This document shows positions 1-64,000 of a stretch of 64,000 nt of DNA, in pieces; position 1 is the stretch's first letter; each line of letters begins with the position of its first letter. A program made the translations under genes and the position numbers. The stretch is from contig NZ_CP109444.1 of NCBI RefSeq assembly GCF_036227225.1, forward strand, positions 9,095,501-9,159,500, in the 5' to 3' direction. The notes beneath the pieces are model-generated. The model did not search any database. It was given only the letters and a program-made list of their open reading frames with translations, and had not been told where the DNA came from. Origin of the DNA: Streptomyces sp. NBC_01478 (GTDB lineage: Bacteria > Actinomycetota > Actinomycetes > Streptomycetales > Streptomycetaceae).

Positions 1-720
1 ACGCAGCACGGTCAGCGGGAGGAAGAAGGCGTTCCATGTGTTCACGAACGCGAGCAGGAACACCGTGGCGCCGCCCGTCGTCATCATCCGCAGCACGATG
101 CTGAAGAAGATGCGGAGCTCGCCCGCGCCGTCCAGCCGGGCCGCCTCCAGGAGTTCGAAGGGGACCGTGGCCTCCGTGTACACCTTGGCGAGGTAGACGC
201 TGAACGGGTTGATCAGGCAGGGGATCAGCATCGCCCAGGGGGTGTCGACCAGGCCGATCTTCGAGAACATCAGGTACAGCGGGAGCGTGAGCAGCGCGAT
301 CGGGATCAGGAACGAACCCACCACACACGCGAACACCGCGCTGCGGCCCGGGAATTCGAAGCGCGCCAGGCCGTAGCCCGTGGCGAGGGCGATGAGCGTG
401 CCGCCGAGGGAGCCGACACCCGCGTACAGGAACGAGTTGGCGGTCCAGCGCAGGAAGATGCCGTTCTCGTAGGTGAAGACCTGACGCAGGTTCTCCCACA
501 GGTGCATGCCGGAGAACCACAGGCCGTTGCTCTGGTACAGGCCCGTGCGGTTCTTGGTCGCGGCGACGATCAGCCACCACACCGGGAACAGGCTGTAGGC
601 GCTGGCCAGGACCAGACCGACGAGCAGGAAACGCTGGCCGCCGCGTGAACGGGCCGTCGGATCGGGCTTGTTGAGCCGTCGGACCTGATGAGCTGTCCGG
701 CGGTCCTCGGTGAGGGTCAT
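1..720 (-). CDS. Carbohydrate ABC transporter permease, second of two (3' end outside window)
   Basis: Inner-membrane permease of a CUT1-type sugar importer. I translated it by hand because it has no stop in the window. It begins MTLTEDRRTAHQVRRLNK, has a first membrane helix soon after, and carries the cytoplasmic EAA loop (EAARLDGAGELRIFF) that contacts the ATPase. About 240 codons are present, so roughly the last 35-40 residues lie beyond the left edge. Its ATG overlaps the TGA of the upstream permease by four bases (ATGA at 717-720), so the two are translationally coupled. No ATPase gene is visible; many Streptomyces CUT1 importers borrow the shared ATPase MsiK. Sugar unknown; the neighbourhood suggests a plant-polysaccharide fragment. 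Confidence 0.93.
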   Translation of the reverse strand, partial: MTLTEDRRTAHQVRRLNKPDPTARSRGGQRFLLVGLVLASAYSLFPVWWLIVAATKNRTGLYQSNGLWFSGMHLWENLRQVFTYENGIFLRWTANSFLYAGVGSLGGTLIALATGYGLARFEFPGRSAVFACVVGSFLIPIALLTLPLYLMFSKIGLVDTPWAMLIPCLINPFSVYLAKVYTEATVPFELLEAARLDGAGELRIFFSIVLRMMTTGGATVFLLAFVNTWNAFFLPLTVLR

Positions 721-1604
721 GCGTCGGCCTCCTTCGCGGTGAGCCGGTAGAAGAGGAAGGAGGCGAGGCCGAGGATGAGGGCCAGCAGCACCGAAAGGGC
801 CGCCGCGTAGTGGTAGTTGCCCGCGTTGAACGCCTGGTTGTAGATGATCATGATGGGCGTGAAACTGTCGTTCACCGTCTGCGGGGTGACGTTCCGGAAC
901 AGCGCCGGCTCGTTGAAGATCTGCAGCATCTGGATGATCGAGAGCATCCCGGTCAGCACCAACGCCCCGCGCACGTAGGGGATTTTGATGCTGCGGGCGA
1001 CCTGGAACTCGGAGGCGCCGTCCAACCGGGCGGCCTCGAAGAGGTCGCGGGGCACACCCTGGAGCGCGGCGTAGATGATCACCATGTTGTAGCCGATGCC
1101 GTGCCAGGTCAGCAGGTTGCCGATGGACGGCCACACCATCGAGGGCGCGAAGAAGTTCCAGGACAGTCCGAACACCTTGCCCAACGGTGTCAACGGGCCG
1201 ACGTCCGGGCTGTACAGGTTGATCCACACGATCGCCGCGACCACTCCGGGGATCATGTACGGCACAAGCAGCAGGATGCGAAAACGTCCGGCGACCTTCG
1301 AGGACAGCGCGTCCAGGAACAGCGCCAGCAGCAGGCTGACGAGCAGCATCACCGGGATCTGCACGCAGGCGAACAGCACCACGCGCAGCACCGAGTTCAT
1401 GAACGCCGAGTCGGTCAGGCCCTGTTGGTAGTTGTCGAGGCCGGAGAACTTCTCCGTGGAGCCGCCGAGGCCGAGCCCCGACTGGTGCTCCACGAACAGC
1501 GACTCGTAGACGGCGTACCCGATCGGGATCAGGTAGAGGAACACGAAACCGAGCTGGAAGGGCACCGTGAACGCGGCACCCTTCCAGCGCTGGGAGCGAA
1601 TCAT
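717..1604 (-). CDS. Carbohydrate ABC transporter permease, first of two
   Basis: Permease of the same CUT1-type importer, 295 residues, the normal size for the MalF/LacF-like partner without a large extra domain. Six membrane helices can be read, starting with FTVPFQLGFVFLYLIPIGY, and the EAA loop is seen as LFEAARLDGASEFQVARSI near residue 190. The start ATG at 1604 lies 10 bp after the stop of the solute-binding lipoprotein gene, and the stop overlaps the next permease start, so the order binding protein - permease - permease forms one leftward operon. Regulation is probably through the paired AACCGGTT palindromes upstream of the binding-protein gene. Confidence 0.95.
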   Translation of the reverse strand: MIRSQRWKGAAFTVPFQLGFVFLYLIPIGYAVYESLFVEHQSGLGLGGSTEKFSGLDNYQQGLTDSAFMNSVLRVVLFACVQIPVMLLVSLLLALFLDALSSKVAGRFRILLLVPYMIPGVVAAIVWINLYSPDVGPLTPLGKVFGLSWNFFAPSMVWPSIGNLLTWHGIGYNMVIIYAALQGVPRDLFEAARLDGASEFQVARSIKIPYVRGALVLTGMLSIIQMLQIFNEPALFRNVTPQTVNDSFTPIMIIYNQAFNAGNYHYAAALSVLLALILGLASFLFYRLTAKEADA

Positions 1605-1614
1605 CGGCGCTGCC

Positions 1615-2946
1615 TCAGCCCTTGACGCTGATACCGCGGGACTTCAGGTCCTTGACCGTCCACTCCTGCATGTGGGCCAGCAGATCGGTGACCTTCTCGT
1701 CCTTGCTGATCACCTTCGCCCAGCCCGTCTGGAGTTCGGTGAACATCGCGGTCCAGTCCGGGCCGAACACCCAGTCCGAGGTGACGGTGCCCAGGCTGTC
1801 GGTGACGACCTTCTTCGCGGGCTCGTAGTTGGTGCCGAGCAGTTTGTCCGAGATCGCCTCGTCGACGTACGCGTTGCTGTCGGCCAGCGCCGGCATCACA
1901 CCGTTGCCGGTGGTCGGGCTCGCCATCGTCTTCACCGCGCCGGTGTCGGTCGACATCCACAACGCGGCCTCGGCGGCCTGCTGTTGGTGCGCGCACTGCT
2001 TGGTCACCAGGGTGACGCCACCGCTCTGGTTGGTCCCGGCGGGCGTCTTGGCTGCCTCGCCCGCGAAGGTCGGCCAGGGCGACAGCGCCCACTTGCCGTC
2101 GGACTTGGTGAAGTTCTGCACCATGCCTGCCATCTGCCAGGTGGAGATCTGCCGGGTCGCGGTGCCGCCGTTGTCGTAGTTGCGCTGTACGGCCGCGTAG
2201 TCGGCGAAGGAGAGCTTCGAGTCGAGGTCGTTGTCGATGATGTCCTGGATCACCTGGGCGGCCTTGAGGCTGCCCGCGTCCTGGAAGTCCACCTTCCAGG
2301 AGTTGCCGTCGATGGCGTACCAGTGCGCCCCGGCCTGCATGGCGAGGACCTCCAGGGTGCTCGGGTCCTCGCCGGCGTAGTTGGTGATCTTGATGCCGTG
2401 CTTCTTGAGCACCTTGCCCGCGGCGATGAACTCGTCCCAGGTCGTGGGTGCCTTGAGGCCGTACTTCTGGAATATGTCCGTGCGGTAGATGGTGAACGCG
2501 GGGGCCGAACTGGTCGGCACGCCATAGGACTTGCCCTGCACCTGCGCACTGGCCCACGCGCCCGCGTTGAACTTGTCCTGGTCGGCCGAGACGTACTTCG
2601 AGATGTCGGCGAGCGCGCCCTGCGAGACCCAGGTGGTCACGTACTCCGCCGTGTTCTGCACCAGGCAGGGCGCGTTGCCGGCCTTGACCGCGTTGGTGAG
2701 CTGCTTCTGCATCGTCAACTGGTCGGTGACCTTGGTGTACTTGAGCTTGATGTCCTGGTGAGCGGCGTTGAACGCCTTCACGACCGCGTCCTGCCCGTTG
2801 GCCCAGCCCCAGAAGGGGAGGGTGACCGGACCGGAGGACGTCTTGTCTCCCGAGCCGGATCCGCCGCAGGCGGAGAGCAGACCTGTCAGGGCGAGGCCCG
2901 CGACAACCGCGCGAGCGAACCTTCTCCGGGGGCTGGTGAAGTTCAT
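1615..2946 (-). CDS. Extracellular sugar-binding lipoprotein of ABC importer
   Basis: Family 1 solute-binding protein, 443 residues. The N-terminus is a lipoprotein signal (RRRFARAVVAGLALTGLLSAC) with lipobox LSAC, so the mature protein is lipid-anchored on the outer face of the membrane and hands the sugar to the two permeases encoded next. The body shows the usual pattern of this fold: an early VTLPFWGW strand, FQKYGLKAPTTWDEF near residue 145 and several aromatic residues that normally stack on sugar rings. First gene of the operon; the 179 bp in front of it hold two LacI-type palindromes at 2980-2987 and 3090-3097. Substrate is not readable from sequence alone. Confidence 0.95.
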   Translation of the reverse strand: MNFTSPRRRFARAVVAGLALTGLLSACGGSGSGDKTSSGPVTLPFWGWANGQDAVVKAFNAAHQDIKLKYTKVTDQLTMQKQLTNAVKAGNAPCLVQNTAEYVTTWVSQGALADISKYVSADQDKFNAGAWASAQVQGKSYGVPTSSAPAFTIYRTDIFQKYGLKAPTTWDEFIAAGKVLKKHGIKITNYAGEDPSTLEVLAMQAGAHWYAIDGNSWKVDFQDAGSLKAAQVIQDIIDNDLDSKLSFADYAAVQRNYDNGGTATRQISTWQMAGMVQNFTKSDGKWALSPWPTFAGEAAKTPAGTNQSGGVTLVTKQCAHQQQAAEAALWMSTDTGAVKTMASPTTGNGVMPALADSNAYVDEAISDKLLGTNYEPAKKVVTDSLGTVTSDWVFGPDWTAMFTELQTGWAKVISKDEKVTDLLAHMQEWTVKDLKSRGISVKG

Positions 2947-2976
2947 CAGACCGTGTTCCTTCGGAAGAGAAGAGGT

Positions 2977-3097
2977 AGAAACCGGTTGCTGGGAAGGTAG
3001 GCAGGATGGCCTGTTAGGAGCAAGAGGCGTGCAGCAAATTGTTTCGATCGCCCTGGACAGACCCCATCTGGCCAGGGGATTTGAAGAGAAACCGGTT
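2977..3097. promoter_or_regulatory. Paired LacI-type operators before the ABC importer operon
   Basis: Two AACCGGTT palindromes, at 2980-2987 (within AGAAACCGGTTGCT) and 3090-3097 (within GAGAAACCGGTTACG), 110 bp centre to centre. The first lies 34 bp before the binding-protein start codon. The central CpG-containing palindrome is the usual shape of a LacI-family site. The same octamer is repeated with 109 bp spacing before the second LacI gene (7175-7291). Inference: the sites are bound by one or both of the neighbouring LacI paralogues, possibly as a looped pair. Confidence 0.7.
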
Positions 3098-3125
3098 ACG
3101 TAACTCTGAGTTTCCCGGGAGCTTC

Positions 3126-4217
3126 CTAGCCCCGCGGCGCGGGCGGACGCACCGAGTTCCGTACGACGACATGCGTGCCCAGCACCAGATGGTCGCCGTC
3201 GCCGCCCCTGCGCCGGCCCGTGCCGCCGCCCTCGCGCCGGTCCGCCACCGCGCGCAGCGCGACCCGGCCCATCTCCTCGTACGGGACGTGCACGGTGGTG
3301 AGTTGGGGGGTGAGCTGGGAGGCCAGCGGGATGTCGTCGTAGCCGACGATGGACACGTCCTCGGGCACCCTGAGGCCCGCCGCGCGCAGCGCCTGCATGG
3401 CGCCCGCGGCGACCACGTCGGTCCCCGCGAGGACCGCGGTGAAGTCCACCCCGTCCTTCAGGGTGTCCTCCACCGCCTCGTACCCGTGCTCGTAGTCGTA
3501 CGGACCGTGCCGCACCATCCCCGGGTCGAACGGCACGCCGTACGCCTCGAAGGCCCGTTGGGCCCCCCTCAACCGGCCCTGGGCCGTGGTGAGTTCGGCG
3601 TGCCCGGGCAGGACCAGGACCCGGCGGTGGCCGGCCGAGAGGAGGTGGCTGGCCATGGCGTAGGCGCCGCCCTCGTTGTCGTAGTCGACCGTCGTCGCCG
3701 GGACGTCACCCTCCAGCGGCGGGCGGCCGACGAGCACGAGGTGCGAGCCGGCCGCGTCGAGGGAGCGGGCGAAACTGCCCATCCGCACCTGGTACTCGTC
3801 GACGTCGTACGCGCCGCCCAGCAACACCACGGCGGCGACGCCCTGTTGACGCATGAGGTTGACCAGTGCCAGCTCACGCTCCGGGTCGTCGCCGGTCGTG
3901 CCGACCAGGGAGAGCCAGCCGCGCAGGGTGGCCGCGCCCTCAACGCCCTTGGCCACGTGGGCGAATGCCGCGCCGGTGATGTTGTTGATGAGGATCGCCA
4001 CCGTGGGCGTGCCGCCGCCGGCCAGGGAACGGGCGTGCGCGTTGGTGACGTAGTCCAGGTCGCCGACCACCTTCATCACCCGGCGGCGCAGCTCCTCCGA
4101 CACCGGGTAGTTGCCGGACAGCACGCGCGAGACGCTCGCCACGGAGACCCCGGCGCGCTCCGCCACGTCCCGGATCGTCGCCCGGCCGACGTCGCCCGAC
4201 GCCTTGCGCTGACTCAC
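3126..4217 (-). CDS. LacI-family transcriptional regulator (paralogue 1)
   Basis: DNA-binding repressor of 363 residues. An N-terminal LacI helix-turn-helix begins at about residue 13 (ATIRDVAERAGVSVASVSRV) with hinge sequence LDYVTNAHARSLAGG; the rest is the periplasmic-binding-protein-like sensor domain ending in the typical LTTVHVPYEEMG segment. It lies directly downstream, in transcription order upstream, of the ABC importer operon. The protein is strikingly similar along its length to the LacI protein at 7333 (shared VSRVL-G-YPVS, ELDYV, YDNEGGAYA, GYDDIP, LTTVHVPYEE, LLGTHVVVRNS), so the two are duplicates. Effector unknown. Its own 120 bp upstream gap has only a half-site-like GGAAACCG. 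Confidence 0.95.
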   Translation of the reverse strand: MSQRKASGDVGRATIRDVAERAGVSVASVSRVLSGNYPVSEELRRRVMKVVGDLDYVTNAHARSLAGGGTPTVAILINNITGAAFAHVAKGVEGAATLRGWLSLVGTTGDDPERELALVNLMRQQGVAAVVLLGGAYDVDEYQVRMGSFARSLDAAGSHLVLVGRPPLEGDVPATTVDYDNEGGAYAMASHLLSAGHRRVLVLPGHAELTTAQGRLRGAQRAFEAYGVPFDPGMVRHGPYDYEHGYEAVEDTLKDGVDFTAVLAGTDVVAAGAMQALRAAGLRVPEDVSIVGYDDIPLASQLTPQLTTVHVPYEEMGRVALRAVADRREGGGTGRRRGGDGDHLVLGTHVVVRNSVRPPAPRG

Positions 4218-4316
4218 CGTAGCGACTCCTTCACCATGACCGCGTTCGTACCGGGCGCCCGGGGGTCTGCTCCCGCGCCGGTCCGGAAACCGTATCCCAA
4301 GGTCGTTCCCGGTGCA

Positions 4317-4335
4317 CCGGCCTGTGGACGGCCGG
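4317..4335 (-). terminator. Short hairpin after the hydroxyacid dehydrogenase gene
   Basis: CCGGCC / GGCCGG stem with a 7-base loop, placed 2 bp past the stop codon of the leftward dehydrogenase gene. No T-tract follows, which is common in Streptomyces. It could also act as a regulatory structure for the LacI gene further left. Confidence 0.4.
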
Positions 4336-4337
4336 GA

Positions 4338-5351
4338 TCAGGCGACACGGGCCAGGTCCGCGTGCCGTACCTCGTGGACCGGCGGCAGGCCCGCGGCCAG
4401 GCGTTCCAGCTCGTCGACGACGATGCCGCCGAGCCGCGCCAGTTCGTTGCCGAGGGAGCCCGCGATGTGCGGGGTGAGGAAGACGTTGGGCAGCTTGTAC
4501 AGCGGGGACGTGGGGGGCAGCGGCTCGGGTTCGGTGACGTCGAGGATCGCGGTCAGCCGGCCGGAGAGCAGCTCGTCGGTGAGGGCCTCGTGGTCGATCA
4601 GGGCGCCCCGCGAGGTGTTGATCAGGACGCCGCCGTCGCGGATGAGGGCGAGCCGTCCGCGGTCCAGCATGCGCTGTGTCTCGGGGATGTCCGGGGCGTG
4701 CAGGCTGACGATGTCGCTGCCGCTCAACAGGTGGTCCAGCGGCAGGAGTTCGGCACCGAGCACGGCGGCCTCGGTGACACTGACGTACGGGTCGTGCAGC
4801 AGCACCTCGAAGTCGTAGGGCCGCAGCAGTTCCAGCAGTCGGCGGCCCACGCGGGAGGCGCCGATCACGCCGATCCGGCGGCCGAGGTTGCCGATCGCCG
4901 CGGTCTCGGCGGGCGTCGGGTACGCGTGCGCGTGCCGGAAGCGCTCCCGCTGGGCGAAGGCGTCCTTCCCGGCGAGCAGGATCATCGCGAGGGTGTACTC
5001 CGCGACCGGCAGCGCGTTCCCGGTGACCGCGCTGGAGACGGTCACCCCGCGCTCCCACAGCGCCTCGCCGACCAGCGAGCGGATCGAGCCCGCCGCGTGC
5101 AGCACGGCGCGCACCCGGGGTGCCGCAGCCAGCGCGTCGGCGTCGAGGTGCGGGCAGCCCCACCCGGTGATCAGCACCTCGGCCCCGGCAAGGGCTCCGG
5201 CGGCCTCGGGTGCGGCGAAGTCCTGGACGACGAGCCCCGGGTCGATCTCGGCCGTCTGCCGGAGCCGGGCCATCAGGGGTGGGGGGAAGAGCAGGGGCAG
5301 GTGCACCGGATCCATGGCGAACACGGCCCTCGGCGGCTGGGCGCTGGGCAT
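4338..5351 (-). CDS. D-isomer-specific 2-hydroxyacid dehydrogenase family protein
   Basis: NAD(P)-dependent oxidoreductase of about 337 residues. The Rossmann motif is readable as IGVIGASRVGRRLLELL, followed by an acidic residue in LLHDPYVS that favours NAD. Catalytic elements of the family are present: NTSRGALID with the Arg, LDVTEPEPL with the Glu and LTPHIAGS with the His. I start it at the ATG at 5351 because GGAGGG lies 5 bases before it; an upstream in-frame ATG at 5372 has no ribosome-binding site. It sits between two LacI genes and next to a sugar importer, so it probably handles an oxidised sugar intermediate, but the substrate is inference. Two degenerate palindromes lie upstream. 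Confidence 0.92.
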   Translation of the reverse strand: MPSAQPPRAVFAMDPVHLPLLFPPPLMARLRQTAEIDPGLVVQDFAAPEAAGALAGAEVLITGWGCPHLDADALAAAPRVRAVLHAAGSIRSLVGEALWERGVTVSSAVTGNALPVAEYTLAMILLAGKDAFAQRERFRHAHAYPTPAETAAIGNLGRRIGVIGASRVGRRLLELLRPYDFEVLLHDPYVSVTEAAVLGAELLPLDHLLSGSDIVSLHAPDIPETQRMLDRGRLALIRDGGVLINTSRGALIDHEALTDELLSGRLTAILDVTEPEPLPPTSPLYKLPNVFLTPHIAGSLGNELARLGGIVVDELERLAAGLPPVHEVRHADLARVA

Positions 5352-5386
5352 GACCCTCCAGTAGTGCGACATGAGGATGAGGGAGG

Positions 5387-5409
5387 AAACGTTTTCTGAA
5401 AGCGTCTTC
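5387..5409. promoter_or_regulatory. Tandem degenerate palindromes before the dehydrogenase gene
   Basis: AAACGTTT at 5387-5394 and GAAAGCGTCTTC at 5398-5409, adjacent and upstream of the leftward dehydrogenase gene. The first is an 8-base perfect palindrome with a central CG, the second an imperfect one. They differ from the AACCGGTT sites, so a different LacI-type protein or affinity is possible. Confidence 0.4.
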
Positions 5410-5573
5410 TACCGTAGATCTGCCGGGGAGCGGGGGTCAATCGGTGAGTGAGGGCGCAGCGGACGGAAACATCGCGTGACCCGTCCAGCGGAGTTCGTCC
5501 GCCGGAATAGCGGGGTGCGATGTGATGCTCTGATGAGCATGGTTCACGAGCGCGGTGAGGAGCTGGTGGGCAG

Positions 5574-7154
5574 ATGACGGCAGAGCGGACGAACCCCGTG
5601 GTCGGCACCCCCTACGGGGCGGTGCGCGGCCGGTACGAGAACGGCATCGCGGTCTTCCGGGGCATCCCCTACGCGGCGCCCCCCTTCGGCCCCCACCGGT
5701 TCCGCCCGCCCGTCCCGCCCGAGCCCTGGACCGGAGTGCGCGACGCGCTCGCCTTCGGCCCGACCCCGCCGAAATCGCCGTACTCCGAGGCCTTCGCCAA
5801 ACTGCTCTCCGACCCCGTCGTGCCCGGCGACGACTGCCTCAACCTCAACGTGTGGACCCCGGAGCCCGGCCCCGGCGCCCGGCTGCCGGTCATGGTGTGG
5901 CTGCACGGCGGCGCGCTCACCCGGGGCTCGTCGGCCGTCCCGGTCTACGACGGACAGGCCTTCGCCCGCGACGGAGTCGTGTTCGTCTCGGTCAACTACC
6001 GCCTGGGCGTGGAGGGTTACGGCCTCTTCCCGGACGCCCCCGCCAACCCCGGCCTGCGCGACCAGCTCGCCGCGCTGCGCTGGGTGCACGAGTCCGTCGC
6101 GGCGTTCGGCGGCGACCCCGACCGGATCACCCTCTTCGGCCAGTCCGCCGGCGCGATCAGCACCGGCGCCCTGCTCGCCGCCCCGCAGGCCCAGGGACTG
6201 GTCCGGCGGGCCGTCCTGCAGAGCGGGCCGCCGGAGGCCTTCGACCGCGACAAGGTGCGGCGGATGGTGCGCCGGATGGCGACCCGGCTGAAGATCCCCG
6301 CCACCGCCGAGGCCTTCGCCGCCGTCGACCGTGAGCTGCTCCTGCGCACCCAGGCCGACGTGGGCAGACTCAGCAGCCCGGTGCTCGGCGGACCCACGTT
6401 CGGGATCGTCATCGACGGCGACCTCGTGCCCCGCGACCCGCTGGAGGCCCTCGTCGACGGCGAGGCGGGCCGGGGCGTCGACCTGATGCTGGGCTGGACC
6501 CGCGACGAGTACCGGCTGTGGCTGGTCCCCGGCGGCCTGCACGAGCGCGTCGACCGGCTCGGCGCGGTCGCCCTGGCCGGCGCGATGGCCCGCTGCCACT
6601 GCGGTGTCGAGGTCGCGCGCGGCTACCGCGCCCTGCACCCCGGCGCCGGCACCGCCGAGACCGTCGGCCAGCTCGTCACCGACCACCTGCTCCGCTACCC
6701 GCTGCACCGTCTCGCCGAGGCCCGCCCCGGCACCTCCCACGTGTACGAGTTCGCCTGGCCCTCCAACCTCCCCGACCTCGGCTCCTGCCACGCCCTGGAA
6801 CTCGGCTTCGTCTTCGACACCGGCGACATCCCCGAGTCCGCGAAACTCGCGGGCCAGGGCGCGCCCCAGGAACTCGCCGACGCCATGCACGGCGCCTGGG
6901 TGCGGTTCGCCGTGGACGGCGACCCCGGCTGGCAGACCTGGGACGACACCCATCCGGTACGGATCTTCGGCGAAGGCGCCCCCTACGTGGCGCACGGCCC
7001 GCGCGACCCCGAGTTCGCCCTGTGGGCGGCCGACGCCGAGGCCAAGGAAGCGGCAGCGGTCCCGGTCGAGCGCCCACCCGCGCGGAGCGCCACCGAACTG
7101 CGGTCCGTCGTACGCCGGCTGCGGCGGACCGGGGATGTGCGGCGGTCTTCGTGA
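5574..7154 (+). CDS. Type-B carboxylesterase / para-nitrobenzyl-esterase-like hydrolase
   Basis: Alpha/beta hydrolase of 526 residues, the normal length for the type-B carboxylesterase family. It opens with the family's GAVRG...FRGIPYAAPP signature, has EDCLNLN-like DDCLNLNVWTPE near residue 90, the oxyanion stretch VWLHGGALTRGS, the nucleophile elbow LFGQSAGAIST with its Ser near residue 190 and the catalytic His in SCHALELGFVF near residue 405. No signal peptide is visible, so it is probably cytoplasmic. A GAGGAG sequence lies upstream of the ATG. It is divergent from the dehydrogenase gene and followed by the second LacI gene; it may remove ester groups from imported sugars, which is inference. 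Confidence 0.93.
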   Translation: MTAERTNPVVGTPYGAVRGRYENGIAVFRGIPYAAPPFGPHRFRPPVPPEPWTGVRDALAFGPTPPKSPYSEAFAKLLSDPVVPGDDCLNLNVWTPEPGPGARLPVMVWLHGGALTRGSSAVPVYDGQAFARDGVVFVSVNYRLGVEGYGLFPDAPANPGLRDQLAALRWVHESVAAFGGDPDRITLFGQSAGAISTGALLAAPQAQGLVRRAVLQSGPPEAFDRDKVRRMVRRMATRLKIPATAEAFAAVDRELLLRTQADVGRLSSPVLGGPTFGIVIDGDLVPRDPLEALVDGEAGRGVDLMLGWTRDEYRLWLVPGGLHERVDRLGAVALAGAMARCHCGVEVARGYRALHPGAGTAETVGQLVTDHLLRYPLHRLAEARPGTSHVYEFAWPSNLPDLGSCHALELGFVFDTGDIPESAKLAGQGAPQELADAMHGAWVRFAVDGDPGWQTWDDTHPVRIFGEGAPYVAHGPRDPEFALWAADAEAKEAAAVPVERPPARSATELRSVVRRLRRTGDVRRSS

Positions 7155-7174
7155 GCGCCCGGGGACGGGACGGA

Positions 7175-7291
7175 AACCGGTTGCCCAACGCCGGTCGCCG
7201 ACAACAGCCGCGCTGACGCGGGCGAATTGGCCGACGTACGCCTCTCCTCCCGGCCGTCGCCCGCTGCTACCCTCCGCGCAGGGAACCGGTT
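7175..7291. promoter_or_regulatory. Paired LacI-type operators before the second LacI gene
   Basis: AACCGGTT at 7175-7182 (within GGAAACCGGTTGCCC) and at 7284-7291 (within GGGAACCGGTTGCCGG), 109 bp centre to centre. The second lies 41 bp before the ATG of the LacI gene. The pair copies both motif and spacing of 2977-3097. Confidence 0.7.
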
Positions 7292-7332
7292 GCCGGACGT
7301 GTTGCCACAGGCCGGGGAGGGCGGGGCGGTAC

Positions 7333-8388
7333 ATGACCAGGAAGAGCCAGGACGCGAACGGGAGCACCATCCGGGACGTGGCGGCCCGCGCCGGGGTGTC
7401 CGCGTCCACGGTGTCGCGGGTGCTCGGCGGCGACTACCCGGTGAGCACGGCGACCCGCACGCGCGTGCTGCGGGCCGTACGCGAACTGGACTACGTCGCC
7501 GACGCCCGCGCCAAGGCCGTGGCGGGCGTCGGGACACCGACCCTCGCCTTCGTCCTGGAGGACATCACGGGACCGTCGTTCGCGCTGATGGCGCACGGCG
7601 TGGAGCGTGAGGCGACCCGGCTCGGCCATCTCTGCCTGGTGTGCAGCACGGAGGGCGACGTCCAGCGCGAACTGGACTTCATCGAGACCATGCGCGCCCA
7701 GCGCACCGCCGCCGTGATCCTCGTCGGCGGCACCGCGGACACCCCCGAGTACCGCGAGCGCACCCGCCGTATCGCCGACTCGCTCGCGGCGGCCGGCTCC
7801 CGGCTCGTGCTCTGCGGGCGCCCGCCGCTCGGCCCGGGCGCACCGGTCACGGTCATCGAGTACGACAACGAGGGCGGCGCCTACGCCCTCGTCGCGCACG
7901 TCCTGGCCCAGGGCCACCAGCGTGTCCTGTTCCTCGGCGGCAAGCCGGACCACGCGACCGCGCAGGGCCGTGAACGCGGTTACCTCGCCGCGCACCGCGC
8001 CCGCGGCCTCGAACCCGACCCGGAACTCCTGCTCCACGGCGACTTCACCCGCGACTCGGGCCACCGCCTGATGCGCCAGGCGCTCAGCCGGAAACTGGAG
8101 TTCACGGCCGTGGTCGCCGCCACCGACATGGTCGCGGCGGGCGCGCTCACCGCGCTGCACGAGGCGGGCCTGGACGTCCCCGGCGATGTCTCCCTGGCCG
8201 GCTACGACGACATCCCGTTCGCCCGCGACCTGCACCCGGCGCTGACCACGGTCCATGTCCCCTACGAGGAGCTGGGCCGCCTCGCCGTACGCACCGCGCT
8301 GGGCCGCACGCCGGAGTCCCCGGACGAGCACCTGCTGCTGGGCACCCACGTGGTCGTGCGGAACTCGATCGCGGCCGTCACCGTGTGA
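7333..8388 (+). CDS. LacI-family transcriptional regulator (paralogue 2)
   Basis: Repressor of 351 residues. The reading frame is open much further upstream, but the protein starts at the ATG at 7333 (MTRKSQDANGSTIRDV), which places the helix-turn-helix (IRDVAARAGVSASTVSRVL) at residues 12-30, as in all LacI proteins. The sensor domain keeps YDNEGGAYALVAHVL, GYDDIPFARDLHPALTTVHVPYEE and the same C-terminal LLGTHVVVRNS as the regulator at 3126, showing recent duplication. Two AACCGGTT sites precede it, so autoregulation is likely. The 3' end overlaps the convergent MmuM-like gene by 11 bp. Confidence 0.94.
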   Translation: MTRKSQDANGSTIRDVAARAGVSASTVSRVLGGDYPVSTATRTRVLRAVRELDYVADARAKAVAGVGTPTLAFVLEDITGPSFALMAHGVEREATRLGHLCLVCSTEGDVQRELDFIETMRAQRTAAVILVGGTADTPEYRERTRRIADSLAAAGSRLVLCGRPPLGPGAPVTVIEYDNEGGAYALVAHVLAQGHQRVLFLGGKPDHATAQGRERGYLAAHRARGLEPDPELLLHGDFTRDSGHRLMRQALSRKLEFTAVVAATDMVAAGALTALHEAGLDVPGDVSLAGYDDIPFARDLHPALTTVHVPYEELGRLAVRTALGRTPESPDEHLLLGTHVVVRNSIAAVTV

Positions 8389-9301
8389 GCGTCCGCCTGA
8401 TGGAGGTGATCGCCTCGGGCCCCACCCGGCAGCACCCGCCGATCAGCCGCGCGCCGGCCGCCCGCCAGCGCTCGACCTGCTCGGTGGTGAAGGTGGCACG
8501 GCCCGTCCACGCGCGGGCGCCGGCGTCCCAGGTCTCGCCGCTGTTGGGGTAGACGACGACCGGCTTGCCGGTGACGCGGGCGGCGATCTCGACCGCGCCC
8601 TCGACGTCCTCGGGCGCGCAGCAGTTGACGCCGACCGCGATGATCTCGTCCGCGTCGGCGGCCAGCGCGAACGCCTCCTCCAACGGCTGCCCCGCACGGG
8701 TGCGGTCACCGGCGATCGAGTACGACAGCCAGGCCGGCACCCGCAGTCCGCGCACCGCCCGCAGCAGCGCCTCGGCCTCGACGGTGTCCGGGATCGTCTC
8801 CAGGGCCAGCACATCCGGTCCGACGGCGTCCAGCGCCTCAATGCGGGGCCGGTGGAAGGCCTCCAGCTCGGCGACGCTCAGCCCGTACCGGCCCCGGTAC
8901 TCGGAGCCGTCCGCGAGCATCGCACCGTACGGCCCGACCGAGCCCGCCACGTACAGGGGCCGCTTGACGCCCCGCCGCCAGCTCTCCACCGCCGCGTCCA
9001 GGGCCAACTCCACGCTCAGGCCGATGAGTTCGCTCGCCCGGTCGCGCTTGACCCCGCGCTTCGCGAAGCCCTCGACGGTGGCCTGGTAGCTGGAGGTGAT
9101 CGCGACATCGGCGCCCGCCTCGAAGTACGCGAGGTGCGCCTCGGTGATCGCCTCGGGCTCGTCCGCGAGCAGCCGCGCCGACCACAGCTCGTCGCTCAGA
9201 TCGTGCCCGGCCGCCCCGAGCTGGTTGGACAGACCCCCGTCGAGGACGAGCGTCCCGGCGGCGAGGGCGTCGGTGAGGGGGGCGGAGGTGTCGCTGGTCA
9301 T
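8378..9301 (-). CDS. mmuM: Homocysteine S-methyltransferase
   Basis: Cytoplasmic methyltransferase of 307 residues that makes methionine from homocysteine using S-methylmethionine (or SAM) as donor. It shows the family start LVLDGGLSNQLGAAGHDL, the early WSARLL and ITSSYQAT segments, and the three zinc-binding cysteines: GVNCC near residue 225 and the GGCC pair near residue 293. Length matches E. coli MmuM. Convergent with the LacI gene, overlapping by 11 bp, and divergent from the kinase-like gene at 9369. No transport gene for S-methylmethionine is next to it, so the methyl donor in this organism is not settled by context. Confidence 0.93.
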   Translation of the reverse strand: MTSDTSAPLTDALAAGTLVLDGGLSNQLGAAGHDLSDELWSARLLADEPEAITEAHLAYFEAGADVAITSSYQATVEGFAKRGVKRDRASELIGLSVELALDAAVESWRRGVKRPLYVAGSVGPYGAMLADGSEYRGRYGLSVAELEAFHRPRIEALDAVGPDVLALETIPDTVEAEALLRAVRGLRVPAWLSYSIAGDRTRAGQPLEEAFALAADADEIIAVGVNCCAPEDVEGAVEIAARVTGKPVVVYPNSGETWDAGARAWTGRATFTTEQVERWRAAGARLIGGCCRVGPEAITSIRRTLTR

Positions 9302-9368
9302 GCCCCGACGCTAGTCGATACGGCCGTACCCGTCGGTCTTTGTCCACCTGCTGAAAGGATCGCCCACC

Positions 9369-10475
9369 ATGGGGAACATCACGGAAGCCGAAGCGCGGGA
9401 CGTCCTGGATCACTCCGTCGGACCGGTCTCCGCGACACCCCTCACCCACAACCTCAGGAACGGGGTCACCGCGGGCGTCTGGACCGTCACGGCGGGCGAC
9501 CGCACGGCCGTCCTCAAGGTCCTCACCCGCGGCAAGGACGCCACCGGCCGCTGGGCCGCCTCCGACGACCCCCGCCACTGGAACTACTGGCTGCGCGAGG
9601 CGAACATCTACGACTCCGGGCTTGCGCGGAGCTGGCAGCCGTACGGCATCCGCGCGCCCCGGCTGCTCGCCCGGGTCGAACGGGCCGACGGGGACGTGGC
9701 GTTGTGGCTGGAGCAGGTGCGGGGTGAGCCGGGCACCGCCTGGCCGCTCGCCCGGCACGTCGAACACGCCCGCCGTCTCGGTGCCGCGCAGGGCGCCGCG
9801 CCCGTCCTCGACGAACCCTGGCTGTCGCACCGCTTCCTGCGCCAGTACGTCGGCAGCAACACGCTCGGCGAGGAACTCCTCGACGACGACGCGGCCTGGC
9901 AACAGCCCCTGGTCCGCGACCACTTCCCCGCCGGACTGCGCCACGACATGGTCCGGCTGCACCACGACCGCGAGTGGTTCCTGGACGTCATGGAGGCCCT
10001 GCCCCGCGCCTTCAGCCATCTCGACCAGTGGCCCGCCAACGTCCGCTCGCACGGCTCGGACAGCGTCCTCTTCGACCGGGCCTTCGCCGGCGACGGCGCC
10101 CTCGGCGAGGACCTCGGCAACTACCTCCCCGACTCCGTCTTCGACCTGTTCGTCCCGGCCCGCAGCCTGCCCGGGTACGCGGCGCGGGCCTACGGCGCCT
10201 ATCTGCACGGCCTGCGGGAGTCGGGCAACCAGACCGACGAACGGCTCGTCCGCCTCGGGATGTGCGCCTCCGCCGTGAAGTACGACTGGCTCACCGCCGC
10301 CATGCTCGCCCGCGCGAGCGAGCGGCAACTGGACTACGGCGGTGAGCGCGGCGTCTCCGCCGAACTCCGGTACCGGGAGCGGGGGTTGACCCTCGCGTTC
10401 CTCGCGGGGTGGGCAGCCGAGGCGCGGGCGCTGGCCCGGCAACTCGGCTTCCCGGAGGCGCCGAGCGGCCGCTAG
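9369..10475 (+). CDS. Aminoglycoside-phosphotransferase-fold kinase-like protein
   Basis: 368 residues with the APH / choline-kinase fold. The decisive motif is FSHLDQWPANV near residue 220, the HxDxxxxN catalytic loop of this superfamily, followed by an acidic DLGNYLPDS segment that could supply the metal-binding Asp. An N-terminal TAVLKVLTR lysine fits the ATP-binding Lys. Small-molecule substrate unknown; antibiotic resistance cannot be claimed, because the fold is widespread in Streptomyces for other substrates. The ATG follows an AGGATCGCC sequence, giving a weak ribosome-binding site. The stop codon lies in a short direct repeat shared with the convergent gene. Confidence 0.8.
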   Translation: MGNITEAEARDVLDHSVGPVSATPLTHNLRNGVTAGVWTVTAGDRTAVLKVLTRGKDATGRWAASDDPRHWNYWLREANIYDSGLARSWQPYGIRAPRLLARVERADGDVALWLEQVRGEPGTAWPLARHVEHARRLGAAQGAAPVLDEPWLSHRFLRQYVGSNTLGEELLDDDAAWQQPLVRDHFPAGLRHDMVRLHHDREWFLDVMEALPRAFSHLDQWPANVRSHGSDSVLFDRAFAGDGALGEDLGNYLPDSVFDLFVPARSLPGYAARAYGAYLHGLRESGNQTDERLVRLGMCASAVKYDWLTAAMLARASERQLDYGGERGVSAELRYRERGLTLAFLAGWAAEARALARQLGFPEAPSGR

Positions 10476-10510
10476 CCCTACGCCGCGTGCCGCAGCCCTA
10501 CGCCGCGTGC
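10474..10510. repeat. 17-bp direct repeat across two convergent stop codons
   Basis: AGCCCTACGCCGCGTGC occurs at 10474-10490 and again at 10494-10510, a 20-bp period. The first copy overlaps the TAG of the kinase-like gene; the second contains the TAG of the leftward gene. It looks like a small local duplication of the 3' end of the leftward gene. Confidence 0.85.
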
Positions 10511-12651
10511 TTCCCGCCCCCGCGCTTGCCACCGCCCCGTGTGCGGGCGGTCGCCGGGACCAACAGGCCGCCCAGCAGGCCGAGTCCGAGCGCGTAGGGC
10601 CACCAGCCGAAGCCGTCGCTGCGGGCGGTGTTCGCCGTGCGGGCCTCGGTGACCTTCGTCGTTCCTGACGACTCGGTGCGGTGGGTGGGGGAGGGGCTGC
10701 TCGCGGTGACCGCGGTCAGGGCGACGTCGTTGCCGTCGCCGCCCCGGTAGCTGATGCGGTACGTCGTGTCGGCGAGCTTCAGCTTGGCGCCCTCACGAAG
10801 TCCCTTGAAAGCGCCGGTCGTTGCGCCACTGCCCGTGTGGTCGAGGATCGTGACGGTCCGCGCGGGGTGCGTCCCGGCGGCCGAGAGGTCCAGGTCGCCG
10901 GCCAGTCCGACCTTGCCCGCGACCTTCAACGGCTTGGCTCCCAGGACCAGTTCGCCCTTCGCACTCTGCGTGTAGTTCCCGGTCACAGTGAGCCCGGTCG
11001 TCACCAAGCTGTCGTTCGTCACCGAACCCTTCACCGTGCCCACACCGGTTAGGCTGGTCGCCACACGCAGCCCGGCCACCCCCGCGTCCAGCCGCGCACC
11101 CGCCGAGGTGAGCCGGATCGCCTTGCTGTGCGCGAGAGTTGCCCCCGACCTGAGCGCCAGCGTGCCCTTCGAGACCGTCGTCGTCCCCGTGTACGTCACC
11201 GCCGTACCGGTGAGCGTCGTCGTCGCGGCGCCGGACTGGACCAGGGACCCCTTGCCGCTGACGTGCGCCAACTGGACGCCGAGTGCCGCATTGCGCAGCA
11301 CCAGGGTCCCGTCGTCGACGATCCGCCGCACCTCCGTGCCGGTCAGCAACCCGCCGTCGCCGCCCGCCTTCCCGGTGCCCAGCCGCAGCACCGCCCCCTT
11401 CTCCACGGTCGTGGAACCGTCGTAGTACTGCGGCGCCGCGAAGGTCACGTCGTTGCCGCGCGTCCCCGCGATGACGATGTCCCCGGTGCCGGGCGCGGCC
11501 AGCGTGTCGTGGTACTTGCCGCCGCCGATCGGCGCACCGAGGGTGACCGGACCGTCGTAGTCGAAGGTCAGCCGGGACCGGACCCCGCTCGCCGCATGCA
11601 GGTTGATGTAGACGGTGTCCTTGGTGCCCGGCATGAAGATGCGGTGGGTGGTGCCGTCGCCCCACTGGACGTCCGCGCCCTCGATGTTGGTGCCGCGCTT
11701 GTTCAACTGGTGGGCGATGGCACGCCAGTTGAGGTTCGAGTCGCTGAGGGACGGGTTCGTGTCGCCGCCCTGGTCGCTGTAGCTGTACTGGCCCGTGAGG
11801 ACGACCTTGCTGCCCGGGCGGGAGTGGACGTTGACGTCGCTGCCGTACTCGCGCTGGTAGAAGTTCTGGCGCAGGGTGATCGTCTGGTAGAGCGGGGTGT
11901 CGATGATCCAGGAGCCCTGGTTGAGGATCGCGCGGGCGTTGGGCAGTGCCACCGGGTACTCGGGGCGGCCGACCGCCATGCCCGTGCCGTTGTCAATCAC
12001 CCCTGAGAAAGGGTGAGTTCCGGCGAGGTCGAGGGTGCCCCACATGTTGCGGGGCTGGGTGACCAGGCCCGAGCCGCTGATCGTGCCGATGTTGAACGTG
12101 CGGGTCAGGGAGAGACGCAGGGTGCCGTCGACCCGGACGTTCAACTCGTTGAGCTGGTAGCCGGGTGTGCTGTAGGGGAAGTGGCCGATCAGGCCGGTCC
12201 CACCACCCGTGCCGTACTGGAGAGTTGTGCCGCGGTCGACCGTGATCGCGGGCGGGTCCGGATTGCTGACAGTGGTGTACGGGTGGTTGCCGCCCTGGGT
12301 GGTCACCTTCTGCCGCTGCCGGGCCGCCGGGAGCGTGAGGTCGCTGTCCTTGGTGAGGATCAGCGTGCCGCCGCCGCGCACGGTCAGCGTCCCCTGGCCG
12401 CGGAACACCCCGTCGTACGTCGTCGTCCCGGACGGCACGGTGACCACCGTGTCGCCGGTGAGCGTGACATCGCGGTCCGCGAGGACGTCGGCGGTGGCGT
12501 CACGGGCGCCGGCGGCCGAGGCCGGGGGAGCCCCGACCAGGAGGGCGACGGTCGCGAGGGCGCCTACGGCGGCTGAGGTCTTGTGGGTATGGCTGCGCAC
12601 GTCACTGGAGACGGGCGCCGGCCGCGGCGATAACAGAAATCTCGCGTCCAT
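10498..12651 (-). CDS. Secreted beta-strand-repeat (autotransporter-passenger-like) surface protein
   Basis: About 717 residues. A long charged N-region is followed by a signal peptide (AVGALATVALLVGAPPASAAG). The body is a run of glycine/threonine-rich beta-strand repeats of the autotransporter-associated type (for example YDGVFRGQGTLTVRGGGTL, YYDGSTTVEKGAVLRLG, TGTTTVSKGTLALRSG), which fold as a right-handed beta-helix. A Ser/Thr linker, one membrane helix (WWPYALGLGLLGGLLVP) and a basic Gly/Lys tail end the protein, so it is membrane-held rather than truly autotransported; Gram-positives lack the outer-membrane barrel. The frame stays open to 14466, but that part is antisense to the GH43 gene. 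Start at 12651 is my choice; no good ribosome-binding site is visible. Beta-helix folds are common in pectin enzymes and adhesins; function unknown. Confidence 0.8.
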   Translation of the reverse strand: MDARFLLSPRPAPVSSDVRSHTHKTSAAVGALATVALLVGAPPASAAGARDATADVLADRDVTLTGDTVVTVPSGTTTYDGVFRGQGTLTVRGGGTLILTKDSDLTLPAARQRQKVTTQGGNHPYTTVSNPDPPAITVDRGTTLQYGTGGGTGLIGHFPYSTPGYQLNELNVRVDGTLRLSLTRTFNIGTISGSGLVTQPRNMWGTLDLAGTHPFSGVIDNGTGMAVGRPEYPVALPNARAILNQGSWIIDTPLYQTITLRQNFYQREYGSDVNVHSRPGSKVVLTGQYSYSDQGGDTNPSLSDSNLNWRAIAHQLNKRGTNIEGADVQWGDGTTHRIFMPGTKDTVYINLHAASGVRSRLTFDYDGPVTLGAPIGGGKYHDTLAAPGTGDIVIAGTRGNDVTFAAPQYYDGSTTVEKGAVLRLGTGKAGGDGGLLTGTEVRRIVDDGTLVLRNAALGVQLAHVSGKGSLVQSGAATTTLTGTAVTYTGTTTVSKGTLALRSGATLAHSKAIRLTSAGARLDAGVAGLRVATSLTGVGTVKGSVTNDSLVTTGLTVTGNYTQSAKGELVLGAKPLKVAGKVGLAGDLDLSAAGTHPARTVTILDHTGSGATTGAFKGLREGAKLKLADTTYRISYRGGDGNDVALTAVTASSPSPTHRTESSGTTKVTEARTANTARSDGFGWWPYALGLGLLGGLLVPATARTRGGGKRGGGKHAA

Positions 12652-12706
12652 CTTTGTCACGCGCGACCCGTTGACCTTCCCGTAACACACCCATACCTTT
12701 TCGGCG

Positions 12707-12731
12707 TTCGTAATGACAGATGGCGTACGAA
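12707..12731. promoter_or_regulatory. Inverted repeat in the divergent promoter region
   Basis: TTCGTA (12707-12712) and TACGAA (12726-12731) with a 13-bp spacer, in the 138 bp between the leftward beta-strand-repeat gene and the rightward GH43 gene. Its position between divergent starts suits a shared operator, but six-base arms can arise by chance. Confidence 0.35.
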
Positions 12732-12789
12732 ATCCCGAACCCCCCACTGTTTCCTGCCTTGTTGTCCCCCCACCTTCGAGAGGCGTCAG

Positions 12790-14202
12790 ATGAGACGTGT
12801 GTACGCAATCCTCGTCGCCCTGTGCTGCGTGCTCGCCGCCGCACTGGTGACCGCAGGACCGGCCCAGGCCGCGGCCCAGACCATCACCAACGGCACGCAG
12901 TTCACCGACACCTCGGGCAACGCCGTGCATGCGCACGGCGGCGGGGTGATCAAGGTCGGCAGCTACTACTACTGGTTCGGCGAGGACCGGAACTCCGACA
13001 ACACCTTCAAGTACGTGGACGCCTACCGCTCCACCGACCTGAAGAACTGGGAGTTCCGCAACCACGTCCTGACCCAGTCCAGCGCCTCCGAACTCGGCAC
13101 CGCCTACATCGAGCGGCCGAAGGTCATCTACAACGCGTCCACCGGCCAGTTCGTGATGTGGATGCACAAGGAGAACGGCGTCGACTACAGCGAGGCCAGG
13201 GCCGCCGTCGCCGTCTCCTCGACCGTGGACGGCAGTTACACCTACCAGGGCAGCTTCCAGCCGCTCGGCGACAACATGTCCCGGGACATCACGACCTTCG
13301 TCGACACCGACGGCACCGCCTACATGGTCTCCGCCGCCAACGAGAACTACGACCTGCACATCTACAAGCTCACCGCCGACTACACCGCCATCGCCGGCCT
13401 GGTCGCCAACCCGTGGGTCGGCGGACACCGCGAGGCACCGGCCCTGTTCAAGCGCAACGGCGTCTACTTCATGCTGACTTCGGCGGCCACCGGCTGGAGC
13501 GCCAACCAGCAGCAGTACGCCACCGCCACCAGCATCACCGGCCCCTGGACGGCCTTCACCAACGTCGGCGACTCGACCACGTACAACTCGCAGACCGCCT
13601 ACGTCCTCCCGATCACGGGGACTTCGGGCACCTCGTACCTCTACATGGGCGACCGCTGGGGCAACTCCTTCGGCGGCACCGTCAACGACTCCCGTTACGT
13701 CTGGCTGCCGTTGACCTTCCCGACCACGACCTCGATGTCCATGGCGTCCTGGTACCCGGAGGTGGCGATCGACACGGCCGCCGGCACGATCAGCGGCACG
13801 AGCGCGACGTACAACACGCTCATCGCCAGGAACAGCGCCAAGTGCGCGGACGTGGCCAACCAGTCGCTGTGGCAGGGCGTCGCGATCAGCCAGTACACCT
13901 GCAACAGCGGCACCAATCAGAAATGGTGGTTCAAGGACCTCGGCACCGGCTACTACGAACTCATGGGCCGGGGCAGCTCGTTGTGCCTCCAGGAGAACTC
14001 GACGAACGTCACCCAGGAGAACTGCACCGGCGCCACCGCCCAGCAGTGGAGCCTGACCACCTCCGGCAGCTACGTCCTCGTGAAGGCCAGGACGAGCGGC
14101 GAGTGCCTGGACGTGAACGGCGCGTCCACCGCCAACTCCGCCGCGATCATCACGTATACGTGCAGCGGGGCGACCAACCAGCAGTGGACGCGCGGTAGTT
14201 GA
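12790..14202 (+). CDS. Secreted GH43 exo-beta-1,3-galactanase-like enzyme with CBM13
   Basis: 470 residues in three parts: signal peptide (to AQAAA near residue 32), a five-bladed GH43-type catalytic domain to about residue 345, and a C-terminal CBM13 ricin-B beta-trefoil with repeated GxxxQxW-type motifs (SGTNQKWWF, ATAQQWSL, ATNQQWTRG). The catalytic start HAHGGGVIKVGSYYYWFGED and the domain order match exo-beta-1,3-galactanases (GH43 subfamily 24), which trim galactose or decorated galactose from the beta-1,3-galactan core of type II arabinogalactan. In that subfamily the usual GH43 base Asp is absent, and here the start also lacks it. GAGAGG lies 5-11 bases before the ATG. Subfamily assignment is by eye; the GH43 fold is more certain. 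Confidence 0.82.
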   Translation: MRRVYAILVALCCVLAAALVTAGPAQAAAQTITNGTQFTDTSGNAVHAHGGGVIKVGSYYYWFGEDRNSDNTFKYVDAYRSTDLKNWEFRNHVLTQSSASELGTAYIERPKVIYNASTGQFVMWMHKENGVDYSEARAAVAVSSTVDGSYTYQGSFQPLGDNMSRDITTFVDTDGTAYMVSAANENYDLHIYKLTADYTAIAGLVANPWVGGHREAPALFKRNGVYFMLTSAATGWSANQQQYATATSITGPWTAFTNVGDSTTYNSQTAYVLPITGTSGTSYLYMGDRWGNSFGGTVNDSRYVWLPLTFPTTTSMSMASWYPEVAIDTAAGTISGTSATYNTLIARNSAKCADVANQSLWQGVAISQYTCNSGTNQKWWFKDLGTGYYELMGRGSSLCLQENSTNVTQENCTGATAQQWSLTTSGSYVLVKARTSGECLDVNGASTANSAAIITYTCSGATNQQWTRGS

Positions 14203-14210
14203 GAGCCCGA

Positions 14211-15284
14211 TTACCGGACCGGATTCCAGCCGTCCGTGCCCGCCAGATATTTCTGGGCCGTGTAGTTCGCGGCCTGGGAGTCGGTGAGCTGCGGGCGGTT
14301 GGAGTTCACCGTGGCGCCCGCGCCGGTGTTCTTGTACTCGAAGAAGCGGGCGTTCTTCCAGGAGTACCCGCTCATGTCCGTCCAGGGCCCCGCGACCTTC
14401 ACGGCGGCGGGCAACGAGGTCTGTCGGACGACCAGTTGGCCCACCGCGTCCGCCGTCGGATGCCAAGGGCGGCCCAGGTAGTACGTGGTGGCCGCCGCCG
14501 AGCTGGTGATCGAGCTGCCGGTGACGAGGATGCCGTACGTCTTCGCGGAGCTGGTGTTGGGCGCCGACAGGAAGCCGTTGAGACCGCCCGCTGCCGCGCC
14601 CGAGTTGCGCAGTTGGATGTTGACCCGGTCGTAGACGGCGGTGGCGTTGCCGAAGACGAAGTCCACGTCGCCGGAGATGAACGACGAGTAGAAGTACTGC
14701 CGGTACTGACCGGTCGCCGACGGCGACCAGTTGAGGACGGTGTCCTGGCGGCTGATGAACCGGTCGTTGGTGAAGGTCTGCCGGTCGCCCTGCGCGGTGA
14801 TCGCGACGGCCTGCGTGTCCGTGATGTCGGGGTGGGCGGACTTGTCGAAGGTGTTCTGGACGGTGATCCCGGTGACGGTGAGGCCGCTCGCCGAGAAGGT
14901 CGCGACCGAACTGCCCAGCGTGCCGTACTTGTTGCCACTGGAGTCGGTGTAACCGGCGGCCCGGTCATAGGTGATGACGACGTCCTCGGCGTTGCCGGTG
15001 GCGCCCTGGATGGTCAACCCCGTCTTCCCGGAAGGGACGTTGACGATCTCGGTGTACGTGCCCTTCGCCACGGAGACGGTGTCGCCGGCGGCGGCCGCGT
15101 TCACGGCGGCCTGCACGGTCGTGAAGCGGCCCGAGCCGTCCTTGGCGACGGTGATGACGGTGGCGGCCCGTGCCTGGGTCACCAGCGACACGGCGACCAG
15201 CCCGAGGGCGGCGGCGGTACCGGTCGCCACGGCGGCGGCCCGTCGCCGGACGGGGGAGCGGCGGTGCGTGTTCGGCTCTGTCAT
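14211..15284 (-). CDS. Secreted pectinesterase (CE8 family)
   Basis: 357 residues. It removes methyl esters from homogalacturonan, opening pectin to lyases. A Tat-like basic N-terminus (RRSPVRRRAAAV) and a signal helix end at ARA near residue 40. The beta-helix core carries the CE8 signatures: GDVDFVFGNATAVYD with the nucleophile Asp of the DFVFG motif, a QDTVL motif with the other catalytic Asp, and TTYYLGRPWHP with the substrate-binding Arg and Trp. It lies 39 bp after the PL4 lyase stop codon, so the two are probably co-transcribed. That 39-bp gap holds a leader motif shared with the gene at 20000-21565. Confidence 0.95.
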   Translation of the reverse strand: MTEPNTHRRSPVRRRAAAVATGTAAALGLVAVSLVTQARAATVITVAKDGSGRFTTVQAAVNAAAAGDTVSVAKGTYTEIVNVPSGKTGLTIQGATGNAEDVVITYDRAAGYTDSSGNKYGTLGSSVATFSASGLTVTGITVQNTFDKSAHPDITDTQAVAITAQGDRQTFTNDRFISRQDTVLNWSPSATGQYRQYFYSSFISGDVDFVFGNATAVYDRVNIQLRNSGAAAGGLNGFLSAPNTSSAKTYGILVTGSSITSSAAATTYYLGRPWHPTADAVGQLVVRQTSLPAAVKVAGPWTDMSGYSWKNARFFEYKNTGAGATVNSNRPQLTDSQAANYTAQKYLAGTDGWNPVR

Positions 15285-15322
15285 GCCTACAAGTCGCCGT
15301 CCCCCGCCCGGGAGTTGCCGCC
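15285..15322 (-). promoter_or_regulatory. Leader motif before the pectinesterase start codon
   Basis: Read on the minus strand, the bases just before the ATG contain CGGCAACTCCC, then a G/C-rich segment, then CGGCGACTTG and a TAGGC directly abutting ATGAC. The same blocks in the same order precede the secreted protein that starts at 21565. No other gene start I examined in the window has it. Confidence 0.6.
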
Positions 15323-15323
15323 T

Positions 15324-17003
15324 CTAGGCGAGCAGATCGATCGCGTCGACCGATGTCCCCGCGCTCAGGAACGACGTCGACCCCGAGCCGCTCGCCACAT
15401 AGATCTTCAGCGTGTTGTACGCACTGCTGTCCGTCAGCCACGCGGACGCCGGAACGCTGTACGTGAACGTGTTGTTGTTGCCCCGGTACGACCCAACGGT
15501 CAGCGACCGCGTGCTCGGCTGGGTGGGCGGCGAGGGGACGGCCGAGGTCCAGGTGTCGTTGACGACGACCTGCGGCCGGCCGTTCGCGTAGGCCGTCGTC
15601 ACACCGATGCGCAGGGTGTGCGCGGCGGCGAGCTGAGCCGCCGTCAGCTTGAAGTACACGATGATGCCGCTGTTGACGTCCTTCCACAGATAGCAGGGGA
15701 ACGCCGAGGTCTCCGTCCCGCTGCCGATGACGACGTTGCCGGTCCAGGACGCGGCCCGTACGTCCGAGGGATGCGCGTACGTCATCAGGTCCGCGTTCTT
15801 GAACCCGCCCGGCGTGCCGTCCCAGTTGCCGATCCGCCAGATCGCGCTCGCGTTGGACGGGTCGTTCGAGGACGGGATCGCGATGCTGTTCAGCGTCGTC
15901 GTGCCGCCCGCCGTGACCGCCACCGACGTGGTGTAGACGGCGAGTTCACCCTTGAAGACGGTCAGCGTGTACGTCCCCGGCAGCACTCCCGTGATCGAGA
16001 AGTAGCCGTCGGAGGCGCGCGCCGAACCCCAGTACTGGGCCGCCGAGTTGGCGAGCCCGACCGTGTAGGCGTACGCCGTGTCGCGCCCGGTGATGCCCAC
16101 GCCCGCGACCCGGCCCCGGCCGCCCGCCGCCGTGTACCCGGAGATGCCGAGCGAATCGGCCCACGAGGTGGTGAGGTTGGCGTGGTAGAGCGAGGAGGCG
16201 GGCGCGCCGCCGTCCGTGAGCGCGATGACGTACGGCCCCTGGAGACCGAAGCGCTGTGCCTCCGTCTGGTTCTCGCCGTAGTACAGGATCTCGTACAACC
16301 CGCCGCCGTCCGCGCTCTGGTGGCGCAGCAGGGAGCGGTAGAAGGGGCCGCCGGACGCCTTCTCGTGGTTGCTGCGCACGACCCACAGGCCGACGCTGCC
16401 GGTGGTCCAGCCGATGTAGTCGTAGTCGACGACCCGCTTCTTCGCGTAGTGCTTGGAGCGGGTCTGGCCGTCGGACTTCTCGAAGACGTCGGCGGACTCG
16501 ATGGTGGTCGGCGCGTAAGTGTAGGAATCCGGCTCGTCGTTGAGGAACAGGCCGGCCTTGACGCGCACGATGTAGCGGGTCGCGCTGACCGAGGTGTCGG
16601 CCTTGTTGGTCCACAGGTAGACGTTGTTCTCGCCGCTGCGGGCCGCGTAGTAGTGCTTCAGCGTGCCGTGCGTGACGGAGATCAGGATCGTCGTGCCGGA
16701 CTGCGCGATCGTCACGGTGGACGCGCCGAGGCCGGACTCCACATGCGAGTTCATGCCGCCGTAGCCCTGGTACTCGGTGCCCTTGTAGACCAGCGAGGTC
16801 AGATCGCCGTTGGTCTTGCTGACCTTGAAGACGAGACTCGCGCCGGTGTCGACGACGTAGTTCGAGCCGTCGTCGGTGTAGCCGAAGCTCGCGGCCGACG
16901 CGGTCCCGGCGAGCGGCCCGGCGAGCGCCGCCGTACCGGCTGCAGCCGCCGTGCCGAGGACGAAGGTGCGGCGGCGAACCGGTCTGTTCACAGAACCGGA
17001 CAT
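15324..17003 (-). CDS. Secreted rhamnogalacturonan lyase (PL4 family)
   Basis: About 559 residues. It cleaves the rhamnose-galacturonate backbone of pectin by beta-elimination. A Tat signal is clear (RRRTFVLGTAAAAG...ASAASFG), so the enzyme is exported folded. Three parts follow: a beta-sandwich catalytic domain (to about 330, with NNVYLWTNKADTSVSATRYIVRVK and DYDYIGWTTGSVGLWVV), a fibronectin-III-like domain (GRVAGVGITGRDTAYAYTVG...GTYTLTVFKGE) and a C-terminal carbohydrate-binding jelly roll (WRIGNWDGTPGGFKNADLM). That domain order is the PL4 arrangement. The ATG at 17003 follows GAAGGAGG. The frame is open further upstream but without signal peptide. First gene of an operon with pectinesterase; divergent from the acetylesterase. 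Confidence 0.92.
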   Translation of the reverse strand: MSGSVNRPVRRRTFVLGTAAAAGTAALAGPLAGTASAASFGYTDDGSNYVVDTGASLVFKVSKTNGDLTSLVYKGTEYQGYGGMNSHVESGLGASTVTIAQSGTTILISVTHGTLKHYYAARSGENNVYLWTNKADTSVSATRYIVRVKAGLFLNDEPDSYTYAPTTIESADVFEKSDGQTRSKHYAKKRVVDYDYIGWTTGSVGLWVVRSNHEKASGGPFYRSLLRHQSADGGGLYEILYYGENQTEAQRFGLQGPYVIALTDGGAPASSLYHANLTTSWADSLGISGYTAAGGRGRVAGVGITGRDTAYAYTVGLANSAAQYWGSARASDGYFSITGVLPGTYTLTVFKGELAVYTTSVAVTAGGTTTLNSIAIPSSNDPSNASAIWRIGNWDGTPGGFKNADLMTYAHPSDVRAASWTGNVVIGSGTETSAFPCYLWKDVNSGIIVYFKLTAAQLAAAHTLRIGVTTAYANGRPQVVVNDTWTSAVPSPPTQPSTRSLTVGSYRGNNNTFTYSVPASAWLTDSSAYNTLKIYVASGSGSTSFLSAGTSVDAIDLLA

Positions 17004-17067
17004 GGGGGTGCCTCCTTCGGGAGGTGGGGGTGCGGGTGCTTTGGAGGGTGGCAGTTGAATCGATTTC

Positions 17068-17135
17068 GCGAAAGGGCTTTCGCAGCCTTGGAGTTGGCGG
17101 TGATGTGAAATCTGCCGCAGGTCTAGAAAGCGCTT
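17068..17135. promoter_or_regulatory. Two palindromes between the divergent PL4 and acetylesterase genes
   Basis: GCGAAAGGGCTTTCGC at 17068-17083 has perfect 7-base arms around two bases. GAAAGCGCTT at 17126-17135 is a second, related GAAAG/CTTT-type element 53 bp away. Both lie in the 187 bp between the two divergent start codons, the expected place for an operator controlling both. Different in sequence from the AACCGGTT sites. Confidence 0.6.
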
Positions 17136-17190
17136 GTCCATAGCGGTACGGTCCACCGCCAGGCCTTGTCGTCGGACGGAGGAGCCGCGA

Positions 17191-18270
17191 ATGAGACGTT
17201 TCAACATCGCCTTGCTGGCTGCGCTGACCCTGAGCACCGCCCTGTCGGCCGCACCCGCCCGGGCCCACGACCGCACGCCCCCGCTCGGCATCGCCGACTG
17301 CACCGCGACCGCCTGCCACTTCGACGTCCCGCCCGGCACCTACGACGTCACGGTCCGCCTCGGCGGCGAGAGCGCGGCGAGTACGGCCGTCACCGGCGAG
17401 ACCCGGCGCTCCCTGCTCCCCGAGACGGCCACCGCCGCCGGGCAGACCGTGACGCGCGGCTTCACCGTGAACGTCCGCACCCCCGAGGGCGAGCCCACCG
17501 GCCCCGACGGCACCCCCGGCCTCGACCTCGCCCTCGGCGGCACCGCACCCGCACTCGCCGACATCCGGGTCACCCCCGCCCTCCCCCACGGTCGAATGCG
17601 CTCGCGCGGGGGGACCCCCATCGCCCGCCAGATCATCCTGATCGGCGACTCCACGGTCTGCGACCAACCGGGCGACCCGTACTCCGGCTGGGGCCAACAG
17701 CTCCCGCAGTTCCTGAAGAAGGGCGTGTCCGTCGCCAACTACGCGGATTCCGGGGAGAGTACGGTCACCTACCTGGAGAATCCCTTGCTGTGGGGGACAG
17801 TTCAGCCACTGATCCACCCCGGTGACCTCGTCCTCGTCCAACTCGCCCACAACGACAAGACGACCGACGAGGCGACGTATCGCGCGAACTTGGAAACGCT
17901 CGTCGGGGGTATACGGGACATGGGAGGCCGACCGGTACTCGTGACACCGATCGTCCGCCGCTGGTTCAATGCCGACGGCACACTGAACAACGGCACCGCC
18001 CTGCTGGTGAACGGACTCGGCGTGGATCTGCCGGGCGTCGTCCGCTCGGTCGCCGCCGCCGAGGGAGTAACGCTGATCGATCTCACGGCGCAGACCAAGG
18101 CGCTGGTGGAATCGCTGGGAGTGGAAGGCTCCAAGGCGATCTATCTCTACAACGAGAAGAAGGACAACACGCACACCTCCGCGCAGGGGGCCACGGTGTA
18201 CGCGGGCCTGGTCCGCGACGCACTCGTCGCCGGGCATCTGCTGCCGGAGAGCCGGGTACGAGTGGGGTGA
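17191..18270 (+). CDS. Secreted rhamnogalacturonan acetylesterase (CE12, SGNH hydrolase)
   Basis: About 359 residues after a signal peptide (IALLAALTLSTALSAAPARA). It removes acetyl groups from rhamnogalacturonan I so that the lyase can act. An N-terminal beta-domain of about 120 residues is followed by the SGNH domain: block I IILIGDSTVCD with the nucleophile Ser near residue 154, the Gly block YADSGESTV, the Asn block VQLAHNDKT, and the C-terminal DNTHTSAQGA with catalytic Asp and His. I start it at the ATG at 17191, where GGAGGAG lies upstream and the signal peptide begins; the frame opens earlier. Divergent from PL4 with shared palindromes, so the two are probably co-regulated. Confidence 0.92.
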   Translation: MRRFNIALLAALTLSTALSAAPARAHDRTPPLGIADCTATACHFDVPPGTYDVTVRLGGESAASTAVTGETRRSLLPETATAAGQTVTRGFTVNVRTPEGEPTGPDGTPGLDLALGGTAPALADIRVTPALPHGRMRSRGGTPIARQIILIGDSTVCDQPGDPYSGWGQQLPQFLKKGVSVANYADSGESTVTYLENPLLWGTVQPLIHPGDLVLVQLAHNDKTTDEATYRANLETLVGGIRDMGGRPVLVTPIVRRWFNADGTLNNGTALLVNGLGVDLPGVVRSVAAAEGVTLIDLTAQTKALVESLGVEGSKAIYLYNEKKDNTHTSAQGATVYAGLVRDALVAGHLLPESRVRVG

Positions 18271-18283
18271 GACCCGAAAGACC

Positions 18284-18319
18284 CCTGGGGCGTTCCGACC
18301 GGAACCGGGGCGCCCCAGG
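18284..18319 (+). terminator. Strong hairpin between acetylesterase and DUF2264 genes
   Basis: CCTGGGGCG (18284-18292) pairs with CGCCCCAGG (18311-18319), and inside it GTTCC pairs with GGAAC around a GACC loop. It lies 14 bp after the acetylesterase stop and 30 bp before the next start, so it can end the first transcript or attenuate the second gene. Confidence 0.75.
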
Positions 18320-18348
18320 TTCCACTCGTCACCAGCGAAAGCGAGCCG

Positions 18349-20055
18349 ATGCGACTGCCGCCCGACGACCGCGAGTTGAGCCCGCGCACCGGCTACGCCC
18401 GCACCCACTGGGAGACGGCCGCCGACGCCCTCCTCGCCGCCGTGGAGCCGTACGCCACCGAGGACCGCGCGCTCTACCACCTCCCCGGCCCGCACACGAG
18501 CTGGTCCGGCGGCCTCTCCGACGGCCTGGAGGGCTACGCCCGCACCCTGCTGCTGGCCGCCTTCCGCCGTGACGAGACGGCCCTGGAGCGGTACGCCGAC
18601 GGACTCGCGGCGGGCGTCGCGGGCGTCTGGCCCCGCATCGAGGACCGCAGCCAGCCCCTGGTCGAGGCGGCCTCGATCGCCCTCGCCCTGCGTCTCACCC
18701 GCCCCCTCCTCTGGGACCGCCTCGACGAGCCCGTACGACAGCGCGCGGCGGCCTGGCTCGCCGACGCCCTCACCGCCGAACCCTGGCCCTGCAACTGGGA
18801 GTTGTTCCCCGTCACGGTGGGCGGCTTCCTCCAGGAGATCGGCCACGAGCCCGACGCCTCCAGCAAGGCGATCGACCGGGGTCTGTCGCGCATCGAGGAC
18901 TGGTACGTCGGCGACGGCTGGTACACGGACGGCGACGGCCGCAAGTTCGACTACTACAACGGCTGGGCCATGCACCTCTACCCGGTCCTGCACGCCTGGC
19001 TCGCCGACGACCCCCGACTCCTCGACCTGTACGGCAGCCGCCTGGAACGCCATCTCGCCGACTACGCCCGCCTGTTCAGCGCCGACGGCGCCCCGATGCA
19101 CCAGGGCCGGTCCCTCACCTACCGCTTCGCGACGACGGCTCCGCTGTGGCTGGGCGCGCTCACGGGCCGTACGCCACTGTCGCCGGGGGAGACGCGACGG
19201 CTGGCCTCGGGTGCCCTGAAGTACTTCCTGGAGCGCGGCGCGGTCGACGACCACGGCCTGCTGACCCTCGGCTGGCACGGCCCCAACGAGGCTGTCCTGC
19301 AAGGCTATTCGGGCCCCGCGTCCCCGTACTGGGCCAGCAAGGGCTTCCTCGGCCTGCTCCTCCCACCGGACCACGAGGTGTGGACGGCGGCCGAGGAACC
19401 GGGCCCGGCGGAACGGACGGACGCGACCACGGCGATCGCGCCCGCCAACTGGCTGCTCCAGTCGACGAGTTCGGACGGTGTCGTCCGCCTCCACAACCAC
19501 GGCAGCGAGGACGTCCGCTACGACCCGTACTACACGCGCCTCGCCTACTCCACGGCTACGGCGCCCTCGTCGTCGTACGACAACAGCGTGATCGTCTGCG
19601 GCGATCCGAGCCGTACGGACATCGTGCCGTTGGGGGTGGGGGAGGGCTGGGTGGCCTCCCGGCACACGGCGGCCGAGGGTGCCCGGGTGGTCAGCCTGGT
19701 GGTGGCCGAGGGTGCGGTGGAGGTGCGGGCGCATCTGGTGGTGGGTGCGGACGCGGGGACGTCGGTCCGCGTCACGGGGTGGTCGGCGGAGGACGGGCTG
19801 GACGCCGAACTCGTCTCCCTGCACGGCCTGTTGGACGGTGAGGGTGTCGTCGGTGGCGGGCCCGCCCTGTTCGTCGCCCTGGTCCGGCTCACCGCTGAGC
19901 CGGACCCCCGTTCCCTCGCGGAACTGGTGTCCGTGGAGGTCGACGGGGATCACGGCGTGTCCGTTCAGTGGGCCGGAGGCAGGCGGACGAACTACCGGTT
20001 CACGGAGTCAGCCGGGCTATGCGGAGACTCGTCGTGGTCGGTGACGCCCCGTTGA
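18349..20055 (+). CDS. DUF2264 protein (GH154-type, probable glycan hydrolase)
   Basis: 568 residues without a signal peptide. The sequence matches DUF2264 from near its start: THWETAADALL, YHLPGPHTSWSGGLSDGLEG, PLVEAASIALALRL, WELFPVTVGGFLQEIG, WYVGDGWYTDGDGRKFDYYNGWAMHLYP and QGRSLTYRF. These aromatic and acidic segments form an alpha/alpha-barrel; relatives are found in rhamnogalacturonan gene clusters, and members are now grouped with the CAZy family GH154, for which beta-glucuronidase activity has been described in Bacteroides. Its place right after rhamnogalacturonan acetylesterase supports a role on imported pectin fragments in the cytoplasm. The 3' end overlaps the convergent gene by 56 bp, an unusually long overlap. 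Exact activity is inference. Confidence 0.85.
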   Translation: MRLPPDDRELSPRTGYARTHWETAADALLAAVEPYATEDRALYHLPGPHTSWSGGLSDGLEGYARTLLLAAFRRDETALERYADGLAAGVAGVWPRIEDRSQPLVEAASIALALRLTRPLLWDRLDEPVRQRAAAWLADALTAEPWPCNWELFPVTVGGFLQEIGHEPDASSKAIDRGLSRIEDWYVGDGWYTDGDGRKFDYYNGWAMHLYPVLHAWLADDPRLLDLYGSRLERHLADYARLFSADGAPMHQGRSLTYRFATTAPLWLGALTGRTPLSPGETRRLASGALKYFLERGAVDDHGLLTLGWHGPNEAVLQGYSGPASPYWASKGFLGLLLPPDHEVWTAAEEPGPAERTDATTAIAPANWLLQSTSSDGVVRLHNHGSEDVRYDPYYTRLAYSTATAPSSSYDNSVIVCGDPSRTDIVPLGVGEGWVASRHTAAEGARVVSLVVAEGAVEVRAHLVVGADAGTSVRVTGWSAEDGLDAELVSLHGLLDGEGVVGGGPALFVALVRLTAEPDPRSLAELVSVEVDGDHGVSVQWAGGRRTNYRFTESAGLCGDSSWSVTPR

Positions 20056-21565
20056 GCGGGGTCGCGTAGGTCGGCGTGACCGGGGCGTAGGCCCAGGTCA
20101 GCGTGCCGTTCTTGAGGACCGCGATGTCGCCGCTGATCCGGGCGCTCACCACCTTGTCCGCGCTCTGGAACTTGCCGTTCCAGTCGATGAGCCGCAGATG
20201 GGTGCCCGTGAAGGTGCCGGTGCAGGTGCCGGCCGCGCACTTCGCGCCCTTCAGGGACTCCCAGGAGACCAGGAGACGGTCCTTGCCGTACGGGGCCACG
20301 TGCACGTTGACGTTCTCGGTGCCCGCCGCGCTGGTCAGGTAAATCGCCTTGCCGGGGCCGGAGTTGCGGTTCGCCATGAAGGCGACGGCGACCTGGTGGG
20401 TGCTCGTCTTCGGGGTGACCGTCCAGCCGCGTCCGCTGGAGTCGGCGGAGTTCTTCTTGGCCGACGCGGCGCCACGGGAGGCGAAGGCGGTGGCGTACCG
20501 GCCGCTCGCCGACTTCACCAGGTCACCGGTGCGGCCGGGGAAGGTACCACCGCAGTACCCTGCCCAGCACTGCTCGCGCTGCACGACCGGCGCGACGTCC
20601 GGGGCGCCGATCCCGGTGGAGACGAACAGGCCCGAGCGCCAGTCGTCGAAGCAGAGCGAGGTGAACGCGCCGGTGGTCTCCGCGTGCAGCGCGATGCCCT
20701 CGTTGTGGCTGCAGCCCCAGCTCCAACCACCGCTCAGCTTGGCGCCCTTGGCGCTGATGTAGGCCAACTTGTCGCCGAAGTGGCCGTCCGCGAAACCGCC
20801 CGCGCCGTGCACGACGAAGTACGCGCCGTACTTGCTGCCGTTCCAGGTGAGTTGGCCGTCGAGACCCGGGGAGGTGTCGTTCGAGGCGGTGCCGGTGAGC
20901 TTGGTGGAGAAGGTCTGCCTGCCGTTCGTGTAGCGGACGATCGCGGCGGCCGTCTCCTTCCACTTGTTGGTGTCGGCCACCCGCGTGAGCAGCGCGAACC
21001 CGTCGTTGTGCGCGACCAGACCGCCCACCTCCTTGGCACCCTTGACGACCGTGTCGGCGCCCGAGCGCAGGCCTGCGGCGTTCAGCGGGGTCACATGGAC
21101 GCCGTCGGCGGCGGGCCAGGCCACGCGCAGGGTGCCGTTCGGGGCCACGGCCGTGGTCGTACGGGTCCACTGGCGGGTGTTGTTGTAACCGGCCGTCAGG
21201 TAAGGGAACTTGGCGGCGAGCGCCACCGTGGTGCTGGTCGGGGTGAGCGTGCCGGTCGCGGCCTTGGTGGCCGTCGCGGTCCTGGCGGCGGCCGCGGGCG
21301 TGGTCTTCGGGGTGGTCTGCGCGGAGACCGAGGCGGACGGGGACGAGGCCGAGGTCGCCGTACCGGAGGTGGTGGTGGACGCGGAGGCCGACGCGGTGGC
21401 TCCGGCCGAGGCCGAGTCGCCGCTGGCGGAGCCCTTCGTCGCCGCGGTCGCGTACCACGCGCCGCCCAGCAGGGCCGCGACGGCGAGCGAGCCCGCGAGC
21501 GGCTTGCGGGCGATACGGCGGCGGGAGCGGCGACGGTGCGTCGTGGTGCGTCTTGCGTTGGTCAT
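20000..21565 (-). CDS. Secreted protein of unknown function with S/T/A-rich linker
   Basis: About 521 residues. The N-terminus is very basic (HRRRSRRRIARKPL) and is followed by one hydrophobic helix (AGSLAVAALLGGAWYATAA), then about 80 residues of Ser/Thr/Ala linker, so the protein is exported or membrane-tethered. The remaining 390 residues show repeated short beta-rich units with phrases such as DGFALLTRVADT, LTWNGSKYGAYFVVHG, WSWGCSHNEGIALHAET and YGKDRLLVSWES, which look like a beta-propeller. Two close Cys pairs (CWAGYCGG, CAAGTC) may form disulphides. I do not recognise a catalytic family. Start at 21565 is set by GGGGG just before ATG and the shared leader motif. It lies at the end of the pectin block. 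Confidence 0.82.
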   Translation of the reverse strand: MTNARRTTTHRRRSRRRIARKPLAGSLAVAALLGGAWYATAATKGSASGDSASAGATASASASTTTSGTATSASSPSASVSAQTTPKTTPAAAARTATATKAATGTLTPTSTTVALAAKFPYLTAGYNNTRQWTRTTTAVAPNGTLRVAWPAADGVHVTPLNAAGLRSGADTVVKGAKEVGGLVAHNDGFALLTRVADTNKWKETAAAIVRYTNGRQTFSTKLTGTASNDTSPGLDGQLTWNGSKYGAYFVVHGAGGFADGHFGDKLAYISAKGAKLSGGWSWGCSHNEGIALHAETTGAFTSLCFDDWRSGLFVSTGIGAPDVAPVVQREQCWAGYCGGTFPGRTGDLVKSASGRYATAFASRGAASAKKNSADSSGRGWTVTPKTSTHQVAVAFMANRNSGPGKAIYLTSAAGTENVNVHVAPYGKDRLLVSWESLKGAKCAAGTCTGTFTGTHLRLIDWNGKFQSADKVVSARISGDIAVLKNGTLTWAYAPVTPTYATPLNGASPTTTSLRIARLTP

Positions 21566-21608
21566 GCCCCCAAGTCGCCGCCCGCGCGGGGGAGGTTGCC
21601 GTCGTACC
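21566..21608 (-). promoter_or_regulatory. Leader motif before the secreted unknown protein
   Basis: On the minus strand: CGGCAACCTCCC, a G/C-rich segment, then CGGCGACTTG, GGGGC and ATGAC. Compared with the pectinesterase leader, the blocks CGGCAAC, TCCC and CGGCGACTTG, and the GGC directly before ATGAC, are identical. The encoded N-termini are also alike (MT, then HRR and a run of Arg). Confidence 0.6.
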
Positions 21609-21631
21609 GGGCGCATTTTCTCGATGGCCGG

Positions 21632-21721
21632 CGGAGATGAGACCGGCTCCACAGCCCGGGCGGGCCCATCCTGGTACGTTGGATGCATTCCTGGGTATCA
21701 GACCCTGTGGACTCATCTCCG
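21632..21721 (+). promoter_or_regulatory. Long-range inverted repeat (structured leader) before the Nudix gene
   Basis: CGGAGATGAG (21632-21641) is the exact complement of CTCATCTCCG (21712-21721). Inside it CCACAG (21649-21654) pairs with CTGTGG (21705-21710). The element ends 10 bp before the GAGGA ribosome-binding site of the Nudix gene. If transcribed it makes a roughly 90-base structured leader; as DNA it could be a bipartite operator. Confidence 0.55.
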
Positions 21722-21739
21722 GCGAGGGACCGAGGAACC

Positions 21740-22168
21740 ATGACCATGGAACCCGGCGACAAGCGACTGGCGGCCGCCGTCGTGATGGACGACGACGGGC
21801 GCGTACTTCTGGTGCGCCGCAGCGCATCCGAGCGGTTCCTGCCGTGTGTGTGGGGCGTTCCGTGCGGAAAGCTGGAGCCGGGCGAGCTGCCCGAGGACGG
21901 CGCGCTGCGGGAGCTGAAGGAAGAGACCGGGCTGCTCGGCGAGATCGTCCGCAAGATCGGCGAGTCGTCCTTCGTGAGCGAGTACCGAGGCCACGAGACC
22001 AAGAACTGGCAGGACAACTTCCTGGTCAGGCCGCTGTCCCGGGACATCACCCTCCCCGAGCCCGACCAGGCGTACCGCTGGCTCCCGCCGGCCGAGCTCG
22101 CCAGTGCCGGCATCGACATCGACGCGTACAACCTGGACGTCGTACGCCAGGCCCTCACGAACTTCTGA
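21740..22168 (+). CDS. Nudix hydrolase
   Basis: 142 residues. The Nudix box is complete: GKLEPGELPEDGALRELKEE (G-x5-E-x7-RE-x2-EE), so a functional metal-dependent diphosphohydrolase on a nucleotide-linked substrate is expected. LLVRRSASERFLPCVWGVPCG precedes the box as in many sanitising or sugar-nucleotide Nudix enzymes. I start at the ATG at 21740 with GAGGA 4-8 bases upstream; the frame opens 57 bases earlier. The 3' end overlaps the convergent cupin gene by 14 bp. A structured inverted repeat lies upstream. Substrate not predictable. Confidence 0.92.
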   Translation: MTMEPGDKRLAAAVVMDDDGRVLLVRRSASERFLPCVWGVPCGKLEPGELPEDGALRELKEETGLLGEIVRKIGESSFVSEYRGHETKNWQDNFLVRPLSRDITLPEPDQAYRWLPPAELASAGIDIDAYNLDVVRQALTNF

Positions 22169-22880
22169 GCGACTCGGCCAGACCGGTCAGCACGCCCAGA
22201 TAGTCCCGCACGTCGAGCGGCACCTTCACCACCGCCCCCGGATGCGGGCCCGCCGCCGTGAACACATCGGTGTGGCGCAGCCGTTCGGCGCCCGTCTCCA
22301 GGAACAGCGTCACGGTCGGTACGTCCGTGTCGCACCAGGCCCGGTGCAGGGTGTGCGCCGGCAGGGCGTAGGCGCTGCCCGCCGCGTACTGCCCCACATG
22401 CGTCAGCCGCAGCCGCGCGGGGCCTGTCGGCCGCAGCCGCCAGTCGGCGCTGTGCTCGGACAGCGACTCCTCGTAGCGGTCCGCCGTGATCCCGCCGTCG
22501 TCCCGCGCCTCGTACAGCTCCATGGCGAGCCGGCCCCTGACCACGTAAGAGGCAAGCGGGGAGCGGTGGTTGTGGATGTCCTCCGTACCGATCGCCGTCG
22601 CACCGGGGCGCCAGAAATGCGCGCGCAGCATGTGGCGCGGGCCGCCGTCGATCAGCAACAGCTTGTCGAAGCCCAGGACATGACGGTACGACAGCTTGGC
22701 GCAGGCCTCGGGATCGCCCGCGCCGGAGGCGAGTTCGGCGATCAGCTCCAACAGGCGGTCGGGGGAGCCCAGTTCGGCGACGACGGCACGGGCCGCACTC
22801 ACCGTACCGTGGTCGGACAGGTCGCCGTCCAGCGCCTCGGCCAGCAGCTTCCGCGCCGCCAGGATCTGCCGACCACCCAT
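22155..22880 (-). CDS. Cupin-fold protein, probable metal-binding
   Basis: About 241 residues, no signal peptide. The middle contains a cupin motif 1-like stretch, TEDIHNHRSPLASYVVRGRL near residue 105, with the HxH pair of metal-binding cupins, and later PAHTLHRAW, which can supply the third His of motif 2. The N-terminal 90 residues are helical. This layout resembles cysteine-dioxygenase-like cupins but I cannot name a reaction. The ATG at 22880 has GAGGAG upstream. It lies 22 bp after the stop of the toroid membrane protein gene, on the same strand, so the two form a two-gene operon that converges on the Nudix gene. Confidence 0.75.
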   Translation of the reverse strand: MGGRQILAARKLLAEALDGDLSDHGTVSAARAVVAELGSPDRLLELIAELASGAGDPEACAKLSYRHVLGFDKLLLIDGGPRHMLRAHFWRPGATAIGTEDIHNHRSPLASYVVRGRLAMELYEARDDGGITADRYEESLSEHSADWRLRPTGPARLRLTHVGQYAAGSAYALPAHTLHRAWCDTDVPTVTLFLETGAERLRHTDVFTAAGPHPGAVVKVPLDVRDYLGVLTGLAESLRSS

Positions 22881-22902
22881 GCACCCACTCCTCAACTCCG
22901 GC

Positions 22903-24312
22903 TCACACCGCACTCGTTCGAGTATCCGGCTGATACATCCATACGGCATGTGCGCGCAGCGCCGAAAGGCCTTGATAGGTCATCCAGATGGGCTGACGCA
23001 TTTCCTCGGTCGTGAACGCGGATCCGTTCCGGCTCCAGGACCAGATGCCGTCGCTCTGCGCCGCCCACACCGCGCCCGCCGCCCCGTCCAGCCGCTCCCG
23101 CCACGCCTCCTCAACGCCGTCCTGCCGCGCGATCTCCCGGGCGCCCGGGGTGAGCAGCGCGCGCACGATCCAACTCGCGGTGAAATGGCGGACGTTCAGC
23201 ACCTCATGGTGCGAGGAGTCGTCCGGATGGCGTCGGCGCACCTCCTCGCGCAGGTTCGCCAGGTCGCCGCAACCGTCGTGCGCGGTCTCCGGGCACGCCA
23301 GCAGCCAGCGCACCCCGTCCTCCCGCGCCGAACGCTCCACGGGCCCCTCGCCCAGCACCCGGGCCGCCCGGTCCAGGGCGACCACGGCCTGCGCGGTGTG
23401 CAGGGCCGAGGGCTGAGCGGGATGCGCGGCCCAGGGCGGCGGCGTGAGGCGGTGGCTCCAGCAGCGGCGGTGCTGGCGCCCGGGGTCGGGGAACGCGCCG
23501 TCGACCAGGGCGTCCCGCAGCATGGGAAGCGTCGGCGCGTCGGGTCCCGCGCGCAGCAGCCCCCGCATCACCGTGGTGACGACATGGGTCAACGCCCGCC
23601 CCGTACTGTCGAGTTCAAGGGTGAAGCCGGCCTCACAGCGCGCCACCTCGTCCGCCAGCCTCTCGCGCGAGGCACCCGCCCGGGCCAGCGCGCCCAGCAC
23701 CATCGCGGTGACCTCCGGACGGGCCACGGACCCCTGCGAACGGGCCGACCAGCCGCCGCCCTGCAGCCGTAGCCGCCACAGCGTGTCGATGAGATCGCCG
23801 GTGTGCAGCCGCCCGTCCGGCACGCCCAGGTCCAGCACGATGTGCAGCCCGTACGCGGTGGCCAGCGAGGTCGGCCGGGCCGGGCCGTCCAGCTCCTGGA
23901 GGGAGTGCGGCCAGCCGACGAGACGGCCGCGCACCGGGTCGTCGACCTCGGCGATCTGCGCGGCGAGCGTGTCGTAGGCCGACGCGAACAGGTGCGGCAG
24001 CGGGCCGGGGGCGGGCGCGGCCGGGGGAGCGGGGACGGTGCGGGCCGCGGGTCCGGACGTACGGGCGCGGAGCAGGGCCGCCGCCAGCCAGGTCATCCCG
24101 GTCGTCGCCAGGCCGCTCAGCCCGGCGATCACATACTTGGCGGGCTCCCCGTCGATCGCGTCGGGCAGCACCCCGAACAGGAACTGGAACACCGCGTATC
24201 CGGCGGCCACACATCCGAACCGGCCCAGCCAGCCCACGAACCGGGACGGCGGGACGGGTCCGGGGGCCCCGGACGTTCTCAAGGGGCCGTGTCCCACCCG
24301 CTGTTGAGACAC
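22903..24312 (-). CDS. Membrane-anchored alpha/alpha-toroid (prenyltransferase/squalene-oxidase repeat-like) protein
   Basis: About 469 residues. Two membrane helices come first (RFGCVAAGYAVFQFLFGVLP and AGLSGLATTGMTWLAAALL), then a Pro/Ala linker, then a C-terminal helical repeat domain of some 340 residues. That domain has repeat signatures of the alpha/alpha6 barrel: LRLQGGGWSARSQGSVARPE (a Q-x3-G-W type turn), PLHTAQ-like ALHTAQAVVALDRAA and AQSDGIWSW. No DDTAD or DxDD catalytic motif is visible, so it is not a recognisable terpene cyclase. I start at the GTG at 24312 because GGGGGAGGGAG precedes it; an earlier GTG at 24375 lacks a site. Followed by the cupin gene. Function unknown. Confidence 0.7.
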   Translation of the reverse strand: MSQQRVGHGPLRTSGAPGPVPPSRFVGWLGRFGCVAAGYAVFQFLFGVLPDAIDGEPAKYVIAGLSGLATTGMTWLAAALLRARTSGPAARTVPAPPAAPAPGPLPHLFASAYDTLAAQIAEVDDPVRGRLVGWPHSLQELDGPARPTSLATAYGLHIVLDLGVPDGRLHTGDLIDTLWRLRLQGGGWSARSQGSVARPEVTAMVLGALARAGASRERLADEVARCEAGFTLELDSTGRALTHVVTTVMRGLLRAGPDAPTLPMLRDALVDGAFPDPGRQHRRCWSHRLTPPPWAAHPAQPSALHTAQAVVALDRAARVLGEGPVERSAREDGVRWLLACPETAHDGCGDLANLREEVRRRHPDDSSHHEVLNVRHFTASWIVRALLTPGAREIARQDGVEEAWRERLDGAAGAVWAAQSDGIWSWSRNGSAFTTEEMRQPIWMTYQGLSALRAHAVWMYQPDTRTSAV

Positions 24313-24412
24313 AGCGCGCTCCCTCCCCCAGGGTGGCACGTGACGTGCGCGAAGCTTCCAGTCTAAGTGGTCCACGGGGCACCTGGGGCGCGGACCGGAA
24401 CCGGCGTCTCCG

Positions 24413-25000
24413 TCAGCCCGCCCCGGACCCGGCCTCGCGGGGCCAGTGCGTCAACGCCACGTGCAGGGCTTCGACGGCCCGCTCCCAGGACCGCCGCACA
24501 TCACGCGGCGCCCCGAAGCCGCCCGCGGACTCCAGCGCGCAGTAGCCGTGGAACGTACTGCGCAACAGCCGTACGGCGTCGGTGAGATCGGGTTCCTCCA
24601 GGCCGTAGGCGCGCAGCAGGCCGTAGGTGATCTCTGCGGTGCGGCGCAGGGCCGGGGAGGCGGCGACGAGGGCCTGGTCGACGCGGATCTGGGTGGCCGC
24701 GTACCGGCCCGGGTGCTCCAGGGCGTAGTCCCGGTAGGCGTCGGCGAAGGCGGCCAGCGCCTCCCGGCCCGTGCGGCCGGCGACCGCGACGGCGATCCGC
24801 TCGACCAGCTCGCCGCCCGCGAGGAACGCGACCCGCGTGCGCAGATCCTGGAGGTTCTTGACGTGCGAGTACAGACTCGCGTCCTTCACGCCGAAGCCGC
24901 GGGCCAGGGCGGACAGGCTGACGTTCTCGAAGCCGACCTCGTCGGCGAGGTCGGCGGCGGCCGCCACGATCCGGTCGGGGGTGAGTCCCGCACGCGCCAC
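24413..25000 (-). CDS. TetR-family regulator
   Basis: 195 residues. The helix-turn-helix is LSALARGFGVKDASLYSHVK near residues 28-48, within the typical TetR start TPDRIVAAAADLADEVGFENVS. The C-terminal part (YGLLRAYGLEEPDLTDAVRLLRSTFHGYCALESAGGFG) is of the WHG / TetR_C_33 type. GTG start at 25000 with AGGAGAGG upstream. Divergent from the YhgE-like membrane protein gene with 123 bp between them, the standard arrangement of a TetR repressor and its target. No clear palindrome stands out there apart from GGTAACC at 25028-25034. Confidence 0.93.
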   Translation of the reverse strand: MARAGLTPDRIVAAAADLADEVGFENVSLSALARGFGVKDASLYSHVKNLQDLRTRVAFLAGGELVERIAVAVAGRTGREALAAFADAYRDYALEHPGRYAATQIRVDQALVAASPALRRTAEITYGLLRAYGLEEPDLTDAVRLLRSTFHGYCALESAGGFGAPRDVRRSWERAVEALHVALTHWPREAGSGAG

Positions 25001-25123
25001 GGCCCACCACCTCTCCTCTGACCTGCGGTAACCAGAGCCCCTAGGACAATAGCCAATAACAAGAGCGGGCTCCGGCGCGTTTCCGCACCGCCCCACCGGA
25101 CTCCGGCAGCAGACTTGCCCACC

Positions 25124-26401
25124 ATGGACGAAGACTCCGGCACCCCCGCCCCCACCGGCCTCCGCGCCACCGCACTCCTCGGCCGCCCCAAACTGTGGCT
25201 CATCCCCACCGTGCTCACCGGCCTGCTCGCCTTCCTGCTGTCCCTCCTCTACATGGGCGGCATCGTCAACCCCAACCGCGAGCTGCACGACCTGCCCATC
25301 GCCCTCGTCAACAGCGACACCGGCAAGCCGCTCACCGGGCAGCAGCAGAACCTGGGCACCCAGATCGCCCACTCCATCGTCACCAACACGGCGAGCAGCG
25401 CGGCCGGTTGGCGCCAACTGACCAGAGCCCAGGCCCAGGACGAACTGGACGCGGGCAAGATCTACGGCGCCCTGGTCATCCCCGCCGACTTCACCGACTC
25501 CGTCGCCGCGCTCACCACCACGAACGCCACCACCCGCCCGACGATCACCGTGCTGACCAACCCCGGCAAGGGCAGCCTCGGCTCCTCCCTCGCGAGCAGG
25601 ATCTCCACCACGGCGGCCCAGCAGGCCTCGCTCACCATCGGCAAGCAGCTCGGCGCGGCGGCCACGAAGGCCGACGCCACCCAGAAGCTGTTCCTCGCGG
25701 ACCCGGTGCTGATCGCCACCCAGGTCGGCCACCCCATCGGCAGCAACAGCGGCATCGGCCTGACCGCCTTCTACTACACCCTGCTGCTGGTGCTGGCCGG
25801 ATTCATGGGCGGCAACGTCATCAGCAACGGCGTCGACACCGGCCTCGGCTACGCCGACAACGAGATCGGCCCCTGGCACACCCGCCGCCCCACCGTCCCG
25901 ATCAACCGCACCCAGACGCTCCTGCTGAAGATGGTCATGACGGCCGGAATCACCCTCCTCAGCGTCTCCCTGATCATGCTCGCCGGCATCGGCATCCTCG
26001 GCATGGACGCGACCCACATCCCGCTGCTGTGGATCTACTCCTACTGCGCGGCCCTCGCCGTCGGCCTCGGCGTCCAGGCCATCAACGCCGCGTTCGGCGG
26101 GATCGGCCAGCTCGTCTCCATGTTCGTGTTCATCGTCCTGGGCCTGCCGTCCTCCGGCGCCACCGTCCCGCTCCAGGCCGTCCCCGGCTTCTACCGCTTC
26201 CTCTCCCACTTCGAGCCCATGCGCCAACTCAGCGACGGAGTACGGGCGATCCTCTACTTCGACGCCCGCGGCGACGCCGGTCTCACCCGCGCGTGGACCA
26301 TGATCGCGATCGGTACGGCCATCGGCCTGCTCTTCGGCTTCGCCATGGTCAGGTACTACGACAGGAAGGGCCACAAGCGCCTCACGCCGCAGCCCACCTG
26401 A
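25124..26401 (+). CDS. YhgE/Pip-like (DUF3533 / ABC-2-like) membrane protein
   Basis: About 425 residues. One N-terminal helix (LWLIPTVLTGLLAFLLSLLYMGG), a large external loop of about 170 residues (NPNRELHDLPIALVNSDTGKP...), then five helices, the layout of the YhgE/Pip and ABC-2 membrane component family. The phrase DLPIALVNSDTG is the family hallmark. These proteins are often efflux or phage-receptor-like and frequently controlled by a divergent TetR, as here. No ATPase is adjacent. Start at the ATG at 25124; a TTG nine bases earlier is also in frame. Predicted role: export or resistance to an unknown lipophilic compound. Confidence 0.87.
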   Translation: MDEDSGTPAPTGLRATALLGRPKLWLIPTVLTGLLAFLLSLLYMGGIVNPNRELHDLPIALVNSDTGKPLTGQQQNLGTQIAHSIVTNTASSAAGWRQLTRAQAQDELDAGKIYGALVIPADFTDSVAALTTTNATTRPTITVLTNPGKGSLGSSLASRISTTAAQQASLTIGKQLGAAATKADATQKLFLADPVLIATQVGHPIGSNSGIGLTAFYYTLLLVLAGFMGGNVISNGVDTGLGYADNEIGPWHTRRPTVPINRTQTLLLKMVMTAGITLLSVSLIMLAGIGILGMDATHIPLLWIYSYCAALAVGLGVQAINAAFGGIGQLVSMFVFIVLGLPSSGATVPLQAVPGFYRFLSHFEPMRQLSDGVRAILYFDARGDAGLTRAWTMIAIGTAIGLLFGFAMVRYYDRKGHKRLTPQPT

Positions 26402-26420
26402 TATCTAACTGGCGGACGAG

Positions 26421-26464
26421 AACTGACAGTTGACTCTCAGAGTTTCTGAGACGACACTCTCAGA
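26421..26464 (+). promoter_or_regulatory. Promoter with operators of the ArsR-type gene
   Basis: TTGACT (26430-26435) is a good -35 box and GACACT (26453-26458), 17 bp on, a possible -10, giving a start at about the ATG (26467), that is a leaderless or nearly leaderless message. Overlapping these are TCTCAGA-GTT-TCTGAGA (26435-26451), a perfect 7-3-7 inverted repeat, a third CTCTCAGA (26457-26464), and AACTGACAGTT (26421-26431). This is what an autorepressor site looks like. Confidence 0.65.
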
Positions 26465-26466
26465 CC

Positions 26467-27060
26467 ATGGATTCCGCCAACCGTTTCGGTGACGTAGAGA
26501 TCTCCGACCCGAAGGCCATGCGCGCGCTGGCGCACCCCGTACGGCTCGCGATCCTCGAACGCCTCCAGCGCCACGGCCCCGCCACCGCCTCCCGGCTCTC
26601 ACCGCATGTGGGCGCCACCCCGTCCGTCACCAGTTGGCATCTGCGCCATCTCGCCGGCTTCGGCCTCGTCCGCGACGCCGAGGGCGGGACGGACCGGCGG
26701 GAGCGGCGCTGGGCGGCGGTGGCGCGGGGCTTCCGCGTCGAGGTGCCGGAGGGCGAGGAGGGCTGGTCGGCGGCGCGGTTGCTGGCCGGCGAGATGTTCG
26801 CGCGGAACGCCGAACTGCCGCTGCGCTGGCTCACCGAGACCGCGCCCGGTCTGGAACCGGAGTGGGCGCGGCTCGCCGGGGCGAGCAACACGCGGATCGT
26901 GGTGACGGCGGCCGAACTGGCCGCGCTGAAGGACGCGTTGGAGGAACTGATCGCGCCGTACGTCATCCGCGAACCGGACCGGCGGCCCCCGGACAGCCGG
27001 GATGTACGACTCCTCACGTACGCGCTGCCGCAGGGCCCCGAGACGGACATACCGGAGTGA
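26467..27060 (+). CDS. ArsR-type winged-helix regulator
   Basis: 197 residues. The N-terminal winged helix reads MRALAHPVRLAILERLQRHGPATASRL...TSWHLRHLAGFGLVRDAEG, the helix_turn_helix_20 type often called ArsR. No CxC metal site is visible in the recognition helix, so metal sensing is unlikely. The C-terminal 110 residues are a helical dimer or ligand part. Its stop overlaps the GTG of the MFS gene (GTGA at 27057-27060), so regulator and exporter are coupled. Its promoter is covered by an inverted repeat, consistent with autorepression relieved by the exported drug. Confidence 0.9.
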   Translation: MDSANRFGDVEISDPKAMRALAHPVRLAILERLQRHGPATASRLSPHVGATPSVTSWHLRHLAGFGLVRDAEGGTDRRERRWAAVARGFRVEVPEGEEGWSAARLLAGEMFARNAELPLRWLTETAPGLEPEWARLAGASNTRIVVTAAELAALKDALEELIAPYVIREPDRRPPDSRDVRLLTYALPQGPETDIPE

Positions 27061-28358
27061 AGGTCAGGCGGCCCCTCCGGTCTCCCCTGCTTCCCCGGCC
27101 CGCGCCGGACTCCCTCTGGCGGGACCGGCGCTTCGTACGCTTCTGGTGCGGCCAGTCCGTCTCCCAGTTCGGCGACCGGATCACCGAACTGGCCCTGCCC
27201 CTGCTGGCAGTTGGCGTGCTGCACGGCTCCGCGAACCAGGTCGCGCTGCTGACCGCCCTCGTCTGGACGCCGAACCTGCTGGGCCTGTTCCTGGGCGCCT
27301 GGGTCGACCACCGCCCCGGCAAGCGTCAACTCATGCTGCTCGCCGACCTGTTCAGAGCGGCCGTCCTGCTCACCCTCCCGGTCGCCTACGCCCTCGGCAC
27401 CGTCACGCTCGGCCAGTTGTACGCGGTCGCGCTGCTGACCGGCACGGCCGCGGTCGTGTTCAACACGGCGTACTCGTCCTTCTTCGCCCACCTCGTACCG
27501 CCGGAGTCGTACGTCGAGGCGAACAGCAAGCTCAGCGCGAGCAGATCGGTGTCCTTCATCGCCGGCCCCGCGGTCGGCGGCGGCCTGGTCCAGGCGCTGA
27601 CGGCACCGGTCGCGGTGCTCGCGGACGCGCTGTCGTTCGTGGCGTCGGCGATCCTGGTCGGCCGCACACGGGTCGACGAGCCGGTGCGTACGGTGTCGGC
27701 CGGCCCTTCGTTGCTACGGCGTGCGAAGGAGGGCCTGGCCTTCGTGCTCCACGAGCCCGTCATGCGCGCGGGCCTCCTCTGCGCCACCACCCTCAACTTC
27801 TTCTCCTTCCTGGCGAGCACCGGCCTGCTCGTCCTGTTCGCCGACCGGGTCCTCCAACTCTCCCCGGGAGCCATCGGGTTGGCGTTCGGCATCGGCGCCG
27901 GTGGCGGCCTCCTCGGCGCGGTGGCGTCCCCCGCGATCGCCCGCCGGATCGGCATCGGCCGCAGCATCGTCGCAGGGGCCGTCCTGTACCCGGCCCCCAT
28001 CGCCCTCATCGCGGCGGCGACCGGCCCGACCTGGACCCGCCTCGGCACCCTGGGCGCGGCCGAGTTCCTCTCCGCCTTCGGCGTCATGCTCCTCGACGTC
28101 AACCTCAACTCCCTCCAGACCTCGGTGGTCCCGGACGGCCTCCGCAGCCGCGTGGCCGGCGCCTACAACACGGTCAACTACGGGGTACGCCCACTGGGGG
28201 CACTGATCGGCGGCGAACTGGCCACCCTGATGGGCCTGAGAGTGACGCTGGTGGTCGCGGCGGTCGGGGGAGCGATGTCGGCGGTGTGGTTGGTGGCCTC
28301 GCCGATACCGGGGATACGGGAGTTGGGGCGGGCGCCGGCGGAATCAAGGCAGGAGTGA
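27057..28358 (+). CDS. MFS exporter
   Basis: About 433 residues with 10-12 membrane helices, of the MFS_3 / enterobactin-exporter-like type. It starts with the family's RDRRFVRFWCGQSVSQFGDRITELALPLLAV and carries motif A-like LGAWVDHRPGKRQLMLLADLFRA between helices 2 and 3. GTG start overlapping the ArsR stop. The open frame continues upstream through the ArsR gene in another frame, which is not coding. Predicted to pump out a drug or siderophore-like compound under ArsR control. Confidence 0.92.
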   Translation: MKVRRPLRSPLLPRPAPDSLWRDRRFVRFWCGQSVSQFGDRITELALPLLAVGVLHGSANQVALLTALVWTPNLLGLFLGAWVDHRPGKRQLMLLADLFRAAVLLTLPVAYALGTVTLGQLYAVALLTGTAAVVFNTAYSSFFAHLVPPESYVEANSKLSASRSVSFIAGPAVGGGLVQALTAPVAVLADALSFVASAILVGRTRVDEPVRTVSAGPSLLRRAKEGLAFVLHEPVMRAGLLCATTLNFFSFLASTGLLVLFADRVLQLSPGAIGLAFGIGAGGGLLGAVASPAIARRIGIGRSIVAGAVLYPAPIALIAAATGPTWTRLGTLGAAEFLSAFGVMLLDVNLNSLQTSVVPDGLRSRVAGAYNTVNYGVRPLGALIGGELATLMGLRVTLVVAAVGGAMSAVWLVASPIPGIRELGRAPAESRQE

Positions 28359-28371
28359 CCAAGGTTCCGTG

Positions 28372-28719
28372 ATGGACCGAGAAGAACTGGAGCTGGAGAG
28401 GTGGCGGGCAGCTTTGATGTCCGAGTTCGGGAGTCCGGACATCGGGGTGTCCACCAGAGCGCTGTTGGCGATGACATTCGACGATCCGGACCGCGAGCGG
28501 GTCGAGGCCGCCCTCCTCGACTGCCTGTCTCCCGACACCGATCCGCAGATCAGAACTCTGGCTGTTACCTGCATGGGGCACGTGGGGAGAATCCACAGAG
28601 CCGTAAGTGCCGACGTTGTCCGGCGGCTTGAAGAGTTGCTGGACGACCCCGCACTGGGTGGCGTGGCTGAAGACGCCCTTGGTGACATTGCGGCCTTCGC
28701 CGGTGAAGGCCTGAAGTGA
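28372..28719 (+). CDS. Small HEAT-repeat-like protein
   Basis: 115 residues, all helical, with two or three HEAT-type helix pairs: VEAALLDCLSPDTDPQIRTLAVTCMGHVGRIH and VVRRLEELLDDPALGGVAEDALGDIAAF. No signal or membrane segment. A GTG directly before the ATG could also start it. Third codon positions hold clearly more A and T than in flanking genes, suggesting acquisition. Small HEAT proteins of this kind occur next to polymorphic toxins as immunity proteins, but no toxin gene adjoins it here, so that role is only a guess. Confidence 0.72.
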   Translation: MDREELELERWRAALMSEFGSPDIGVSTRALLAMTFDDPDRERVEAALLDCLSPDTDPQIRTLAVTCMGHVGRIHRAVSADVVRRLEELLDDPALGGVAEDALGDIAAFAGEGLK

Positions 28720-28753
28720 GGCCGATCGCCAGGGCACCGCGCCGCACTCGTCG

Positions 28754-28769
28754 CCGGTGGTCCGACCGG
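28754..28769. terminator. Weak hairpin between convergent genes
   Basis: CCGGT / ACCGG with a 6-base loop in the 107-bp gap between the HEAT-like gene and the leftward anti-sigma-like gene. Short stem, so low confidence. Confidence 0.3.
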
Positions 28770-28826
28770 TCCTGAGCGGCTCGCGCGCGCACGCCCAGGG
28801 TCGGGGGCCTTACCCGGTCAACTCGA

Positions 28827-29345
28827 TCAGCCCACGCAGAGCTTCACGTTCACGGTGTCGCCCGCTTTCACGATCTTCGGGGCGTGGGGGGTCACCTCGA
28901 CCACCGTGTCCGGCTTGCAGCCCGGGCTGTTCACGCTGCTCACCGTGCCGAGCTTGAGGTCGGCCTTGAGGAATTGCCCCTTGGTCGTGCGCAGGTCCGT
29001 GCCCGTGAAGTCGACCTCGACGGGGCCTCCCCCCTTGCCGAAGTCCACCAGCAGGATGGCCTTCTTGTAGTCGGAACCCTTGGTGGTCGCCGTGGTCATG
29101 GGCTTCTCCGCCGTCGTCGGCGAGGTGCCGCCCGTCATGGACGCCAGGGCTGTGCCGCCGCCCGCCACGATCAGGGCGGTGGCGACACCGGCGATAAGGG
29201 TGGTGCGCCTGCGGCGGGTGCGGTGGACCATGCCGGCCGTGTCGAAGGCCGGGGTGTCGGTGGAGTGCGCGAAGTCGTTCATGGCGTTGATCAGTTCCTC
29301 TTCGAAAGGTGTGCAGCCGGAGGACCGCGGGTCGTGCGAACTCAT
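28827..29345 (-). CDS. Membrane protein partner of the ECF sigma factor, PASTA-like extracellular end
   Basis: 172 residues. A cytoplasmic N-terminal part of about 45 residues (FEEELINAMNDFAHS), one membrane helix after an Arg cluster (RTRRRRTTLIAGVATALIVAGGG), and an extracellular domain ending in VSSVNSPGCKPDTVVEVTPHAPKIVKAGDTVNVKLCVG, which resembles a PASTA-type unit closed by a disulphide. Its ATG overlaps the sigma-factor stop (ATGA at 29342-29345), so the two are made together. By position it is the likely regulator or anti-sigma partner, although no zinc ZAS motif is present. Confidence 0.78.
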   Translation of the reverse strand: MSSHDPRSSGCTPFEEELINAMNDFAHSTDTPAFDTAGMVHRTRRRRTTLIAGVATALIVAGGGTALASMTGGTSPTTAEKPMTTATTKGSDYKKAILLVDFGKGGGPVEVDFTGTDLRTTKGQFLKADLKLGTVSSVNSPGCKPDTVVEVTPHAPKIVKAGDTVNVKLCVG

Positions 29346-29911
29346 CGGGTTCCTTCCGTGAGCTGCTGCGATGAAGGGGCGGAGAGCGCGGGAAACTGGC
29401 TTCTCAACCGGTCGATTCCACGGGCCAGTTGGGAGCGGACGGTGCTCTGCGAGATCTTCAGGTCGGCCGCAATCTCGGCGTCGGACAGATCGTGGAAGTA
29501 CCGCAGCACCACCACCGTCCGCATCCGCATGGGCAGTTGCTGAAGAGCCCGCACCAACTGGTCCCGGCTGTCGATCCGTCCGTACTCGTCGCCCGGCGCG
29601 GCCGGGTCGGAGTCGACCGGATGCTGAGCCGTACGGCGGAATCTTCGCCAGCGGTCGTTGGCGAGGTTGACCATGATCCGCCGGACGTACGCGTCCGGGG
29701 CGTCCTTGGCACTGATGGTGCGCCACTTGCGGCAGGCCCGCTCCAGGGTCTCCTGGACCAGATCCTCCGCCGCGTCGCGACTGCCCGTCAGGACGAGTGC
29801 GCCCCGGAACAACGCGGCCGACCGGGCGGCGACGAATCCATGGAAGTCACCCTCCGTCGACTCAACACCGCCGTGCCCGGCGCCCGTTGCCCACTTGGCT
29901 GCCAGATCCAC
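29342..29911 (-). CDS. SigE-family ECF RNA polymerase sigma factor
   Basis: About 189 residues. Region 2 reads FVAARSAALFRGALVLTGSRDAAEDLVQETLERACRKW (core-binding and -10 recognition) and region 4 LPMRMRTVVVLRYFHDLSDAEIAADLKISQSTVRSQLARGIDRLR (-35 recognition). This matches the SigE-like ECF group common in Streptomyces, which pairs with small one-helix membrane proteins as here. Two GTG starts are possible: 29911, preceded by GGGAGG, and 29932; both have purine-rich sites and I chose the shorter. Signal sensed is unknown. Confidence 0.9.
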   Translation of the reverse strand: MDLAAKWATGAGHGGVESTEGDFHGFVAARSAALFRGALVLTGSRDAAEDLVQETLERACRKWRTISAKDAPDAYVRRIMVNLANDRWRRFRRTAQHPVDSDPAAPGDEYGRIDSRDQLVRALQQLPMRMRTVVVLRYFHDLSDAEIAADLKISQSTVRSQLARGIDRLRSQFPALSAPSSQQLTEGTR

Positions 29912-30001
29912 ACCCTCCTCCCTTCCTGTCACCCCTCCTCGACGGGAAAGCCCCCGGATCTGCTGCACGGCCTCGACGTGACCTGGGTCACGTGGACGCG
30001 A

Positions 30002-30808
30002 TCACCCGTTCACCCCGGTGTAGTGGCCCAGGCTCCACCGCCACAGCAGCCGCGCCCCGAGATACGCCAGCACACCCACGAGTGGTGAGCCCGCCGCCAG
30101 CCAGTACGGGACGCCGGTGTCGTGACCGTGCCCGGTCAGCACGGCGGCCGGGAGGTAGGCGACGAACGCGAGCGGAAGGGCGTAGGTGAGGAAGCCGCCC
30201 ACCGCCCTCGGCAGGACATTGAGCGGGTAGCTGCCGAAGGTGCCGAGGAGGTCCTCCAGCCAGCGGCTCCAGTAGTCCGCGGACGGGAAGCGGAGGGAGG
30301 CGCTCGCCACAGCCGTGAAGAGGGCCGCCTCCAGGAGCATCCCGCCGAGCAGCGCGGCGATCAGATACGCGGTGCGGCCCGCCGTCCAGTCCAGGTGGCT
30401 GCGGCTGAGCGCGCCGACCATCAGGCCGGCCGCCACCGTGAGGTCGCCGATCGCGTTGGTGGGGAAGTACTCCAACTGCGCCTGGCGGTGGACCGGCATC
30501 GGGCGCACCAAGTAGATGTCGATACGGCCCTCTTGGATGTACCGGCCGATGCCGTGCATCCGGCCCAGGAACAGCACCATCAGGCCGTGCGCCAGCATCC
30601 GCGTCGCCGGGATCAGCAGCACGTCCGAGCTGTCCCAGCCGCCCATCCCGGCGAACCGGGTGAGCAGCACCGTCGCGAACACGATCACCGACACCTGCCA
30701 GATCGCACCGATCGCGATCATCAGCAAGAACTCGGTGCGGTACTCGAGTTGGGCGCGGAAGTTGAGGCGCGTGATGCGCCATACGATCCGGACGGCTTTC
30801 ACTCGCAT
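30002..30808 (-). CDS. ABC-2 type exporter permease, second
   Basis: About 268 residues, six membrane helices, of the ABC-2 family (formerly DUF990). Conserved phrases: LNFRAQLEYRTEFLLMI at the start, GRYIQEGRIDIYLVRPMPV in the cytoplasmic loop, FGSYPLNVLPRAVGGFLTYALPLAFVAYLPA near the end. Its ATG overlaps the preceding permease stop (TGATG at 30806-30810). Third gene of an ATPase - permease - permease export unit; substrate unknown. The start at 30808 is set by that overlap. Confidence 0.92.
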   Translation of the reverse strand: MRVKAVRIVWRITRLNFRAQLEYRTEFLLMIAIGAIWQVSVIVFATVLLTRFAGMGGWDSSDVLLIPATRMLAHGLMVLFLGRMHGIGRYIQEGRIDIYLVRPMPVHRQAQLEYFPTNAIGDLTVAAGLMVGALSRSHLDWTAGRTAYLIAALLGGMLLEAALFTAVASASLRFPSADYWSRWLEDLLGTFGSYPLNVLPRAVGGFLTYALPLAFVAYLPAAVLTGHGHDTGVPYWLAAGSPLVGVLAYLGARLLWRWSLGHYTGVNG

Positions 30809-31611
30809 CAACCCCCTTGGGCTACGACTCGACGGGCGGCGCGCCGCCACAGGAACCGGGTGAACAGGGACAGTGCCACCACCCACAGTGCCTGCAGGGC
30901 GAGTTGGGCGCCCGCGTCGGACAACGGGACGCGGCCCACGTAGATCGAGAGCGGCACGCTCAGGGTCGCCTGGAACGGCAGGAAGCGGCTCATCGTGATG
31001 AACCAGTCCGGGAAGAACCACAGCGGCGCGTACACCCCGGACAGCAGGTTCTGCGCGAAGATCAGGATGAGCATCGCGGCGCCGTTGCGGAGCGTCCAGA
31101 AGCACAACTGGTCGATGAGGAGCATGACGTAGTAGAGGACGAGCTGGCCCAGCAGCATGCTCAGCGCGAACACCCCTGCCACCGCAGGTGACTTGGGGGG
31201 CTCCACGACCCCGGCCGCGAGGCAGACGGCGTAACCCGTCAACGCCCAGGCCAGCCCGTACATCTGCTCGCCGAACGCCCGCAGCGCGTAGTAGCGCTGG
31301 GGCGGCAGCGGGCGCAGATACCAGTAGATGATCGTGCCGAAGTGCATGTGCTGGAGGACCGTGTCCCGGCCCGCGTGCTGGTCCAACTCCCGCAGCCGGG
31401 AGGCGAGTACGGCCAGGACGGCGTACGTCACCGCCTGGTCGCGGGTGAGTCCGGCGGTGGCGCCGGTGTGGGAGTACAGGCCGCGCCACAGGGACGCCAC
31501 CAGGACCACCTGCACCGACAGACGGAGCAGGGCGGCCGTGATGCGGGGCGGGGCGAGGAGCTCACCGAGCGGGGTGACACGGGCGGCGCGCCAGGCGTGC
31601 GGGGCGGCCAT
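30808..31611 (-). CDS. ABC-2 type exporter permease, first
   Basis: 267 residues with six membrane helices. Cytoplasmic loop TVLQHMHFGTIIYWYLRPLPPQRYYALR and the later FAQNLLSGVYAPLWFFPDWF, FLPFQATLSVPLSIYVGR are typical of this permease family, which works as a heterodimer with the next gene product. The start lies one base after the ATPase stop and the stop overlaps the next start, so the three proteins are made from one message in fixed ratio. Confidence 0.92.
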   Translation of the reverse strand: MAAPHAWRAARVTPLGELLAPPRITAALLRLSVQVVLVASLWRGLYSHTGATAGLTRDQAVTYAVLAVLASRLRELDQHAGRDTVLQHMHFGTIIYWYLRPLPPQRYYALRAFGEQMYGLAWALTGYAVCLAAGVVEPPKSPAVAGVFALSMLLGQLVLYYVMLLIDQLCFWTLRNGAAMLILIFAQNLLSGVYAPLWFFPDWFITMSRFLPFQATLSVPLSIYVGRVPLSDAGAQLALQALWVVALSLFTRFLWRRAARRVVAQGG

Positions 31612-31612
31612 G

Positions 31613-32623
31613 TCAGGCCTCCTCGGCCGGCGGGCCGGCCTGGACGTAGGCGGCCCGCATCACGTCCTCCAAGTCGGCCTCGTCCATGGCGACTTCCGTC
31701 ACCTCGTACTGCTCGATGACCTGCTTCAGCGCCTGGTGCACGGTCGGCCCCTCGGACCCGTCCGGCCCGAAGACCACCTGCGGACCGTCCCGCCGCACCA
31801 GCGCGATGCCCGGCAGCGCCACGGCCTCGGCGTGCGCGTCGGCGAGGGTCGCGCGGATCTGCCAGGTCGAGCCGAACGTACGGCGGATCTCGTCGAGGGT
31901 GCCGTCCAGGACCAGTCGGCCGTGGTTGATGAGGACGACCCGCTCGGCGAGCCGGGCGACCTCCGTCATGTCGTGCGTGGTCAGCAGGACCGTACGGCCG
32001 CGCTCCTCCACCTGGTGCCGCAGGAACTCCCGCACCTGCTCCTTGACGACCACGTCCATGCCGATGGTCGGCTCGTCGAGGAAGACGACCGGCGGGTCGT
32101 GCAGCAGGGCGGCGGCCAGGTCGCAGCGCACCCGCTGGCCGAGGGAGAGATGGCGGACCCGGGTGTCCCAGAAGGCGGACAGTTCGAGAATGTCGTCGAA
32201 CTCCCGCAGCCGGGACGCGTGTTGGGCCTTCGGCACCTCGTAGATGTCCCGCAGGATCGCGAACGACTCGCGCACCGGCAGGTCCCACCACAATTGGGTG
32301 CGCTGCCCGAACACCGCGCCGATATTGCGGGCGTTGCGCTCCCGCTCCTCGTACGGCACCACGCCCGCGACCCGGGCCTCGCCGGAGGTGGGCCGGAGGA
32401 TGCCGGTGAGGATCTTGATGGTGGTGGACTTGCCGGCGCCGTTCGGGCCCAGCAGGGCGAGGAGTTCACCCGGGGCCACGTCGAACGTGACGTCGGAGAC
32501 GGCGTACTTGGGCACCCGCTCCGGGTTGACCAGCGAGCGCAGACCGCCGACGAGGCCCGGGCGTCGGACAGTTGTGTGGAAGGTACGGGAGAGGCCGCGT
32601 ACCTCGATGCTGCTCGCGTTCAC
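31613..32623 (-). CDS. ABC exporter ATPase
   Basis: 336 residues. Walker A LLGPNGAGKSTTIKIL near residue 60, Q-loop in GAVFGQRTQLWWDLPV, signature HLSLGQRVRCDLAAAL, Walker B PPVVFLDEPTIGMDV, and the switch His in LLTTHDMTEVARL. The long N-terminal lead (TTVRRPGLVGGLRSLVNPERVPKYAV) and C-terminal extension are typical of ATPases that pair with the DUF990-type permeases. It follows the MFS gene by 34 bp on the same strand, so it may be read through from the beta-galactosidase operon or have its own start. Confidence 0.95.
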   Translation of the reverse strand: MNASSIEVRGLSRTFHTTVRRPGLVGGLRSLVNPERVPKYAVSDVTFDVAPGELLALLGPNGAGKSTTIKILTGILRPTSGEARVAGVVPYEERERNARNIGAVFGQRTQLWWDLPVRESFAILRDIYEVPKAQHASRLREFDDILELSAFWDTRVRHLSLGQRVRCDLAAALLHDPPVVFLDEPTIGMDVVVKEQVREFLRHQVEERGRTVLLTTHDMTEVARLAERVVLINHGRLVLDGTLDEIRRTFGSTWQIRATLADAHAEAVALPGIALVRRDGPQVVFGPDGSEGPTVHQALKQVIEQYEVTEVAMDEADLEDVMRAAYVQAGPPAEEA

Positions 32624-32657
32624 AGGATCAGCTTTCGGGTGAGCCGGTACAGGGCGT

Positions 32658-36721
<4,064 letters not shown>

Positions 36722-37591
36722 TCAGCCCTTGATGCCGGTCTGTGCGATGCCCTGGACCAGCCAGCGCTGGAGGAAGAGGAACACGAACACCAGGGGCAGG
36801 ATGGAAACTGCGGTGGCCATGAAGATGAGATGGAAGTTGACGGTCTGGTTCGTGATGAACGACGACAGGGCGATCTGCACGGTCCAGGAGCCCGGGTCCT
36901 GGCCGATGACCAGCGGCCACAGGAAGGCGTTCCAGCCGCTGATGAAGGTGATCGTCGCGATCGCCGCGAAGAAGTTCAGCGAATTGGGCACGACGATCCG
37001 CCAGTACGCGCCCCAGTAGCCGAGCCCGTCCACGCGTGCCGCCTCCTCCAACTCCTTGGGGAACCCCAGGAAGTACTGCCGGAAGAGGAAGCAGGTGAAA
37101 CCACTGAAGAGGCCCGGGATGATGAGACCCCGGTAGGTGTCGACCCAGCCGAGCGACGAGACGAGGACGAAGCTCGGCACGAAGGTGACGGCCGTGGGCA
37201 CCATCAGGGTCGCCAGGACGACGTAGAAGACCTTGGTGGAGTGCTTGTACGGGATGCGGGCCAGGCCGTAGCCGGCCAGCGAGCAGACCAGCAGGGTGCC
37301 CAGGGTCATGAGGACGGCGACGACCGTGGAGTTCCACAGGGCGCGGCCGAACTGGACGGTCTGGTCGTCGAAGAGCTCGGAGATGTTGCCCCACTGGAAG
37401 GAGGGGAGGAGCTTCCAGTTCTCGCCGGTGATCTCCGGGTCCGTGGAGAGGGCGTTGCGGAGGATCAGGTAGAAGGGGATCAGGAAGAGCAGGGCGGCGA
37501 TGCTCACGGCGACGTACAGGCCCGTGTTGCCCAGGATGCCGCCGCGCTTCTTCTCCTTCTTCTTTCCCAACTGCGGTGCGGTGGTGGTCAC
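36722..37591 (-). CDS. Carbohydrate ABC transporter permease, second (galactan operon)
   Basis: About 289 residues, six helices, MalG-type. EAA loop: ELEEAARVDGLGYWGAYWRIV near residue 190. Start is GTG at 37591, overlapping the preceding permease stop (GTGA) and preceded by GGAGGAG. The Lys-rich KKKEKKRGG N-terminus lies in the cytoplasm. Works with the permease at 37588 and binding protein at 38577; again no dedicated ATPase, so a shared MsiK-type ATPase is expected. Confidence 0.94.
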   Translation of the reverse strand: MTTTAPQLGKKKEKKRGGILGNTGLYVAVSIAALLFLIPFYLILRNALSTDPEITGENWKLLPSFQWGNISELFDDQTVQFGRALWNSTVVAVLMTLGTLLVCSLAGYGLARIPYKHSTKVFYVVLATLMVPTAVTFVPSFVLVSSLGWVDTYRGLIIPGLFSGFTCFLFRQYFLGFPKELEEAARVDGLGYWGAYWRIVVPNSLNFFAAIATITFISGWNAFLWPLVIGQDPGSWTVQIALSSFITNQTVNFHLIFMATAVSILPLVFVFLFLQRWLVQGIAQTGIKG

Positions 37592-38556
37592 TTGGACTCC
37601 TCCCCCCTTCCGAAGCCCATGATCTTGCCCTGGGCGAGGGTGACGATGCAGATCAGCAGGGACAGGATGACGGCGCCCGCGCTGCCGGCGCCGTAGTCCT
37701 GGTTGGTGCCGAGGGCCGCCTTGTAGAGCTCCATGAGCGGTGTCTGGGCCCAGGTCGCCTTGGTGGTGATGAGGTTGTAGAACTCGTCGAACGCCTGGTA
37801 GGCGGCGATGAGCAGCAGCAGGATCACCGCGGTCGAGGTGGCCCGCAGTTGGGGCAGTGTGATGTACCGGAAGGTCTGCCAGCCCCGCTTGGCGCCGTCG
37901 ATCTCCGCCGCCTCGTACAGCTCGGCCGGGATGTTCTGCAGCGCCGCGAGGAACAGGATCATGTAGAAGCCGGACTGGATCCACAGCCGCAGCGTCACGA
38001 TGACCACCCAGTACCAGGGCGGGCTCGGGTTGGACAGATAGGCGATGTTGTCGACGCCGAACCAGCCGAGGACGGTGTTCGCCAGACCGAAGCGGACACC
38101 GGTGAAGAGGGACATCTTCCAGATCAGTGCGGCGGCGACGTACGAGACGGCGGTCGGCAGGAAGAACACCGACCGGAAGAACGCCCGCATGAACCGGAGT
38201 TGGTTGACCAGCAGTGCCAGACCCAGCGACAGGGCCCAGGTGGTCGGCACGATGAACGTGGCGAACACCGTGAACGTCAGCAGCGAATCAGGGAAGTTGC
38301 TGTTGGTCAGGATCTGCTTGTAGTTGTCGAAGCCGATGAAGTGGCTCGGCGTGACGGTGTAGCGGGCGTCGAAGAAGCTGAGCCAGACGCTCCATCCGAT
38401 GGGGACGAAGACGAAGATCACCAGGCCGATGAGGAACGGGCCGGTGAAGAGCCAGAAGTTCAGGGTGGCGTTGGACCGCAGGCCCCGCCGCGGCCGGGAC
38501 GGGGAGGTCTCGGCCGCGGCGGTCTCGGCGACCCCGCGCGTGGTGGTGGTCGACAT
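37588..38556 (-). CDS. Carbohydrate ABC transporter permease, first (galactan operon)
   Basis: About 322 residues, MalF-type. After a basic N-terminal arm, helices begin at FWLFTGPFLIGLVIFVFVPIGW; the EAA loop is ELYEAAEIDGAKRGWQTFRYI. The ATG at 38556 lies 20 bp after the stop of the binding-protein gene. The frame runs on upstream antisense-like through the binding-protein gene, which is not coding. Likely substrate a beta-galacto-oligosaccharide because of GH2 and GH30 neighbours. Confidence 0.94.
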   Translation of the reverse strand: MSTTTTRGVAETAAAETSPSRPRRGLRSNATLNFWLFTGPFLIGLVIFVFVPIGWSVWLSFFDARYTVTPSHFIGFDNYKQILTNSNFPDSLLTFTVFATFIVPTTWALSLGLALLVNQLRFMRAFFRSVFFLPTAVSYVAAALIWKMSLFTGVRFGLANTVLGWFGVDNIAYLSNPSPPWYWVVIVTLRLWIQSGFYMILFLAALQNIPAELYEAAEIDGAKRGWQTFRYITLPQLRATSTAVILLLLIAAYQAFDEFYNLITTKATWAQTPLMELYKAALGTNQDYGAGSAGAVILSLLICIVTLAQGKIMGFGRGEESK

Positions 38557-38576
38557 GTCGGGTTCCGTCCGCCGGT

Positions 38577-39842
38577 CTATCCGAACAGCTTCTTGAGCTC
38601 GACATTGACCTTCTTGTCGCAGGCGTCGAGCGCGGCCTCCGGGTCGCCGCCCTTGCGGACACTCGACGCGATCACGTCGTTGAGGGCGGTGATCATCGTC
38701 TGGTCCCAGGCGATGTTGTCGAAGTGGCCGTAGTCGGTGAAGAGCTTGACGGCCTCGGCCGGCAGACCCGACTTGAGCTTCGTGGCCTGCGCGGCGATCG
38801 AACTGCGCGGCGGGATGTGGAAGCCGTACGAGAGCGCCCAGTCCTCCTGGTACTTCTTCTGGTCGATCCACAGCCACTTCACGTACGCCTTGGCCGCTTC
38901 GACGTTCTCGCCCTTGGCGTTGACGAACATCGACCAACCGCCGTTGGTGACCGAGGGCTTGCCGTTGTCGCCGACCTTCGGGAACGGGAAGATGCCGAGG
39001 TCGTCGCCGAGCGCCTTCTGCATGGCCGGCATGGACCACAGACCGCCCCACTGGATGGCGCACAGGCCCTGGTTGAGCGAGGACGGGTCCCACCAGTCGG
39101 TCGGCGCGTCGAGCAGCACATGGCCGCTGGAGAACAACTGGCGGAGCTGCTTGATCCCCTGGACGACCGCGTCCGTGTGGTAGGCGATCTGGTTCTTCGA
39201 GTCGAGGGTGTCGGCGCCGGCCGACCAGATCACGTTGCCCTGGACCGGCGTGAAGTCGTTGCCGAGGTTGACGCCCTTGACCTTGCTCGTGGTGAGCTTG
39301 GCGGCGGCCTCCAGCAACTCGTCGAGGGTGGTGGGGACTTCGACCTTGGCCTTCTCCAGCATCGACTTGCGGTAGTAGAAGAACTGCGGGTCGTCGATCA
39401 TCCGGATCCCGTAGATCTTGCCGTCCACGGTGTGCGAGTTGATGTCGGCCGGGTTGAAGTCGTCCTTGACCGGATCGATGATGTCGCTCAGGTCGGCCAC
39501 CTGACCGCTCTTGACGAGCTGCAACTGCGGGTGGAACTCGAAGACGTCGGGCGCCTGCTTGGTGAGCAGGGACGAGAAGAGCTTGGCCTCGAAGTTGGTG
39601 CCGGTGATCCAGCTCGTGGACACGTTGGCCTTCGAGTAGGCCTTGGCGTACCGCTTGATGGCCTGCTCGGTGCCCGCCTCGCCATAGGCGTGGAAGTACT
39701 GGACGAGGTTCTTGCCCGAACCGGAGCCCCCGCCCCGCCCGTTGTTGCCGCCGCACGCGGCCAGCGTGCCGGCCGCGGCCATCCCCGCCGCCGCCCGGAA
39801 TATCGATCGGCGGGACCAGTTGCTGTTGCTCATTGCCGACAT
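38577..39842 (-). CDS. Sugar-binding lipoprotein (galactan operon)
   Basis: About 421 residues. Lipoprotein signal with Tat-like arginines (SRRSIFRAAAGMAAAGTLAAC), lipobox LAAC, then a Gly/Ser/Asn linker and a family 1 solute-binding domain (TSWITGTNFEAKLFSSLLTKQAPDVFEF, VPTTLDELLEAAAKL, IQWGGLWSMPAMQKAL, TNGGWSMFVNAKGEN). The ATG at 39842 follows AAGGA at good spacing. First gene of a five-gene operon: binding protein, two permeases, GH2 galactosidase and MFS transporter. Confidence 0.94.
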   Translation of the reverse strand: MSAMSNSNWSRRSIFRAAAGMAAAGTLAACGGNNGRGGGSGSGKNLVQYFHAYGEAGTEQAIKRYAKAYSKANVSTSWITGTNFEAKLFSSLLTKQAPDVFEFHPQLQLVKSGQVADLSDIIDPVKDDFNPADINSHTVDGKIYGIRMIDDPQFFYYRKSMLEKAKVEVPTTLDELLEAAAKLTTSKVKGVNLGNDFTPVQGNVIWSAGADTLDSKNQIAYHTDAVVQGIKQLRQLFSSGHVLLDAPTDWWDPSSLNQGLCAIQWGGLWSMPAMQKALGDDLGIFPFPKVGDNGKPSVTNGGWSMFVNAKGENVEAAKAYVKWLWIDQKKYQEDWALSYGFHIPPRSSIAAQATKLKSGLPAEAVKLFTDYGHFDNIAWDQTMITALNDVIASSVRKGGDPEAALDACDKKVNVELKKLFG

Positions 39843-39984
39843 GGTGACGTCCTTGTCTCTCGCGCGGCTGCGGCTCCACGGCTCCACGGCTGAGTGGTGG
39901 CCGGTGGCTCAAATCGAGGTGCGGAGCGGGACGTTAACCTTCGCCTAAGCCTTCGGCAAGGGGTTGGACGAAGCCTGTTCGAAG

Positions 39985-39996
39985 CGTTGTGCAACG
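39985..39996. promoter_or_regulatory. Palindrome before the galactan ABC operon
   Basis: CGTTG-TG-CAACG, a 12-base inverted repeat with weaker similarity beyond it, 143 bp upstream of the binding-protein start. Likely operator for the neighbouring ROK repressor or a LacI protein; no second copy was seen before the ROK gene. Confidence 0.45.
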
Positions 39997-40020
39997 TTCG
40001 GAATACCGGACGTGACGGAG

Positions 40021-40049
40021 GTGCGGGCCGCCGCGCCGACGGCCCGCAC
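40021..40049 (-). terminator. Terminator after the GH30 gene
   Basis: GTGCGGGCCG (40021-40030) and CGGCCCGCAC (40040-40049), a perfect 10-bp stem with a 9-base loop, 15 bp beyond the GH30 stop codon. It separates the ROK-GH30 unit from the ABC-GH2 operon. Confidence 0.8.
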
Positions 40050-40064
40050 CGCGCGCTCAGGTGG

Positions 40065-41936
40065 TCATGACACCTTCGACCAGGCCTCGTTGGCCCCGCC
40101 GTTGCAGCTGTAGAGGATCACCTTGCTGCCGTCGGCGGTCGCCTGCCCGCCCACGTCGAGGCACTTCCCGGACGCCTCGCTGAGGATCTGTCCGTTGGCG
40201 TTCAGCAGCCATCGCTGGCCGGGTTCACCCGTGAAGCCGGCGGTGGTCGTCAGCCCCGAACTCCCCACCGTCAGATACCCGTTGGCGCCTTTCAGGCCGC
40301 CCTTCGCGTCGTACGACCACGTCTGCTCGACTCCGCCCGCGCAGGTGCCGATCGCGGCCCCCGAGGCGTCCGCCGTCAGGCACTTGCCGGACTGCCTGCC
40401 CTGGAGGGCACCGGTGATGGCCGTCGAACTCCCGTGTCCCGTCTGACCCTTGGGGTTCTTCCGGTCCTTCTGGTCGAAGACGTACGTCGTGATCGAGCGG
40501 GCCGCGAGAGTCGTGGACACCGTGGAGCCGCTCACGTCCGGCTTCGCGACCTTCGCCCAGTTCTCCGTGGCCGAGGTCCGCACCGCCTGGGTCGCCCGCA
40601 CCGGAGCCTTGCTGTTGAAATGCAGGTCGAGCGAAGTGTCCGTGCTGTTCTGGTTGTTGACCACGACCACCCACTGTCCGTCGCGGTCGTACGAGCTCAC
40701 CTCGACGCCGCTCGGCGCGCCCGTCACGTTGTGCGCGACCGAGCCGGGGCGGACGAACTTGCTGTACTGGCCCAGCGCGTAGTACCGCTTCGTGAAGTAC
40801 AGCGACTGGTTGCCGTTCGTCGCGTAGTCGGGGTCGTAGTAGATCAGCCCGTCGTTCCAGCCGACGTCGTTGCGTGTGACCGGGTCCGTGCCGTAGCCGC
40901 TCGCGAGGGCCACCCACCACTGGAACGCCGAGTCGTGCGCGCTCGCGAAGTCCTTGTAGATGATCCGGGACATCAGCAGAGCGTTGTCGATCGTCGGGTC
41001 GTACTCCTGGTTCCAACCCGTGGTGCCCTTGCCGAAGCAGCAGATCTCGGTGGCCCAGGAGGGCTTGCCGACCGTCTGCGCCGTCTCGTAGACATTGCCC
41101 AACTGGCCGTCGTTCGGGTTGTTGTACGTGTGGTGCGCCAGCTCGGACACGTACTGGGCGGTGTCCGGCTGCGAGATCCACTGCGGGACCTCCGTGCTGA
41201 AACCGACCGTGCTGCTCGACTCGTCGGCGATGATGCTCGTCTTCTGGTGCCGGGCCCGCTGCTCGGCGCCCAACGCCCGCACGATGTCGTCGCGTTGGTC
41301 GACGGTGACCTGCATGCCCTCCTGACCGCAGTCGCCGAAATTGTTGTTCGGCTCGTTGAAGGGGCTGATGTAGTCGAACTTCGCGCCCTGCTTGGCGAAG
41401 TGGGCGGTGACGTCGGCGACGTACTTCGCGTAGTCGCTCTCGTTCTCCGGCTTCAACTGGCCGCCGCAGCTCTGCCCGTTGGTCGTCCACCGCGCGGGCG
41501 CGCTGTTGACGAAGCCGATCAGGTCCTGGACGCCGTACCGCGCCGCGTACGTGAGGAACGTCCGGCCGCCCTTGTCCTTGCTCCAGTCGTACGTCCCGTC
41601 GGCGTTCAGGAAGTCCTCGGCGACGCGGGCCGGGGTGGTGACCGCCGCGCCGCCACCGCCGATGTTGTAGCGGTACGAGGACAGGTCCAACCCCTTTGTG
41701 GAGAACAGGAGTTGGGCCACCCGGGCCTGGACCTCGGGCTTGAAGTTCTGCAGGTCGTTGACCCACCAGGCGCCGGACGCGCCGATGTTGTCGATGGTCT
41801 GGGCGGCGTGGGGGGAGACCTCGGCCGGTGCGACGCCGTCGGCGTTCGCGGGCGGTGCGGAGATCAGCGCCCCGGCGACGGCCAGCGTGGCCGCCGCCGT
41901 CGCGAGGATCGATCTCCGGGTGTGGGGGTGAGTCAT
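40065..41936 (-). CDS. Secreted GH30 endo-beta-1,6-galactanase-like enzyme with CBM13
   Basis: About 623 residues: signal peptide (SILATAAATLAVAGALISAPPANA), GH30-type TIM barrel with side beta-domain to about 490, and a C-terminal CBM13 beta-trefoil with repeated QxW motifs. Barrel landmarks: YRYNIGGGGAAV, FVNSAPARWTTNG, acid/base in YISPFNEPNNNFG (about Glu196), nucleophile in SWATEICCFG (about Glu297). The pattern fits GH30 subfamily 5, endo-beta-1,6-galactanases that cut side chains of type II arabinogalactan. I use the ATG at 41936 since GGAAGGG lies 7 bases before it, not the ATG 21 bases upstream. It follows the ROK gene by 17 bp. Confidence 0.88.
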   Translation of the reverse strand: MTHPHTRRSILATAAATLAVAGALISAPPANADGVAPAEVSPHAAQTIDNIGASGAWWVNDLQNFKPEVQARVAQLLFSTKGLDLSSYRYNIGGGGAAVTTPARVAEDFLNADGTYDWSKDKGGRTFLTYAARYGVQDLIGFVNSAPARWTTNGQSCGGQLKPENESDYAKYVADVTAHFAKQGAKFDYISPFNEPNNNFGDCGQEGMQVTVDQRDDIVRALGAEQRARHQKTSIIADESSSTVGFSTEVPQWISQPDTAQYVSELAHHTYNNPNDGQLGNVYETAQTVGKPSWATEICCFGKGTTGWNQEYDPTIDNALLMSRIIYKDFASAHDSAFQWWVALASGYGTDPVTRNDVGWNDGLIYYDPDYATNGNQSLYFTKRYYALGQYSKFVRPGSVAHNVTGAPSGVEVSSYDRDGQWVVVVNNQNSTDTSLDLHFNSKAPVRATQAVRTSATENWAKVAKPDVSGSTVSTTLAARSITTYVFDQKDRKNPKGQTGHGSSTAITGALQGRQSGKCLTADASGAAIGTCAGGVEQTWSYDAKGGLKGANGYLTVGSSGLTTTAGFTGEPGQRWLLNANGQILSEASGKCLDVGGQATADGSKVILYSCNGGANEAWSKVS

Positions 41937-41953
41937 GTGCAACCCTTCCGTCG

Positions 41954-43213
41954 TCATGAAGGTGGTGCGGTACGGCTCCTTGCCTGCGTGGTGCGCCTAC
42001 TGGTCCTCTGTCCGACCCACTGGAGCGCGCCTTCCAGTGCGAACGTCGCCGCACCCATGCACGCGGGATCGGTGGGGATGGGGGAGAGGACGATCTGGGT
42101 GGCGGCGAACGGCCGCCTGAGCGCGTGCCGTTGGACGGCCTCGCGCACCTCGTGCAGCAGGGGTTCGCCGAGCCTGCGGGCGACCCAACTGCTGAGCACG
42201 ACGACTTCGGGGTTGAGGATGTTGACCAGGTTGGCGATGCCCGCGCCGATGTAACGGGCCGTCTCCCGGACGACCTTGAGGGCCACGGGGTCGTTCGCGT
42301 CCGTGGCGCGGGCCAGGGCGTCGATGGTGGCCGTCTGGTCCTCGGAGTGCAGCAGCGGGCTCTCGGGGCTCAACTCCCGTAGATTCAGCATGATTCCGGG
42401 CGCGCCGACATACGCCTCCACACAGCCGTGGTTGCCGCAGCGGCACAGCCGCCCGTCCAGCACGAGCGTGGTGTGGCCCCACTCGCCGGCGCTGTTGCTC
42501 ACCCCCCGGTACAGGGCCCCGCCGAGCGCGAGCCCCGCGCCGACGCCGGTCCCGAGGTTGACCACCACCGCGTCCCCGCGCCCGCGCGCCGCACCGAACC
42601 ACATCTCGGCGACCGCGCAGGCGCGCAGCGGATTGTCCAGGTACAGCGGATAGGCGATGACCTCGGACAGCAGGTCGAGCAACGGCACGTCGTGCCAGTC
42701 CCAGTTGGGCGCGTACTCCGAGACACCGGTGTCGCGGTCCACCTGCCCCGGCACGCTCACCCCGACGCCCAGCACCCGCGCGCCCTCGATGCCGGCCTGC
42801 GCGACCACCGACCCGACGGCGGCGGCCACATGGCTGACCACCTGCTCGGGCAGGCTCTCGCCGGGGCGCATGTCCTCGTCGGCGCGGGCCAGCACGTTCA
42901 GGGCCAGGTCGAAGAGTTCGACATGGACGTACGTCTCCGCGATGTCGACGCCGATCAGCGCGCCCCCCGACGCGTTGACCGCCACGAGACCGCGTGGGCG
43001 GCCCCCCGCCGAGTCCTCGAAACCGACCTCGGTGATCATGCGGAGGTCGAGCAGCTCACCGACGAGCGTGGCCACCGTGGCCAGGCTCAGGCCGGTGACG
43101 GCGGCCAACTCCTGCCGGGAGGTGGGTGATTCGGCGATGATCTGGCGCAGCACCTCGTAGCGGTTCGCGGTACGGATGTCGCGTGATGTGCGCTTCGGCC
43201 CAGTGGCCGCCAT
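41954..43213 (-). CDS. ROK-family transcriptional repressor
   Basis: 419 residues. An N-terminal winged helix (RYEVLRQIIAESPTSRQELAAVTGLSLATVATLVGELLDL) is followed by a sugar-kinase-like ROK domain with ALIGVDIAETYVHVELFDL, VVVNLGTGVGAGLALGGALYRG, GEWGHTTL and the zinc site CRCGNHGCVEAYVG. It represses sugar genes and is released by a sugar or sugar phosphate. Operon with GH30 and just upstream of the galactan importer operon, so it is the likely local controller. It could also bind elsewhere. The ATG at 43213 starts the protein cleanly before the helix-turn-helix. Confidence 0.94.
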   Translation of the reverse strand: MAATGPKRTSRDIRTANRYEVLRQIIAESPTSRQELAAVTGLSLATVATLVGELLDLRMITEVGFEDSAGGRPRGLVAVNASGGALIGVDIAETYVHVELFDLALNVLARADEDMRPGESLPEQVVSHVAAAVGSVVAQAGIEGARVLGVGVSVPGQVDRDTGVSEYAPNWDWHDVPLLDLLSEVIAYPLYLDNPLRACAVAEMWFGAARGRGDAVVVNLGTGVGAGLALGGALYRGVSNSAGEWGHTTLVLDGRLCRCGNHGCVEAYVGAPGIMLNLRELSPESPLLHSEDQTATIDALARATDANDPVALKVVRETARYIGAGIANLVNILNPEVVVLSSWVARRLGEPLLHEVREAVQRHALRRPFAATQIVLSPIPTDPACMGAATFALEGALQWVGQRTSRRTTQARSRTAPPS

Positions 43214-43365
43214 CCCTTCCCCCTCGCGTCATGCCGAGGCACGACGGCATCGGCGCGCCGCAAGGCTATGGGCAGCGGCCGACGTTCGACAAGGGGTTAG
43301 GAAAGGGGCCATACAAAGTCGCGGCCAAGTCGGTCACCGTCGCCGCCGGGCCGGTCACCGTCCGG

Positions 43366-44676
<1,311 letters not shown>

Positions 44677-44720
44677 TTAGTCGCGTGGTGGCGGTGAAAG
44701 TGACGTGATGGATGAATCTG

Positions 44721-44757
44721 TAGCCTATGTCCTGCGATATCGGTAGCCTCCGGTGTC
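44721..44757 (+). promoter_or_regulatory. Probable leaderless promoter of the NimA-like gene
   Basis: TAGCCT occurs at 44721-44726 and again at 44744-44749; the second ends 8 bases before the ATG at 44758, the spacing of a -10 element for a leaderless message. No ribosome-binding site is seen in front of that ATG. Confidence 0.4.
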
Positions 44758-45417
44758 ATGACCGAACAGCTCCCCGTCACCGACCGCACCCGCCACAGCC
44801 GGCTCCGCGAGCAGGGCAGCCTCGACCGGGCCGACCTGGAGGCGATCCTCGACGCCGGGTTCGTCTGTCACCTGGGGGTCGTGATCGAGGGACGACCGGT
44901 CGTGGTCCCCACGGTGTACGGGAGGGAGGATCGGCGGCTGTATCTCCACGGGTCCGTCGCGAGTCGTAGCCTCGCGGGCGGAGACCCCGTGTGCGTCACC
45001 GTCACGCACGTCGACGGGCTGGTGCTGGCCCGGTCCGTCTTCGAGCACGGGGTGAACTACCGCAGCGCGATGATCCACGGGGTGCCCCAAAAGGTCACCG
45101 ACCCGGAGGAGAAACTGGCCGGCCTCCGCCGCATCACCGACCACGCGACACCCGGCCAGTGGTCGTACGCCCGCCTCCCCAACCGCAAGGAACTCGCCGC
45201 GACCACCCTGCTCGCCCTCTCCCTGGAGGAAGCCTCCGTCAAGATCCGCACGGGCGGCCCCGACGACGGGGACGGCCCGGACGCCGACCTGGGCCTGTGG
45301 GCGGGAACGCTGCCGCTGACTTCGACCTGGGGCACGCCCGTGCCGGACCCGGCGCTGCCGGCGAACATCCTGGTGCCGGAGCATGTGGCGTGCCGCGAGG
45401 GGATGGGGCAGGGCTGA
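44758..45417 (+). CDS. NimA-like / pyridoxamine 5'-phosphate oxidase-fold flavoprotein
   Basis: 219 residues. The split-barrel flavin fold is shown by LDAGFVCHLGVVIEGRPVVVPTVYGREDRRLYLHGSVASR and later VTVTHVDGLVLARSVFEHGVNYRSAMIHG, the standard start of NimA-related proteins. It probably binds FMN or heme and reduces a small molecule; members include nitroimidazole-resistance proteins, but that activity is not implied. No partner gene: the alditol oxidase lies on the other strand and repeats follow. Confidence 0.88.
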   Translation: MTEQLPVTDRTRHSRLREQGSLDRADLEAILDAGFVCHLGVVIEGRPVVVPTVYGREDRRLYLHGSVASRSLAGGDPVCVTVTHVDGLVLARSVFEHGVNYRSAMIHGVPQKVTDPEEKLAGLRRITDHATPGQWSYARLPNRKELAATTLLALSLEEASVKIRTGGPDDGDGPDADLGLWAGTLPLTSTWGTPVPDPALPANILVPEHVACREGMGQG

Positions 45418-45429
45418 CCTGGCGATGAT

Positions 45430-45807
45430 CTCTGTGCGTTGGTGGTGGTCCTGCGTTGGTGGTAGTTCCGAGCCGGTGCTGCTCCCGCGCTGGCGATGAC
45501 CTCTCTGCGCTGGTGGCGCTCCCGAGCTGGTGGTGCTCCCGTGCCGGCGGTGACCTCTCTGTGCCGGTGACCTCTCTGCGCCGGTGATAGTTCCGAGCCG
45601 GTGCTGCTCCCGTGCCGGCGGTGACCTCTCTGTGCCGGTGGTGCTCCCGCGCTGGCGACGGCCCATCTGGGCCGGTGGTACTCCCGTGCCGGTGGTGCTC
45701 CCGTGCCGGTGGTGCTCCCGTGCCGGTGGTGCTCCCGTGCCGGTGGTGCTCCCGTGCCGGTGGTGCTCCCGTGCCGGTGGTGCTCCCGTGCTGGTGGTGC
45801 TCCCGCG
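45430..45807. repeat. 17-bp tandem repeat array (minisatellite), degenerate to perfect
   Basis: The unit is CCGGTGGTGCTCCCGTG. Eight units in perfect 17-bp register run from 45672 to 45807 (starts at 45672, 45689, 45706, 45723, 45740, 45757, 45774, 45791; the first and last carry point changes). Upstream to about 45430 the same unit continues in worn form, mixed with variants containing GACCTCTCTG. Because 17 is not a multiple of 3, all frames read as repeats (for example His/Arg/Gly/Thr-rich on the minus strand); I treat these as non-coding. Part of a 1.18 kb gap without a supportable gene. Confidence 0.9.
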
Positions 45808-46023
45808 TATAGGCGCTCCCGCGCCGTCGAGGGGTGGTGACGCCGAGGGCGAATTGCCGCCCGGCCCGTCCTGCTCTGGCCCGCTCGGCCCGCCCAGTCC
45901 GGCTCGGCCCGCCCTGCCCCGGCCCGACAGCCCGAATGGCCCGACAGCCCGACCGGCCCGCCTGGCCCGCTCTCCTGGGCCCCTCCCGGGCCCGCTCTTG
46001 AGTCCGCCCGCACGAGAATCCCG

Positions 46024-46440
46024 CCGCGACGGCGAGTACCGACCACCGCGCGTCCCGGCGGTGCCGAGCCGTCCCCACCCCCCGACCGGACGTAACCCCC
46101 GGCGACCCCTGTGCCGCGACGGCGAGTACCGACCACCGCGCGTCCCGGCGGTGCCGAACCGTCCCCACCCCGCCGACCCGACGTAATCCCCGGCGACCTC
46201 TGTGCCGCGACGGCGAGTACCGACCACCGCGCGTCCCGGCGGCGCCGAGCCGTCCCCACCCCGCCGACCGGACGTAATCCCCGGCGACCTCTGTGCCGCG
46301 ACGGCGAGTACCGACCACCGTGCGTCCCGGCGGTGCCGAGCCGTCCCCACCCCCCGACCCGACGTAACCCCCGGCGACCCCTGTGCCGCGACGGCGAGCA
46401 CCCACCACCGCACGCCCCGGCGGCGCCGAACCAGCACCGC
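46024..46440. repeat. 90/91-bp tandem repeat array
   Basis: Units begin CCGCGACGGCGAGTACCGAC and start at 46024, 46114, 46205, 46296 and 46386, giving lengths of 90, 91, 91 and 90 bp; the fifth copy decays near 46440. Copies differ only at scattered bases. Each contains a run of C (CCCCACCCC...CCCCC) that is G-rich on the other strand. The 1-bp length differences break every reading frame, so the array is not coding. Between the two arrays (45808-46023) the sequence is C-rich and simple, with no gene. Confidence 0.9.
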
Positions 46441-46598
46441 CCCTCGACCCACCCACGCCAACCTCCCCGCACGACACACCCCGGCGGTACCAGACCCACC
46501 CCCCCCTGACACCCCGCCCCGACCGCCCGACCGCCGGGGGCATACCGTGAGGAGTCGTACGCCTGAGCAGGGCGCCTGAGCCGGGAGGAGACAACGGG

Positions 46599-47936
46599 AT
46601 GGGCAGCCGTACCGCGCTGGTCGAGGATCTGATGGAGCGCTTTCCGCATGTGCCGCGGGAGGCCGTCTTCAAGGAGGACCTGTTGCGCGGGGGTGTCGCC
46701 TTCGACCCGTCCGCGCTCAGCGACAACGAGGGTGGTGAGGTGAAGCCGAAGTCGTACTTCATCTTCTCCTTCGACCACGGCACCCTGCCGGAGCTGGGCG
46801 AGGCCGCGCTCAGGCGCCCGCCCGAGGAGATCATCCTCACCGGTGGGCCGTACGACCTGCGACGGACCGTCGTCTCCGTGCGCGTGAACCCGGCCTCGCC
46901 CTACCGCGTGGCTTCCGACGAGGACGGTGTCCTCGGGCTGTACCTCGACGGGAAGCGGATCGCCGACGTCGGTGTGCCGCCGATGCCGGAGTACTACAAG
47001 CACAAGCTCGCCAACGGGAAGTCCGTCATGGAGGTGGCCCCGACCATCCAGTGGGGCTACCTGATCTACCTGACGGTCTTCCGCGTCTGCCAGTACTTCG
47101 GCGCCAAGGAGGAGTGCCAGTACTGCGACATCAACCACAACTGGCGCCAGCACAAGGCGGCCGGGCGACCGTACACGGGCGTCAAGGACGTCGAGGAGGT
47201 GCTGGAGGCGCTCGAGATCATCGACCGCTACGACACCGCGAAGGTGTCCACCGCCTACACCCTCACCGGCGGCGCGATCACCAAGACCGTCGCCGGGCGT
47301 GACGAGGCCGACTTCTACGGCCACTACGCCAAGGCCATCGAGGAGCGCTTCCCGGGCCGCTGGATCGGCAAGGTCGTCGCCCAGGCGCTGCCGAAGGACG
47401 ACGTGCAGCGCTTCAAGGACTACGGCGTGCAGATCTACCACCCCAACTACGAGGTGTGGGACGAGTATCTGTTCAAGCTGCACTGCCCGGGCAAGGAGCG
47501 GTACGTCGGCCGCGCCGAGTGGCACAAGCGCATCCTCGACTCCGCGGAGATCTTCGGCGCGCGCAACGTGATCCCCAACTTCGTGGCCGGCGTGGAGATG
47601 GCGGAGCCGTTCGGCTTCACGACCGTCGACGAGGCGATCGCGTCCACCACCGAGGGCCTGCGCTTCTTCATGTCGAAGGGCATCACGCCCCGCTTCACGA
47701 CCTGGTGCCCCGAGCCGACCACCCCGCTGGGCAAGGCCAATCCGCAGGGTGCGCCGCTGGAGTACCACATCCGGCTGCTGGAGGCCTACCGCGCCACGAT
47801 GGAGGACTTCGGGCTCAAGTCGCCGCCCGGATACGGCGAACCGGGCCCCGGCCGCGCGGTGTTCTCCGTCAGCTCCTTCATGGACAGTCTGCCCGCCGAA
47901 CCCGCCGAACCCGCCGAGGAGCCCGCGCCTTTGTAA
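46599..47936 (+). CDS. Radical SAM protein with Cx8Cx2C cluster motif
   Basis: 445 residues. The region LIYLTVFRVCQYFGAKEECQYC has cysteines at about 164, 173 and 176, that is C-x8-C-x2-C rather than the common C-x3-C-x2-C, yet the aromatic residue before the last Cys and the following DINHNW are as in radical SAM proteins. A GGAITK-type SAM segment (YTLTGGAITKTV) and IYHPNYEVWDEYLF follow, then a C-terminal strand FFMSKGITPRFTTWCPEPTTPLG. About 150 residues precede the cluster. Soluble enzyme; reaction unknown. GGGAGGAG lies upstream of the ATG. It stands alone, after the repeat arrays. Confidence 0.85.
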   Translation: MGSRTALVEDLMERFPHVPREAVFKEDLLRGGVAFDPSALSDNEGGEVKPKSYFIFSFDHGTLPELGEAALRRPPEEIILTGGPYDLRRTVVSVRVNPASPYRVASDEDGVLGLYLDGKRIADVGVPPMPEYYKHKLANGKSVMEVAPTIQWGYLIYLTVFRVCQYFGAKEECQYCDINHNWRQHKAAGRPYTGVKDVEEVLEALEIIDRYDTAKVSTAYTLTGGAITKTVAGRDEADFYGHYAKAIEERFPGRWIGKVVAQALPKDDVQRFKDYGVQIYHPNYEVWDEYLFKLHCPGKERYVGRAEWHKRILDSAEIFGARNVIPNFVAGVEMAEPFGFTTVDEAIASTTEGLRFFMSKGITPRFTTWCPEPTTPLGKANPQGAPLEYHIRLLEAYRATMEDFGLKSPPGYGEPGPGRAVFSVSSFMDSLPAEPAEPAEEPAPL

Positions 47937-48150
47937 GGTAACGGTGTGGCCAACTCCTGCGACGGGTGAGTCGGGAGAGGCTCGGACACGTACAACTGCA
48001 TAGAGGCGACTGACAGTTACCGCAATTGAATACGCGGCTTGTCAGTTGTGTGGGACGCGTGAAAGGCTCTGGCCCTGTCACGAGGCAGCCCCCCTCCAAC
48101 TTGCTTACCGTCAGAGCTAGTTGGCCGTCATTCGTGGATGCAGGAGACCC

Positions 48151-49656
48151 ATGCCCGACCTGCCGACTCCTCAGGACGCCGCTGAGGCAGCGCTCTTCAC
48201 CGAGAGCTGGGACGCCGTGCTGTCCTACGCCGACCTGTGCACGTCCGGAGCCGCCACGGCCACCGAACTGGCCAGTGAGGCCTTCGCGCTCGGCATACAG
48301 GAGGCCCGTTCCGCCGGGTCCGGCCCGATGCGCGGACCGGCCCGTCGCGTACTGCCGGTGATACCGCTGCTGCTGACCGCCGTACGGACCACGGCGGCGG
48401 CCTGGGAGTTCGCCGGGCGGGGGCACCGGCTCGACCCGGACCTGCGGCTGTGGCTCAACTCGGAGAAGGCGGCCCGCTATCACGGCATGCCGCTGCAGCG
48501 CCCGATCGCCCTGCGCGGTCTGCGGGATCTGCAGGAGGCGGACGCTGCGCTGCTGTGGCTGGCCGAGGTGGAGGCGCTGCCGCTGCCCGTCGTGGCCCGC
48601 CGGCTCGGCCTCGACCCGGCGATCGTCTCCAGTGAACTCGCCCAGGTGCGGGCCCTGTTCAGGGACCGCTGCCACCGCAGCCACCTCGACACACCGATGG
48701 CCGCGGAGTGCCGCAGCTACGCCCGGCTGCTGGACGCGGTGACCCGTTCGCCCGCCGCCGACACACCCGAGGACCTCTCACGGCACCTCGCCACCTGTGT
48801 GCAGTGCGCGGAGGCCGCCGCCTGTCTGCGGCTGGCCGGCGGCGGACTGCCCGCGGCCCTCGCGGGCGGGGTGATCGGCTGGGGCGGGCTCGCCTATCTG
48901 GAGCGCCGCCGCCGGGCCGCCGAGGTACGGCTGGGCGCGGGGCGTCCCGTGGCCGAACTGGAGGCCGGGGAGCCGAAGGAGGGCGCGAGCAAGGCGCGCC
49001 TGGTGCGCAACGGACTGCTCGCCGCGGCCGTCGTCCTGTCGCTGGTGGCGCTCGGGGTGTCGATGATGCCGATGGGCGGCTCCGGGCACGACAACGCGGC
49101 CAGTGACGACGCCGACCGTCAGGCGGTGGCCGATCCCGGCCCCAGCATCTCGTCCGTCGGTGCCCACCCGTCGAGCACGGCCTCGCCGTCCGGCCGGCCC
49201 GCGGCGAGCGGCACGGCGACCACCTCCGGGGACAAGAACCCCGACACGGAACCCCAGGGCACCGCCTCGGCCACGGCGAGCAACTCACCGGCGCCGACGA
49301 GGAGTTCGGGCGCGGGTTCCGGTTCGGACACGCCCGCGCCGGCGAGCTGCGAGGTCACCTACGACCTCGTCGGCCAGTGGCCCGACGGCTTCCAGGCCGC
49401 CGTCACCGTCACCACCACCAAGGCCCTCGACACCTGGCGCGTCGCCTGGTCCTACCGCGACGGCCAGCAGGTCACCCAGATGTGGGACGCGAGCGTCGCC
49501 CAGGACGGCTCCCGGGTCAGCGCCACCGCCGCCGACTACAACAAGAACGTCGCCGCGGACGGCAGCTTCACCTTCGGCTTCCTCGGCACGTGGAACAACA
49601 GCAAGAACTCCGCGCCGTCCGGATTCACGCTCAACGGCACGGCCTGCAGCAACTAG
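48151..49656 (+). CDS. Sigma-4-like / zinc-finger / transmembrane / CBM2 fusion protein
   Basis: About 501 residues in five parts. Residues 1-180: sigma-factor-like helices ending in a region-4-type helix-turn-helix (ALPLPVVARRLGLDPAIVSSELAQVR). About 190-230: a zinc-finger / ZAS-like H-x3-C-x2-C (LSRHLATCVQCAEA). About 290-312: a membrane helix (GLLAAAVVLSLVALGVSMM). Then a Ser/Thr/Pro linker of some 80 residues. Last 100: a CBM2 cellulose-binding domain (CEVTYDLVGQWPDGFQAAVTV...FGFLGTWNNSKNSAPSGFTLNGTAC) with two end cysteines and surface Trp residues. Topology would put the regulator inside and CBM2 outside. ATG at 48151 with CAGGAGA upstream. Confidence 0.85.
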   Translation: MPDLPTPQDAAEAALFTESWDAVLSYADLCTSGAATATELASEAFALGIQEARSAGSGPMRGPARRVLPVIPLLLTAVRTTAAAWEFAGRGHRLDPDLRLWLNSEKAARYHGMPLQRPIALRGLRDLQEADAALLWLAEVEALPLPVVARRLGLDPAIVSSELAQVRALFRDRCHRSHLDTPMAAECRSYARLLDAVTRSPAADTPEDLSRHLATCVQCAEAAACLRLAGGGLPAALAGGVIGWGGLAYLERRRRAAEVRLGAGRPVAELEAGEPKEGASKARLVRNGLLAAAVVLSLVALGVSMMPMGGSGHDNAASDDADRQAVADPGPSISSVGAHPSSTASPSGRPAASGTATTSGDKNPDTEPQGTASATASNSPAPTRSSGAGSGSDTPAPASCEVTYDLVGQWPDGFQAAVTVTTTKALDTWRVAWSYRDGQQVTQMWDASVAQDGSRVSATAADYNKNVAADGSFTFGFLGTWNNSKNSAPSGFTLNGTACSN

Positions 49657-49704
49657 CCCTGACCGTCCGGCTGTTCGTACGACCGCTCATACGGCTGTCC
49701 GTCC

Positions 49705-49736
49705 GGCTGCCATCCGGTTGTTCCCGGATGACAGCC
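49705..49736. terminator. Bidirectional terminator between convergent genes
   Basis: GGCTGCCATCCGG (49705-49717) pairs with CCGGATGACAGCC (49724-49736) with one mismatch and a 6-base loop. It sits midway in the 95-bp gap between the CBM2 fusion gene and the DUF4157 gene, both pointing into it. Confidence 0.85.
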
Positions 49737-49751
49737 GGGCGAACTACGCGT

Positions 49752-51857
49752 TCACGAACCGGTGTTGGTGCGCTTGCCGATCAAGTCCCGGTACAGGGCG
49801 GCACGTTCCTCGGGCGTCTTGGCCTTGGCCAGTTCGGCCTTCCAGTCCTTCTCCAGGTTCTTCAGCCGCTGCACCCACTCGCCGAACTTGTCCAGGTCGA
49901 CATGGCGTTGGCTCGAAGCGAGGGGGGCGTCGGCGCCGGGCTTGTCGTCCTTGTGGCCGCCGAACTGGCTCACCGGGTTGTTCTTCTTCTCGCTGCTCGT
50001 GATGCCGTGTTCGTAGCCGTCGGGAGTCCGTCCCCCGGGCCCGGCGGTCTCCAGGCCGACCTGAAGTCCCCCGTCGCGCTTGTTCGTCGGAGGCTTGTAC
50101 CCCATGAACATGTGTCCGTACGACTCGTTCGGCAGGATGGTGTCGCCGTGGTAGTCGGCGTTACCCATGCCTCCGGTGGCCAAGGGCAGGCCGTAGAGGT
50201 GGGTGCCGGGATCGAACCAGTTCTGCACGGTGGCGCCGAACTCGCCCTTCTCCACGAACGCGCCCCGCGTTCCCTCCGGCCTGTCGTTCTTGCCGATCTT
50301 CAGGTGATGGGTGGCGAACAGGCGCCGGGACACCGGCTCCTCGGGCGTCGACTTGGGTTCCCAGAACTTCCGGTCCTCCTTGGTGATGTGGAGCCACTGG
50401 GGCAGCTCGTAGCCGTGCTCGCCGTCCGCCAACTGCGGGATACGGATGTTGACGCGTCCGCCGTAGGCCAGGGCGTGCGCGACGTCGTCCTTGAAGTCCT
50501 CGTGCATCTGCGTCTTCGGATTGAAGACCGTCAGCCCCTCCTTCAGGATCAGGAAGATCTTGGTCAGCACCTCGGTGCCGCGCTCGACCCGCTCCCGGTG
50601 CTTGTCCGCGTCCGGCACGGAGTCGCTGATACCGGGCGGGAGCATGGTCGCGACGAAGGTCTGGAAGATCTGGTCGTTCCGTTCCCCCGTGAGCTGGTCC
50701 TTCTCCGACCGCGGGGTCTCCTGGTCGTGCATGGCCATGTGGCGGCCGAGCTGGTAGTCCGAGCGGGCGGGCTTGTCCGGTGACTTCCCCTCGCCGCGCT
50801 CTTCGACGTTCTGGTGCCAGCGCAGGGTGGCCACGAGGAGGCGTTTGCCCTCGGGCTGCTGGAGCCAGTTGTGGAAATCGCCGGCCTGGAGGTACGCGTC
50901 GGCTTCGGTGGTGCTGCACATCCCCACGGTCTTCAGCCACCTGGGATCCTCGGACTCCACGGCCTTGATCGCGTCGAGTTCCGCGTCCGTGAAGCTCGGG
51001 CCACTGCGCACCCGCCGGTGGATGACGTCCCGTACGTCCTTGTTCCTGATCGCCGTCTCGCCGCCGACGAGCAGCCGCGCGAGACGGGCGATGGCCGGGG
51101 GCGAGGCCGCGATCGGGGGTGAGGGCGAGGTAGGGGGCGGGGTCGTGCTCTGCGCCGGAGGGGTGGTCGACGGTCCGGGCCGGTCCGCCCGCTGGACGGA
51201 GACCTCCCCGGCCACGCTGCGCTGCACCGCCGCACCGGGTGAGGCGGCCCCGGGCAGCGACAGATCGGGGGCACCGCCCCGGGCCAGCTTCCGGCCGTTG
51301 GCGCCGGCGCTCCGCTCGAACGGGTCGTCAGGGTGGGAGACCTTCTCGCCCCGGCCGTTGTCGGTGCCGGGCACGGGCCCGAAAGCCTGCTGGCGTACGT
51401 GGTCGACCTCTTCGAACATCACCTCGTCCTCGACACGGCTGCCGCCGAGCACGATGTGGGAACCGGTGGTGTAGGCAAGGGCGCCGAGCTCCTCGGCCGA
51501 GCGCTGGGCCACCGGGTCGTTGTGCACGCGTACATGCCCGAAGTCCATGCTGTACGCCCGCTCGGCGCGCTGCAGGATGCGCGGCTCCAGCGGCCGGCCG
51601 GGAGAACCGACGGCGTCGACGACGGACGACCGCCGCTGCACCGGCACGGCCGCCTCGGTCCCACCAGCCCCACCAGCCCCACCGTGCTGCTCCTCGGCGT
51701 GCTGCTCGTCCCGCGCCCGCTGGATCGCGCGGCTCACCGCGGCGTTCCCGGCGGCCTGTTGGAGCGCGGCGAGCGGCGGCAGGGCGGCGGCGGGCCGGGA
51801 CGCGGGGCGTTTGCCGGCACGGTCACCGTTCGCGCGGTTCTCTCCCTGGATACGCAT
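49752..51857 (-). CDS. DUF4157 (eCIS-effector-type) protein with unknown C-terminal domain
   Basis: 701 residues, no signal peptide. Residues about 85-155 are DUF4157: PLEPRILQRAERAYSMDFGHVRVHNDPVAQRSAEELGALAYTTGSHIVLG, then EDEVMFEEVDHVRQQ. In normal members the last part is HE-L-x-H-V-x-Q-Q; here the first His is Glu (EEVDH, about residues 148-152), so the zinc protease site is probably lost. DUF4157 is a known marker of extracellular contractile injection system cargo. A Pro-rich linker (220-260) leads to about 440 residues I cannot assign (DPRWLKTVGMCSTTEADAYL, RRLFATHHLKIGKN, THLYGLPLATGGMGNADYHG, SYGHMFMGYKPP). No injection-system genes are in the window. Confidence 0.85.
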   Translation of the reverse strand: MRIQGENRANGDRAGKRPASRPAAALPPLAALQQAAGNAAVSRAIQRARDEQHAEEQHGGAGGAGGTEAAVPVQRRSSVVDAVGSPGRPLEPRILQRAERAYSMDFGHVRVHNDPVAQRSAEELGALAYTTGSHIVLGGSRVEDEVMFEEVDHVRQQAFGPVPGTDNGRGEKVSHPDDPFERSAGANGRKLARGGAPDLSLPGAASPGAAVQRSVAGEVSVQRADRPGPSTTPPAQSTTPPPTSPSPPIAASPPAIARLARLLVGGETAIRNKDVRDVIHRRVRSGPSFTDAELDAIKAVESEDPRWLKTVGMCSTTEADAYLQAGDFHNWLQQPEGKRLLVATLRWHQNVEERGEGKSPDKPARSDYQLGRHMAMHDQETPRSEKDQLTGERNDQIFQTFVATMLPPGISDSVPDADKHRERVERGTEVLTKIFLILKEGLTVFNPKTQMHEDFKDDVAHALAYGGRVNIRIPQLADGEHGYELPQWLHITKEDRKFWEPKSTPEEPVSRRLFATHHLKIGKNDRPEGTRGAFVEKGEFGATVQNWFDPGTHLYGLPLATGGMGNADYHGDTILPNESYGHMFMGYKPPTNKRDGGLQVGLETAGPGGRTPDGYEHGITSSEKKNNPVSQFGGHKDDKPGADAPLASSQRHVDLDKFGEWVQRLKNLEKDWKAELAKAKTPEERAALYRDLIGKRTNTGS

Positions 51858-52001
51858 GCACGGTTCCCCTTCGGTCGGCGCGCGCCCTTCTCTGGTGCGG
51901 GCGCTCTTCCCTCTTACCGGACGGGGGCCCGAGGGAGGGGAGTCCGAAGGGGCAGAGTCGGGGGCAGACCTGATGGGCGTTGCGAGCGAGCAGGCGTGTG
52001 T

Positions 52002-52040
52002 GGGGTGGGTGGGGGATGGAGGGTGGGTGGGCCGGGTGGG
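52002..52040 (+). other. G-quadruplex-type G-tract cluster
   Basis: Seven runs of three or more G separated by one to five bases between 52002 and 52040 (GGGGTGGGTGGGGG at 52002-52015, then more). It lies 145 bp upstream of the DUF4157 start and next to a terminator. Confidence 0.6.
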
Positions 52041-52047
52041 TGGACCA

Positions 52048-52083
52048 GGGCCCTGGCCGGCAGTCGGACGGCGGCCAGGGCCC
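52048..52083 (-). terminator. Terminator after the LAxTG protein gene
   Basis: GGGCCCTGGCCG (52048-52059) and CGGCCAGGGCCC (52072-52083) form a perfect 12-bp stem with a 12-base loop, 5 bp beyond the stop codon of the leftward gene. Confidence 0.85.
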
Positions 52084-52088
52084 GGCGC

Positions 52089-53336
52089 TCAGAGCCGGTT
52101 CTGGCGGCGGCGCAGAGCGATGAAGCCGAGCGTGCCCACTCCGGCGGTGATGAGGGCCGTCGCGCCCACGGTGGTCGTCGAGATCCCGCTGTTTCCGGTC
52201 TTGGCGAGCTGTGTGGTGCTCCCGGAGGAGGTCGTTCCGGAGACCGTCCCGGAGGACGTGGTGGCGGTCGGGGAGGTGGTCGCCGTGGTCGTCGCGGAGG
52301 GTGTGGTCGACGCGGAGGAGGTGGCGGTCGCGGAGGGCGTGGTCGATGCCGTCGGGGTGGTGCCGGAGGCCGCCGCCTTCACGTCGGTCGACGCCGACGC
52401 GCCGCAGAAGGTGGTGCCGGTGAACGGTGTCGATCCCTGGTTGACGAACACGCAGGGGTGCACGGTGGTCGTGCCGGCCGGCGCGTCCTTGCGGTAGGCC
52501 AGGCGGATCTTGGCGACGGTGCTGCTGTCCGCCGCCATGGAGGCGTCCTTGCCGACGATGTCGAAGCCGTAGAGGTCCGGTTCGGCGTTGGCGGTGATCG
52601 GCTGAAGCGTCTTCCAGGTGCCGGAACGCAGTACCTGCACGGTGGCGTAGCGGCTGGTGAACAGCACCCCCGTCAGGTTCTCGTACGCCGAGGGCGTGGC
52701 GTTGTTCACGGTGGCCTGGAAGGTGATGCCGGGGCCGCCCGCGGTGACGGTGGCGGGTACGGCGGACAGGCCGACGGTGGGCGCGTCGACATTGACGGTG
52801 TCCTCGTCGGTGTCGTTGGCGGCGCCCGAACTGCCGTAGGAGATAAGGGTGGTGAGCTTCAGGCTGTTCGTGCCGCCGTTGCCGTCGCCGTGGTGCGGGG
52901 TGCCCATGGGCAGGCCGAGGCGCAGTTGGACGGTCCGCGACTGGGCGGCGGCCAGCGGGAAGGACTCGGGCAGTTCGCCGGAGAACTGCGTGCCGGACAG
53001 GGCGAGCGGCACCGTCTTCCACGCCGTTCCGCCGAGCCGGTACTCCAGGCTGACGGCGTTCGACGGCAGGCCGCCACCGCCGTCGATGTGGTAGATCAAC
53101 CGCGCCGAAGTGGTGTCGTCCGTCCCGACGTTGGACGCCGTGGTGGTGAAGTCGACCGGCCGGCCCGCCAGTCCGAGCTCGGCCGGCGCCGCGGTGGAGA
53201 CGGAGAGTGCCGGCGGCTGCGGGTCCGCCGGCGCGGCGGTGGCCGCCGGCGCCAGGACGGCTCCGGTGGCGGCCAGCAACAGCCCGGCCCCCGCGACCGT
53301 GACGGACGAACGCAGCATGCGTGCGGAGCTGTTCAA
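52089..53336 (-). CDS. Sortase-anchored (LAxTG) secreted surface protein
   Basis: 415 residues. Signal peptide (SSVTVAGAGLLLAATGAVLAPAATAA), two beta-sandwich domains of about 130 residues each (PPALSVSTAAPAELGLAGRPVDFTTTASNVG and PTVGLSAVPATVTAGGPGITFQATVNN), a 60-residue Ser/Thr/Ala stalk, then LAKTG, a membrane helix and the basic tail RRRQNRL. LAxTG is the sorting signal used by class E sortases of actinomycetes, so the protein is expected on peptidoglycan. Its two domains resemble conserved-repeat/DUF11-like adhesive modules. Ligand unknown. Ends at a strong terminator; monocistronic. Confidence 0.9.
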   Translation of the reverse strand: MNSSARMLRSSVTVAGAGLLLAATGAVLAPAATAAPADPQPPALSVSTAAPAELGLAGRPVDFTTTASNVGTDDTTSARLIYHIDGGGGLPSNAVSLEYRLGGTAWKTVPLALSGTQFSGELPESFPLAAAQSRTVQLRLGLPMGTPHHGDGNGGTNSLKLTTLISYGSSGAANDTDEDTVNVDAPTVGLSAVPATVTAGGPGITFQATVNNATPSAYENLTGVLFTSRYATVQVLRSGTWKTLQPITANAEPDLYGFDIVGKDASMAADSSTVAKIRLAYRKDAPAGTTTVHPCVFVNQGSTPFTGTTFCGASASTDVKAAASGTTPTASTTPSATATSSASTTPSATTTATTSPTATTSSGTVSGTTSSGSTTQLAKTGNSGISTTTVGATALITAGVGTLGFIALRRRQNRL

Positions 53337-53578
53337 CGTTTCCCCCAGGATGCGTGTGTGGCGCGGCCGACTACCGTGCCCGAGCCGACGAGTGGATCAG
53401 CCCGTCTTCTCGCCCAGTTGGACATGCGGACCCGACAACTCGTTGTGGTGGCTCGTGTGACGGTTCTGTCACTGGGGGGTGTGGTTCCGTGCGGCGGTCC
53501 GGGTCCGCGCCCGGGCTTCGGTACGGCCTCAACTCCCGCTGAACCACGACGACTTCCGAGAGCGAGCCGCGGAGGGGA

Positions 53579-54100
53579 CTAGAGCACGAGGACCGTCATC
53601 CAGAGCGCCCACGTTCCCGCCGTGAGGACCAGCACCGTGCCTCCGCTGAGCCAACGGCCGATCCAGATGAGGGTGTTCTGTTCAACTGCCCCGGTTCGTA
53701 GGGCTCGTTCGGCCAGTACGTGACTCAGTTGGCGCGACGCGAACAGCGCACTGGGCAGCGCGGGGAGCAGAGAGAACGCGATCCGCACATACCGTCCCGC
53801 GGTCGCACCGCCCGGGATCAGCAGGAGACCTCCGACTCCGAGCAGGACCGCGATCACGAACCACAGCCATGAGCGGAACGCCAGCACGTCGGAAGCCGGG
53901 GACCACACGCCGTTCTCGGCCTTCCGATGGATCTTTCCCGGCCGAAGCCGGAGCAGCTCCGCCACGGCCTCGTCGGCTTCGGCGGCCGCGGCCGCCGCCT
54001 CCCGCCGATCCCCTCGTTCGGAAACGAGGAACATCCACGTGGTCAGGCGGGTCTCGAAGGCTCGCAGGATCCCCCCGTGGTTCTTGATCGCCGCAGTCAT
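53579..54100 (-). CDS. Small membrane protein of unknown function
   Basis: 173 residues. The first 65 residues are cytoplasmic and Ala/Glu-rich (RREAAAAAAEADEAVAELLRLRPG), then four hydrophobic segments (WLWFVIAVLLGVGGLLLIP, YVRIAFSLLPALPSALFAS, NTLIWIGRWLSGGTVLVL, TAGTWALWMTVLVL). I recognise no family. Codon third positions are somewhat less GC-rich than in neighbours. The start ATG at 54100 has only a weak purine tract before it. Divergent from the alpha/beta hydrolase gene. Confidence 0.65.
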   Translation of the reverse strand: MTAAIKNHGGILRAFETRLTTWMFLVSERGDRREAAAAAAEADEAVAELLRLRPGKIHRKAENGVWSPASDVLAFRSWLWFVIAVLLGVGGLLLIPGGATAGRYVRIAFSLLPALPSALFASRQLSHVLAERALRTGAVEQNTLIWIGRWLSGGTVLVLTAGTWALWMTVLVL

Positions 54101-54219
54101 CGTCGTTCCGCCGTACTGTATGTCGGTCCCACCCGCGTATCGCGTCGCGTGCAGCGGTGATGGTATCGACGGTTCGCCTCGGCTGCTCTGCCGAATGACC
54201 TACTTCAGGCAGGTATCGG

Positions 54220-54882
54220 ATGACCTCACCACTGCAATTCCGCACGTTCACGGTCGACGACACGGGGAACGACCTGCCGTACGCCTTGCACGTGCCGAGC
54301 GGATATCAACTCGACGAATCGAAGAAGTGGCCCCTGGTCCTCTTTCTGCACGGGGCTTCCGAGCGCGGCGACGATCCGTCGGCGCTCGCCGTGCACGGGC
54401 CGGTGAAGCAGGCCGCGCAGGGCGCGGACCTCCCCTTCGTGGTGGTGGCTCCGCAGTGTCCGGCGTACAGCACCTGGTCGTGTGAACTCGACGGTCTGTA
54501 CGCGCTGATCGAGGAGGTCTCGGCGCACCACCGGATCGACGCGGACCGGGTGTACTGCACCGGCCTCAGCATGGGCGGGACGGGTACCTGGGCGCCGGCG
54601 GCGCGCTTTCCGAACCGGTTCGCGGCCGTCGTGCCGATCTGCGGGGCCTGGATGCCCGAGATCGCGCCCCGGATCGCCGCGCTGCCGGTGTGGACGTTCC
54701 ACGGGGAGGAGGACTCCAGCATCCCCGTCAAGCACACCGAGCAGGTCGTCGGGGCGTTGCGGGATCTGGGCAGTCCCGTCAGGTTCACCCGATACCCGGG
54801 GGTGGGCCACGACTCCTGGACGCGGACCTACGACAATCCCGAGGTCTACGAGTGGATGCTGGAGCAGCGCCGCGGCGGATGA
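54220..54882 (+). CDS. Alpha/beta hydrolase, phospholipase/carboxylesterase or feruloyl-esterase-like
   Basis: 220 residues, no signal peptide. The sequence runs LPYALHVPSGYQLDESKKWPLVLFLHGASERGDD (oxyanion region), VYCTGLSMGGTGTW (nucleophile Ser near residue 118), WTFHGEEDSSIPVKHTEQVV (Asp near 167) and YPGVGHDSWTRTYDNPEVYEWML (His near 200): a complete Ser-Asp-His triad. This is the predicted-peptidase / CE1-like group often found with plant-wall genes. The intracellular form probably hydrolyses small esters. Exact substrate unknown. Confidence 0.88.
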   Translation: MTSPLQFRTFTVDDTGNDLPYALHVPSGYQLDESKKWPLVLFLHGASERGDDPSALAVHGPVKQAAQGADLPFVVVAPQCPAYSTWSCELDGLYALIEEVSAHHRIDADRVYCTGLSMGGTGTWAPAARFPNRFAAVVPICGAWMPEIAPRIAALPVWTFHGEEDSSIPVKHTEQVVGALRDLGSPVRFTRYPGVGHDSWTRTYDNPEVYEWMLEQRRGG

Positions 54883-54958
54883 CCGGCGTCACGAACGCAC
54901 CTGCCGTACCACCGACGCCCAGGCCCACTTCCCCACGCAGATAAGTTGGACACGGCGG

Positions 54959-55429
54959 TCATTCCGGCACTGACGGTTCCTGGGTTGGCGGTTCGGCCGA
55001 CTGGGCCACCAGGTGGTTCCGGTGGCGGCCGTAGGCGAGGACAAGTGCCGCCACCACGGCGGCCGTCAGGACGGTCGCGCAGGTGAGGGCGAGCGGAACG
55101 ATCCAGCCGCTGACGAAGTCCTTCTGCGTGCCGTTGTCCCAGTGGCATGTCGCCTGCGGTGGCAGAAGGCCGCTGTCGTAACGGACCAGATGGACCGTGG
55201 GGCGCAGTTCGAGCAGGTCGGGGCACGCGTGTGCCGGGATGGTCATGACGACCTGGAAGCAGCCGACCAGGTAGCAGAGGATCCCCGTGATGGCGGAGGC
55301 CTTGACGACGCCGACGAGCCGTCGGCGCTCAGGCTTGACGATGAGTCCCCCCGCTGCCGACCGGTGTCCGAGATGGGCGAAGTCCCTTTGCGGGCAGCCT
55401 GGTTGGGCTCCGCGCAAGGGGATCAACAT
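54959..55429 (-). CDS. Hypothetical two-helix membrane protein
   Basis: Up to 156 residues; family not recognised. Two hydrophobic segments (SAITGILCYLVGCFQVVMTI and SGWIVPLALTCATVLTAAVVAALVLAY) flank an external loop of about 45 residues with two Cys (HACPDLLELRPT...PPQATCHWDNGTQ) that may form a disulphide. The tail is cytoplasmic (RHRNHLVAQSAEPPTQEP). The ATG at 55429 has no ribosome-binding site, so the true start is uncertain; a shorter protein starting near the first helix is possible. Confidence 0.55.
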   Translation of the reverse strand: MLIPLRGAQPGCPQRDFAHLGHRSAAGGLIVKPERRRLVGVVKASAITGILCYLVGCFQVVMTIPAHACPDLLELRPTVHLVRYDSGLLPPQATCHWDNGTQKDFVSGWIVPLALTCATVLTAAVVAALVLAYGRHRNHLVAQSAEPPTQEPSVPE

Positions 55430-55553
55430 AGTCACAGGTCGAAGTCGAATAATCGTTGGCGCTCCGTGGGCGTCGGAGGCTAGGTTTCTTCTCGTCCCAG
55501 TGGTGGCCGGTCGGCTGCCACTGTCGATCGAGTGTGTCCGGGAGGTGTGACCG

Positions 55554-55625
55554 ATGGCTGTCTCTGTGATGGGCGCTGCCCGTATCCGGAAGTTCATCAA
55601 GTCCACTCCCGTGGCCTCCGGCTGA
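55554..55625 (+). CDS. Short ORF (23 residues) with a strong ribosome-binding site, upstream of rsgA
   Basis: Encodes MAVSVMGAARIRKFIKSTPV and three more residues, ending in TGA. GGAGGTG (55541-55547) lies 6 bases before the ATG, a better site than most genes here have. It stops 63 bp before the rsgA start, and the gap holds a hairpin over the rsgA ribosome-binding site. It could be a leader peptide or a small basic protein. Not too short to arise by chance, so moderate confidence. Confidence 0.5.
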   Translation: MAVSVMGAARIRKFIKSTPVASG

Positions 55626-55661
55626 CCTCAAAACTTCTCCCGCGTCTGTGTGCGCGGTGCC

Positions 55662-55688
55662 GGGGCCACCCTTGTGAAGGGTCACCCC
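55662..55688 (+). promoter_or_regulatory. Hairpin that can cover the rsgA ribosome-binding site
   Basis: GGGG (55662-55665) can pair with CCCC (55685-55688) and ACCCTT (55668-55673) with AAGGGT (55677-55682) around a GTG loop. The AAGGG in the 3' arm is the likely ribosome-binding site for the TTG at 55689. An alternative pairing of AAGGG with CCCTT (55686-55690) is also possible. Confidence 0.5.
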
Positions 55689-56810
55689 TTGTCTTTCTCC
55701 TCTCTCCCGGGTTCGTCCTCGTCGTTCTCCTCCGTGCATCCGTTGCAGCCGTACGGCTGGGACGCGGAGTGGAAGGCCGAGTTCGCCCCGTTCGCCGAGC
55801 AGGGTCTTCTGCCCGGCCGTGTCGCGCGGGTCGACCGTGGTCTGTGCGACGTCATCACTCCGTTCGGTACGGTCCGTGCCGACACCGAGTTCGTCGTCCC
55901 GCGTGACCCGATGAAGGTCGTGTGCACGGGCGACTGGGCCGCCGTCGACCCCGAAGGCGGCAGCCCGCGCTATGTGCGGACGCTGCTGCCGCGCCGTACC
56001 GCCTTCGTGCGCTCCACCTCCTCCAAGCGGTCCGAGGGGCAGATCCTCGCGGCCAATGTCGACCACGCGATCGTCGCCGTACCGCTGAACGGGGAGATCG
56101 ACCTCGGCCGTATCGAACGGTTCCTCGCGCTCGCCTGGGAGTCCGGCGCCCAGCCCGTCGTCGTGCTGACCAAGGCCGACCTCGTGCCGGACGCGGTGAC
56201 GTTGTCGTATCTCGTCGACGACGTGGAGACGACGGCCCCGGGTGTGCCGGTGCTGACCGTCAGTGCCGCCGCCGGGGACGGGATCGACGTGCTCGCCGCG
56301 GTCGCCGCCGGCGGTACGTCCGTGCTGCTCGGGCAGTCCGGTGCGGGCAAGTCGACGCTCGCGAACGCGCTGACCGGCGAGGACGCGATGGCTGTCCAGG
56401 CGACGCGGGACATCGACGGCAAGGGCCGTCATACGACCACCACGCGCAACCTGCTCGCCCTGCCCGGCGGCGGGGTGCTGATCGACACACCCGGGCTGCG
56501 CGGGGTCGGGCTGTGGGACGCGCAGACCGGGGTCGGGCAGGTGTTCGCCGAGATCGAGGAACTGGCGGGACGGTGCCGCTTCCACGACTGCGCCCACGTC
56601 GCCGAACCGGGGTGCGCGGTGCTCGCCGCCGTCGAGAACGGTGAACTGCCCGAGCGGCGGCTCGACAGCTACCGCAAGCTCATGCGCGAGAACCAGTGGA
56701 TCGTCGCCAAGACCGACGCCCGGACCCGGGCCGAACTGCGACGCGACTGGAAGCGGAAGGGCGCGGAGGGCAAGGCCGCCATGGAGGCCAAGCGGGGGCG
56801 CCGGGTCTAG
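55689..56810 (+). CDS. rsgA: Ribosome small-subunit GTPase RsgA
   Basis: About 373 residues. Circularly permuted GTPase that helps late 30S maturation. OB-fold near residues 45-105 (GRVARVDRGLCDVITPFGTVRA), GTPase motifs in permuted order: G4 VVLTKADL, G5 TVSAAAGDG, G1 LLGQSGAGKSTLANAL, G3 DTPGLRGVGLWD; then the zinc site CRFHDCAHVAEPGCAV (Cys-Cys-His-Cys). Start is TTG at 55689 with AAGGG at 7 bases; a GTG at 55674 in frame has no site. The N-terminal 25 Ser-rich residues are unusual but common in Streptomyces. Stands before the Ada/AlkA gene, which is unrelated in function. Confidence 0.93.
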   Translation: MSFSSLPGSSSSFSSVHPLQPYGWDAEWKAEFAPFAEQGLLPGRVARVDRGLCDVITPFGTVRADTEFVVPRDPMKVVCTGDWAAVDPEGGSPRYVRTLLPRRTAFVRSTSSKRSEGQILAANVDHAIVAVPLNGEIDLGRIERFLALAWESGAQPVVVLTKADLVPDAVTLSYLVDDVETTAPGVPVLTVSAAAGDGIDVLAAVAAGGTSVLLGQSGAGKSTLANALTGEDAMAVQATRDIDGKGRHTTTTRNLLALPGGGVLIDTPGLRGVGLWDAQTGVGQVFAEIEELAGRCRFHDCAHVAEPGCAVLAAVENGELPERRLDSYRKLMRENQWIVAKTDARTRAELRRDWKRKGAEGKAAMEAKRGRRV

Positions 56811-56892
56811 CGGGCCGGCCCGGCGGCACGGCAGCGCCGCGTCCGATTTCCGCCAGCCCCGCCCCCGGGGATGGCGGAGACTGGACGGCGTG

Positions 56893-58317
56893 ATGGACGA
56901 AGACACCAGGTACGAAGCCGTGCGGAGCCGGGATGCCCGGTTCGACGGTGACTTCTTCTTCGGGGTGACCACGACCGGGATCTACTGCCGGCCCAGTTGC
57001 CCCGCCGTGACGCCGAAGCGGCGCAATGTGCGGTTCTACGCGACGGCCGCCGCCGCGCAGGGCTCCGGGTTCCGGGCCTGCCGGCGGTGCCGCCCGGACG
57101 CCGTGCCGGGATCGGCCGAGTGGAACGTGCGGGCCGACGTCGTGGGCCGCGCCATGCGGCTGATCGGCGACGGCGTGGTGGACCGTGAGGGTGTCGCCGG
57201 GCTCGCCGTGCGGCTGGGATACAGCGCACGGCAGGTCCAGCGACAGCTCACCGCCGAACTCGGCGCCGGCCCCGTCGCCCTCGCCCGGGCCCAACGGGCG
57301 CACACCGCACGGGTGCTCGTACAGACCACCGATCTGCCGATCACGGAGATCGTCTTTGCCGCCGGTTTCGCCAGCATCCGCCAGTTCAACGACACGATCC
57401 GCGCCGTGTACGCGTCGACCCCGACCGAGTTGCGCACCAACGCGCCCAAGGCGCCGACAGCGACCAAAGCAGCGACGAAGGCGACCGGACCGGCCGGACC
57501 GGCCGGTGGAATCCCGCTGCGGCTCGCGTACCGGGGTCCGTACCGGTCCGCCGCCGTCTTCGACCTGCTGGCACGCGAAGCCGTCCCCGGCATCGAGGAG
57601 CTCACCGGCACCCCCGGCCGCCGCACCTACCGCCGAACCCTCCGCCTCCCCTACGGCACCGGAATCGCCGCCGTCGACGAACGCCCCGGCGCCCTCAAGT
57701 CCGCGTCCCCCGCCCATCCCGGCGGCTGGCTCGACGCCCGGCTGCACCTCACCGACCACCGCGACCTGACCACCGCCGTCCAGCGGCTGCGACGGCTCTT
57801 CGACCTCGACGCCGACCCGTACGCCGTCGACGAACGGCTCGGCGACGATCCCCGGCTCGCCCCACTGGTCGCCGCCCGACCCGGCCTGCGGTCACCGGGC
57901 ACCGCCGATCCCGAGGAACTCGCCGTCCGGGCGCTGGTCGGGCGGGCGGAGGCCGAGCGGCTGGTGCGGCGGTACGGCAGGACGCTCGACGCCCCGTCCG
58001 GCGGCCTCACCCACCTCTTCCCCGAGCCGTCCGCGCTGTCGGCGGCCGGGCCGCCCGGCGACCCCCTGACCGTCCTCGCCACCGCCCTGGCCGACGGCAC
58101 CGTACGACTCGACGCCGGCGCCGACCGGGACGACGCGCAGCAGGCCCTGCTCGCGCTGCCCGGCATGGACGCCGCCACCGTTGCCGTCATCCGCACCCGC
58201 GCCCTCGGCGACCCCGATGTGGCGCCGCCCGGCGTCGACCTTCCGGACGCCTGGCGCCCCTGGCGTTCCTACGCCGCACAACACCTGTACACAGCAGGAG
58301 AGTTGGAGTCCCGATGA
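56893..58317 (+). CDS. Ada metal-binding / AraC / AlkA fusion (DNA alkylation repair), AlkA end altered
   Basis: About 474 residues in three parts. Residues 1-80: Ada zinc domain with four Cys (GIYCRPSC near 35 and FRACRRCRPD near 63), the methyl-accepting sensor. About 85-180: AraC helix-turn-helix (GVAGLAVRLGYSARQVQRQL, ITEIVFAAGFASIRQF). About 205-474: AlkA N-domain and HhH-GPD glycosylase (PGGWLDARLHL, DPEELAVRALVGRAEAERLV, LLALPGMDAATVAVIRTRALGDPD). Compared with normal AlkA the HhH hairpin LPGIGPWTA is LPGMDAATV, and the stretch between the catalytic Asp region (PPGVDL) and WRPWRSYAAQHL is shortened by about 20 residues. Stop overlaps the ogt ATG. Confidence 0.88.
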   Translation: MDEDTRYEAVRSRDARFDGDFFFGVTTTGIYCRPSCPAVTPKRRNVRFYATAAAAQGSGFRACRRCRPDAVPGSAEWNVRADVVGRAMRLIGDGVVDREGVAGLAVRLGYSARQVQRQLTAELGAGPVALARAQRAHTARVLVQTTDLPITEIVFAAGFASIRQFNDTIRAVYASTPTELRTNAPKAPTATKAATKATGPAGPAGGIPLRLAYRGPYRSAAVFDLLAREAVPGIEELTGTPGRRTYRRTLRLPYGTGIAAVDERPGALKSASPAHPGGWLDARLHLTDHRDLTTAVQRLRRLFDLDADPYAVDERLGDDPRLAPLVAARPGLRSPGTADPEELAVRALVGRAEAERLVRRYGRTLDAPSGGLTHLFPEPSALSAAGPPGDPLTVLATALADGTVRLDAGADRDDAQQALLALPGMDAATVAVIRTRALGDPDVAPPGVDLPDAWRPWRSYAAQHLYTAGELESR

Positions 58318-58835
58318 GCACACCGACGACCACGCCGAAGTCCGCAACGACGACCACACGCTGGACGAGTTTCGAGAGCCCCCTGGGTCAACTCCTCCTC
58401 ACCGCCGACGAGTCCGGCGCCCTCACCTCCCTCTCCGTCCCCGGCCAGAAGGGCGGCCGTACCGTCCAGTCGGAGTGGCGGCGGGACCCCGGCCCCTTCC
58501 GTGCCGCGGGCGACCAGCTCGCCGCCTACTTCGCCGGTGAACTCAAGGAATTCCACCTGGAGTTCCGCACCTCGGGCACCGACTTCCGTGAGCGCGTGTG
58601 GACCGCCCTCGACTCCGTCCCGTACGGCGCGACGACGACGTACGGCGAGATCGCCGCGCGGATCGGCGCGTCCCGGGCCGCTGTCCGGGCCGTGGGCGGG
58701 GCGATCGGTGCCAACCCGCTGCTGGTCGTCCGCCCCTGCCACCGCGTGATCGGCGCGGACGGATCACTGACCGGCTATGCGGGCGGCCTCGACCGCAAGG
58801 TCCAACTCCTCACCCTGGAAGACGCGTTGGGCTGA
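58314..58835 (+). CDS. ogt: Methylated-DNA--protein-cysteine methyltransferase
   Basis: 173 residues. Suicide enzyme that moves methyl groups from O6-methylguanine to its own Cys. The active site RPCHRVIGADGSLTGYAGGL is complete; the DNA-binding helix is YGEIAARIGASRAAVRAVGGAIGANP. ATG overlaps the stop of the Ada/AraC/AlkA gene (ATGA at 58314-58317), so sensor-glycosylase and methyltransferase are made together, a split-Ada response operon. Convergent with the next gene, one base apart. Confidence 0.95.
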   Translation: MSTPTTTPKSATTTTRWTSFESPLGQLLLTADESGALTSLSVPGQKGGRTVQSEWRRDPGPFRAAGDQLAAYFAGELKEFHLEFRTSGTDFRERVWTALDSVPYGATTTYGEIAARIGASRAAVRAVGGAIGANPLLVVRPCHRVIGADGSLTGYAGGLDRKVQLLTLEDALG

Positions 58836-58836
58836 G

Positions 58837-59208
58837 CTACTCCGACTCCAGGCCCCAACTGTGGATCCGCCGCGGGTGGATGCGGATCACCTCCTCGCTC
58901 ATGTGCGACCCCAACTCGTGCGGGCCGACGAGGAGTTCGGCCTCGCCCCGGATGTCGATGCCCCGTACCCGCCACGGGCTGACACTGACGATGTCGTCCA
59001 CGACCAGGGCGACCTTCGGGTTCTTGCGCAGGTTGCGCCACTTCTTGGTCGTGCCCATCGCATAGCCGCCCACCAGGATCGTCCCGTCGGGCTGCGGGAA
59101 GAAGCCGACGGGGTTCGCCTGCGGTTGGCCCTGCGGGTCGACGGTGGCGAGGCGTCCAAGCCGCTGCGAGGTGAGGTACGCGCGTTCGGCCGCGGTGAAT
59201 TCGGTCAT
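58837..59208 (-). CDS. PPOX-class F420/FMN-dependent oxidoreductase-like protein
   Basis: 123 residues. Split-barrel flavin fold: FTAAERAYLTSQRLGRLATVDPQGQPQANPVGFF at the start, ILVGGYAMGTTKKWRNLRKNPKVALVVDD in the middle, RGIDIRGEAELLVG near the end. This is the small single-domain type that binds F420 or FMN as a dimer in actinomycetes. Start ATG at 59208; the frame is open further but reads as antisense to the SGNH hydrolase. No partner gene in operon. Confidence 0.88.
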   Translation of the reverse strand: MTEFTAAERAYLTSQRLGRLATVDPQGQPQANPVGFFPQPDGTILVGGYAMGTTKKWRNLRKNPKVALVVDDIVSVSPWRVRGIDIRGEAELLVGPHELGSHMSEEVIRIHPRRIHSWGLESE

Positions 59209-59389
59209 GACCGCAGCCAAACACGCCGGGCCGCCCCGCGCATCGGCCTGCGGTCCCAGACCGCCGTCCGCCCTGCGTCCTACGCCGGACAGGGGACGTG
59301 GAGCCCCTCGCCGGTGATGCTCCGCCGTCGGCCCACTCCCGCGTGGCACGGTCGCCTCCTCGTGGTCGGTGGGGAGAGGTGGAGCGCTC

Positions 59390-60598
59390 ATGGTCGGGGC
59401 CGGACGCATCGTCGTGGCATTGCTGGTGGCCGTACTGGGAGCGGGAGTTGAGCAGGGTACGGCGACCGCCGACGCCCCGGCCTCCGCACCGTTCGGCACC
59501 TGGACCGGCACCTGGGAGGCCGCCCCCTCCGGAACCGCCCCGGCCCGGCCCGGTGCCTCCTTCCGCAACGTCGTCCACCTCAGCGTCGGCGGCAGTGCCA
59601 CCCGCGTCCGGCTCACCAACCGGCTCGGTACCGCGCCCCTGCGTCTCGACGCGGTGACCGTCGCCCTGCGCGAGGCGGGACCGGACGCCGTGCCCGGCTC
59701 GATGCGCGTCGCCACCTTCGCGGGCGCCCGGACGGTCACGATCCCGGCGGGCGTGGACCTGGTCAGCGACCCCGTCCCGCTCGCCGTGCCCGACGGCGCG
59801 GACCTGCTCGTCACGGTCCACACGCCCGGCGACTCCGGCCCGGCGACCTACCACCGCGCGGCCGGACAGACCAACTACCTTGCCCCGAGCGGCAATCGGG
59901 CCGCGGACATCAAGGGTTCCGCGTACAAGACGACCACGACCTCCTGGTACTACGTCACCGGTGTCGACGTCCTCGACGCCCCGGCGGCCGGCAGTGTCGT
60001 CGCGTTCGGCGACTCCCTCACCGACGGCAACGGCTCCACCCGCGACGCCAACCACCGCTGGCCCGACCGGCTCGCCGAACGCCTCGCCGCCCTGCCCGCG
60101 TACCGCCGCCTCGGTGTCCTCAACGCCGGCATCTCCGGCAACCGGCTGCTGCGCCAGGACGTGGGCCCGAGCGCGCTGACCCGCCTCGACGCCGACGCCC
60201 TGTCACGGTCGGGCGTGCGGGTGCTGATCGTCCTCGAAGGCATCAACGACATCAAAGGCACCCCGAACGCCACCGACCCCGCCGCCTTCGAGAGCGCGTA
60301 CCGCACCCTCGTGACCCGCGCCCACGCGCACGGCATCCGCGTCATCGGCGCGACCCTCACGCCGTACGGCGGCGCCGGCGGCTACACGGCCGCCCGGGAG
60401 GCCGTACGGCAGAAGCTCAACGTCTTCATCCGCGGCGGCGGGCCCTTCGACGGGGTGGTCGACTTCGACGCCGCCGTCCGTGACCCGGCGCAGCCGCAGC
60501 GGATCCGGCCCGGCTACGACTGCGGCGACCATCTGCACTTCAACGACGCGGGCATGCGGGCGCTCGCCGACAAGGTCGACCTCACGGCGCTCGGCTGA
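59390..60598 (+). CDS. Secreted SGNH/GDSL hydrolase
   Basis: About 402 residues. Signal peptide (GRIVVALLVAVLGAGVEQGTATA), an N-terminal beta-domain of some 150 residues (GTWTGTWEAAPSGTAPARPGASFRNVVHLSVGGSATRVRLTNRLG), then the SGNH domain: block I VVAFGDSLTDG (nucleophile Ser near residue 205), Gly block LNAGISGN, Asn block LEGINDIKG, and C-terminal DHLHFNDAG with Asp and His. Typical of Streptomyces secreted esterases acting on acetylated polysaccharide. ATG at 59390 is preceded by GGAG at 6 bases. Convergent with the DUF456 gene. Confidence 0.92.
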   Translation: MVGAGRIVVALLVAVLGAGVEQGTATADAPASAPFGTWTGTWEAAPSGTAPARPGASFRNVVHLSVGGSATRVRLTNRLGTAPLRLDAVTVALREAGPDAVPGSMRVATFAGARTVTIPAGVDLVSDPVPLAVPDGADLLVTVHTPGDSGPATYHRAAGQTNYLAPSGNRAADIKGSAYKTTTTSWYYVTGVDVLDAPAAGSVVAFGDSLTDGNGSTRDANHRWPDRLAERLAALPAYRRLGVLNAGISGNRLLRQDVGPSALTRLDADALSRSGVRVLIVLEGINDIKGTPNATDPAAFESAYRTLVTRAHAHGIRVIGATLTPYGGAGGYTAAREAVRQKLNVFIRGGGPFDGVVDFDAAVRDPAQPQRIRPGYDCGDHLHFNDAGMRALADKVDLTALG

Positions 60599-60607
60599 GC
60601 CCTCGGG

Positions 60608-61090
60608 TCAGCCCCAGATGATGGCGCCCAGCCACGCGCCCGCGATCAGCAGGCAGGTGAACAGCTCGGTCAGCACGCTGGAGCCGCCCGACCGTATCGC
60701 CGTACGAAGAGCGGCCATGGCCTCGCCGTGCCGGCCCAGCCGGATGCGCTCGTGGAGGTAGATCCCGGCCATGAAGCCGGGGATCGCGCCGAGCACGGGG
60801 ATCAGGACGAAGCCGAGGAACGCGCCGACTCCCGCGTACACGCCCATTCGGGGGGTCGCGCCGCTCGCGCGCAGCCGGCGGGGCGGCAGGGCCCAGCGCA
60901 CCACCTGGGAGAGGAAGAGAACGACCGTGGCGCCCACGAGGACGCCCCAGGACACCGGCTGTGGGTCCTTCAGCGCCCACCACAGGACCGCGGCCCACAC
61001 CAGCCACGACCCCGGTACTCCGGGCACCAAGACTCCGCACAGGCCGAGCAGGATGACGACGCCGACCAGGAGGAGTTCACCCACTCCCAT
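60608..61090 (-). CDS. DUF456 family membrane protein
   Basis: 160 residues with four hydrophobic segments rich in Gly (LLLVGVVILLGLCGVLVPGVPGSWL, WGVLVGATVVLFLSQVV, GAFLGFVLIPVLGAIPGFMAGIYLHE, LTELFTCLLIAGAWLGAIIW). The VPGVPG and GAIPGFMAGIYLHE segments are the DUF456 signature. Function unknown in the family. Same strand as, and 36 bp downstream of, the LuxR-type regulator gene. Confidence 0.9.
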   Translation of the reverse strand: MGVGELLLVGVVILLGLCGVLVPGVPGSWLVWAAVLWWALKDPQPVSWGVLVGATVVLFLSQVVRWALPPRRLRASGATPRMGVYAGVGAFLGFVLIPVLGAIPGFMAGIYLHERIRLGRHGEAMAALRTAIRSGGSSVLTELFTCLLIAGAWLGAIIWG

Positions 61091-61126
61091 CTGCCCAGCC
61101 TGCGGGATCCCGGGTGAAACCGCAGG

Positions 61127-62107
61127 TCAGCCACGGGCCACCCAGCCTCGTTCGTGGGCGTGCCAGCCCAGTTGCAGCCGGGTCGTCGCGCCGGTCAGCT
61201 CCATCAGCCGCCTCACCCGGCGCTGGACCGTCCTGAGGCCCACATCGAGCTGTTTCGCGACGCTCGCGTCGGTCAGCCCGGCCAGCAGCAGGGACAGCAC
61301 CTCCAGGTCGGCGGCGTCGGGGCCGTCCGGTTCCCGCTCGGTGGCGCCGGACGGGCCCAGGCGCAGCGGGAGCGCGTCCCGCCAGACCGACTCGAAGAGT
61401 CCGCACAGCAGCTCCAGCAGGCCGCTCGCGTGCACGACGAGCGCGGCCGGCTCCGCGGTGGGCGAGGTCAGCGGCACCAGCGCGAGGGTCCGGTCGGCGA
61501 CCACCAGCTTGGTCGGCACCTTGTCCACCACCCGCACCTGTTCGCCGCGGCCGAGCGCGGCGGTGAGTTCGGTGATGCCGTCCGGCTGGTCGAGCACCGC
61601 GCGTTCCAGGACGACCCGGTAGCGGACCCCGCGGCCGGCGGCCTGCTCCTCCGCGTCGTTCTCCATGCCGGTGACGGCGACCGGGTTCCCGGTGACCAGC
61701 GCGCAGACCTCCTCGGTCGCGCCGAGCTGGAGCTGCAGGAAGCGCTGGGTGACGGCCGCGGCGCCGATCACCACCTCCACCAGGTCGTGTACGGCGGGTT
61801 CGGCGGCGCCGGCCCGGTACTCCTCGGCGAGCAGCGCGGCGGTCAGTTCGGCCTGGTCCAGTTCGTGGCGTCGCCGGGTGAGCAGGGCGCTCAGGGCGAC
61901 GCCGGGCGGGGCGGCGACCCAGCGGCCGGGGCGGGCCGAGGACTGGGCCGCGAGTCCGTGTCGCTCCAGGCGGCGCAGGGTGCGCTCGGTGTCGTACTCC
62001 CCGATGGCCAGCCGTCGGGCGAGATCGGGTACGTCCGCGGCGCCGACGGACACGAGTGCCCGGTACGCCGACTCGTGCGCCTCGTCCAGGCCTATCGCCG
62101 CCAGCAT
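61127..62107 (-). CDS. TrmB/LuxR-type transcriptional regulator
   Basis: About 326 residues. N-terminal winged helix of the TrmB type (LDEAHESAYRALVSVGAADVPDLARRLAIGEYDTERTLRRLERHGLA), a sensor domain of about 150 residues, and a C-terminal LuxR helix-turn-helix (LEVLSLLLAGLTDASVAKQLDVGLRTVQRRVRRLMELTGA). This two-HTH design is common in Streptomyces. The ATG at 62107 follows AAAGGAGGGG. The frame is open 120 bases further and would add a His/Thr-rich tail made by short repeats. Ligand and targets unknown. Confidence 0.9.
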   Translation of the reverse strand: MLAAIGLDEAHESAYRALVSVGAADVPDLARRLAIGEYDTERTLRRLERHGLAAQSSARPGRWVAAPPGVALSALLTRRRHELDQAELTAALLAEEYRAGAAEPAVHDLVEVVIGAAAVTQRFLQLQLGATEEVCALVTGNPVAVTGMENDAEEQAAGRGVRYRVVLERAVLDQPDGITELTAALGRGEQVRVVDKVPTKLVVADRTLALVPLTSPTAEPAALVVHASGLLELLCGLFESVWRDALPLRLGPSGATEREPDGPDAADLEVLSLLLAGLTDASVAKQLDVGLRTVQRRVRRLMELTGATTRLQLGWHAHERGWVARG

Positions 62108-62129
62108 CAGGTGCCGCCCCTCCTTTGCG

Positions 62130-62187
62130 ATGTGCGTGGTGTGCGCCATGTGCGTGGTGTGTGTTGTATGCGCGGTGGTGTGTGCGG
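62130..62187. repeat. Three short repeats upstream of the LuxR-type gene
   Basis: Units ATGTGCGTGGTGTGCGCC (62130-62147), a near copy at 62148-62167 and a weaker one at 62168-62187. On the minus strand the in-frame reading is His/Thr-rich (HTTH), but a strong ribosome-binding site downstream makes translation from the later ATG more likely. Confidence 0.7.
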
Positions 62188-62502
62188 TCTGGCGGAAAGC
62201 AGCCATGGCGCGAACCCGCCTAGGCACATCATCGCCGTATCACCCGTCACTCTGCCAAGGTTGCGTCACCGGGGCACCAACTGTCGCCCGTAATGGGCGT
62301 ATTGGGTGTGGTTGGCCTGCGGGTTCGTGCGCGGCGGCTGTGGGGGAGACGGGCGCGCGTCACAGCGGATCTTCAGGAGAGCGGGTCACACTCGGGCCTG
62401 GACGGGCCGAACCCGCAACGGGATCCGGTCAGTTGGAACGTGACCCGGACCCATGCAGTGCGCCGGCACGCAGGGGAGCTGGGGCCGGGTCACTCAGATG
62501 TC

Positions 62503-62540
62503 GCCGGGCGGTCCTCCCGTGGGGGGTGGGGCCGCCCGGC
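62503..62540. promoter_or_regulatory. Strong inverted repeat, role unclear
   Basis: GCCGGGCGG (62503-62511) and CCGCCCGGC (62532-62540) are exact complements with a 20-base G/C-rich loop. No gene ends here, so it is not an ordinary terminator; it could insulate the two divergent promoters or be a leader structure of the PP2C gene. Confidence 0.5.
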
Positions 62541-62687
62541 GGCCCTGTGTCGTCCTGCGCTGCCTGTGCCGCCGTGTTCCGGATGAGCGTTCGGTATGTC
62601 ATCCGACACGCCCTTCGAGCAGGGGCGCGCGTCCGATTTTCCGGACGCCCCGTTTCCAACTGGCCCGCGCGGTGGACAATTAGGGGC

Positions 62688-64000
62688 ATGAGCCAGCAGG
62701 GGGGAACGCCGACCGGTCACGAGGACGACTGGTGGAGCCAGCTTTACGACGACACCCCGGGGGACACGGGGCCTACGGCCGCGGGCGACTCCGTCGACGA
62801 CCGCTTCGTTTCGGCGGCGGGGACGGTGGGCGGGGGTGCCGGTGAGCCTCGGTCCCTCGACGCGGGGTCTCTCGATGCCGGGGAGCGTGTGCCTTCGGCG
62901 AGGGAGGGGAGGCCTTCGGCGGACGGGGGACCGGCTTCGCCGGGTGGCGCGGAGCCTTCGGTGGATGAGGGCACGCCTCCGTTGTTCACGCCCTTGACCC
63001 CCGCCGCCGCTCCAGGGGAGCAGGCCCCGCCCGACCCGACCTGGCAGGACCTCCCCTCGGACCCACCGTCCGAGCTCCCACCGGCAGCCCCTCAGCGGCA
63101 GGCCGGCGCGGAGTTTCCGCCCGCGTACCCGCCGCCGCCGACCGTTCCCGCACCACCCGCCGACCGTCCCACCGCCGCTCCGGAGGACCGCCGCCCGGAC
63201 GGTCTGTCCGCCCCGCAGTCACCGGCGGCTCCCGCACGCCCTGCCGACAGTCCCGCGGTCGCCGCGGAGGGCCGGAGTCCGGAAGACCTGCCCTCCCCGC
63301 CCGCCTATCCGCAGTCGTCGGCGGTTCCCGCACCCCCCGCCGACAAGCCCGCGATCGCTCCGAGGGAGCTGCGTCCGGAGGACCCGTCCGGCCCCGGCCG
63401 CTACCCGCAGCCGTCCGCCGCCCCCACACCCCCGACCGCTGCCCCCCGCCCGGACCGCCCGTTCGACCCCCGCCCCTACCCTCAGCCTCCAACCACACCC
63501 GCACCCGTCGCTGACACCCCCATCCCGACCCCGAGGAACCTCCCCCGCCCGTACCCGCAACGCCAACCCCCGCCCGTCACCCCCCAACCCCTCCCGATCG
63601 CCCCGCCCCCCGACCTCCCCGCCCTCGCCCCACCGCCACCCCCGCCCGCATCCCTCGCGCTCGACTACGTAGGCTCCGGTCCGCCCACCTACGACGCCGA
63701 GCCCACCGCCCTGCCGCTCGCCGACCCGGACGACCTTGACGATCTGGTCGCGGACACCGTGCTGGACGGGGCGCGGTACGGGACGAGCACGATCAGGGCC
63801 GCTTCCGTGCGGGGGGACTCCGCGAGGTTTCGGGGGGAGCCGCGGCGGGATTCGTTGCTGACGGCGCGGTTCGGGACCGGGGAGCAGGCCCTCGTGCTGG
63901 TGGCGATGGCGACCGGGGCCCGGGCCACGCCGGGGGCGCATCGGGCCGCCGCCGAGGCCTGTCATTGGATCGGGCGGGCCGTCGGGCGGAGTCATGCCCG
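62688..64000 (+). CDS. Proline-rich protein with PP2C-type phosphatase domain (partial)
   Basis: Hand-translated, because no stop occurs before the right edge. At least 437 codons. It starts MSQQGGTPTGHEDDWWSQLY with AGGGG close before the ATG. Some 310 residues are low-complexity Pro/Ala-rich (repeats like YPQPSAAPTPP), then DPDDLDDLVADTVLDGARYGTSTIRAASVRGDSARFRGEPRRDSLLTARFG, which matches the start of Streptomyces PP2C-domain proteins, and EQALVLVAMATG. The phosphatase domain continues outside. Such genes usually sit with a vWA protein and a Ser/Thr kinase in actinomycete signalling or conflict clusters; those partners would lie to the right. Confidence 0.85.
   Translation, partial: MSQQGGTPTGHEDDWWSQLYDDTPGDTGPTAAGDSVDDRFVSAAGTVGGGAGEPRSLDAGSLDAGERVPSAREGRPSADGGPASPGGAEPSVDEGTPPLFTPLTPAAAPGEQAPPDPTWQDLPSDPPSELPPAAPQRQAGAEFPPAYPPPPTVPAPPADRPTAAPEDRRPDGLSAPQSPAAPARPADSPAVAAEGRSPEDLPSPPAYPQSSAVPAPPADKPAIAPRELRPEDPSGPGRYPQPSAAPTPPTAAPRPDRPFDPRPYPQPPTTPAPVADTPIPTPRNLPRPYPQRQPPPVTPQPLPIAPPPDLPALAPPPPPPASLALDYVGSGPPTYDAEPTALPLADPDDLDDLVADTVLDGARYGTSTIRAASVRGDSARFRGEPRRDSLLTARFGTGEQALVLVAMATGARATPGAHRAAAEACHWIGRAVGRSHA

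Follow-up and report, generated by a model that had tools for sequence, protein, structure and literature searches.

The 501-residue protein studied here joins sigma2-like and sigma4-like domains, a zinc anti-sigma domain, a membrane helix and a CBM2 module, and this fusion in a single chain is real. We read the protein as a one-pass membrane receptor in which the sigma part would be a mimic, clamped by the protein's own zinc domain and freed to swap partners; judged from sequence, this reading has a probability of roughly 0.55. The sigma part is most likely a mimic because the clamp is conserved while erosion has hit the residues expected to contact core RNA polymerase and promoter DNA.

Overall architecture

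The window is the whole 64-kb stretch of DNA that was analysed; the host genome is a single contig of 12.1 Mb. The features of the gene and its upstream region are given in Table 1. GGAG at 48143–48146 precedes the start codon, and MPDL is the N-terminus in 77 of the 80 translated relatives (best 80 of 291 confirmed). The CBM2-type homologue set used throughout is made up of the best 80 of 291 confirmed relatives at named loci. Among the matches listed, the nearest named relatives of the gene are in Streptomyces sp. MBT65 and S. prunicolor.

A preliminary description of this DNA had proposed sigma-like and ZAS-like parts connected through one membrane helix to an external cellulose-type module in one chain. 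The open reading frame, the domains and the topology agree with this. For the N-terminal part it had named sigma region 4 only; the sigma4-like domain is indeed present, but a degenerate sigma2-like domain precedes it at residues 14–95. The domain search of the C-terminal part found CBM2 at residues 400–499 (PF00553, E 7e-26), as had been proposed.

Table 1. Features of the CBM2 fusion gene and its upstream region (window positions)
Feature	Position	Strand	Remarks
Radical-SAM gene	46599..47936	+	match upstream on the same strand at 80/80 named loci (best 80 of 291); no evident functional link
Conserved stretch of about 120 bp before the start codon	48027..48150	+	candidate promoter, leader or binding site; kept among 81 loci (best 80 of 291 set)
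Whole gene, CBM2-type degenerate sigma / ZAS / membrane fusion	48151..49656	+	501 aa; start ATG 48151, stop ends 49656
Sigma2-like domain, residues 14–95	48190..48435	+	Glu at position 39 (canonical ECFs: Asp)
Sigma4-like domain, residues 119–180	48505..48690	+	recognition-helix segment with E162, Q165
Class-I-type zinc anti-sigma domain, residues 185–262	48703..48936	+	ligands C187, H212, C216, C219; putative helix 4 with V241, G243, W244
Single membrane helix, residues 287–308 (about)	49009..49074	+	hydropathy, charge, AlphaFold2 model
Linker rich in Ser/Thr/Pro, residues 309–399	49075..49347	+	43% S/T/P; fast-evolving
CBM2 module, residues 400–499	49348..49647	+	C400/C499, W410, W445, Y463 invariant 81/81 (best 80 of 291 set)

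Relation of the cytoplasmic part to sigma factors

A Pfam scan of the protein to E 1 returned CBM_2 alone and no sigma domain, and NCBIfam found no sigma family for this protein or for 24 relatives (set A1). Of the curated models, neither TIGR02937 nor Sigma70_r2 recognises the protein; the homology is remote and runs through two relatives, L142 and L014. Seen through such relatives, the sigma and ZAS homology that had been proposed for the N-terminal part is present. Residues 1–320 used as a query find six paralogues in the same genome (L010–L015). Curated models identify L014 and L015 as ECF sigma factors; L014 shows the domain order of ECF52 and carries NPCBM, which we take to be what smart00776 denotes. 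L010–L013 have ricin-type lectin domains, degenerate sigma parts and no curated sigma match above the cut-off. L142, from another genome, matches Sigma70_r2 above the cut-off (E 3.6e-13) and has a ricin-like domain below its cut-off. It aligns with residues 9–250 of our protein, that is, with sigma2, sigma4 and the zinc domain (34% identity, E 1e-25).

An ECF profile made from 16 ECFs of the same genome together with L014 and L015 matches residues 14–171 (domain E 4e-4; best reversed control 1.4). Without L014 and L015, the profile gives a whole-protein score of E 2.7, which is not significant, and this makes the direct link to ordinary ECFs a weak one. The AlphaFold2 model of residues 1–310 (65 sequences, pLDDT 81, pTM 0.76) contains sigma2-like, sigma4-like and anti-sigma helices. 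The first 22 Foldseek rows for this model are sigma factors, by title or by reading of the chain; none reaches E 0.001 and the whole-model TM-scores are about 0.2. For both the sigma2-like and the sigma4-like domain, the best structural matches of the model are sigma factors, with modest scores.

Zinc anti-sigma domain and membrane topology

The ZAS-like part had been recognised correctly. It has a zinc finger of the Hx3Cx2C type, a feature of ECF52, and its four ligands (C187, H212, C216 and C219) are invariant in 81/81 CBM2-type rows (best 80 of 291 set). Across the CBM2, ricin-type and ECF52-type rows taken together (best-match sets), these four residues, G243 and W244 are found in 321/321 and V241 in 320/321. 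The ECF52-type and ricin-type sets comprise the best 120 of 3747 and the best 120 of 944 matches, respectively. The rows of these two sets were trimmed about the first Hx3Cx2C motif, and none of the 240 was dropped for want of it. As all homologue sets consist of best matches, their members are close relatives and are not independent.

The scan of the protein shows one strong membrane helix (hydropathy 2.3 at 288–306), preceded by a basic juxtamembrane stretch, 251–286, with 10 K/R and 6 D/E. A weaker hydrophobic stretch at 232–250 (hydropathy 1.3) has a mean majority frequency of 0.97 and is followed by RRRR. According to the positive-inside rule, the RRRR after this stretch argues against a crossing. 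In the AlphaFold2 model, 232–250 lies within helices directly after the zinc helices. In class I anti-sigma factors, helix 4 is described as binding sigma2 and helix 1 as binding sigma4 (PMC7406223). Stretch 232–250 therefore reads, in the model, as part of the clamp, belonging to the anti-sigma domain and not crossing the membrane, because of the RRRR and because its position in the model is that of class I helix 4. With one membrane helix, a basic side before it and the Ser/Thr/Pro linker after it, the CBM2 module is therefore placed outside the cell. The preliminary description would have failed with CBM2 inside; the charge pattern, hydropathy and model all predict the outside.

Polymerase- and promoter-facing residues

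Position 39, in sigma2.2, is Asp in 16/16 canonical ECFs of the same genome and in 120/120 ECF52-type rows (best 120 listed). We take this residue to be the equivalent of D403 of Escherichia coli sigma70, a contact to the core polymerase. In the CBM2-type set (best 80 of 291) Asp is found in 1/81 (Q66, E10, R4, D1), and in the ricin-type set (best 120 listed) in 0/120. The ricin-type sigma2.2 has Met for the Asp in 118/120 and Ala for the Glu in 120/120 (best 120 listed). Our protein itself has E39, a mild change from Asp, and E43; the latter is kept in 80/81 CBM2-type rows (best 80 of 291 set). Core binding by this protein may thus persist, as E39 is conservative and E43 is kept.

In the sigma4-like domain, position 162 is Glu in 81/81 CBM2-type rows (best 80 of 291 set) and in 118/120 ricin-type rows (best 120 listed). 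Position 165 is Arg in 14/16 canonical and 120/120 ECF52-type rows (best 120), and Gln, Glu or His in 81/81 CBM2-type rows (best 80 of 291). The loss in sigma4 is not uniform, because the ricin-type rows keep R165 (120/120, best 120 listed), mostly with Arg at 160 and 167 too, and the CBM2-type rows keep R167 (79/81, best 80 of 291 set). ECF52-type rows are also without some canonical letters, having Ala at position 42 and Leu at 162. The canonical ECF rows are unreliable in the alignment at positions 79, 80 and 85 (79 and 80 differ between comparisons); positions 39, 162 and 165 and the anti-sigma columns were used.

The mean net charge of sigma2.3/2.4 is 0.7 for CBM2 (n = 11), 1.2 for ricin (n = 14), 4.8 for ECF52-type (n = 6) and 5.1 for canonical rows (n = 16), with overlapping ranges: the recognised sigma factor L015 or L149 has 1, one canonical ECF has 2 and one ricin-type row has 3. 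On other rows the values are −0.3, 0.7, 4.7 and 5.1, respectively. No weight is given to a Mann-Whitney value for these charges, as it takes no account of kinship. The charge of the CBM2 recognition segment depends on where the helix is cut, because a longer recognition window gives +1.1 for the CBM2 group.

Judged from these residues, the sigma part has probably lost promoter reading. E39 and E43 of this protein, the retention of R165 (ricin) or R167 (CBM2) and the overlap in charge count against the mimic reading. The protein might instead be a working ECF52-like membrane sigma factor, in which contact with cellulose leads to cleavage and the released sigma2-sigma4 part drives its own regulon. 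Its domain order is that of SCO4117, for which proteolytic release has been proposed (PMC5826349, PMC8999054), and both the strong purifying selection on the cytoplasmic part and the mildness of E39 would suit a functional sigma factor. We regard this as unlikely, since the promoter- and polymerase-facing residues are lost across the CBM2 relatives and neither Pfam nor NCBIfam gives a sigma match for the protein.

Selection, descent and distribution

Compared with the seven closest loci, dN/dS is 0.13 for sigma2, 0.12 for sigma4, 0.07 for the anti-sigma domain, 0.31 for the membrane helix, 0.47 for CBM2 and 0.56 for the linker. The mean majority frequency is 0.82–0.97 in the sigma and anti-sigma parts and 0.77 in CBM2. 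By both measures, the cytoplasmic part is under selection, evolves more slowly than CBM2 and is not decaying. A surface anchor or adhesin, with CBM2 tethering the hyphae to cellulose and a vestigial cytoplasmic part, would fit the external module on its long linker and the degenerate sigma part; the slow evolution of the sigma and anti-sigma parts relative to CBM2 makes it very improbable.

The tree was built by a quick method with SH-aLRT support only and has some long branches, L013 being the longest. The CBM2 and ricin rows form one clade of 25 rows (SH-aLRT 99) on a long stem, adjoining L142 (join 90). The six NPCBM rows form their own branch (89); the CBM2 rows are placed outside this NPCBM/ECF52 clade, with the ricin rows and L142. 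The most economical interpretation is that promoter reading was lost once, in an ECF52-like lectin sigma factor, before the lineage spread with various sugar-binding heads. For the ancestor of the degenerate clade, the best living proxy in this analysis is L142 (859–2625, minus strand), which combines a recognised sigma domain and a weak ricin-type head in a membrane fusion. Among the relatives of L010 (best 120 listed), most of those with a name are called ricin-domain proteins, and two are named 'DNA-directed RNA polymerase specialized sigma24 family protein' by JGI.

At a threshold of E 1e-60, the CBM2-type gene occurs in 43 of the 121 Streptomyces genomes sampled. In three of these (G055, G068 and G095) the version has only 52–54% identity to the N-terminal query. 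Across 296 genomes sampled from the whole class, 13 matches reach E 1e-100 or better, all within Streptomyces.

The CBM2 module and its ligand

W410, W445 and Y463 align with W, W and W of the cellulose-binding CBM2 of C. fimi. This aromatic trio presumably comprises the cellulose-binding residues. The planar trio and the disulfide cysteines, features of CBM2 type a, are both present, with Tyr as one of the aromatics. The CBM2 matches include the chitin-binding domain of a Streptomyces chitinase (2rtt). The genome itself has 13 CBM2 matches, this gene included, and a GH48 gene.

GH48 is present in 37/43 genomes with the CBM2-type gene vs 34/78 without it (p 6e-6, kinship ignored). For the ricin-type paralogue the figures are 34/38 with vs 37/83 without (p 3e-6, kinship ignored), and the two genes share 37 genomes. 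The co-occurrence with GH48 was taken as a clade effect and rejected as a link to cellulose, the ricin-type paralogue being equally strong.

Regulation by CebR was also considered, with an assumed box sequence. Upstream of the gene, the best site in 81 loci scores no higher than shuffled sequence does, and at 3 mismatches 5 matches occur in the window vs 7.1 expected. Genome-wide, at ≤1 mismatch, there are 8 sites (backwards control 3); 4 are within 1.5 kb of a CBM2 match and none is near this gene. Cellulose regulation through CebR was rejected, there being no box at the gene and a window count below expectation. Neither the GH48 comparison nor the CebR search ties this gene specifically to the use of cellulose.

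The ligand would be a β-1,4-glycan surface; cellulose is the most likely, and chitin or the hyphae's own glucan is possible. A cellulose-like glucan is made at Streptomyces tips. It would be conceivable that the protein senses this glucan of the bacterium itself, or chitin, in place of plant cellulose, and is tied to surface growth or development. CBM2 modules also bind chitin (2rtt is among the matches), no CebR box lies upstream of the gene, and SCO4117 is reported to affect development and antibiotic production (PMC5826349). Set against this are a genome with 13 CBM2 matches and GH48, and the alignment of the trio with the C. fimi module, and we hold the own-glucan or chitin sensor to be possible, at less than even odds. 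It concerns the ligand and is compatible with either mechanism, so the odds are not exclusive.

Genomic surroundings

Next to the fusion gene, no gene for a sigma factor, anti-sigma factor or cellulase was seen in the window, in the neighbour scan or at the named loci, and the lack of a partner sigma or anti-sigma gene there weighs against the mimic reading. The nearest ECF match is about 18 kb upstream, inside the window. For the upstream radical-SAM gene, L051, L066 and L094 have partial matches, and in L091, L096 and L117 the distance to the match exceeds 1 kb. Downstream, the commonest ORF cluster is shared in 48/75 loci, many of the listed frames being shadow ORFs; by eye, no sigma or cellulase gene was seen in the 14 listed downstream clusters.

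The core of the conserved upstream stretch, at 48039–48064, is TTGTCAGTTGTG-N7-CGTGAAA and has one copy in the genome at ≤3 mismatches. The block matches no Rfam family and no sigma-70-type promoter was found in it. At the six paralogue loci the best match to the core has 5–6 mismatches of 15.

The convergent neighbour at 49752–51857 (minus strand) combines an eCIS core domain with a Novel toxin 11 (Ntox11) domain, and its product looks like contractile-injection-system cargo. A match to it lies near 3/80 orthologous loci (best 80 of 291), one of them partial. Long GC-rich tandem arrays (periods 17, 71/125 and 91/181) occupy 45419–46450, between the pyridoxamine-oxidase-like and radical-SAM genes.

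Proposed mechanism

In the proposed mechanism, CBM2 would bind a β-1,4-glycan surface outside the cell. Inside, the sigma2-sigma4 pair, which descends from an ECF52-like membrane sigma factor, would be held by its own zinc anti-sigma domain. The clamp would be opened by external binding or pulling, possibly together with cleavage within or close to the membrane. Either the mimic or the zinc domain, once free, could then exchange partners with a genuine ECF sigma factor or with an anti-sigma factor. The domains, common ancestry, conservation and residue losses are visible in the sequences, whereas topology, ligand, cleavage, mimicry and partner exchange are inferred.

More tentatively, and with somewhat less than even confidence, we suggest a Streptomyces family of transmembrane sigma mimics. 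Its single origin would lie in an ECF52-like sigma factor with a lectin domain; the family would then have lost the polymerase and promoter contacts, kept the intramolecular zinc clamp and spread to CBM2 and ricin-type heads. Its members would signal from outside surfaces to other ECFs by partner switching, with neither a kinase nor transcription activity of their own. If true, this would be a third way for an outside sugar signal to reach transcription, intermediate between the anti-sigma factors of the RsgI type and the sigma factors of the ECF52 type. The usual annotation of these proteins, which mostly mentions no more than cellulose binding or a ricin domain, would then be explained as well, since curated sigma models miss them.

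Comparison with known systems

The preliminary description had likened the protein to RsgI of Clostridium thermocellum, and the outline is indeed alike: an external carbohydrate-binding module, one membrane helix and control of a sigma factor on the inside (PMC12203970). RsgI as described there differs: its partner SigI is a separate protein, its anti-sigma domain is of another kind, and it has a periplasmic domain that cleaves itself. Pfam names neither the RsgI anti-sigma domain nor the self-cleaving domain in the protein or its six neighbours, and no SigI gene is among the six neighbours scanned at 43369–54100. These Pfam domain tests speak against kinship with RsgI.

The closest known kind is ECF52 of the SCO4117 type, not RsgI. 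SCO4117 of Streptomyces coelicolor is described as having a sigma domain, zinc finger, membrane region, proline-rich stretch and carbohydrate-binding module; it carries smart00776 and is called the first characterised ECF52 member (PMC5826349). A truncated, sigma-only allele is reported to be milder than deletion of the gene (PMC5826349; PMC8999054). The sugar-related domains predicted in ECF52 and ECF53 are said to await experimental validation (PMC10766802). In our comparisons, ECF52 is represented by L014 and its relatives, chosen by domain make-up. The order of sigma2-sigma4, zinc finger, membrane helix, low-complexity linker and carbohydrate-binding domain is the same, and sequence and tree indicate shared descent. 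The CBM2 type differs from ECF52 in having CBM2 in place of NPCBM, sigma domains below the recognition of curated models, and a loss of the sigma2.2 Asp and of the sigma2.3/2.4 charge. The linker is rich in Ser/Thr/Pro and not mainly in Pro, and only some Streptomyces are carriers (43/121 sampled).

PhyR of alphaproteobacteria is a known precedent for sigma mimicry; it has a receiver domain and binds a separate anti-sigma factor, NepR (PMC4598750, PMC8103513). In our protein the zinc anti-sigma domain belongs to the same chain, an outside signal would be received, and Pfam finds no PhyR-like receiver domain in the protein. The ricin-lectin paralogues L010–L013 share the scaffold, zinc ligands and clade of the CBM2 type, with a ricin-type β-trefoil in place of CBM2; databases mostly list them as 'ricin-type beta-trefoil lectin' or 'RICIN domain-containing protein'. 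No description of the degenerate CBM2 or ricin-type members was found among the open-licence papers listed. Membrane-fused sigma factors with sugar-binding heads are known, and the probable novelty lies in the degenerate CBM2/ricin clade and in its likely function as a mimic.
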